Shown: piece after piece, positions 1 to 24,225 of the stretch
How positions within the stretch are numbered: position 1 is the stretch's first letter
Layout: every line of letters starts with the position of its first letter
Virus record (IMG/VR): IMGVR_UViG_3300025030_000409
Coordinates: 1-24,225 of that record
Origin: a virus
Direction: 5' to 3' (one strand)
Length of the DNA stretch: 24,225 nt
Notes under the pieces: generated by a model
The model's database searches: none
What the model was told of the DNA's origin: nothing
The model's input: the letters and a program-made list of their open reading frames with translations, nothing else
Program-made: the position numbers and the translations under genes

Positions 1-84
1 GGCAGGGCTAGGCAGCGCGTCGCTACGGCACAGGCAATGCGCGACGTGGCACGGCTAATGATGTGGGCGGGCCTGGGCCGGTGA
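1..84 (+). CDS. C-terminal end of an upstream gene (partial)
   Basis: Frame 1 is open from the window edge to a TGA at 82-84, giving 27 residues ending in AMRDVARLMMWAGLGR, which reads like a coding tail. No function can be assigned. A 7-bp hairpin (GGGCCTG 69-75 with CAGGCCC 85-91) covers the stop codon and precedes the Shine-Dalgarno site of the next gene. Too little is present to rule out chance. Confidence 0.4.
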   Translation, partial: GRARQRVATAQAMRDVARLMMWAGLGR

Positions 85-122
85 CAGGCCCCCCGCAAAA
101 AAAGGAAAGGAGGGGTAGCTTA

Positions 123-542
123 ATGCGGTGCCTGACTCTCACTCAACCCTGGGCGACCCTCGTGGCCCTGGGCGAGAAGAAATACGAGACGCGCAGTTGG
201 GGGACAGCCTACCGGGGGCCGCTGGCGATTCATGCTGCCAAGAGCTTCCCGAAGTGGGCCAGAGCCCTATGCGACAAAGAGCCGTTCGGATCAATCCTCT
301 GGTCCCAGAACTATCGTTGGCATACCCTGCCGTTGGGCAAGATACTTGCTACTTGCCGTCTCGTGCGGTGCGTACCGACGGCCAACATGCCATGCACGCT
401 ACCTGGGAATGAAGAAGCCTTCGGGGACTTCACCATAGGGAGGTACGCCTGGGAGCTAACCGAGGTGGTGATGTTGCTGGAGCCCATACCTACAAGGGGG
501 ATGCTGGGGTTATGGGAGTGGCCTGGCTCTGCGCCGGGGTAG
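123..542 (+). CDS. ASCH-domain protein (PUA-like fold)
   Basis: 139 residues. The N-terminus MRCLTLTQPWATLVALGEK, then KKYETRSW, RGPLAIHAAK and, near the end, YAWELTEV are the hallmarks of ASCH domains: a beta-strand start, the GxKxxExR-like motif, the basic RGxxxIHAA strand and the WxL strand. ASCH proteins are PUA-like and are thought to bind RNA or modified nucleosides; some are nucleoside hydrolases or deaminase-like. The ATG at 123 is preferred over an upstream GTG at 63 because a purine-rich Shine-Dalgarno stretch (AAAGGAAAGGAGGGG, about 101-115) sits just before it and the homologous part begins there. The gene is followed immediately by an independent promoter. Confidence 0.85.
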   Translation: MRCLTLTQPWATLVALGEKKYETRSWGTAYRGPLAIHAAKSFPKWARALCDKEPFGSILWSQNYRWHTLPLGKILATCRLVRCVPTANMPCTLPGNEEAFGDFTIGRYAWELTEVVMLLEPIPTRGMLGLWEWPGSAPG

Positions 543-546
543 GCTA

Positions 547-576
547 TTGACAAATGATTTGCGGGCGTGATATATT
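547..576 (+). promoter_or_regulatory. Sigma-70 promoter with extended -10
   Basis: TTGACA (547-552), an 18-bp spacer, TG at 568-569 and TATATT (571-576). This is a consensus -35 plus an extended -10 box. A start point 6-8 bases past the -10 falls at about 582-584, only a few bases before the ATG at 586, so the transcript would be nearly or fully leaderless. Confidence 0.75.
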
Positions 577-585
577 GCGAGGGAC

Positions 586-756
586 ATGAAGTATGACTTG
601 GTGCCCAAACGCCTGGCCTACCGCAATGAGGCCATCAGGCGGATGCGTGAAGAGCATCCCGAACTTGCCTTGCGGGAGATTGCTGAGGCGTTTGGGCTTA
701 CCCGGCAGAGAATAGACCAGATTCTCAAAGCGAAGAACGGCAAGAAACCAAGCTAG
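586..756 (+). CDS. 56-residue HTH microprotein resembling sigma factor region 4.2
   Basis: ATG at 586 to TAG at 754. The C-terminal half, LREIAEAFGLTRQRIDQILK (residues about 32-51), matches the region 4.2 helix-turn-helix of sigma-70 factors (consensus-like IAxxFGVTRERIRQI); the N-terminal half is basic and helical. No other sigma region fits in 56 residues. Seen: its own consensus promoter directly upstream and its own intrinsic terminator 10 bases downstream, so it is a monocistronic unit inside a block otherwise read as overlapping genes. Inference: a DNA-binding or RNA-polymerase-binding regulator. It could instead be a plain HTH regulator. The GAGGG at 579-583 is too close to the start to be a normal Shine-Dalgarno site. 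Confidence 0.75.
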   Translation: MKYDLVPKRLAYRNEAIRRMREEHPELALREIAEAFGLTRQRIDQILKAKNGKKPS

Positions 757-765
757 CCAGGGGAC

Positions 766-793
766 AAGGGCGCGATCCTTGCCCTTCTTTTTT
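766..793 (+). terminator. Intrinsic terminator
   Basis: AAGGGC (766-771) pairs with GCCCTT (781-786), followed by C and six T (788-793). It lies just after the HTH microprotein stop. Confidence 0.75.
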
Positions 794-830
794 GGCCTGG
801 CGCTGTCATGAGTCTGTCAGGGAGTTTGCA

Positions 831-1082
831 TTGGGCATAATCAGGCACGGCGATAAGCTTATGCTTGATCCCAACTGGAGACCCGAAGGCTATCGTTGTT
901 TACGCTGCGGGCAGTCCGTCTGGACAGGGCAGCCGTTCGTCTTCTGGGCACTAGATAGTGGTGAGCATATCGTGCTTCACCCCGGGTGTGCGTGCCACTT
1001 CGGGGCGAGCCTTATTAAGGATGGAGTCTTGATTGCGCCCGTCCGATTGGGTAGAATGCAAAAACAGTCAGCGACTTGGTGA
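831..1082 (+). CDS. Small Cys-rich hypothetical protein
   Basis: 83 residues from TTG 831, chosen because AGGGAG (819-824) lies six bases upstream; an ATG at 861 without a visible Shine-Dalgarno site would give 73 residues. CLRCG in the first half and HPGCACHF in the second form a candidate four-ligand zinc site. I do not recognise the family. It ends 9 bases before the primase-polymerase start, so it is probably co-transcribed with the replication genes. Confidence 0.6.
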   Translation: MGIIRHGDKLMLDPNWRPEGYRCLRCGQSVWTGQPFVFWALDSGEHIVLHPGCACHFGASLIKDGVLIAPVRLGRMQKQSATW

Positions 1083-1091
1083 CCTAACCAA

Positions 1092-1886
1092 ATGAGTGAT
1101 GATCTTTACCTCGCCGCGTTAGAGTATTTTCAGCAGGGCTACATGACCATCCCCTTGGCACTGGATGGCGCAGGATTTGCCAAGCGGCCTATAACGCCTA
1201 ATTGGAGCCAGATCCCATATAGCCTGGCCGCCCTAAAAAAACTCCCCTGGGAGGAAGCGAGGGGCCTTGGCGTACTACTGGGGGCAGCCTCGCGCAACCT
1301 CGCCGTGCTAGACTTGGATGATGTTGAACTAGCAGAGATTGCGGTCAAGCACACGAATCATACCCGAACGGTCCGGACGGTGCGCGGTCGATGCCACATC
1401 TACGTACGGGAGCGCGTGATCTCCAGGCCGACGAAGTTCACCGCCACATGGCACGGGCGACCAGTAGAGGTCGAACTGAAAACCCAGGGGCAGCAGGTGG
1501 CGGCACCTCCGACGCCGGGCTATACCCTATTGAGCGAAGCGGAGCCGAAAGAAGTAGAGCATATCGGAGTAGCGTGGACGGGGCTTGCCAGAATGCTCGC
1601 TATCCAGACAGAGCCGGCCGGCAACGGGCAAAGCTACCCGAAGCCCTGGCAGGAAAAAGTAGTCGCCGGTGACCGGAACAAATCGGCCTACATCGAGGCC
1701 CATTTCCTCCGCGGCGCCGGGATGCCGTTAGGCTTAGCCTTACGGATCATGCAACTTCGATGGGAATCAGATTATGAGAAGGGAGAAACAGACTGGCAGG
1801 AGATATCGCGCACGGTGGAAAGTGCCTATGTCAAAGGCATCCATGTTCCTATCAGTGATGTTTACACGGACATTGAGTGGACCTGA
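1092..1886 (+). CDS. Bifunctional DNA primase/polymerase (Prim-Pol, archaeo-eukaryotic primase fold)
   Basis: 264 residues. The three motifs of the Prim-Pol (PF09250-type) domain are visible: VLDLDD with the metal-binding D74 and D76, CHIYV with H102, and VELKTQGQQVAAPP (about 127-140) as the third catalytic strand before the usual PP-x-P-GY. The last 90 residues (HFLRGAGMPLGLALRIMQLRWESDY) look like a PriCT-type helical domain. Such enzymes make primers and extend them at phage and plasmid origins. It overlaps the helicase gene by 10 bases, so the two are translated together; in many phages they are one polypeptide, here they are split. No strong Shine-Dalgarno site precedes the ATG. Confidence 0.88.
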   Translation: MSDDLYLAALEYFQQGYMTIPLALDGAGFAKRPITPNWSQIPYSLAALKKLPWEEARGLGVLLGAASRNLAVLDLDDVELAEIAVKHTNHTRTVRTVRGRCHIYVRERVISRPTKFTATWHGRPVEVELKTQGQQVAAPPTPGYTLLSEAEPKEVEHIGVAWTGLARMLAIQTEPAGNGQSYPKPWQEKVVAGDRNKSAYIEAHFLRGAGMPLGLALRIMQLRWESDYEKGETDWQEISRTVESAYVKGIHVPISDVYTDIEWT

Positions 1887-3166
1887 GCTTTCGCCCAGAC
1901 CACTCGGTCTACTGGCAGAACCAACTGGAATCTGGCAGCACGATATATATTCATGCCCGCGATATCCGACGAGAGCGGGGGTATCTCTATGCTGAAGTTG
2001 CTATCTATGATCGGAAGACCCGCCTGGCAGCCGACGATTTCGCAGTCAAGCGGAATGAGGATCGCCGGCGGCTCTGCAAGGAGGCTCATGGGGCTCTTAG
2101 CGATGCTAGTAAAGCAGCCTATCCCTTGGACTATCTCAAGCACGATGTTGATATGTTCCTTGAGGAGCTACCCCGGTTTTGGGAAGAGGACCAATTTGCC
2201 CTGGACACCTATGCACCAGGAGAGGAAATACCGGCCATGTCCTTCGTGATTGTGCCCTATCTGATAGAGGATGCTATCACCATCGTGTACGGCCCCCAGG
2301 GAACAGGCAAAAGCTACTTGGCCAAGCTTATGGGGTTGAACATGTGTGGCGCTACTAATGGTTTCTGGCCAATACCCCAACCGCGGCCTGTGCTCTACGT
2401 CAACCTGGAAAGGCCCAAGCGGAGCATGGAGAGACGGGCGCGGATGCTGATGGCGGTGCTCGCCATTACGACACTCCCCTGCATGGACTATCTCCATGCG
2501 CCGGGGGCGCACCTGCCGACTATCGCCCCACGGTTGCGGGCCTGGCTGCAAGCGCACGCTGGTGGCGTGTTCATCCTGGACTCGCTCTCATTCACCCAGG
2601 TCGGCGCCCTGAATGATGATACCACCGCGGCAAAGGCTATCGGACTACTCCGCACGGTAGGGGGGACCTGGTTGGTTCTAGGCCATACCCCTCGGGCCGA
2701 CACGGGGCACTTAATCGGGTCAACTCTTCAGGATGCCGGCGCGGACGTGATGATCAGGCTTGCCTCGGAGCGGAAGGGAAACACTAACGGCCTGATGATG
2801 GAAGTCACCAAGGCTAACGACATCGGTTTTCCAGAGAGATACTTCCTGGCCTTCGAGTTTAGCCAAGGAGATGCAGAAGGGCGGAGCGACCTGGTTAAGG
2901 TGCGAAAGGCCAGTGGTCGGGAATTTCCCGAACTAGTAGCTGGCGGCAAGGTTACGAACCACGATAAGCTCCGGGCATATCTGCAAGAGGTTAGCGAGGC
3001 TACGCCGTCAGAGGCCTCCGCTGCCACGGGGGTTCCCTATACGACCGTTTCCACTATGCTGAATTCCTCCGAAAGTTTTGTCTTTTTGCGCAAGCGGGGT
3101 AAATTTAAGCTCTATGGAGTCCGAGCAGCACCCCAAGAAGAGGACGATGGCGACCTTCCTCCTTAA
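1877..3166 (+). CDS. RepA-like RecA-fold replicative helicase/ATPase
   Basis: 429 residues from GTG 1877 inside the end of the primase gene. Walker A is GPQGTGKS (139-146), Walker B VFILDSLS (231-238), and WLVLGHTPR (265-273) is the RecA-type sensor strand ending in His, typical of RepA/DnaB-like hexameric helicases (AAA_25 group). The C-terminal 90 residues (about 345-415; EVSEATPSEASAATGVPYTT) look like a winged-helix domain. Residues 1-110 are unassigned. It is expected to unwind DNA at the fork with the adjacent primase-polymerase. The TAA stop is part of the left arm of the first inverted repeat downstream. The first residues of the frame could alternatively be reached by a later start. 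Confidence 0.85.
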   Translation: MDLSFRPDHSVYWQNQLESGSTIYIHARDIRRERGYLYAEVAIYDRKTRLAADDFAVKRNEDRRRLCKEAHGALSDASKAAYPLDYLKHDVDMFLEELPRFWEEDQFALDTYAPGEEIPAMSFVIVPYLIEDAITIVYGPQGTGKSYLAKLMGLNMCGATNGFWPIPQPRPVLYVNLERPKRSMERRARMLMAVLAITTLPCMDYLHAPGAHLPTIAPRLRAWLQAHAGGVFILDSLSFTQVGALNDDTTAAKAIGLLRTVGGTWLVLGHTPRADTGHLIGSTLQDAGADVMIRLASERKGNTNGLMMEVTKANDIGFPERYFLAFEFSQGDAEGRSDLVKVRKASGREFPELVAGGKVTNHDKLRAYLQEVSEATPSEASAATGVPYTTVSTMLNSSESFVFLRKRGKFKLYGVRAAPQEEDDGDLPP

Positions 3167-3260
3167 CACTTTATCCCTAAATTATGGGATAAAGTGTTCT
3201 AGAAGATTCACTTCATATTTATGTGAATCTAGGGTAAAGTGAAGTGTGAAGTGTTATTAT
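3165..3260 (+). repeat. Inverted-repeat/iteron-like cluster after the helicase (possible origin or operator)
   Basis: A 13-bp perfect inverted repeat, AACACTTTATCCC (3165-3177) with GGGATAAAGTGTT (3186-3198), 8-base loop. A second, AGATTCAC (3204-3211) with GTGAATCT (3223-3230). TGAAGTG occurs twice in tandem (3240-3246, 3247-3253) and once inverted (3209-3215); AAGTGTT occurs at 3192-3198 and 3249-3255 and inverted at 3165-3171. TATTAT (3255-3260) could be a -10 box, without a clear -35. There is no T-run, so these are not intrinsic terminators. The stretch is AT-rich in GC-rich surroundings. Confidence 0.7.
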
Positions 3261-3279
3261 GTCAAGTAGCCAAAGCTAA

Positions 3280-3492
3280 ATGATTTCGCTTACTGATCTG
3301 GCTCTTTTGGAAAGCCGGCTTTCCAGAAATTGGGATATGCTGCTAAAGATGGAAACTGAACACGATACAGGAGCAAAATACCAGCGATGGCAGGCCCAAT
3401 GGGAAGGGCTATTAGCTGACTACGAGATTGGGTTAGCTTTTTATGGCCTGACGTGTGCACCGGGCGGCGAGTGGGACAAGAAGGAGTTTTAG
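3280..3492 (+). CDS. Hypothetical protein, 70 residues
   Basis: Starts at ATG 3280 right after the inverted-repeat cluster; a later ATG at 3337 is possible since neither has a strong Shine-Dalgarno site. The first 55 residues are helical and charged (LALLESRLSRNWDMLL), ending in GLTCAPGGEWDKKEF. No family recognised. It is the first of a run of small coupled genes leading to RusA, and the cluster upstream may control it. Confidence 0.6.
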   Translation: MISLTDLALLESRLSRNWDMLLKMETEHDTGAKYQRWQAQWEGLLADYEIGLAFYGLTCAPGGEWDKKEF

Positions 3493-3496
3493 CCGG

Positions 3497-3658
3497 ATGA
3501 AAAAGGTTGCCACGAAGGAGATCGACGGCACGCTCTACCCGGTGGAGTGGGCCGTTGACCAGTGCCCCTACGGGCAGTCGGGTCAGGGGTGTGACCTGGG
3601 GGGGACATGCTTGCTGCGGAACGGTGCCCTGGTGATCGAGAAGAGGGTGGTCGGGTGA
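3497..3658 (+). CDS. Small Cys-containing protein, 53 residues
   Basis: ATG 3497 has AAGGAG (3481-3486) ten bases upstream, inside the previous gene. Contains DQCPYGQSGQGCDLGGTC, three cysteines that could bind a metal. Its TGA overlaps the GTG of the next gene (GTGA), which implies translational coupling. Function unknown. Confidence 0.65.
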   Translation: MKKVATKEIDGTLYPVEWAVDQCPYGQSGQGCDLGGTCLLRNGALVIEKRVVG

Positions 3659-3843
3659 CCGGCACGGGTACCAACAGCAGCCCCGGCGGGTGGACATGCT
3701 CGCATTCCAGCATCGTGGTCGGGGGGTACCAAAAGGTGTACTGGTACCCGCAGGCAACGAGCGGTCTTGGCAGTAGCCGAACGGTGGATGTCGTGGTCTA
3801 TCGGTGCCAACGCTGCGGGCTGGAATACGAGAGGGATGTTTGA
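3655..3843 (+). CDS. Small zinc-ribbon-like protein, 62 residues
   Basis: GTG 3655 overlaps the preceding stop by four bases. The ligand pattern is WTCSH near residue 14 and CQRCG near the end (YRCQRCGLEYERDV), the usual CxH...CxxC layout of a zinc ribbon. The linker YQKVYWYPQATSG is aromatic-rich. Function unknown; probably a nucleic-acid or protein-binding microprotein. Confidence 0.6.
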   Translation: MTGTGTNSSPGGWTCSHSSIVVGGYQKVYWYPQATSGLGSSRTVDVVVYRCQRCGLEYERDV

Positions 3844-3852
3844 GAAAGGAGC

Positions 3853-4053
3853 ATGATGACTGGAAACGAGCTACGGGAGCAGGTTTGCGGGGTATTGTTC
3901 GATGCCCTGCCGGAACTCAAGCAGGCTGTCAGGGCTTACCTGAGCCAATCGCAGGTTCAGGAGAAAGATTTCAAGATCGCTACGGGCATCTGGCGAGCAT
4001 TAAGCTCTATCGGGGATGCCGCGGAGAAACTCAGTCAGTCCGAGATGGAATGA
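3853..4053 (+). CDS. Hypothetical helical protein, 66 residues
   Basis: ATG 3853 or ATG 3856, with AGAAAGGAG ending at 3851; the second gives better spacing and one residue less. It is predicted helical throughout (ELREQVCGVLFDALPELKQ). Its TGA overlaps the next ATG (ATGA). No family recognised. Confidence 0.6.
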   Translation: MMTGNELREQVCGVLFDALPELKQAVRAYLSQSQVQEKDFKIATGIWRALSSIGDAAEKLSQSEME

Positions 4054-4262
4054 TGGCGAAACGCATTGTGAGGTTAGTGACGTCTTGTCGGAAGTGTCCG
4101 AATTCGCAGCACTCGTTTGGTGTCAGGGGAACCAGTGGTCCGGAATCGGGAGATCATTGGTATTGTCAGCATCCCTCGGTGGCGAATCGGGTGATCGGTA
4201 GGTGGGTCGGTGTTGGTGATCCTATTCCGGGGTGGTGCCCGCTGGAGGATGAGCCGGCATGA
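4050..4262 (+). CDS. Cys-rich small phage protein, 70 residues
   Basis: ATG 4050 (ATGA overlap) or 4053. CRKCPN, then HWYCQHP and IPGWCPLEDE at the end, a Cys pattern seen in many uncharacterised phage microproteins that end with an IPxWCPL motif. It is likely a structural zinc site with four cysteines. The gene overlaps both neighbours by 4 bases. Confidence 0.65.
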   Translation: MMAKRIVRLVTSCRKCPNSQHSFGVRGTSGPESGDHWYCQHPSVANRVIGRWVGVGDPIPGWCPLEDEPA

Positions 4263-4558
4263 GGATACTGCACCTCTACGGACAGGGAGCGTGGCACGAT
4301 GATGTATGGATTGTGGGGGATCACGAGGCACTGGTAGAGTTGATGGCAACGATTCAGCGAGCGAGGAACATGGGGGAGGGCGTCTGCGAGGCATCGGTGA
4401 ACGATGGAGAGGGCTTTCGTGTCCATGTCGTCGAGTGCCTGCCGGCCGTGATCCCGGAATTGTGCTTGCCGTATTTCGATCCGATGGCTACGGAGCGGGA
4501 GGACGACCACCGGACGCACAAATGGCCGTGGGAGTTGCTGGGGGTGAAGCATGAGTAA
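4259..4558 (+). CDS. Hypothetical protein, 99 residues
   Basis: ATGA overlap with the preceding gene. The N-terminus MRILHLYGQGAWHDDVWIVGD looks like a beta-alpha start; EALVELMATIQRA is a helix; the tail is HKWPWELLGV. The pattern suggests a small compact alpha/beta fold, but no family is recognised. Confidence 0.65.
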   Translation: MRILHLYGQGAWHDDVWIVGDHEALVELMATIQRARNMGEGVCEASVNDGEGFRVHVVECLPAVIPELCLPYFDPMATEREDDHRTHKWPWELLGVKHE

Positions 4559-4772
4559 GCCCCCTGACTGGTGGCCGCTGAATCCATTTCACAAGAGCTA
4601 TTGGGTTCAGGGGGAGTTGTTTTACACAGGGCAGGATAGCTATGCTGCCTGGCAGGAAGGCGCCTACGCCATGAAGCTGGCGATAATCGAGCGGGTGGAA
4701 ACGATATTGTCCGATGCGGATGTTATTTGCCTCCCGGGTTGGGGAAAGTTCAAGGAGGAACTTGGGCTATGA
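4551..4772 (+). CDS. Hypothetical protein, 73 residues
   Basis: Overlaps the previous gene by 8 bases. PPDWWPLNPFHKSYW, then AAWQEGAYAMKLAIIERVETILSD. No family is recognised. After its TGA (4770-4772) the same frame stays open, without an obvious start, straight into the RusA gene, so the two proteins are one frame separated by a single stop codon. Confidence 0.65.
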   Translation: MSKPPDWWPLNPFHKSYWVQGELFYTGQDSYAAWQEGAYAMKLAIIERVETILSDADVICLPGWGKFKEELGL

Positions 4773-4814
4773 CTGTCCCGTGCGCTGAGTGAACTGCCCG
4801 CGGTCTACCGGGCG

Positions 4815-5201
4815 TTGCGGGAGATAGCCTGGTTCGAGGTGCCGATGTTACCCCCTGCATCGCAGTCTCCGAATTCAAGGGTGCATTGGGCGGTTCGTGC
4901 CCGCGAGCGCCACGAGTTCATGCAGATGGTGGGGTTGGCAGCGCTAGCGAAGGGGGTGAAAGACTGGAAACTCTCCGGCGTGGAAATTGGCTTCGATCTC
5001 ATTGTAGCTCAGAAGCGGCGCAGGGATGCGGATAACCTCATGGCCAGGGTCGGAAAACCTGTTCTGGATTCGCTGGTGAACCTGGGGGTGCTGGTGGACG
5101 ACTCTATCGAGCATGTCGCGGTGCGGTTCGTGACTGTGACGGTGGACCCGGTCCGGGCACCGCGGACCATCATCTCTATATGGCAGGAGGCGCCTGAGTG
5201 A
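4815..5201 (+). CDS. rusA: RusA-like Holliday-junction resolvase
   Basis: 128 residues. RRRDADNL followed by KPVLDSLVNLGVLVDDS is the RusA (PF05866) signature, with acidic metal ligands in DADN and in VDDS; the first strand AWFEVPMLPPASQSPNSR corresponds to the family start. RusA dimers cut Holliday junctions at branch points, so here it would resolve recombination or replication intermediates before packaging. Start uncertain: TTG 4815 keeps the first strand but has no visible Shine-Dalgarno site; GTG 4839 and ATG 4845 (GAGG just upstream) would remove it. Its stop overlaps the GTG of the methyltransferase gene. Confidence 0.85.
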   Translation: MREIAWFEVPMLPPASQSPNSRVHWAVRARERHEFMQMVGLAALAKGVKDWKLSGVEIGFDLIVAQKRRRDADNLMARVGKPVLDSLVNLGVLVDDSIEHVAVRFVTVTVDPVRAPRTIISIWQEAPE

Positions 5202-6013
5202 TGCCAATGCAGTCCCTAGTCTGTAGCCTTTCCCCTGGCCTGGGGATCTTGGACTTGGCGTTCGAGTCCGAAGGCTTTTGCATCGTCCGCGGTCCTGACC
5301 CCATCTGGGGCGGTGACAACCGCCGGTTTCATCTGGAGCCCGGCATATTTCCCGGCATAATCGGCGGACCGCCATGCCAGGAGTTCTCATCGCTGTCGCA
5401 CTTGGTGCGGCACAATGGGGGGACCCCCAAGTGGGGGAACCTGATACCGGAATTCTGCAGGGTGATCACCGAGGCCCAACCGGATTGGTGGCTCATGGAG
5501 AATGTGCGGCAAGCGCCATTGCCGATCGTGGAGGGCTATGTAGTCCGGGACTACCTGCTCAATAACCGATGGGTGGGAGGCACGCAACACAGGGTGCGGC
5601 GATTCTCCTTCGGGACCAGGGATGGACGGGAGTTGGACCTTAGCGCGGACCTGGTCATATTCGAGGCCGCAGACTTCGGCTGGGCCGTCTATGCTGGCCA
5701 TGGCCCGACTCCTAGCCAGCGAGATAAGGTGCGCCGCCAAGCCGTCACAAGCGATATGCGGGTTGACGATCACCGGCATCTGACCCGAAAGAACGTCCTT
5801 CCCCATGATAAAGGGGGTAAACTGGTCCCCCTGGGCGCAATGCTGCAACTACAAGGGCTACCGGAAGACTGGCTAGATCATTGCCCTTTCACCATGCAGG
5901 GCAAGAAGGCAGCGGTCGGCAATGGCGTGCCTCAACCCATCGACCGAGCCCTGGCCAAGGCAGTGAAGCGTGCTATGCAGTACGAGTTCGAGGGGGAAGG
6001 AGCGAAAGGATGA
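5198..6013 (+). CDS. DNA (cytosine-5) methyltransferase
   Basis: 271 residues, short for the family, so the target-recognition region must be small. Motif I LSPGLGILDLAFESEGF (11-27), catalytic motif IV GGPPCQEFS with C60, motif VI MENV (100-103), motif VIII QHRVRRFSFG (130-139) and motif X AVGNGVPQPIDRALAKA near the end are all visible and in order. It would methylate cytosine in a specific site, most likely to protect phage DNA from host restriction. GTG 5198 has AGGAGG nine bases upstream; ATG 5201 is the alternative. No partner endonuclease is adjacent, so this is an orphan enzyme. Confidence 0.92.
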   Translation: MMPMQSLVCSLSPGLGILDLAFESEGFCIVRGPDPIWGGDNRRFHLEPGIFPGIIGGPPCQEFSSLSHLVRHNGGTPKWGNLIPEFCRVITEAQPDWWLMENVRQAPLPIVEGYVVRDYLLNNRWVGGTQHRVRRFSFGTRDGRELDLSADLVIFEAADFGWAVYAGHGPTPSQRDKVRRQAVTSDMRVDDHRHLTRKNVLPHDKGGKLVPLGAMLQLQGLPEDWLDHCPFTMQGKKAAVGNGVPQPIDRALAKAVKRAMQYEFEGEGAKG

Positions 6014-6381
6014 ACTGGCGCCGCCGGTTGCTTCGCCTCTATGCCCAACTTCCGACATTCGAGTGCGTACCTGGATGCTCTCACTGCTGTGGCCCGACGC
6101 CCTGCGCGCCATCTGAGACGGCGCTTATCGCGCAGTGGCTCACCCAGCGGGGACTTGCGGTGCTCCACTCTCCATTGGCCGTTCTGCCTACGACGGATGG
6201 CCTGACCTGCGTGTACGCTGGGGCCGATGGATGCTCTATCTACCCCGTTCGCCCTTTCATGTGTCGGCTCTACGGCTCTATCCCCAAGCTGCGCTGTCCC
6301 CTCGGTCGGGGGCCTGCGGAGCCCTTGAGTGAGTCCGCCGAGGCGTCCCTTATGCGTGAATATCTGGCGGCTTGGGTATAA
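6010..6381 (+). CDS. YkgJ-type Cys-cluster (zinc/iron-chelating) protein
   Basis: 123 residues, ATGA overlap with the methyltransferase. ECVPGCSHCCG near residues 18-29 is the CxxxxCxxCC motif of the YkgJ/PF03692 family; the second half has CSIYPVRPFMCRLYG and RCPLG, supplying further Cys ligands in the conserved order. Family members bind Zn or an Fe-S cluster; the enzymatic role is unknown. The C-terminal extension after RCPLG is helical. Assigned from motif order only. Confidence 0.75.
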   Translation: MNWRRRLLRLYAQLPTFECVPGCSHCCGPTPCAPSETALIAQWLTQRGLAVLHSPLAVLPTTDGLTCVYAGADGCSIYPVRPFMCRLYGSIPKLRCPLGRGPAEPLSESAEASLMREYLAAWV

Positions 6382-6382
6382 C

Positions 6383-6484
6383 ATGAAGAACTTCATGTTT
6401 CTCCTGGTCGTCTCGCTCCCGTTTTGGGGGCTGTTGGATTGGCCTGAGTGTGGCAGTGTGGCAGAGTGGACTACATGCAGATAA
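6383..6484 (+). CDS. Possible 33-residue membrane peptide
   Basis: ATG 6383, TAA 6482. Residues 3-19 (NFMFLLVVSLPFWGLLD) form one hydrophobic segment followed by a Cys-containing tail. A 16-base palindrome (CATGAAG AA CTTCATG, 6382-6397) covers the start codon. There is no convincing Shine-Dalgarno site. It fills the gap between two solid genes. Could be a small membrane or lysis-related peptide, or not expressed. Confidence 0.3.
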   Translation: MKNFMFLLVVSLPFWGLLDWPECGSVAEWTTCR

Positions 6485-6503
6485 TGCAGCAGGTGAGGGA
6501 ACG

Positions 6504-6782
6504 ATGATATTTGATGACCTTATAATAGCAGAACGGATACAACAGGATAAGAAGTGGGGGCAACAGGATCATTTACCCATTGAGTGGCTGGGGATACTTT
6601 CCGAGGAAGTCGGAGAGCTTGCTCAGGCAATTGTAAATCGGCACTTTAGTAAGTCTGCTGACGATGGACTACAAATCCAACTGGAATTAATCCAAGTTGC
6701 TGCCGTAGCTCGCTCAATATGGGAATGCGGTGAGCGCAACCATTGGTGGCTACCCACCCAAATTAGAGAGAATGCGGGTTAG
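6504..6782 (+). CDS. MazG-like NTP pyrophosphohydrolase-type protein
   Basis: 92 residues from ATG 6504 (AGGGA just upstream). AERIQQDKKWGQQDH and WLGILSEEVGELAQAI give the all-alpha NTP-PPase core; EEVGE supplies the first metal ligands and QLELIQVAAVA the second helix. Relatives hydrolyse nucleoside triphosphates such as dCTP, dUTP or (p)ppGpp-like molecules and are common phage house-cleaning or host-modulating enzymes. Length and motif spacing fit the minimal form. Substrate not deducible. An open frame with a signal-like start begins inside its 3' end at 6772. Confidence 0.75.
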   Translation: MIFDDLIIAERIQQDKKWGQQDHLPIEWLGILSEEVGELAQAIVNRHFSKSADDGLQIQLELIQVAAVARSIWECGERNHWWLPTQIRENAG

Positions 6783-7521
6783 CGCCGTCGTTATTTTCCT
6801 TGCGCTGGGCCTTAGCGTTGTGCTGGATGCCGTGGTGCCCTTCCCTACAACCGCCCCAGGGCCTCCCACAGGGGCCTGGGTGGTAGGCAAGGGGCAGCAG
6901 CATAGTAACGGGTATCCGCCCGGCCCCAATTCCGGGTCGTCTAGCGGTAGGATGCGATTCTCTGAAAATCGAGACGTAGGTTCGAGTCCTACCCCGGAAA
7001 CCAACATGATCGAGGGTCGGCTAGAGGTAGGCCAGCAGGCTTTGAACCTGTCAACGGAGGTTCGAGTCCTCCCCCTCGAACCAATTGCAGCGCGTGGGGG
7101 CCATAACGGGCTGGATCTGCTGGTTGGCCAATCGGCGAGGATGGATGTAAACAATGGAATGGAGCGACGTACTCTGGATGCTGATGCTGGTGTTGTTCGC
7201 CGTATACGGCAAGGCGCGGACATTGTGACGGCGGTGACGGGGACGCTCACTTATTACCATCCGGATCTCGCGGGCAACGTCATGCGCGATGGGATAACCA
7301 CCTACGAGCCGACCATGAGCGGGGTGGCCGCGGCGACCTCCTGGCCGCTGGGGACCTGGCTAGAGGTGCGTGGGCCGACGGGGAGGTCCCTGCTGCTGGT
7401 GATCTCCGATACCGGCAAGTTAGAACCTGGCGCTCTGGACGTGCCAGAGGCCGTCTTCGTGGTGCTTGCAGGCAGCCTTGCCCCTGGGCGGGTGCCGGTG
7501 AGGGTAAGGGTAATAGATTGA
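6772..7521 (+). CDS. Open frame with signal-like start, running through both tRNA genes into a double-psi barrel domain
   Basis: From ATG 6772, overlapping the MazG-like stop, the frame codes for MRVSAVVIFLALGLSVVLDA (a plausible signal peptide or membrane anchor), a Pro-rich stretch and a low-complexity linker. It stays open through tRNA-Gln(CTG) and tRNA-Gln(TTG) and ends in an RlpA-like domain (250 residues in total). An RlpA domain is normally exported, so a signal at the front is meaningful. However, tRNA maturation would cut the message. Either this is one secreted protein with nested tRNAs, or a short membrane peptide, two tRNAs and a separate barrel gene (7225-7521) that happen to share a frame. 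Confidence 0.3.
   Translation: MRVSAVVIFLALGLSVVLDAVVPFPTTAPGPPTGAWVVGKGQQHSNGYPPGPNSGSSSGRMRFSENRDVGSSPTPETNMIEGRLEVGQQALNLSTEVRVLPLEPIAARGGHNGLDLLVGQSARMDVNNGMERRTLDADAGVVRRIRQGADIVTAVTGTLTYYHPDLAGNVMRDGITTYEPTMSGVAAATSWPLGTWLEVRGPTGRSLLLVISDTGKLEPGALDVPEAVFVVLAGSLAPGRVPVRVRVID
6930..7003 (+). tRNA. tRNA-Gln (anticodon CTG)
   Basis: A complete 74-base cloverleaf including CCA. The acceptor stem is TTCCGGG/CCCGGAA (6930-6936, 6993-6999); the D stem is GTCT/GGAT; the anticodon stem CGATT/AATCG encloses the loop CTCTGAA, anticodon CTG at 6962-6964; the T stem is GTAGG/CCTAC with loop TTCGAGT. The discriminator is A7000 and CCA 7001-7003 is encoded. Reads CAG codons. Confidence 0.93.
7010..7083 (+). 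tRNA. tRNA-Gln (anticodon TTG)
   Basis: Six bases after the first tRNA. The acceptor stem is TCGAGGG/CCCTCGA (7010-7016, 7073-7079); the D stem is GGCT/GGCC; the anticodon stem GCAGG/CCTGT encloses CTTTGAA, anticodon TTG at 7042-7044; the T stem is GGAGG/CCTCC with loop TTCGAGT. The discriminator is A7080 and CCA 7081-7083 is encoded. Reads CAA (and CAG by wobble). Confidence 0.93.
7154..7228 (+). CDS. Possible 24-residue transmembrane peptide upstream of the barrel domain
   Basis: ATG 7154 to TGA 7226-7228 encodes MEWSDVLWMLMLVLFAVYGK plus four residues: a hydrophobic segment with a short basic tail. Its TGA overlaps a GTG at 7225 that starts the double-psi barrel in another frame (GTGA). 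It may be a translationally coupled membrane peptide, or the true signal sequence separated from the domain by a frameshift. No strong Shine-Dalgarno site is seen. Confidence 0.3.
   Translation: MEWSDVLWMLMLVLFAVYGKARTL
7225..7521 (+). CDS. RlpA-like double-psi beta-barrel protein
   Basis: 98 residues from GTG 7225. GTLTYYHPDLAGNVMRDG, then SGVAAATSWPLGTWLEVRG, GRSLLLVISDTG, GALDVPEAVFVVL and VPVRVRV follow the strand order of RlpA/DPBB domains (GxASWYG, ..A..LPFGT.V.V.N, GRSv.VrInDrG, iiDLS..A...L, G...V.v.v). The Asp in SDTG matches the catalytic-type Asp of RlpA. RlpA proteins bind and cleave glycan strands stripped of peptides, so a phage copy could act in lysis or cell-wall entry. No signal peptide in this short form; see the in-frame upstream extension from 6772. 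Confidence 0.6.
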   Translation: MTAVTGTLTYYHPDLAGNVMRDGITTYEPTMSGVAAATSWPLGTWLEVRGPTGRSLLLVISDTGKLEPGALDVPEAVFVVLAGSLAPGRVPVRVRVID

Positions 7522-7526
7522 ACGAG

Positions 7527-7715
7527 ATGCCAACAGTTCTTTGCCCTAAGTGCGGAGGTCCGGCAACACTATTACAGAAAATCCCGCACCATAGAGGGTT
7601 GGTTGCATATGTGATGTCCTGTACAATCTGTAGGTCTAAGTTTTTCAAAGACTTTAATCGTTGTGTTGGGAATGATACGATTTTGAGGGGTAACCAAGAT
7701 TCGGAAAGAAGCTGA
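7527..7715 (+). CDS. Zinc-ribbon microprotein, 62 residues
   Basis: MPTVLCPKCGG near the start and SCTICRSKFF near residue 32 give a CxxC...CxxC ribbon. ATG 7527 is chosen; TTG 7518, overlapping the preceding stop, would add three residues. The tail is unstructured (NDTILRGNQDSERS). Function unknown. Confidence 0.65.
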   Translation: MPTVLCPKCGGPATLLQKIPHHRGLVAYVMSCTICRSKFFKDFNRCVGNDTILRGNQDSERS

Positions 7716-7798
7716 AACTGCTCGCAAGCGAGGGAATGCTCGCTCTGTTCATATTAGCGTATACCTAGACGAGTAGCTGAGGTAGAGTAGGAGGAAGC

Positions 7799-7846
7799 GT
7801 GAAACAGGGAACGATTAGTAGGGGCAAAAGAGGGGGCCGAAAATGA
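7799..7846 (+). CDS. 15-residue basic leader peptide (putative)
   Basis: GTG 7799 follows a strong AGGAGGAAGC site and encodes VKQGTISRGKRGGRK, six of fifteen residues Lys or Arg. Its TGA overlaps the ATG of the DUF5131 gene (ATGA at 7843), so translation of the peptide would deliver ribosomes to the main gene. The DUF5131 ATG itself has only a GGGGG run as a possible site. Likely a coupling leader; a function of the peptide itself is unproven. Confidence 0.45.
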   Translation: MKQGTISRGKRGGRK

Positions 7847-8556
7847 TTAAAACGCGCATCGAGACCTTTGACTATTCATGGAATCCGACCAGTGGCTGCT
7901 CATTGGGCTGCTCCTACTGTTATGCTCGCAGGATTGCTCACAGATTCAAGCAGTCCTTCGAGCCGACGTGTCACCCGGAGAGATTAGCGCAACCGGCACG
8001 CGTGAGAAAACCATCGCGAATCTTTGTCGATTCTGCTGGTGACCTGTTTGACCCCTCTATCCCGTTCACTTTTATACGGCGCGTATTTGCAGAGATGCGC
8101 ATGAATCAGCAACATACGTTCTACGTGTTGACGAAGCGGGCGGGGCGGATGTTAGAGTTTATGACCGTACTTGAGGCCAGCATGAATCATCGCCCATTTA
8201 GCTATTTGCCACAGCGCCATATATGGGTGGGGGTCTCAGTGACGAATCAGGCCGATGCTGATGAGCGCATACCGCTGCTGTTACAGACGCCCGCGGCTCA
8301 TCGGTTTATCTCGTTTGAGCCGCTTTTGTCCGAGGTTGATGCTGGAACGTGGTTTTGGTCTATGATGAGCGACGCTGGCAAGTGTGCTATTTCCTGGGCC
8401 ATTATTGGCGGGGATTCGAGTCCCGGGGCGAAGCCTCCCGCGGCTGAGTGGGTAGAGGCGTTGACGAAACAGTGCGTGGCTGCTGGTGTCAGCGTTTACC
8501 ACAAGAACAGCTTGCGGAGGGTGATATCCGATTTGAGGCGGGCGCATGTGGCGTGA
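7843..8556 (+). CDS. DUF5131 (phage Gp37/Gp68) radical-SAM-like protein
   Basis: 237 residues. SWNPTSGCSLGCSYCYARR (12-30) carries the CxxxCxxC cluster motif (C19, C23, C26) that in radical-SAM enzymes holds a 4Fe-4S cluster; IFVDSAGDLFDP, TFYVLTKRAGRM, HIWVGVSVTNQ, RFISFEPLL and WAIIGGDS are the successive strands of the Gp37/Gp68 (PF07505) family. Distantly related to spore photoproduct lyase-type enzymes; the reaction is unknown, and a role in modifying DNA or nucleotides is only an inference. It overlaps the adenine methyltransferase gene by 11 bases, linking the two. Confidence 0.88.
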   Translation: MIKTRIETFDYSWNPTSGCSLGCSYCYARRIAHRFKQSFEPTCHPERLAQPARVRKPSRIFVDSAGDLFDPSIPFTFIRRVFAEMRMNQQHTFYVLTKRAGRMLEFMTVLEASMNHRPFSYLPQRHIWVGVSVTNQADADERIPLLLQTPAAHRFISFEPLLSEVDAGTWFWSMMSDAGKCAISWAIIGGDSSPGAKPPAAEWVEALTKQCVAAGVSVYHKNSLRRVISDLRRAHVA

Positions 8557-9637
8557 AGGGGGACTACGGGGAACGGGGCTACGGGGAGCTCCGTTCCCGT
8601 ATTTTGGAGGGAAGCGCACCATCGCGGCAGCGGTGTGGGACCGCCTGGGGGACGTGGCCAGCTACATTGAACCGTTTGCGGGGTCGGCGGCGGTGCTGCT
8701 GGCCAGGCCGAACGCGCATTGCTGGTGGGACCGGACCGAGACGATAAATGATATGGATGGAATGGTCTCGAATTTTTGGCGGGCGCTACAGGCGGACCCG
8801 GACGCGGTGGCGAAGTGGGCAGACCACCCCGTTCTGGAAAACTGCTTGCACGCTCGCCACGCGTGGCTGGTAAGCCAAAAGGCATCACTCCGAGAGCGCC
8901 TGGAGGGGGATCCGGACTACTACGATGCCAAAATAGCCGGGTGGTGGTGTTGGGGCATGTGCTGTTGGATCGGGGGCGGGTTCTGTTCGGGACGAGGCCC
9001 CTGGCACGCCGTGGACGGCGAGTTGGTGAAAGCTGGCGACGATGGCCAGGGCGTGAATCGGAAGCTAGTGCACCTGGGGGATGACGGCCAGGGCGTGAAT
9101 CGGACGCGAGTTCACCTGGGGGATGACGGCCAGGGCGTGAATCGGAAGCTAGTTCACCTGGGGGATGACGGCCGGGGTTTATGCGAAGCAGTGCATGAGG
9201 GCATCCTGGCGTGGATGCGGAGGCTAGCAGATCGGTTGCGTAGGGTGAGGGTATGTTCGGGCGATTGGGCCAGGGTATGTACGCCGGTGGCCTGCCGGGA
9301 GGAAACCGGCTTGGTGGGGGTATTTCTGGACCCGCCCTATTCGGCTGAATCGGGCCGGGACAACGAGATCTACGCAGTGGAAAATCTGACAGTCGCGCAC
9401 GAGGTGCGGGCCTGGGCGATAGCTCACGGGGAGGACCCGCGGTATCGGATCGCGTTTTGCGGGTATGCCGGAGAGCATGATATGCCGGACTCGTGGGAGG
9501 TGCTGGCGTGGAAAGCGGTTGGCGGATATGGCAATCAGGGCAACGGTGCCGGCAGGGAGAATAGCGCTCGCGAGGTTGTCTGGTTCAATAAATCATGTCT
9601 CAAGCCGGAGCGGGTGCGGCAGTTGGATCTGCTGTGA
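8546..9637 (+). CDS. D12-class DNA adenine (N6) methyltransferase with internal peptide repeats
   Basis: 363 residues. APFPYFGGKR (15-24) is the motif X region that binds S-adenosylmethionine together with motif I YIEPFAGSAAVLL (40-52); catalytic motif IV is DPPYS (262-266). Between them, residues 164-209 hold 3.4 copies of a 14-residue unit (GDDGQGVNRKLVHL), encoded by 42-bp tandem repeats, within the region where Dam-type enzymes place their target-recognition part. It would methylate adenine in phage DNA, complementing the C5 enzyme as anti-restriction. Its stop overlaps the next GTG (GTGA). Confidence 0.9.
   Translation: MWREGGLRGTGLRGAPFPYFGGKRTIAAAVWDRLGDVASYIEPFAGSAAVLLARPNAHCWWDRTETINDMDGMVSNFWRALQADPDAVAKWADHPVLENCLHARHAWLVSQKASLRERLEGDPDYYDAKIAGWWCWGMCCWIGGGFCSGRGPWHAVDGELVKAGDDGQGVNRKLVHLGDDGQGVNRTRVHLGDDGQGVNRKLVHLGDDGRGLCEAVHEGILAWMRRLADRLRRVRVCSGDWARVCTPVACREETGLVGVFLDPPYSAESGRDNEIYAVENLTVAHEVRAWAIAHGEDPRYRIAFCGYAGEHDMPDSWEVLAWKAVGGYGNQGNGAGRENSAREVVWFNKSCLKPERVRQLDLL
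9035..9178 (+). repeat. 42-bp tandem repeats inside the adenine methyltransferase gene
   Basis: Units at 9035-9076, 9077-9118 and 9119-9160 plus a partial copy to about 9178. Units differ at only a few bases and keep frame, so unit number can change without a frameshift. Confidence 0.9.
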
Positions 9638-9831
9638 CCGAACTACGCGACGACTACTATCCATGTGGGTGCCGCGTGGGTCAGCGCGGGGGCGTGGTCG
9701 TGAGCTGGCTTCACTGCCCGGCACACCCGGTGTTGCAGTTCCGCCGCCGGATGCCGACGCTACAGGAGATTGAGTCTGTGATAGTGGAGCGGCAACCTCG
9801 GCTGATGCCGGACGCGCAGAGGCCCGGCTAA
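9634..9831 (+). CDS. Small Cys/His protein, 65 residues
   Basis: GTG 9634 overlaps the methyltransferase stop; ATG 9595 in frame is possible but lies deep inside that gene. YYPCGCRVG and WLHCPAHPV supply CxC and CxxH ligands for a zinc site; the rest (MPTLQEIESVIVERQP) is helical. Last gene of the rightward block; its TAA lies in the left arm of the terminator hairpin. Confidence 0.65.
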   Translation: MTELRDDYYPCGCRVGQRGGVVVSWLHCPAHPVLQFRRRMPTLQEIESVIVERQPRLMPDAQRPG

Positions 9832-9849
9832 ACTGGTAGCCGGGCCTCT
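9818..9849. terminator. Hairpin between convergent operons
   Basis: AGAGGCCCGGCTA (9818-9830) and TAGCCGGGCCTCT (9837-9849), 13 bp perfect, 6-base loop. It separates a rightward gene ending at 9831 from a leftward gene ending at 9862. The T-tract is weak (CGTGTTT), so it may work as a bidirectional terminator or block. Confidence 0.7.
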
Positions 9850-9861
9850 CGTGTTTGGGGT

Positions 9862-10080
9862 CTACGTGGCTATTGCTGCCAGCTTGATTGCCTGTCTCCA
9901 TCCAGCCTTCAGAACCATGGTTCGCTCTCCGTCTCTGATCTCCACGATGTAGCGGTGCGTTCGGTTGCAGACGCTACTATGAGTCATGGCTCGATGGTTG
10001 CCCTTCATCTCGGCATTAACTGCCCGGCTTACGGCAGCGTCCCATTGCTGATAGGTGATGATCTCAAGCTCAGTGCTCAT
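9862..10080 (-). CDS. Hypothetical protein, 72 residues
   Basis: Last gene of the leftward operon, ending 13 bases from the convergent hairpin. ELEIITYQQWDAAVSRAVNAE and HRYIVEIRDGERTMVLKAGWRQAIKLA suggest a helix followed by two strands. Its ATG overlaps the upstream gene's stop (ATGA). No family recognised. Confidence 0.6.
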   Translation of the reverse strand: MSTELEIITYQQWDAAVSRAVNAEMKGNHRAMTHSSVCNRTHRYIVEIRDGERTMVLKAGWRQAIKLAAIAT

Positions 10081-10307
10081 GGCTCACTGCCTTCTTTGTG
10101 CTCGGGGTTACGGCACTTGCCGATTTCTCGCAGGAAACGTTGTCTGCTCAGTTCTTCCTCTCTGATGGTGGCGGCCTGCTCCTGCGCGGCTTGCATGAGT
10201 TCGGCGATACGGCCCAGGCGCTCCGCGATGGCAACCAGGGCCGCGGCCCCCATGCCCTGGTTGCTCCCGATGGAGTTCATGGCCTCAATGGTCCACAGGT
10301 ATTTCAT
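10077..10307 (-). CDS. Hypothetical helical protein, 76 residues
   Basis: A long helix covers most of the protein (ALVAIAERLGRIAELMQAAQEQ then EEELSRQRFLREI), probably a coiled coil, followed by CRNPEH. It overlaps both neighbours by 4 bases, so it is translated as part of the coupled string. Function unknown. Confidence 0.6.
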   Translation of the reverse strand: MKYLWTIEAMNSIGSNQGMGAAALVAIAERLGRIAELMQAAQEQAATIREEELSRQRFLREIGKCRNPEHKEGSEP

Positions 10308-10561
10308 TTCGTCTCCTTCATCTTCGCGGTCTCTATCGCTTCCATTGCCCGGTCGAACGCAATGGCCGCGGCAAACTCAGCCGCGGCCTCTTCGAGATCT
10401 TGGTAGTGGTTGTAGTTCATCTGCACCTCTCCCGCCTCGTCGCGCGAGATGAAGTTTCCCTGGCTGGTGGCGCTTGGGGGCCTGTGCTCCCACGTTACCT
10501 CTGCGCCTTCCACTGGGGCCAGCACCGAGAGTGCGGCCTTGATTGCCTGTCGGAATGTCAT
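10304..10561 (-). CDS. Hypothetical protein, 85 residues
   Basis: MTFRQAIKAALSVLAPVEG, a central strand region and an acidic Ala-rich helix (DLEEAAAEFAAAIAFDRAME). ATGA overlaps at both ends. No family recognised. Confidence 0.6.
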   Translation of the reverse strand: MTFRQAIKAALSVLAPVEGAEVTWEHRPPSATSQGNFISRDEAGEVQMNYNHYQDLEEAAAEFAAAIAFDRAMEAIETAKMKETK

Positions 10562-10761
10562 GGTTTCTCCCTCCTGATCTGAACAGAGTAGGCTGACTGT
10601 TCGTGGTCGATGTCCAGCGAGGCGGGCTTGCGAATCGTAACGGTCATGCGCAGGGAGTTTGCCTCCCGCACAAAGAGGCCAAATTCGCCGTCTGTGATGA
10701 GGTACCGCCCCTCCTCTGTGTCAATCGTGATGCTGTTGCTAGCGTTTGGCGTGATGGTCAA
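10558..10761 (-). CDS. Hypothetical beta-rich protein, 67 residues
   Basis: Starts with TTG 10761, supported by GGAGG six bases upstream (AAGAAGGAGGCGCAAC). The sequence is mostly short strands (SITIDTEEGRYLITDGEFGL, MTVTIRKPASLDI). It overlaps the preceding gene by 23 bases, longer than the four-base overlaps around it. Confidence 0.55.
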   Translation of the reverse strand: MTITPNASNSITIDTEEGRYLITDGEFGLFVREANSLRMTVTIRKPASLDIDHEQSAYSVQIRREKP

Positions 10762-10978
10762 GTTGCGCCTCCTTCTTCAACAATGCTTCGAGCATTTCGA
10801 CTTCATCCAGCCGGATCGTGCGCATCCGGCCGCACTTGGGACAGCTCCAAACCCGGCTGGCGTGCCGGTTGGCCCCCATCCCGCGCCACTCCAGGCCCCG
10901 GCTCCACATCGGGCGGGCGCAGGTTGGGTTGGGGCAGATCGGCCGGGGCTGGGCGTGAGTTTCTTGAAGGCGGGTCAT
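10739..10978 (-). CDS. Zinc-ribbon protein, 79 residues
   Basis: ATG 10978 overlaps the stop of the Ala-repeat gene. CPNPTCARP and, 25 residues on, SCPKCGRMRTIRLDE make a classic CxxxxC...CxxC ribbon; the C-terminus is a basic/acidic helix (EMLEALLKKEAQ). Possibly nucleic-acid binding; not further assignable. Confidence 0.65.
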   Translation of the reverse strand: MTRLQETHAQPRPICPNPTCARPMWSRGLEWRGMGANRHASRVWSCPKCGRMRTIRLDEVEMLEALLKKEAQLDHHAKR

Positions 10979-11613
10979 GACAATATCTCCCTCAGGCGGG
11001 CTTCCTGCCATGCTCGCTCGGCGTACCAGGCGGACTCGGCGGCGTACTCGGCGTACCAGGCGGACTCGGCGGCGTACTCGGCGGCAAACCAGGCGGACTC
11101 GGCGGCGGACTCGGCGGCGGACCAGGCGGACCTGGCGGCGGACTCGGCGGCGGACCAGGCGGACCTGGCGGCGGACTCGGCGGCAAACCAGGCGGACCTG
11201 GCGGCGGACTCGGCGGCGGACCATGCGGACCTGGCGGCGGACTCGGCGGCGTCGAGTTCTTCCCTGCTGGCCTCGGCGGCGGCGAAGCGTCGGGCCACTG
11301 CGATAGCCTCCCGCGGTCGGCTGTCGTGAGGGCAGAGGGCCTCGAAAATCGGCAGCACATGCTCCGCGTAGTCGCAGGCCAGCACGCGGGCGAAACGGTC
11401 TCGCTCCTGTTCTTGTTCCGCCGGTACGGCCCGCAACGCCCAGAGCGCGTCATCCAGGCCGTTCAGGTCCAGGATTTGCAGGAGCGTGATGGGGCGGTCG
11501 TGGCTGTAGTGTGGCCCCAGGGCCGAGCGCAGGTGGGGGTACCGATTAGTGCACGCGTCGTGCTGCCGGAGCAGCCGGAGCGTGGTGGTTAGGGTCGTCA
11601 TGTTGTAGCTCAC
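10975..11613 (-). CDS. Imm5-like ('putative immunity protein' type) with Ala-Trp tandem repeats
   Basis: 212 residues from GTG 11613, placed by AAAGGAGAAG seven bases upstream. The N-terminal 115 residues contain ITLLQILDLNGLDDALWALRAV, ACDYAEHVLPIFEALCPHDSRPREAI and ARRFA, which match the N-terminal pattern of uncharacterised phage proteins often labelled Imm5-like putative immunity proteins. Residues about 122-198 are seven copies of an 11-residue unit (AAESAARSAWS), presumably a long amphipathic helix or helical solenoid. Immunity function in a phage is not established; the name is by pattern only. A GNRA hairpin element lies just upstream. Confidence 0.65.
   Translation of the reverse strand: MSYNMTTLTTTLRLLRQHDACTNRYPHLRSALGPHYSHDRPITLLQILDLNGLDDALWALRAVPAEQEQERDRFARVLACDYAEHVLPIFEALCPHDSRPREAIAVARRFAAAEASREELDAAESAARSAWSAAESAARSAWFAAESAARSAWSAAESAARSAWSAAESAAESAWFAAEYAAESAWYAEYAAESAWYAERAWQEARLREILS
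11020..11250 (-). repeat. 33-bp tandem repeats encoding AAESAARSAWx
   Basis: About seven copies of a 33-bp unit, the last ones more diverged (AAEYAAESAWY, AEYAAESAWY). Every unit keeps the frame except for one 3-bp deletion, so copy number is free to vary. Confidence 0.85.
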
Positions 11614-11627
11614 TTTTCTTCTCCTTT

Positions 11628-11650
11628 AACGCCCGGCCTCACGACCGGGT
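11628..11650 (-). repeat. GNRA hairpin element, copy 1
   Basis: Sense strand is minus. The stem CCCGGTC/GGCCGGG with loop GTGA; the outermost pair is lost. It ends just before AAAGGAG and the GTG at 11613. Confidence 0.8.
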
Positions 11651-11672
11651 TCCCGTGAAAACCGTATAGTTT

Positions 11673-12506
11673 TTAATCCAGCACCTTGAGTCTCTGCACC
11701 CGGACCTTCGCGTCCATCGTAGGTAGGCCGGCAAACAGAATATCCGCGCTGGCCACTTCCACCCGCAGGCAAATCAGATCGTGGCCAGGGGCGCACAGTC
11801 CCACCCATTCCGGCCGGTATCCGGGACGCAGCACATGCAGCCCCGCCGCGCACTGCTGATCGCTCACTACGGCCTCCGCCTCGACGACGGCTTCCTGCGC
11901 GTACGTCAGCACCGTACCCCCATCGAAATTGGGGGACTTCCGGGCAGGAGTCACCCATTTCCAAAAGATGTGGGTTTCTGAACCAGAGAGGTACGCTTGG
12001 CGGAAACATTCGTTCAATGCCTCGCTAGTCACGCCGTCTCCCAGGCGCACGCCGTTCCCCAGGCTCACGTTGTTCCCCAGGCGCACGCCGTCCCCCAGGC
12101 TCACGTTGTTCCCCAGGCTCACGTTGTTCCCCAGGCTCACGCCGTCCCCCAGGCTCACGCCGTCTCCCAGGCTCACGTAGTTCCCCAGGCTCACGTTGTT
12201 CCCCAGGCTCACGCCGTCCCCCATGCTCACGTTGTTCCCCAGGCTCACGTTGTTCCCCAGGCTCACGCCGTCCCCCAGGCGCACGCCGTCCCCCAGGCTC
12301 ACGTTGTTCCCCAGGCTCACGCCGTTCCCCAGGCTCACGTTGTTCTCCAGGCTCACGCCGTTCCCCAGGCTCACGTTGTTCCCCAGGCGCACGCCGTCCC
12401 CCAGGCTCACGCCGTCCCCCAGGCTCACGCGCTGGCCGCCGGGGCTAGTGTGCCAGCCGTGCGTTATTGGCCAGCTACGGATTTCTGTAGTTGTAGTTGT
12501 AACCAT
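11673..12506 (-). CDS. Left-handed beta-helix (hexapeptide repeat) protein with C-terminal domain
   Basis: 277 residues. Residues 27-158 are 22 consecutive hexapeptides of the form VSLG(N/D)(N/G), that is L-G-x-x-V-S in the register of the left-handed parallel beta-helix; 22 hexads make about seven turns. The C-terminal 110 residues (FDGGTVLTYAQEAVVEAEAV, CAAGLHVLRPG, DLICLRVEV, RVQRLKVLD) form a separate domain resembling a conserved phage accessory domain whose function I cannot name. Beta-helices of this type are found in acyltransferases, ice-binding proteins and viral fibres; no acyltransferase catalytic His is evident. The 20-residue start is Thr-rich. A GNRA hairpin precedes the start. 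Confidence 0.8.
   Translation of the reverse strand: MVTTTTTEIRSWPITHGWHTSPGGQRVSLGDGVSLGDGVRLGNNVSLGNGVSLENNVSLGNGVSLGNNVSLGDGVRLGDGVSLGNNVSLGNNVSMGDGVSLGNNVSLGNYVSLGDGVSLGDGVSLGNNVSLGNNVSLGDGVRLGNNVSLGNGVRLGDGVTSEALNECFRQAYLSGSETHIFWKWVTPARKSPNFDGGTVLTYAQEAVVEAEAVVSDQQCAAGLHVLRPGYRPEWVGLCAPGHDLICLRVEVASADILFAGLPTMDAKVRVQRLKVLD
12033..12428 (-). repeat. 18-bp tandem repeats encoding 22 hexapeptides
   Basis: Twenty-two in-frame 18-bp units, mainly alternating GTGAGCCTGGGGAACAAC and GTGAGCCTGGGGGACGGC types. Third-base identity between units is high, which means recent duplication or gene conversion. Confidence 0.92.
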
Positions 12507-12927
12507 CGTCCCCTCTCATTCCAACGCCCGGCCTCACGACCGGACTGACTACTCGGCCTAAGCGGTACACGTGCCCGCAGCTACATGTCCTGAAAATGTA
12601 GCGACGCGAACGTTGCCACGGGCTCCACCGACCCACAGAAACAGGCGTGCAATTATGGGGCGGGAGGCTAGGTGCAGGTGGGTCCACAAGTGCTCCCTTT
12701 GGCAACAGCGTAGGCTGCGCCGCCAGCTTGTTCCGCACCTGCACGATATTTATGGTGTACGGGCCGGATTCCATGTCCGCCACGATCTGGTCTTTGCCCA
12801 TAGCTTCAAAGTAATCGCGGTCAGATGGCTCCCCATCCTCCCACCAGTACCCCGTTTTTTGTTGGGGAGTGAGGTAAACGGTGATAACTCTATTCGTAGC
12901 GTCCCACCAACATCGTGTGGACTTCAT
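12475..12927 (-). CDS. Hypothetical protein, 150 residues
   Basis: ATG 12927 after GGAGAAGGGGAG. STRCWWDATNRVITVYL and PYTINIVQV are strands; RRYIFRTCSCGHVYRLGRV has a CxC-G-H cluster that may bind zinc. The frame does not stop where the neighbours' genes do: it runs through the whole hairpin element (residues VVRPGVG) and into the next gene by 32 bases before TAG 12475. The last 20 residues may therefore be a by-product of a lost stop codon. Family unknown. Confidence 0.6.
   Translation of the reverse strand: MKSTRCWWDATNRVITVYLTPQQKTGYWWEDGEPSDRDYFEAMGKDQIVADMESGPYTINIVQVRNKLAAQPTLLPKGALVDPPAPSLPPHNCTPVSVGRWSPWQRSRRYIFRTCSCGHVYRLGRVVSPVVRPGVGMRGDDGYNYNYRNP
12523..12550 (-). repeat. GNRA hairpin element, copy 2
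   Basis: The consensus stem GTCCGGTC/GGCCGGGC with loop GTGA, inside the reading frame of the upstream gene and before GAGGGG and ATG 12506. Confidence 0.85.
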
Positions 12928-12943
12928 CTCCCCTTCTCCTTCC

Positions 12944-12971
12944 AACGCCCGGCCTCGCGACCGGACTGGCT
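12944..12971 (-). repeat. GNRA hairpin element, copy 3
   Basis: The consensus stem with loop GCGA, flanked by AGCCA and GTTGGA, followed by GGAGAAGGGGAG and ATG 12927. Confidence 0.88.
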
Positions 12972-12975
12972 TTGG

Positions 12976-13257
12976 TTATTCCGCTCCGGCCCCGATGTCA
13001 TTGGCGTCCTCAAACCCGCGGAAGAGGCCGCTGCGAAAGCCCTTCACGAAATCCTTTTCACAGTCCGGGTCGTCCATCAGGACGCAGTTCTGAGATTTGC
13101 GGTAGGAATCAACGACGTTGTCTGCGTTGGCCGTGAATTGCTCATACGTTGCCCAAGGATTTCCTTGGGCGTCAGCTATCCCTGCCTCGAATCCGAGAAG
13201 CCAGGGGTTCTCGTAATCGCTGATGTTGAGGGGCTGGCCGGCCTTGAAGATAAACAT
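12976..13257 (-). CDS. Hypothetical protein, 93 residues
   Basis: ATG 13257 after GGAGGAGGAG. ENPWLLGFEAGIADAQGNPWA and DCEKDFVKGFRSGLFRGFEDA are two similar amphipathic segments of the form GFxxGxxxG, a pattern known from small phage proteins with a repeated FxxGF helix. Acidic overall. A GNRA hairpin precedes it. Function unknown. Confidence 0.65.
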   Translation of the reverse strand: MFIFKAGQPLNISDYENPWLLGFEAGIADAQGNPWATYEQFTANADNVVDSYRKSQNCVLMDDPDCEKDFVKGFRSGLFRGFEDANDIGAGAE

Positions 13258-13280
13258 CTCTAGTCCTTTCTCCTCCTCCC

Positions 13281-13308
13281 AACGTCCGGCCTCACAGCCG
13301 GGCTTGCT
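13281..13308 (-). repeat. GNRA hairpin element, copy 4
   Basis: The stem GCCCGGCT/GGCCGGAC with loop GTGA; one C-A mismatch, and C-G replaces the usual U-G in the seventh pair. Followed by GGAGGAGGAG and ATG 13257. Confidence 0.8.
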
Positions 13309-13332
13309 TCGTTCCGCAGGCCTTCCAGTTGC

Positions 13333-13569
13333 CTACCCCTCCACAAAGCGCTGCAATTGCGCTACGCGATCCCATTCCCAATGGCCTATGGCCCCGTTGT
13401 GGAATTTGTACCCCGGCGGGACAACCACCCGGTCGCTATATCCGCCTGCCCGGGCGCAGTCCCTCTGGTCGCTGGCAATGCACTTGTCGGCTGCTGCGAT
13501 GGTTTGATGAGAGTGGCCGCACGAACCGCGGACACTCCCTACGCATTTATACCCTGCTCCCGCTGCCAT
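13333..13569 (-). CDS. Small Cys/His protein, 78 residues
   Basis: ATG 13569 after AAAGGAGAGGGACA. GYKCVGSVRGSCGHSHQTIAAADKCIASD has three Cys and two His in a zinc-finger-like spacing. It resembles the protein at 16138-16359, which has YGECGHAHRSDDAAVKCA: both share CGHxHx(6-7)KC, so the two cassettes may be distant paralogues. Function unknown. Confidence 0.65.
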   Translation of the reverse strand: MAAGAGYKCVGSVRGSCGHSHQTIAAADKCIASDQRDCARAGGYSDRVVVPPGYKFHNGAIGHWEWDRVAQLQRFVEG

Positions 13570-13585
13570 TGTCCCTCTCCTTTCT

Positions 13586-13613
13586 AACGCCCGGCCTCGC
13601 GACCGGACTGGCT
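13586..13613 (-). repeat. GNRA hairpin element, copy 5
   Basis: The consensus stem, loop GCGA. Its first base is the last base of the upstream gene's TAA stop. Followed by AAAGGAGAGG and ATG 13569. Confidence 0.88.
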
Positions 13614-14107
13614 TATGGAGTGCCCGGCAGCATATCGAGAAATATTTGCTGGCGCTCCTCAGGCGTCAGGGTTTCCATTGCGGCGCGGGCGACCATAATG
13701 AATTCCTGCCGCTCATTTTGTGCCAACTCGGAGAGCTTCGGGCCGTGACCGGCCAAGTACTCCTCAATCGCGGGCCAGAGCCGTGGCGCCCAATCGCGTG
13801 CATCGATGATCGTTTCTAAAAGAGCGACTTGTCCCTCCTCATCGACCACGAAGAGGTTGTGCGTGCTGGACTGGTTTTTGCGGCTCCCCGATATGGAGCA
13901 GTCCAAGTATAGCGATGGGCTGATCCATTGGAGTCGATCTTCGTTGAGGAACTCCCCCCGTAGGGAATACCCGTCCGTGTTGAGCTTGTTCAGCCCAGTC
14001 ACGGTCTTGATCCAGCCGCCGTTGTAGCGGCTGTAGCGTGTGCCAGCGGCCTGTTTAGCCAGCGCGTTCGGATTCAGCAACATCTGCCCCTTTTGGTTCC
14101 GGTCCAT
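13613..14107 (-). CDS. Hypothetical protein, 164 residues
   Basis: ATG 14107 after GAAGGAGAGGGAAA. The N-terminal part is LLNPNALAKQAAGTRYSRYN, a central beta-rich part contains RGEFLNEDRLQWISPSLYLD, and LFVVDEEGQVALLETIIDA looks like a conserved strand-helix unit; the C-terminus is helical (SELAQNERQEFIMVARAAME and TPEERQQIFLDML). No family recognised. The TAA stop abuts hairpin copy 5. Confidence 0.65.
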   Translation of the reverse strand: MDRNQKGQMLLNPNALAKQAAGTRYSRYNGGWIKTVTGLNKLNTDGYSLRGEFLNEDRLQWISPSLYLDCSISGSRKNQSSTHNLFVVDEEGQVALLETIIDARDWAPRLWPAIEEYLAGHGPKLSELAQNERQEFIMVARAAMETLTPEERQQIFLDMLPGTP

Positions 14108-14125
14108 TTTCCCTCTCCTTCGTCC

Positions 14126-14153
14126 AACGTCCGGCCTCACGACCGGACTGGCT
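14126..14153 (-). repeat. GNRA hairpin element, copy 6
   Basis: The stem GTCCGGTC/GGCCGGAC with loop GTGA; the second pair is U-A instead of U-G, which keeps the helix. Followed by GAAGGAGAGG and ATG 14107. Confidence 0.88.
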
Positions 14154-14163
14154 TCGCGCGTGC

Positions 14164-14334
14164 TTAGGCCCGAACCTCGAAGTACTCCTTACACAACGGG
14201 CAGTACCCCGTAAGGTCCGCCGCATCGTTCCATCGCAATTCGATCTGCTCGCTGCCGCACAACGGGCAGCTACCCAGTGCGTTCAGTGCGTTCAGTGCGT
14301 CCAGATACTCCTGGCTGATTCTGCTCGTAATCAT
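14164..14334 (-). CDS. Double-CxxC zinc-ribbon microprotein, 56 residues
   Basis: ATG 14334 after AGAAGGAGAAGGAC, TAA 14164-14166. GSCPLCGSEQ and GYCPLCKEYFEV, separated by 22 residues, form a textbook zinc ribbon. The N-terminal helix includes a short tandem repeat (ALNALNALG, from three 9-bp units at 14275-14301). Bounded on both sides by hairpin elements. Function unknown. Confidence 0.75.
   Translation of the reverse strand: MITSRISQEYLDALNALNALGSCPLCGSEQIELRWNDAADLTGYCPLCKEYFEVRA
14275..14301 (-). repeat. Three 9-bp tandem repeats
   Basis: CAGTGCGTT twice and CAGTGCGTC once (plus-strand reading); in frame, coding ALN-ALN-ALG. Confidence 0.8.
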
Positions 14335-14348
14335 GTCCTTCTCCTTCT

Positions 14349-14376
14349 AACGCCCGGCCTCTCGACCGGACTGGCT
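14349..14376 (-). repeat. GNRA hairpin element, copy 7
   Basis: The consensus stem with loop GAGA, still a GNRA sequence. Followed by AGAAGGAGAAGG and ATG 14334. Confidence 0.88.
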
Positions 14377-14384
14377 TCGTTGAG

Positions 14385-14561
14385 CTAGATGCTCTCTAGT
14401 GGTTCTCTCTGCACTGGTAGGTTGCAAACTAGGCAGATAGCGTCTGCCGGACCGTCCTCCCAGGCGAGAGCATTGCCGGAGGAATCCCAGCACACAGGAA
14501 TTTCCCTGTGTGCTTTGGGAAATTGGCAGTAGGTCTCTGTTGGGCTCTCGATCATGTTCAT
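14385..14561 (-). CDS. Small Cys-containing protein, 58 residues
   Basis: ATG 14561 (or 14555) after GGAGAAGGAGATGGGGAA. YCQFPKAHREIPVCWDSSGNA and ICLVCNLPVQ: a CxxC plus two earlier Cys suggests a zinc ribbon. Function unknown. Confidence 0.6.
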   Translation of the reverse strand: MNMIESPTETYCQFPKAHREIPVCWDSSGNALAWEDGPADAICLVCNLPVQREPLESI

Positions 14562-14579
14562 TTCCCCATCTCCTTCTCC

Positions 14580-14607
14580 AACGCCCGGCCTCACGACCGG
14601 ACTGGCT
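14580..14607 (-). repeat. GNRA hairpin element, copy 8
   Basis: The exact consensus stem, loop GTGA, followed by GGAGAAGGAG and ATG 14561. Confidence 0.88.
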
Positions 14608-14619
14608 ACTCCGCTAACG

Positions 14620-14649
14620 CCTGCCCCTGAAGAGGCAGGATGTCAGGGG
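14620..14649 (-). other. Two mutually exclusive hairpins
   Basis: CCTGCC (14620-14625) pairs with GGCAGG (14634-14639), and CCCCTGA (14624-14630) pairs with TCAGGGG (14643-14649). The arms overlap, so only one can form. It lies between the stop of the gene ending at 14662 and hairpin element 8. Confidence 0.5.
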
Positions 14650-14661
14650 ACTAGCGCCCAC

Positions 14662-15063
14662 TCACGTAGGCGGGTTGCCTTCGCCTCGCGGCGCAGCCTC
14701 AAACAGTTCCAACCGTTCCAACCGTTCCAACGTTAGAACTTGTCCGGGTTGTAAATATTGGGCTCTTGAATCTTGCGCGCTCAGGTGAGCGCGTAAAACT
14801 GAGGCCCGGTAGCTGAAACTGAGGAGAGTATCAAACTCCTCCTCGGTTTCGGGCATTTCTACGGGGGAACAGTAGTCCCTCGCTTCCTGGTAGGTGGGGA
14901 AGCTTCTCTCCCACCCTTCACCAGGGGGACAACCCCGCCTCCAAAGCATCCAACCAGTTTTAGACCGACGTAGCCAGATGTTATGGTGAGTATGTTGACT
15001 GCATCTGACTGGTACTGCCTCAACAAAGAGATCAGCTTCGCAACATACAGTGCTGATTTTCAT
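14662..15063 (-). CDS. Hypothetical protein, 133 residues
   Basis: ATG 15063 after AGAAGGAGAAACGGAG. The first half is Cys/His-rich (STVCCEADLFVEAVPVRCSQ, then HTHHNIW) and contains RSFPTYQEARDYC; the second half is acidic and helical. Near the end, LERLERLEL comes from three 9-bp tandem repeats. No family recognised. Confidence 0.6.
   Translation of the reverse strand: MKISTVCCEADLFVEAVPVRCSQHTHHNIWLRRSKTGWMLWRRGCPPGEGWERSFPTYQEARDYCSPVEMPETEEEFDTLLSFSYRASVLRAHLSAQDSRAQYLQPGQVLTLERLERLELFEAAPRGEGNPPT
14706..14732 (-). repeat. Three 9-bp tandem repeats
   Basis: GTTCCAACC twice and GTTCCAACG once; in frame, coding the LERLERLE stretch of the gene at 14662-15063. Confidence 0.8.
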
Positions 15064-15079
15064 CTCCGTTTCTCCTTCT

Positions 15080-15101
15080 AACGCTCGGCCTCGGACTGGT
15101 T
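15080..15101 (-). repeat. GNRA hairpin element, copy 9 (degenerate)
   Basis: Same position and flanks (AACCAGTCCG and GCGTT) but an internal deletion removes the tetraloop and part of each arm. It probably no longer folds as the others do. The gene downstream (ATG 15063) keeps a normal Shine-Dalgarno site. Confidence 0.7.
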
Positions 15102-15125
15102 GGGTTTTGCCAGGGTCAGGCACGA

Positions 15126-15656
15126 TCAATACCACGTGCCATCCTGGTTCTGGTGAGTGAAGATGGTTTTCCCATCCCACGGGCAATCGGGGCAAAGCGC
15201 GGCATGGAGCGCGAGTAGTGCCGGCATGTGCGCAGCAATGCCCTCGTCCCGTAGGCGGTTGCCCTCGGACCGTAGGCGGTTGCCCTCGGTCCACAGCCGG
15301 GTGCCCTCGGCCCACAGGCGGTCACCCTCGATCCACAGGCGGTTGTCCTCAGCCCGTAGGCGGTCGCCCTCGATCCACAGGCGGTCGCCCTCGGCACGTA
15401 GGCGTCTGCCCTCGGCCCACAGGCGGCTGCCCTCGTCCCGTAGGCGGTTGCCCTCGGTCCACAGGCGTCTGCCCTCGTCCCGTGTCTCCCCCAGCGCGGC
15501 GGGGAGGCGCTCAGGCGGGATGAGTTGAAACAGCCTCAGGCGGAGCGGGATTTCCGATGCGGGCTTATTGGCGCGGATATATTCCACGCGCTTCTCGAAG
15601 CTGGTTACGATCTCGAGGAGTACATCGTGATGGCAGTGCACCCCTAGCTCGTCCAT
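15126..15656 (-). CDS. Heptad-repeat protein (RLxxEGx), 176 residues
   Basis: ATG 15656. Residues 1-60 form a helical N-terminal domain (DVLLEIVTSFEKRVEYIRAN, PERLPAALGE). Residues 64-140 are 11 consecutive heptads RL(W/R)xEG(N/D), presumably a long coil or helical solenoid. The last 35 residues, MPALLALHAALCPDCPWDGK followed by TIFTHQ, form a short terminal domain with CPDCPW. Such RLxAEGD repeats are seen in uncharacterised environmental phage proteins. Function unknown; the repeat array is probably a variable-length spacer or binding rod. Confidence 0.75.
   Translation of the reverse strand: MDELGVHCHHDVLLEIVTSFEKRVEYIRANKPASEIPLRLRLFQLIPPERLPAALGETRDEGRRLWTEGNRLRDEGSRLWAEGRRLRAEGDRLWIEGDRLRAEDNRLWIEGDRLWAEGTRLWTEGNRLRSEGNRLRDEGIAAHMPALLALHAALCPDCPWDGKTIFTHQNQDGTWY
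15237..15467 (-). repeat. 21-bp tandem repeats encoding 11 heptads
   Basis: Eleven in-frame 21-bp units. Units alternate RLW and RLR types and share most bases with each other, consistent with unit duplication. Confidence 0.9.
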
Positions 15657-15671
15657 TCCCGTTCTCCTTTC

Positions 15672-15699
15672 AACGCCCGGCCTCGCGACCGGGCTGGCT
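15672..15699 (-). repeat. GNRA hairpin element, copy 10
   Basis: The stem GCCCGGTC/GGCCGGGC with loop GCGA; C-G replaces the consensus U-G at pair two. Followed by AAAGGAGAAC and ATG 15656. Confidence 0.88.
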
Positions 15700-15738
15700 T
15701 TAGTCCCTCTCGCTTGGGGCTGACCCAGGCGGCAGGGG

Positions 15739-15939
15739 CTAGATGCACCCGCAGCCGTACCGTCGGTCCTCGGCGGTACATCTGCACGGCGAGCCGTCAG
15801 GTGCTCTATGCCAGGACTCAGCGTGGGGGTGCGCTGTCCGATAAGCCTGGTGTTCTGGCCCAGGCTTGTCCTGGATATGGTTGGCGAGCAGACTATACCA
15901 CTTGCCACAAACCGGGCAGTATCCCTGTCCCGTTCTCAT
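15739..15939 (-). CDS. Cys-rich zinc-binding microprotein, 66 residues
   Basis: ATG 15939 after GGAGAAGAAGGGACG. GYCPVCGKWYS at the start, then ANHIQDKPGPEHQAYRTAHPH, then PCRCTAEDRRYGCGCI at the end. The first CxxC with the two His groups resembles a C2H2-like finger; the C-terminal Cys cluster could bind a second metal. Preceded by a type-2 hairpin, not the GNRA type. Confidence 0.65.
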   Translation of the reverse strand: MRTGQGYCPVCGKWYSLLANHIQDKPGPEHQAYRTAHPHAESWHRAPDGSPCRCTAEDRRYGCGCI

Positions 15940-15960
15940 CGTCCCTTCTTCTCCCTTTCC

Positions 15961-15987
15961 ACTACTCCCCGGCCCGGCCAGGGGACC
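15961..15987 (-). repeat. Type-2 start-associated hairpin, copy 1
   Basis: Sense strand minus. The stem is TCCCC/GGGGA with inner GGC/GCC and a one-base bulge. It occupies the same position relative to the Shine-Dalgarno site (AAGGGAGAAG) and ATG 15939 as the GNRA element elsewhere. Sequence unrelated to type 1 except GC content. Confidence 0.7.
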
Positions 15988-15990
15988 TGT

Positions 15991-16034
15991 TCTCCGCTCG
16001 AATCTGCCCGTACGTGGGCAGGTGCCAGCGGAGA
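15991..16034 (-). other. Nested 44-base hairpin in a geneless cassette
   Basis: The outer stem TCTCCGCT/AGCGGAGA (15991-15998, 16027-16034), a symmetric 5+5 internal loop, the inner stem CTGCCC/GGGCAG (16004-16009, 16016-16021), loop of six. All pairs perfect. No reading frame with a start occupies the interval 15988-16068, so this is a candidate structured RNA. Confidence 0.6.
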
Positions 16035-16068
16035 GGCTGGCTATTCAGTTGTCAGGTTGTCATTGAGA

Positions 16069-16074
16069 TTACAT
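16069..16074 (-). other. Start-stop codon pair (ATG TAA) behind a good Shine-Dalgarno site
   Basis: On the minus strand GGAGAGGGAGAGCC is followed by ATG (16074-16072) and directly by TAA. Hairpin copy 12 lies upstream as for real genes. Either the remnant of a lost gene or a minimal ORF that loads and releases ribosomes. Confidence 0.5.
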
Positions 16075-16088
16075 GGCTCTCCCTCTCC

Positions 16089-16116
16089 AACGCCCGGCCT
16101 CGCGACCGGACTGGCT
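16089..16116 (-). repeat. GNRA hairpin element, copy 11 (before ATG TAA)
   Basis: The exact consensus stem with loop GCGA and flanks AGCCA and GTTGGA, but followed by a start-stop pair and not by a gene. Confidence 0.88.
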
Positions 16117-16137
16117 ACTCCGCGCCCGACCTTGGCG

Positions 16138-16359
16138 TTAGACGCCTACGGTAGTCCTCCGCGTGCACCGATCCGCGACGCGGCGGAGGTCTGCGCGGGA
16201 ATTGATGCCATAGAATTCTGCCGCTTGCTTGTCGCCGTGCAGGATTCGGATGGCGCACTTCACGGCGGCATCGTCTGACCTGTGGGCATGGCCGCATTCG
16301 CCGTATGGCCACGTATCAGAATAATAGTATGTGGTGACTCCGTGCCGGTCTTTCATCAT
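16138..16359 (-). CDS. Small Cys/His protein, 73 residues
   Basis: ATG 16359 (or 16356) after GGAGAAGGAGAGGA. TTYYYSDTWPYGECGHAHRS, DDAAVKCAIRILHG and then a basic tail. CGHAHxxxDAAVKC is shared with the protein at 13333-13569 (CGHSHx6DKC), suggesting an old duplication of a cassette. Function unknown. Confidence 0.65.
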   Translation of the reverse strand: MMKDRHGVTTYYYSDTWPYGECGHAHRSDDAAVKCAIRILHGDKQAAEFYGINSRADLRRVADRCTRRTTVGV

Positions 16360-16373
16360 TCCTCTCCTTCTCC

Positions 16374-16401
16374 AACGCCCGGCCTCACGGTCGGACTGGC
16401 T
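16374..16401 (-). repeat. GNRA hairpin element, copy 12
   Basis: The stem GTCCGACC/GGCCGGGC with loop GTGA; one A-C mismatch, while the seventh pair is C-G instead of U-G. Followed by GGAGAAGGAGAGGA and ATG 16359. Confidence 0.82.
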
Positions 16402-16457
16402 TGCTGTTACCGTGTAATAGCTGCCGGGCTGTGGGCTTGGTTAGCGCTTGGCGCCGC

Positions 16458-16622
16458 CTAGCCGCGAGGCAGTACGGTAACTCCGGGTTGGTTTGTTTGC
16501 GATGGTGCGCAAGCCACGCAAACCGGGCATGTGGGGCGCTTCCCGCTGAGACTGATTGGTCGGGTCAGTCTACTGCCACACACCCTGCAGTACTCATACG
16601 TGCGCCCGATTTTCAGTGTCAT
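16458..16622 (-). CDS. Zinc-ribbon microprotein, 54 residues
   Basis: ATG 16622 after GAAGGAGTATACG; TAG 16458-16460. YEYCRVCGSRLTRP and RPTCPVCVACAPSQ are two CxxC knuckles 17 residues apart, plus a further CxxC. The tail is short and unstructured. The 57 bases between its stop and hairpin copy 12 hold nothing recognisable. Confidence 0.7.
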   Translation of the reverse strand: MTLKIGRTYEYCRVCGSRLTRPISLSGKRPTCPVCVACAPSQTNQPGVTVLPRG

Positions 16623-16633
16623 CGTATACTCCT

Positions 16634-16945
16634 TCAACGTCCGGCCTCGCGACCGGGCTTGCTAACTAAACTGCTTTCGGGCTCGCTCTTCGCCACAGGC
16701 ATATCAATTACGGCATCGGCGGCCCGACTGGCCTCGATCTGCTCAGTGCGTGCTGTGGCGATTGATTCCAACTCTGCGCGGCACTCATCATCCGCGTACC
16801 GAGCTAGCTTGGAGGCGATGGCGGGCTTGTCGGTCCATCACCGCCGCTGGGCGGGGTCCCACCGGAGGCCCGCGTCTTTGGGGATACCGCGCTCGTCGAA
16901 TGATGAGAGGGCTATGTAGTTGCTGCCCTCGCGTATGAGCCTCAT
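16634..16945 (-). pseudogene. Interrupted gene: in-frame TGA at a conserved Trp position
   Basis: ATG 16945 after a type-2 hairpin and AAAGGGAGAAG. The frame codes for a start SNYIALSSFDERGIPKDAG, LRWDPAQRR, then TGA (16840-16838), and continues in the same frame for 67 more codons: WTDKPAIASKLARYADDE, a charged helix and a tail that reads through hairpin copy 13 to TGA 16634-16636. The pattern PKxAGxRWxPxxxxWWT...A..L..YAD is known from phage and plasmid proteins, and there the interrupted position is Trp (TGG). So the gene is either inactivated by a TGG-to-TGA change, decoded by read-through, or affected by a sequence error. Elsewhere the genome uses TGA as a normal stop. Confidence 0.65.
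16636..16663 (-). repeat. GNRA hairpin element, copy 13
   Basis: The stem GCCCGGTC/GGCCGGAC with loop GCGA, one C-A mismatch. Followed by GAAGGAG and ATG 16622. It lies in the read-through frame of the interrupted gene. Confidence 0.82.
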
Positions 16946-16970
16946 CGTTCCGTTTCTCTCTTCTCCCTTT

Positions 16971-16998
16971 AACTACTCCCCGACCCGGCCAGGGGACC
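16971..16998 (-). repeat. Type-2 start-associated hairpin, copy 2
   Basis: Same as the copy at 15961, with one arm base changed so that a G-C pair becomes G-U. Followed by AAAGGGAGAAG and ATG 16945. Confidence 0.7.
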
Positions 16999-17029
16999 CG
17001 CCGGGCTTGTCACCGGCCTTGCGCATTAC

Positions 17030-17045
17030 AGGCCCCGAAGGGCCT
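17030..17045 (-). other. UUCG-tetraloop hairpin after the DUF2786 gene
   Basis: Minus strand AGGCCC-TTCG-GGGCCT: a six-bp perfect stem with an exceptionally stable UUCG loop, 10 bases after the gene's stop. No T-run follows, so probably an mRNA 3'-end protector or processing stop rather than a terminator. Confidence 0.6.
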
Positions 17046-17054
17046 TGACTCTGC

Positions 17055-17768
17055 CTAGGATAAGAGTAACCGGCCGCTGGTTAGAGTGCCCGGCCGTGAG
17101 AACGACACCCGGCTACCGGCCTGACGTCCAGCGGTCAGTCCCTCGTTGGATGTGGCACGCCCGGCACTACCACGCGCCAGGTGCGGGAATACGCCTTTGA
17201 CGGCTCTGTCTACGAGGTCCTTTTGGTAGAGTACCAGTGCCCGACCTTCCCCTTGAGCGAACGCCTCAAGGGGCTTGGCTAGGCGGTCGCGCAGAGTGGA
17301 CACGGCGCCGATAAAGTAGCTGGTCTTCCACGTTGTGCCATGCGTCCGGCCGCCGCTGGCCCGGTAGGTTTTGAAGTCCTTGAGAGCCATGCCTTCGAGT
17401 TGTTCGCCAATCCACAGGTACATAGAAAGGACTACCCGCACGTTGGTCCTGGTCCCGAACAGGTGAATCTTGCTGTCGGCCGGAGACCGTATTACCCGGC
17501 ATAGATTCGCTTTGGCGATAACGTGCGCTAAGGTTGGGCGCCAGTTATGATCGTATCCAAGATCAAGCATCCCGGCCTTTTCAGTCTCGCCCTTACCGTT
17601 GCCGGTATCCAAGCTGGCCCTGTCCAGGTTGTGCTTGAGTAAAAGCGCCTGTGCGCGCTCCAATGCAAGGGCGGCCTCGTTGGGGTTGCTGTTCGGATGC
17701 TCTGCCATCCGCAGCAGAGCGGTAATTTTCTCTAGTAGTGCATCGGAGACGGTAGCCGTGGTAGTCAT
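17055..17768 (-). CDS. DUF2786-domain protein
   Basis: 237 residues from ATG 17768, which overlaps the preceding stop (ATGA). LLEKITALLRMAEHPNSNPN followed by EAALALERAQALLLKHNLD (about residues 10-48) is the DUF2786 (PF10979) helical pair. The middle (LAHVIAKANLCRVI, IHLFGTRTNVRVVLSMY) and RTHGTTWKTSYFIGAVSTLR match the C-terminal half usually found with DUF2786. The family is common in phages and actinobacteria; function unknown. This is the only gene in the middle of the leftward block without a start-associated hairpin, consistent with its direct coupling to the ArdC-N-like gene. Confidence 0.8.
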   Translation of the reverse strand: MTTTATVSDALLEKITALLRMAEHPNSNPNEAALALERAQALLLKHNLDRASLDTGNGKGETEKAGMLDLGYDHNWRPTLAHVIAKANLCRVIRSPADSKIHLFGTRTNVRVVLSMYLWIGEQLEGMALKDFKTYRASGGRTHGTTWKTSYFIGAVSTLRDRLAKPLEAFAQGEGRALVLYQKDLVDRAVKGVFPHLARGSAGRATSNEGLTAGRQAGSRVSFSRPGTLTSGRLLLS

Positions 17769-18199
17769 AGCGCTTTCCACCCTTCCATTAGGCTCTCGGT
17801 GCGATCGGCACTGGGCTTTGTGTTGTAGAATCCGGCAACTGTGAATCCCTGTGCTTCTGCTGTACCTTGTGCTGCCTGCGGCCGTGGTTGCGGGGTGCTC
17901 TCGCCATTGGCGGGTTGGACCTGGTGCCGACAGAACACGAAGCTCATGCCCTTCACCCGCTTGGTTTCTTCGGTATCCGCGTCCTGGACCTCCTTGATTA
18001 AGGGAAGGCGAATCGCCTTCTCTCCTCGCTGTACCTGGAATCCCATCGCTTGCCAGCGGCCGTAGGTGAACACATCCTGGTACGGTTGGCAGCCACAGGT
18101 TAGCGTACTGACTACTTTGGAGGCGTTCGCTTCGGAGTAGCGGCTGAACACTTGGGCCTGGGTAGGTGTGAGCTTCCGTGCTATACTGGGCTTGGACAT
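17765..18199 (-). CDS. ArdC N-terminal-like ssDNA-binding (anti-restriction type) protein
   Basis: 144 residues from ATG 18199, with AAAGGAG nine bases upstream; upstream in-frame starts lack a site. CGCQPYQDVFTYGRWQAMGF then QVQRGEKAIRLPL and GMSFVFCRHQV follow the ArdC-N order (..F.TY..W...G.qV+KGEKg..v..P........f..v.vF...Q). ArdC of plasmid pSa binds ssDNA and protects it from restriction endonucleases. Only the N-terminal domain is present; the C-terminal metallopeptidase of full ArdC is missing and replaced by a Gln/Pro-rich tail. The next gene is coupled to it. Confidence 0.7.
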   Translation of the reverse strand: MSKPSIARKLTPTQAQVFSRYSEANASKVVSTLTCGCQPYQDVFTYGRWQAMGFQVQRGEKAIRLPLIKEVQDADTEETKRVKGMSFVFCRHQVQPANGESTPQPRPQAAQGTAEAQGFTVAGFYNTKPSADRTESLMEGWKAL

Positions 18200-18226
18200 G
18201 ATAGCTTGCTCCTTTCGTGTCCATCG

Positions 18227-18249
18227 CCCGGCAGTCTCAAGCTGCCGGG
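18227..18249 (-). repeat. Type-3 start-associated hairpin
   Basis: The minus-strand stem CCCGGCAG/CTGCCGGG, 8 bp perfect, loop CTTGAGA. It sits between the gene ending at 18261 and the ArdC-N-like start, before AAAGGAG, like the other elements. Confidence 0.75.
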
Positions 18250-18260
18250 TACACTTTTCT

Positions 18261-18464
18261 TTATCTCTGTAGGTATGCCGTGCAGTGAGCATCCCCAATC
18301 GCCCGAAGCGCTTTTTCGTAGGTGGTATGTCGGGCACTAACGATGGCTTCCGGCGTGCCTATCCCGTTCAGGAAAAGCACATTGCATGCCCGCCTAAATT
18401 CTTTGGCTTCCAGGCTCTGATTGATGTAGCTGTCTTCCGGTATTCCCCACGCTGGCTTGCCCAT
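18261..18464 (-). CDS. Hypothetical protein, 67 residues
   Basis: ATG 18464 has GGAGGGA six bases upstream and is preferred; the frame is open upstream to a TTG at 18596, which would add 44 residues. GKPAWGIPEDSYINQSLEAK, EFRRACNVLFLNGIG and TPEAIVSARHTTYEKALRAI are three helices, the last like a helix-turn-helix. First solid gene after the leftward promoter. Family unknown. Confidence 0.6.
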   Translation of the reverse strand: MGKPAWGIPEDSYINQSLEAKEFRRACNVLFLNGIGTPEAIVSARHTTYEKALRAIGDAHCTAYLQR

Positions 18465-18596
18465 GATCCGTCCCTCCGTTTTAATCCCTTGCGCTTGAGG
18501 CCCTAGTGTGACTGCTATCGTTTCTTGGGTGAGCGGCTTAGCCAAGTCATCAGATAGCAACCTCGGACCTGGTTCACTCACTCGCAACGTGTTCAA

Positions 18597-18710
18597 CTAG
18601 ATACCCCAAGCGGCAGGGATTAACCCGCCTTCAATTCCCTCTCCCCGTCTCAAGTCGGCATTCCACCCGCTCTTGAATCCTGAATTCGCTACCTCAGTTT
18701 CCTGAGTCAT
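18597..18710 (-). CDS. Possible 37-residue ORF in the leader of the leftward operon
   Basis: ATG 18710 to TAG 18597-18599: MTQETEVANSGFKSGWNADL and a Gly-rich tail. The TAG is in frame with the next ORF. No convincing Shine-Dalgarno site. May be part of an untranslated leader. Confidence 0.25.
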   Translation of the reverse strand: MTQETEVANSGFKSGWNADLRRGEGIEGGLIPAAWGI

Positions 18711-18845
18711 TCGCCGGCTTGTCTGTTCTAGCTCACCGGTTGCTGTCTAATGAGAGGCCCTTGCTTCGCTGCCGGACTTCGCTTCCCCGGCCCTGCAACC
18801 CCTCGTCTCGTTTCTCTCTCGCCTCCCCCTCTCTCAATCTCTACT
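18711..18845 (-). other. Leader of the leftward operon, purine-rich
   Basis: From the inferred start near 18845, the first 40-odd transcribed bases (18842-18801) are nearly all A and G on the minus strand (GAGAGAGGGGGAGGCGAG type). No supported gene lies here. The purine tract is unusual and could keep the 5' end unfolded or bind the ribosome or another RNA. Confidence 0.4.
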
Positions 18846-18851
18846 GTACCT

Positions 18852-18880
18852 ATCATATCATGGCAGGGCAGGGATGTCTA
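18852..18880 (-). promoter_or_regulatory. Leftward promoter with extended -10
   Basis: Minus strand: TAGACA (18880-18875), 17-bp spacer, TGA then TATGAT (18857-18852). Five of six matches in each hexamer plus the TGn extension. It would drive the whole block from 18.85 to 9.86 kb. Confidence 0.7.
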
Positions 18881-18930
18881 TAACAATTTGGCAAAAGTTA
18901 TAACAGTTTTGGGCCAATTTTCTTGCCCAA
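18879..18930. promoter_or_regulatory. Operator-like repeats between divergent promoters
   Basis: TATAACA occurs at 18879-18885 and 18899-18905, exactly 20 bp apart (same helix face). TTGGGC (18909-18914) and GCCCAA (18925-18930) form an inverted repeat. The first copy of TATAACA overlaps the leftward -35, the inverted repeat abuts the rightward -35. Confidence 0.55.
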
Positions 18931-18931
18931 C

Positions 18932-18959
18932 TTGACAACCGCCACAACCCCGCTATCAT
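18932..18959 (+). promoter_or_regulatory. Rightward promoter of the packaging block, leaderless
   Basis: TTGACA (18932-18937), 16-bp spacer, TATCAT (18954-18959). Transcription would begin at about 18965-18967, that is on the ATG at 18966, so the mRNA is probably leaderless. No Shine-Dalgarno site is present. Confidence 0.65.
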
Positions 18960-18965
18960 GAGAGC

Positions 18966-19181
18966 ATGAGCCAGCCACCCTGGGCCGCCGATCTACACCG
19001 CCAACTCTCCGCTATCATCGCACGGAAACCCGCCGACGCCACCGGCCTGGTCGTTGTCCTCGAGGCGCGCGGCGACCAGGCCCTTAAACCCAAATGTACA
19101 ATCTATTACCGCGATGATGTCGGCTATGCCGACGAAAACCCCCCCCTAATGAACCCCAAGGCGACGAGATATGGACTATAA
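18966..19181 (+). CDS. Hypothetical protein, 71 residues
   Basis: ATG 18966 at the predicted transcript start. PPWAADLHRQLSAIIARKPA then DATGLVVVLEARGDQALKPK, CTIYYRDDVGY: a helix followed by strands. Overlaps the start of the small terminase candidate by 11 bases. Family unknown. Confidence 0.6.
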   Translation: MSQPPWAADLHRQLSAIIARKPADATGLVVVLEARGDQALKPKCTIYYRDDVGYADENPPLMNPKATRYGL

Positions 19182-19605
19182 TTTCCGTAACCATACAGCT
19201 AAGAAACACTTCCTGCGTGCCTACGCCAAAACCGGCATCATTACCCAAGCCTGCAACGAAACGGATACCGCCCGCCAAGTGATCTACGATTGGCTCAGAG
19301 CTGATCCCCAGTTCGCGAAGGATATGAAGGTGGCCTTCGAGATTTCCACCGAATGCCTTGAGGGCGAAGGCATCCGCAGAGCATACGCAGGCTCGGATCG
19401 GCTCTTGGAGAAGTTTTTGGATGCACGCAAGCCGTCCCTCTATGCGCCTCACAGAGTAGTTGAGCACCGCGGTATAGCGGTGCCCGGCCCGGGCCCGGAC
19501 CTGCGAACCCTCACGCTGGATGAGCTGCGCACAATGGAGGCGCTGTTGCTCAAGGCTGGTGCCGTGGAGGTGGAGTGCCGGATGCTGGATGATGACCCGG
19601 AGTGA
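19171..19605 (+). CDS. Terminase small subunit candidate (HTH type)
   Basis: 144 residues. KKHFLRAYAKTGIITQACNE then TDTARQVIYDWLRADPQFAK is an N-terminal helix-turn-helix of the small-terminase/phBC6A51 kind, and ECLEGEGIRRAYAGSDRLLE with FLDARKPSLYAPHRVVEHRG is the C-terminal pattern (LExxxxRRAxxGSxxLLxFxLxxRxPxxYxxR) of the same proteins. Small terminases recognise the packaging site and feed DNA to the large subunit, which is encoded 2.1 kb downstream. It could instead be a general phage HTH regulator with the same fold. Confidence 0.65.
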   Translation: MDYNFRNHTAKKHFLRAYAKTGIITQACNETDTARQVIYDWLRADPQFAKDMKVAFEISTECLEGEGIRRAYAGSDRLLEKFLDARKPSLYAPHRVVEHRGIAVPGPGPDLRTLTLDELRTMEALLLKAGAVEVECRMLDDDPE

Positions 19606-20010
19606 CGGTATCCGTACGGTTAGCATGGTTGCAGCTACGAGCATCGCAGTACAAGGGGGCCTGGGCAGCGAGCCTGCGATGGCTACGAGTGGACAGGTTG
19701 ACATAAGATTCATAGTACGAACCAGGCCAGCAGCGCCTACCTGACCCCCGGTGCCCATACCCCGGTTCCCCTGCTAGGGGGGAGTAAGGACGTGTTCTCT
19801 GCCCCTATACAGCACAAAAAAACTTTCAAGCTTTACTCAGTTATTGGAGAGAGAAACTAAGTGATATGATGACCAGGATGACCTGGGGTTGGGGAAACGG
19901 TAGGGCGTCGGGGTTGATAGGGGTGTTTTGGTGGTGTAAGTTAGTGTACAAGATTCAAAGCTAATATGTACACGGAACTGCGCACTAATAACATAAGGGG
20001 GTTATAGGGG
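19606..20010 (+). other. 400-bp intergenic stretch with inverted repeats, no supported gene
   Basis: No strong gene. Open frames of 39 codons (19625-19744) and 32 codons (19866-19964) exist but lack support. Visible structure: a short hairpin CCCC/GGGG (19768-19780), CCAGG/CCTGG near 19872-19885, a 7-bp inverted repeat GTGTACA/TGTACAC (19944-19950, 19967-19973) with a 16-base gap, and a run of ATAAGGGGG/ATAGGGGG near 19994-20011 serving as the next Shine-Dalgarno site. A packaging (cos or pac) site could lie here, given the small terminase just upstream. Confidence 0.5.
19862..19870 (+). promoter_or_regulatory. Extended -10 promoter candidate
   Basis: TG at 19862-19863, A, then TATGAT (19865-19870): the same TGATATGAT nonamer as in the leftward promoter at 18852. 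The -35 region is poor (TTATTG at 19841, 18-bp spacer). It would give a leader of about 140 bases to TTG 20016. Confidence 0.45.
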
Positions 20011-20015
20011 GATTT

Positions 20016-20207
20016 TTGAAACAGCGGCGGGTGGTGCGAGGGTGGACGGAGGAGCAGGAGATGAGGTTTGTTGAGTGGCAAATCCGACAACATACCGACA
20101 TCCCGGAGGAGGGCGTACAACGTGTGTTGCGGGACATCAGGGACATGGTCGCGGGCAAGGCCGTCAACGGTGCGTTGCCGTATAAGAAGGTCCGCGGCTG
20201 GCCTTGA
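20016..20207 (+). CDS. Hypothetical protein, 63 residues
   Basis: TTG 20016, preceded by a GGGGG run. MKQRRVVRGWTEEQEMRFVE resembles a short Myb/SANT-like start, but the remainder (DIPEEGVQRVLRDIRDMVAG) does not complete that fold. Its stop overlaps the next TTG (TTGA). Possibly a small DNA-binding partner of the following HTH protein. Confidence 0.55.
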   Translation: MKQRRVVRGWTEEQEMRFVEWQIRQHTDIPEEGVQRVLRDIRDMVAGKAVNGALPYKKVRGWP

Positions 20208-20635
20208 CGCCAGGATGGGTCCCTTTGGTGGTTGACTACCTGGCGTTGGAAGCCCTGACGCCTGGACTGAAGAATACCTTTTGGGCGATATGCTCTTTCT
20301 CTTACGGGAACAATACCGGGTGCTTCCCAAGCCAGGAGGCGATAGGGCTTCGGGCCGGGAGTAGTCAGCGAACCGTAGGGATTCATGTACGCCGACTTGC
20401 CTCGCTGGGGGTTCTTCTGGTTATCCGAAAAGGTCGGCGCGACTATTATGTACTCCCGCACAAGGTCAAGGGCGAGAAGTGGGCCGCGTCTATCGCTAGG
20501 CAGGTCGCCAGCCTCCCGCCAACTGTCCACGAGCACAAAACCCTCAAACAGTTTCTAGCCGAAGAGCGGTCCAAACCGCGGTTCACCGCCAGGGAGCTGC
20601 GCAAGGTCAAGGCTGATATTAAGCGATGTATTTGA
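20204..20635 (+). CDS. Helix-turn-helix (HTH_36-like) DNA-binding protein
   Basis: 143 residues. WVPLVVDYLALEALTPGLKN, TFWAICSFSYGNNTGCFPSQ, EAIGLRAGSSQRTVGIHVRR and LASLGVLLVIRKG follow the HTH_36 (winged helix) order used by phage replication initiators and regulators: a CFPSxxxLA motif, then a recognition helix SQRTVxxHVRRL and the wing. The C-terminal half is basic and helical (FTARELRKVKADIKR). It lies next to inverted repeat GTGTACA, a candidate binding site. TTG start overlapping the preceding stop. Confidence 0.7.
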   Translation: MTPGWVPLVVDYLALEALTPGLKNTFWAICSFSYGNNTGCFPSQEAIGLRAGSSQRTVGIHVRRLASLGVLLVIRKGRRDYYVLPHKVKGEKWAASIARQVASLPPTVHEHKTLKQFLAEERSKPRFTARELRKVKADIKRCI

Positions 20636-20661
20636 TGCGACGGTGATGATGGCAGTGACGT

Positions 20662-20976
20662 TTGGCTGAGGTATCTGGGGGTTGGGGTTCTTTGTTGGGA
20701 GAGATTGGGTCTCTGCGTCTGCGCTTTGTGGAGGTTTATGTTGAGGTGCCACAACATGTGGCGCTGAGGATCAGGTTGCTGCCCTTTTTATGGGGAGAGT
20801 TAATGGCTTGTGGGATAGCGACAGGGTCGGTCCCCCTGGTCCAGTCTCCATACGCGTTTCACGGGGATGATGCTGAGGCCATACGGATATATGGCATGAG
20901 GGTTACGGCTTCGACAGAGGGTCCTGATATAATCGTCCAGGGTGAGCATGGGCGTATGGGGGTGACGTTTGGATGA
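20662..20976 (+). CDS. Hypothetical protein, 104 residues
   Basis: TTG 20662 is the start for the full frame; no Shine-Dalgarno site is clear, and a later start is possible. The sequence is beta-rich (RLRFVEVYVEVPQHVALRIR, AIRIYGMRVTAST, PDIIVQGEHGRMGVTFG). The 15-base sequence around its stop is nearly identical to the sequence just before its start (see findings). Function unknown. Confidence 0.5.
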   Translation: MAEVSGGWGSLLGEIGSLRLRFVEVYVEVPQHVALRIRLLPFLWGELMACGIATGSVPLVQSPYAFHGDDAEAIRIYGMRVTASTEGPDIIVQGEHGRMGVTFG

Positions 20977-21302
20977 CATATTCGTACATGAAGGGCAACA
21001 CGATGTCTAACCGACACTTACGGGCCATCTGTATATCCAGCGAGGCTCTATGCGTTATGCTGGCGGGAATCCGACACCCCTCAGTTCTTGTTGTCCCACA
21101 AGATGCCCGTCTTGTAGGGCTTGAGACAACTGGCTTCAACTTCCTTGTGGTCTATTTGGAGCATGAGTCCTTCCCGGCCTATGCGCCTGGCATACAACCG
21201 CTATCCAATGCGATAGTATTGCCGGAACACGTTGCAGGGGAGTCATGGGAGAGGGACCTCATCATCGCGCGGCTTCAAGCCTGTCTAAGCGACCTCGCTT
21301 GA
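20973..21302 (+). CDS. Hypothetical protein, 109 residues
   Basis: ATG 20973 (ATGA overlap) or ATG 21003. HLRAICISSEALCVMLAGIR and PSVLVVPQDARLVGLETTGF, FLVVYLEHESFPAY, then a helix (WERDLIIARLQACL). Small alpha/beta protein, no family recognised. Confidence 0.6.
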   Translation: MTYSYMKGNTMSNRHLRAICISSEALCVMLAGIRHPSVLVVPQDARLVGLETTGFNFLVVYLEHESFPAYAPGIQPLSNAIVLPEHVAGESWERDLIIARLQACLSDLA

Positions 21303-21326
21303 CAGTGATCTGTAGGGTTGCTACAC

Positions 21327-21752
21327 ATGGCGTCCTTTTACTTCATCACTGATCTAGAACGAAAACAGTGCCCGCGCGCTGACCTGATTGAAGCCTTTTG
21401 TTCTAAGTATGGATGGAACAGAGGTGACATAGCCGTCATAACCGTGGAGAAGGAGTGTGACTATTGTTACTGGTATCTGACCCGACTAGTTATGAACCCT
21501 GAAAGGAGCAGAGAAATGACCTTCAGCCTTTTCTTGCGAGAGAATGGAAGTTCTCCTGGCAACATTGGCGGAAGGAGTACTGACTTAAGCCTAATACACG
21601 CCAGTTTGTATGAACTCGTTCAGGCGTTCTACCCAATAAACGCCGTTCCCGAGGAGGTGTGCGACAGATTGGAAGAACTGGAGGGGTCCTTGCGAGGGTC
21701 TGAGAACCATTTGGCCTACTTCCTTGACTTTATGAAGGACAAGGAGGCATAG
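21327..21752 (+). CDS. Hypothetical protein, 141 residues
   Basis: ATG 21327 chosen, with AGGG nine bases upstream; TTG 21318 is the alternative. Acidic alpha/beta protein: MASFYFITDLERKQCPRADL, GDIAVITVEKECDYCYWYLT, then a helical C-terminus (EEVCDRLEELEGSLRGSENH). Ends with AAGGAGG, which is the Shine-Dalgarno site of the terminase gene, and its TAG overlaps the terminase GTG. Family unknown. Confidence 0.6.
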   Translation: MASFYFITDLERKQCPRADLIEAFCSKYGWNRGDIAVITVEKECDYCYWYLTRLVMNPERSREMTFSLFLRENGSSPGNIGGRSTDLSLIHASLYELVQAFYPINAVPEEVCDRLEELEGSLRGSENHLAYFLDFMKDKEA

Positions 21753-23197
21753 TGCCCCTGTCGGTCCAGGACAAGCCCTCACTGGAGGCTGTGCAGACGC
21801 TCATTGCGGAGAAGTCTCTGCGGGATTACGTCACTCAGGCGTGGCACGTAGTTGAACCTGGGCGCCCGTTTGTGCCGGGCTATCATATTGACGCTATCTG
21901 CGAGCACCTTGAGGCCGTCACCGTCGGGCAGATACGCCGGCTTCTGATCAATATCCCCCCCAGGTATGGCAAATCTCTTCTGGTCTCCGTGTTCTGGCCA
22001 ACCTGGGCTTGGGCCACGGATCCTGAGATCAGGTGGCTCTTTGCGTCTTATGCCATGCCTCTGGCCATTCGGGACAGCCTCAAGTGTCGGCGGGTTATCG
22101 GGAGTCCTTGGTATCAGGACAGGTGGGGGCACGTCTACCAGCTCACCGGGGATCAGAACCTCAAGAGCGTCTACGAGAACGACAAGACCGGCTATCGCCT
22201 CTGTACATCAGTTGAGGCAGGGGTTACAGGGCAGGGGGGGGATTTTCTATGCGTAGACGACGCCCACGACACCAATCAGGGGGAGTCCGAGCCCATTCGC
22301 AAGGCCACCATAGACTGGTGGGACGGCACCATGACCACCCGGTTCAACGATCTGGAAACCGGCCGGGCCGTCATCATCGGGCAGAGAGTCCACGAACAGG
22401 ACCTTAGCGGACATCTGCTGGCCCAGGGCGGATGGGTACACCTCATGTTGCCGGGAGAGTATGAGCCCAAGCGACAATGCGTCGTGCTGGAGACCGGTTG
22501 GAAGGACTGGCGCACCTATGAGGGGGAGTTGCTATGGCCTGCCAAGGTGGGGCCTGCTGCCACCAAGAGCCTGCGGGCTGCGCTTGGGGAGTACCGCTAC
22601 GCGGGGCAGATTCAACAGCGCCCGTCTCCTGCTGAGGGAGGAAAGATCAAACGGGCCTGGTGGCGCTTCTATAAGGAACGCCCCGCCCTGAACACCTTTG
22701 ATGAAATTGTACAATCTTGGGACATGGCCTTCAAGAAGACTACGGACTCCGACTATGTGGTTGGGCAGGTCTGGGGGAGAATCGGCGCTAACAAGTATCT
22801 CCTGGACCAGGACCGCGCTAGGCGGGACTTTCCCGAGACGGTCAAGGCCGTAATGGCTATGTCGGTTGCCTGGCCCACAGCCTACGCTAAGTTCGTCGAG
22901 GACAAGGCTAACGGGCCGGCGGTCATCGACACCCTGCGCCAGAAGATCGAAGGGCTTATTGCGGTCAACCCTAAAGGAGGCAAGGAGGCCAGGGTCGCCG
23001 CCGTCTCCCCTCAGATCGAGGCCGGTAACGTTTGGCTTCCCGCCCCGGCCACCGCCCCATGGGTGGATGGGTTCATTGAGGAATGCGCTTCATTCCCGAA
23101 TGGGGCACATGCCGATCAATGCGATGCCATGTCACAGGCTCTTTTGCGCCTGGCTGCTGTATTGGAGATTTATGACATTGATGTTAGACTTGAGTAA
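21752..23197 (+). CDS. Terminase large subunit
   Basis: 481 residues from GTG 21752 (AAGGAGG at 21741-21747). N-terminal ATPase: Walker A PPRYGKS (69-75) and Walker B FLCVDDAHD (165-173). C-terminal RNase-H-fold nuclease: SWDMAF with D324, VEDKANG with D384, and HADQCDAM with D455 or D458. This is the complete motor and endonuclease that translocates and cuts concatemeric DNA at the portal. NIPPRYGKSLLVSVFWPTWA is typical of headful-type (Terminase_6/GpA-unlike) phage enzymes. Motifs are intact, length is usual. Confidence 0.96.
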   Translation: MPLSVQDKPSLEAVQTLIAEKSLRDYVTQAWHVVEPGRPFVPGYHIDAICEHLEAVTVGQIRRLLINIPPRYGKSLLVSVFWPTWAWATDPEIRWLFASYAMPLAIRDSLKCRRVIGSPWYQDRWGHVYQLTGDQNLKSVYENDKTGYRLCTSVEAGVTGQGGDFLCVDDAHDTNQGESEPIRKATIDWWDGTMTTRFNDLETGRAVIIGQRVHEQDLSGHLLAQGGWVHLMLPGEYEPKRQCVVLETGWKDWRTYEGELLWPAKVGPAATKSLRAALGEYRYAGQIQQRPSPAEGGKIKRAWWRFYKERPALNTFDEIVQSWDMAFKKTTDSDYVVGQVWGRIGANKYLLDQDRARRDFPETVKAVMAMSVAWPTAYAKFVEDKANGPAVIDTLRQKIEGLIAVNPKGGKEARVAAVSPQIEAGNVWLPAPATAPWVDGFIEECASFPNGAHADQCDAMSQALLRLAAVLEIYDIDVRLE

Positions 23198-23375
23198 GGA
23201 CGACGTGGATGCCATTCGGGGCGAACCGGGGAAGACCCTGACCGCAGAAGACTTGCGAAGGGTTTTTAAGCAACTTCGCTCGTTTGAGCTACGGTTGCAG
23301 GACGTTCGAGAGATGCATGAGTGGATGGAGCAGATGAGGATTAGGCTCCAACTGGAGGCCGATATTGAAATTTGA
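23172..23375 (+). CDS. Hypothetical coiled protein, 67 residues
   Basis: ATG 23172 overlaps the terminase end by 26 bases (ATG 23181 is an alternative). LTAEDLRRVFKQLRSFELRL and QDVREMHEWMEQMRIRLQLE form a long amphipathic helix, probably a coiled coil. Location between terminase and portal suggests a packaging or head accessory role; not established. Confidence 0.6.
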   Translation: MTLMLDLSKDDVDAIRGEPGKTLTAEDLRRVFKQLRSFELRLQDVREMHEWMEQMRIRLQLEADIEI

Positions 23376-23604
23376 AGAGGATGTGCGCCGGACACAGCCA
23401 AAGCACCCATGGCCCCCCCACGAGGGGGAAGCTGACGGGAGAGACATGGATGCTCTTCTTGAGGAAGTCATCGCAAAGGCCCGTTATCATGGCAAGGGCC
23501 GCGCCCGTGTTATGCGGCGCCTGTTAGCCATGATCGTCCGCTCTGACGAGGAAAGGTCATGGCAAGAGCAGAAGATGGGAAGTTTGGGGACGCCGGGCGA
23601 GTAG
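23365..23604 (+). CDS. Hypothetical protein, 79 residues
   Basis: TTG 23365, overlapping the preceding stop by 11 bases. EEDVRRTQPKHPWPPHEGEA then MDALLEEVIAKARYHGKGRA and a basic helix (RVMRRLLAMIVRSDEERSW). Last gene before the terminator. Function unknown. Confidence 0.55.
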   Translation: MKFEEDVRRTQPKHPWPPHEGEADGRDMDALLEEVIAKARYHGKGRARVMRRLLAMIVRSDEERSWQEQKMGSLGTPGE

Positions 23605-23699
23605 GCAGAGGTAGACAGGATGCTGTCCTCGTAGTATAGTAGCTAACAAAGGCAGGGGCCTGACAACCGAATAAACGCTTGCCCCGTTCGTGTTCGTGA

Positions 23700-23727
23700 G
23701 GGGTTATCATGTATGATAACCCCTTTT
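23700..23727 (+). terminator. Strong intrinsic terminator before the portal gene
   Basis: GGGGTTATCAT (23700-23710), loop GT, ATGATAACCCC (23713-23723), 11 bp perfect, followed by TTTTCTCTTTT. It ends the packaging transcript, so the portal gene at 23752 must have read-through or its own promoter; none is visible in the 25 bases between. Confidence 0.85.
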
Positions 23728-23751
23728 CTCTTTTGCGAGGTTTGAAGAAGG

Positions 23752-24225
23752 ATGGCTAAAAAGGAAGCGTCGCTACCGGCGCCGCCCGGCCTACGGCATA
23801 TCCAGCGACTACGTGACGAGGCGATCTCGCAATCCGACTCGCAGCGAAAGCGCTGGGAGAAAATCGCCCAGGTCAGAATAGGCGATCACCCCATCAACAT
23901 CCCGGACGGCTTCAAGAACACCACCAAAGAGGTCCGCGTCCGCATCGTGGCCGATACTGTGCGCCGTCTCGTGTCCTCGCTGACCATCAATATGCCCACC
24001 ATCGCGGTCACACCTTCGGGCCCAGGGCGGGCGGCGCAGGAGAACGCTACCCTGCGGGAAAAGTGGTCTACGGCGCTTTTGGAAGATATGGACTCTGCCC
24101 GACTCCCCTTCCGGCCCTTCCGCGGCGGGATGGACCATGCTGTAACCTTCGGGATGGGCATCTGGAAAATGGTTTATACCCCGCATACCTGGCACGACTA
24201 CCCCACCTCCAAGACCATGTTCGGC
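23752..24225 (+). CDS. Portal-like protein, N-terminal part
   Basis: ATG 23752 (AGAAGG just upstream), open to the window end (158 codons). Residues 55-80, KEVRVRIVADTVRRLVSSLT followed by INMPTIAV, and later REKWSTALLEDMDSARLPFR with GMDHAVTFGMGIWKMVYTP resemble the start of portal proteins (an early DTVRRLVSSL helix followed by a strand, and a helix with G-x-G-x-WK). Position directly after the terminase block supports it. The protein is cut off, so the assignment rests on 158 residues. Confidence 0.7.
   Translation, partial: MAKKEASLPAPPGLRHIQRLRDEAISQSDSQRKRWEKIAQVRIGDHPINIPDGFKNTTKEVRVRIVADTVRRLVSSLTINMPTIAVTPSGPGRAAQENATLREKWSTALLEDMDSARLPFRPFRGGMDHAVTFGMGIWKMVYTPHTWHDYPTSKTMFG

Follow-up and report, generated by a model that had tools for sequence, protein, structure and literature searches.

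The window analysed here, a stretch of 24,225 nucleotides, comes from a viral genome of about 60 kb (IMG/VR record IMGVR_UViG_3300025030_000409), of which G002 is a 59,695-base version that is 99.6-100% identical. The genes of this virus run mostly one way, the exception being a block on the minus strand of the window, from about 18.9 to 9.6 kb, which contains an ArdcN gene, a DUF2786 gene and small genes, the majority without a known family. Within this block a hairpin is repeated before the starts of genes. A promoter-like site on the minus strand at 18880-18852 lies upstream of this array, and no promoter-like sites were detected on the minus strand inside it. The last two copies precede ORF 12506-11673, which encodes a hexapeptide-repeat protein, and the GTG-initiated ORF 11613-10975, which has an Imm5-like product. 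The virus also encodes a RecT-like protein. Relatives of the DUF2786 gene numbered zero in the GTDB genomes and zero in INPHARED. The features of the block, in the direction of its genes, are as follows:

18226-18249, minus strand: hairpin before ArdcN gene 18199, unrelated to the array; terminator-like when read on the plus strand
17058-17768, minus strand: DUF2786 gene (phrog_421); the twister ribozyme follows directly downstream
17001-17055, minus strand: type-P5 twister ribozyme (RF02684), leader of gene 16945; 51.3 bits against a gathering score of 37.6
16965-16998, minus strand: D11, first copy, between the twister and the Shine-Dalgarno (SD) site of gene 16945
16636-16658, minus strand: leader hairpin c1, one C-A mismatch; before ORF 16622-16458
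16374-16396, minus strand: leader hairpin c2, A-C mismatch; before ORF 16359-16138
16089-16111, minus strand: leader hairpin c3, preceded by GCGGAGTAG; followed by ATG and at once TAA, no gene
15984-16070, minus strand: structured RNA "B", class not assigned; z -4.2, possible loop pseudoknot UCUCC/GGAGA
15954-15987, minus strand: D11, second copy (88% identity to the first), ahead of the SD of gene 15939
15672-15694, minus strand: leader hairpin c4; before ORF 15656-15126
15080-15103, minus strand: degenerate copy c5, in which a 6-base deletion (GGTCGN lost) takes out the loop; before ORF 15063-14662
14580-14602, minus strand: leader hairpin c6, preceded by GCGGAGTAG; before ORF 14561-14385
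14349-14371, minus strand: leader hairpin c7, GAGA loop; before ORF 14334-14164
14126-14148, minus strand: leader hairpin c8, U-A pair; before ORF 14107-13613
13586-13608, minus strand: leader hairpin c9; before ORF 13569-13333
13281-13303, minus strand: leader hairpin c10, C-A mismatch; before ORF 13257-12976
12944-12966, minus strand: leader hairpin c11; before ORF 12927-12475
12523-12545, minus strand: leader hairpin c12; before ORF 12506-11673
11628-11650, minus strand: leader hairpin c13, 7 bp; before the GTG ORF 11613-10975

The array of repeated start-associated hairpins that the initial annotation described is real: between 16.66 and 11.63 kb, AAGCCAGTCCGGTCGNGAGGCCGGGCGTT occurs in 12 clear copies and a degenerate one, each of them on the minus strand. 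When GTCCGGTCGNGAGGCCGG was searched with up to three mismatches, 12 matches were obtained, all on the minus strand, against an expectation of 0.23, and none of 100 shuffled sequences reached 12. In each of the 13 copies CGTT stands 13-23 nt ahead of the start codon, with the SD in between; of all positions in G002, only 1.1% on one strand and 2.5% on the other are this far ahead of an SD-bearing ORF of at least 40 amino acids. The statement that a copy stands before almost every start holds for most genes, but c3 has no gene behind its ATG-TAA, and genes 16945 and 15939 carry a D11 leader. No further copies occur elsewhere in the 59.7-kb G002, the exact 22-base pattern is absent from the GTDB genomes, and in the collections searched there was no relative with an intermediate array, all close relatives being nearly identical; among the near-identical contigs that cover the array neither the order nor any element varies. 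A covariance model built for the hairpin and run over 72 sources and 47 records of twister-bearing phages matched the virus itself and, ahead of a small ORF, a single site in L113, a GC-rich phage of 106 kb (38.7 bits); as a single copy in a genome without a twister, this match is at most suggestive.

The hairpins are more stable than shuffled sequences (z -3.0 to -4.1), with eight unbroken pairs in eight of the 13 copies and seven in one more, and the loops, the lost outer pair, the lost loop and the single mismatches were all described correctly in the initial annotation. Its claim that the changes between copies support pairing, however, proved to be wrong. No compensatory changes occur across the 13 copies, the covariation score lies below the shuffled mean, and 92.3% of the cells are paired in the array compared with 93.3% after shuffling; at the pair that it numbered two, there is a C-A mismatch in two copies and U-A in one. 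Changes on one side only, from U-G to C-G or U-A, preserve the pair and match the expectation for unselected transitions, and the divergence among the copies is too small to exclude a structure. Conservation of the stem sequence, and of AAGCCA and GTT on its flanks, goes further than pairing would require. At c5 the hairpin has been lost before an intact ORF and, therefore, the stem is not indispensable there. The simplest insulator mechanism, in which the hairpin would just keep the SD open, gained no support from folding: the predicted unpaired fraction of the SD was 0.54 with the native hairpin and 0.54 with a shuffled one.

Several known classes of elements were compared with the array. 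The hairpins are GC-rich but no T-run follows them and a terminator scan picked up none, in agreement with the earlier view that they are not intrinsic terminators. Integron attC sites, for which we required GTTRRRY with a matching RYYYAAC, about 55 bases or more and a tyrosine recombinase, were rejected as well: GTTRRR is present, the final Y occurs in only one of the 13 copies, there is no consistently paired R box, and a search of the genome for a tyrosine recombinase (PF00589) gave none. The start-associated sequences (SAS) and their extended form (ESAS) of cluster K phages, defined as a 13-bp GGGATAGGAGCCC at the ribosome binding site and as 17-bp inverted repeats (PMC3203893), had been proposed as the nearest analogue. 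They share with the array the many copies in one orientation, a few bases before the starts of non-structural genes (PMC3203893; PMC11373665), and in placement and block-wise distribution the comparison stands. The sequence of the array differs from both definitions, and no association with ribozymes has been reported for SAS/ESAS; a nearer relative is the twister-P5 leader discussed below. The L31-Coriobacteria leader (RF03128) likewise has a small hairpin followed directly by the SD, but its match to the element (14.1 bits) is far below the gathering threshold of 33, and the array element is repeated before unrelated genes.

The operon of the array contains a complete type-P5 twister ribozyme (17055-17001), between the DUF2786 gene and gene 16945 and upstream of the array, in which the conserved blocks GCAGAG, P1, UAAUGC and CCGGU-CAAGCCCGG all align. 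By analogy with known twisters it is expected to cut in TGT/AATGC, so that the 3' product would begin near 17027. This ribozyme had been overlooked in the initial annotation. Together with D11, which folds no better than shuffled sequences, it recalls the synthetic insulator RiboJ (PMC9964548), in which a ribozyme is likewise followed by a short hairpin at the ribosome binding site; RiboJ, however, is synthetic, the array copies lack a ribozyme, and the predicted benefit of SD exposure was not found. Structure B, between the orphan copy c3 and the D11 of gene 15939, had no Rfam match and was rejected as a known ribozyme.

The twister in the operon led our search on to a wider pattern of twister leaders in other phages. 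The twister core pattern was found in 59 stretches of IMG/VR viral contigs, most of them 13-50 nt before an SD and start. Scanning 46 records with the Rfam twister-P5 model revealed blocks of five to nine ribozymes, one per gene, in G040, G042, G019, G038, G021, G015, G035, G045, G047, G048, and G049. An SD-bearing start (ORF of at least 30 amino acids) lies within 120 nt for 65 of the 70 twisters in 13 blocks, mostly at 13-60 nt, compared with 18% of random positions that lie 13-60 nt upstream of such a start. Among phages in general twisters are uncommon, being absent from all 35 records that had been gathered for other reasons. Some members of these arrays have decayed to the P4 hairpin alone: in twister-bearing phages, P4-only leaders (L174, L161, L165, and L146) lie 15-42 nt ahead of starts, and that of L174 has GCAGAG, a gap of eight bases and then CCGGTCTCAAGCCCGG, at a distance of 18 nt from the ATG. 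The same phage (G047) also has a DUF2786 gene adjoining its twister array. DUF2786 was nevertheless rejected as a general marker of twister phages, because among the twister carriers searched only G047 and the present virus have it. In two Mu-like records a type-II hammerhead ribozyme lies directly before a start, right after the DUF2786 gene (L103) or one gene on (L102); these are also self-cleaving RNAs at a gene start, but belong to another ribozyme class and occur in single copy. Hammerhead and twister ribozymes have been reported to cluster near genes of Mu-like phages and near each other, for a reason stated to be unknown (PMC10085705).

The array hairpin CCGGTCGCGAGGCCGG agrees at 13 of 16 bases with CCGGUCACAAGCCCGG, the most frequent form of the twister P4 stem-loop; in general form, CCGGT-NNCAAG-CCCGG of twister-P5 resembles CCGGTCNCGAGGCCGG of the array element. 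The 5' flank AAGCCAG of the array resembles AAUGCGCAG, the start of the expected twister cleavage product. In a comparison with 67 twister leaders, which was devised after the resemblance had been seen, the element scored 4.70 above GC-rich control leaders, a value that was not reached by any pair-shuffled hairpin (n = 1500; mean -0.16, sd 0.63) or by any of 103 real GC-rich GNRA hairpins. The matches span C, A and G of the loop and the flank CAG and are thus not confined to the stem. An Rfam scan of one array copy listed three families, including Twister-P5, which aligned to P4 as a partial match (model positions 41-58) that is not significant by itself (8.6 bits, E 7.7); a profile of twister 3' halves was likewise not significant against single array copies (E about 10). 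The array elements and twister-P5 leaders further share their position just before an SD and start, their occurrence in blocks of small genes, with one element for each gene, and the presence of a complete ribozyme in the operon. They differ in that GCAGAG, P1, UAAUGC and the CAAGCC loop are all missing from the array elements, which, therefore, should not cleave. A search by sequence found GCAGAG and UAAUGC in none of the copies, although GCAGAG-like hexamers stand at the position expected in a shortened leader (GCGGAG in c3 and c6, GCCGAG in c12). No array hairpin is a full-length twister-P5 above the gathering threshold and, because the defining core is absent, we do not class them as twisters. 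On the basis of these sequence comparisons we consider it somewhat more probable than not that the array hairpins descended from twister P4 leaders. With a hairpin that resembles an arm of the twister at sites where other phages place whole twisters, the array looks like a ribozyme array without its cutting half.

Our best explanation, to which we give about even chances, is that the hairpins are intercistronic leaders, likely reduced twister-P5 leaders, that mark the boundaries of cistrons in one polycistronic phage message. The counterpart of the hairpin would be the 3'-terminal P4 stem-loop of the ribozyme, a part that self-cleavage would leave attached to the downstream message, immediately ahead of the SD. 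At most junctions of this virus the cutting half (GCAGAG, P1, and UAAUGC) would have been lost, A-to-G and C-to-G changes would have made a GNRA-capped stem out of the P4 loop, and this stem would then have spread along the operon. The copies are more alike than independently decayed twisters would be and duplication or conversion must, therefore, be added to the scenario. The junction after the DUF2786 gene, upstream of the array, keeps a complete ribozyme that would be expected to cut the message. Cleavage would mark the boundary actively at the ribozyme junction, and a stable hairpin would mark the remaining junctions passively; as a result, each gene may start its own translation and the parts of the message may decay separately. 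The earlier suggestion of processing into monocistronic messages gains some support in this way, by analogy with twister-P5 leaders. We infer the descent, the loss of cleavage and all functions, and function is less certain than homology.

The hairpin might instead be a lineage-specific start-associated element that arose independently and to which a host or phage protein binds so as to control the translation of the accessory genes jointly, its likeness to P4 being a convergence of GC-rich hairpins. We regard this as unlikely, yet it would fit the conservation beyond pairing needs and the identity of the top Rfam hit, the ribosomal-protein leader L31-Coriobacteria, albeit a weak one (E 1.5). 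It would also fit the occurrence in a virus with a 48% identical DUF2786 protein (L016) of another repeated leader structure before genes, a difference because of which the leader repeats seem to be lineage-specific. No candidate binding protein was identified, however, and the twister-leader similarity exceeds that of all shuffled and real hairpin controls. It is less likely still that the hairpins are vestiges of a ribozyme array that no longer have any function and that were copied whenever a gene was duplicated together with its leader. The P4-only leaders of other phages, the lack of a hairpin at c5 and of a gene at c3, and the unchanged SD accessibility could be read in this way, but the copies with unbroken pairs make the array more uniform than unselected remains would be expected to be, unless its spread was very recent.

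Two explanations remain. Homology blocks for cassette exchange or deletion by the RecT-like annealing protein, with any RNA function secondary, would account for the near-identical repeats of about 30 bases on both sides of each small gene and for the orphan c3. Such a role is quite improbable, since the near-identical contigs covering the array show no rearrangement or change in copy number, the start codons follow at an almost constant distance, and the element is missing from a paralogue of the c4 gene (61% identical) that lies outside the block; the cassette swapping suggested earlier thus has no support so far. Repeated phage promoters, one per gene, as in ESAS or T7-like promoters, are the least probable of all. 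The repetition in a single orientation just upstream of starts is shared with the similar-looking ESAS repeats, which according to the cluster K authors do not support RNA pairing (PMC3203893) and were later read as containing SigA-like promoters (PMC11373665). The array elements, however, are GC-rich palindromes with G-U wobbles that lack -10- and -35-like hexamers, and a Pfam search (PF00940), run without a positive control, found no single-subunit RNA polymerase; T7-like promoters were rejected.

Repeated start-associated elements, in cluster K phages, and twister ribozymes are each already known; a hairpin array resembling a reduced array of twister leaders was not encountered in the open-access literature searched. 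It is conceivable, although we rate the chance as somewhat below even, that phages divide long accessory operons into independent units by means of arrays of intercistronic leader RNAs, each gene having its own, with twisters in many lineages and, in the present virus, a conversion to non-cleaving GNRA hairpins that still serve, one ribozyme being kept. The arrays in which a ribozyme stands directly before each SD and start suggest a testable role for these ribozymes in the separation of cistrons in phage messages. A lineage leading from ribozyme to hairpin would be a natural experiment in which the effect of cleavage may be compared with that of the residual hairpin.

Arrays of 6–9 type-P5 twister ribozymes occur in the phages L195 (genome record G040), L196 (G042), L197 (G019), L198 (G038), L199 (G021) and L200 (G015), where each ribozyme is immediately followed by a Shine-Dalgarno site and a start codon. 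Stretches L208 and L145 probably carry twisters of a different permutation upstream of starts, with the conserved GCAGAG block after stem-loop P4; with the gathering threshold applied, Rfam reports neither candidate. Of the leader hairpin that is repeated in the window, one lone copy was found in a 106-kb phage of 73% GC (L113:9741–9686, minus strand), which is identical to window copy c4 at 27 of 28 bases and has a small-ORF start 21 nt downstream.

The window also contains a folded element without a match in Rfam, flanked on one side by a start codon directly followed by a stop (ATG-TAA) and on the other by the leader that comes next:

15984–16070, minus strand: structured RNA, strong fold (z −4.2), loop pseudoknot possible

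In contig L016, an unclassified, strongly folding leader of ~85 nt is repeated (2966–3055 and 4292–4373) ahead of genes adjoining ArdcN/DUF2786, at junctions corresponding to those of the window's 18249 hairpin and twister; this leader is confined to L016.

Coding tandem repeats are also present in the window, those of the Imm5-like gene differing from strain to strain:

11016–11267: tandem repeats inside the Imm5-like gene
12029–12430: hexapeptide repeats, 18-nt unit
15239–15483: heptad repeats (RLWTEGN), 21-nt unit

The gene at 16945, which follows the window twister, contains an in-frame TGA (16840–16838, minus strand; context RR*WTDK), unchanged in all relatives covering the site, where a tryptophan looks expected; if read through, the frame would stop at the CGTTGA of hairpin copy c1.

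The virus also encodes these two proteins:

L096:5131–6507, minus strand: RecT-like protein
L096:11605–12597, minus strand: RNA ligase (PF09414, phrog_548)

This ligase may be relevant to RNA ends that a ribozyme would make.
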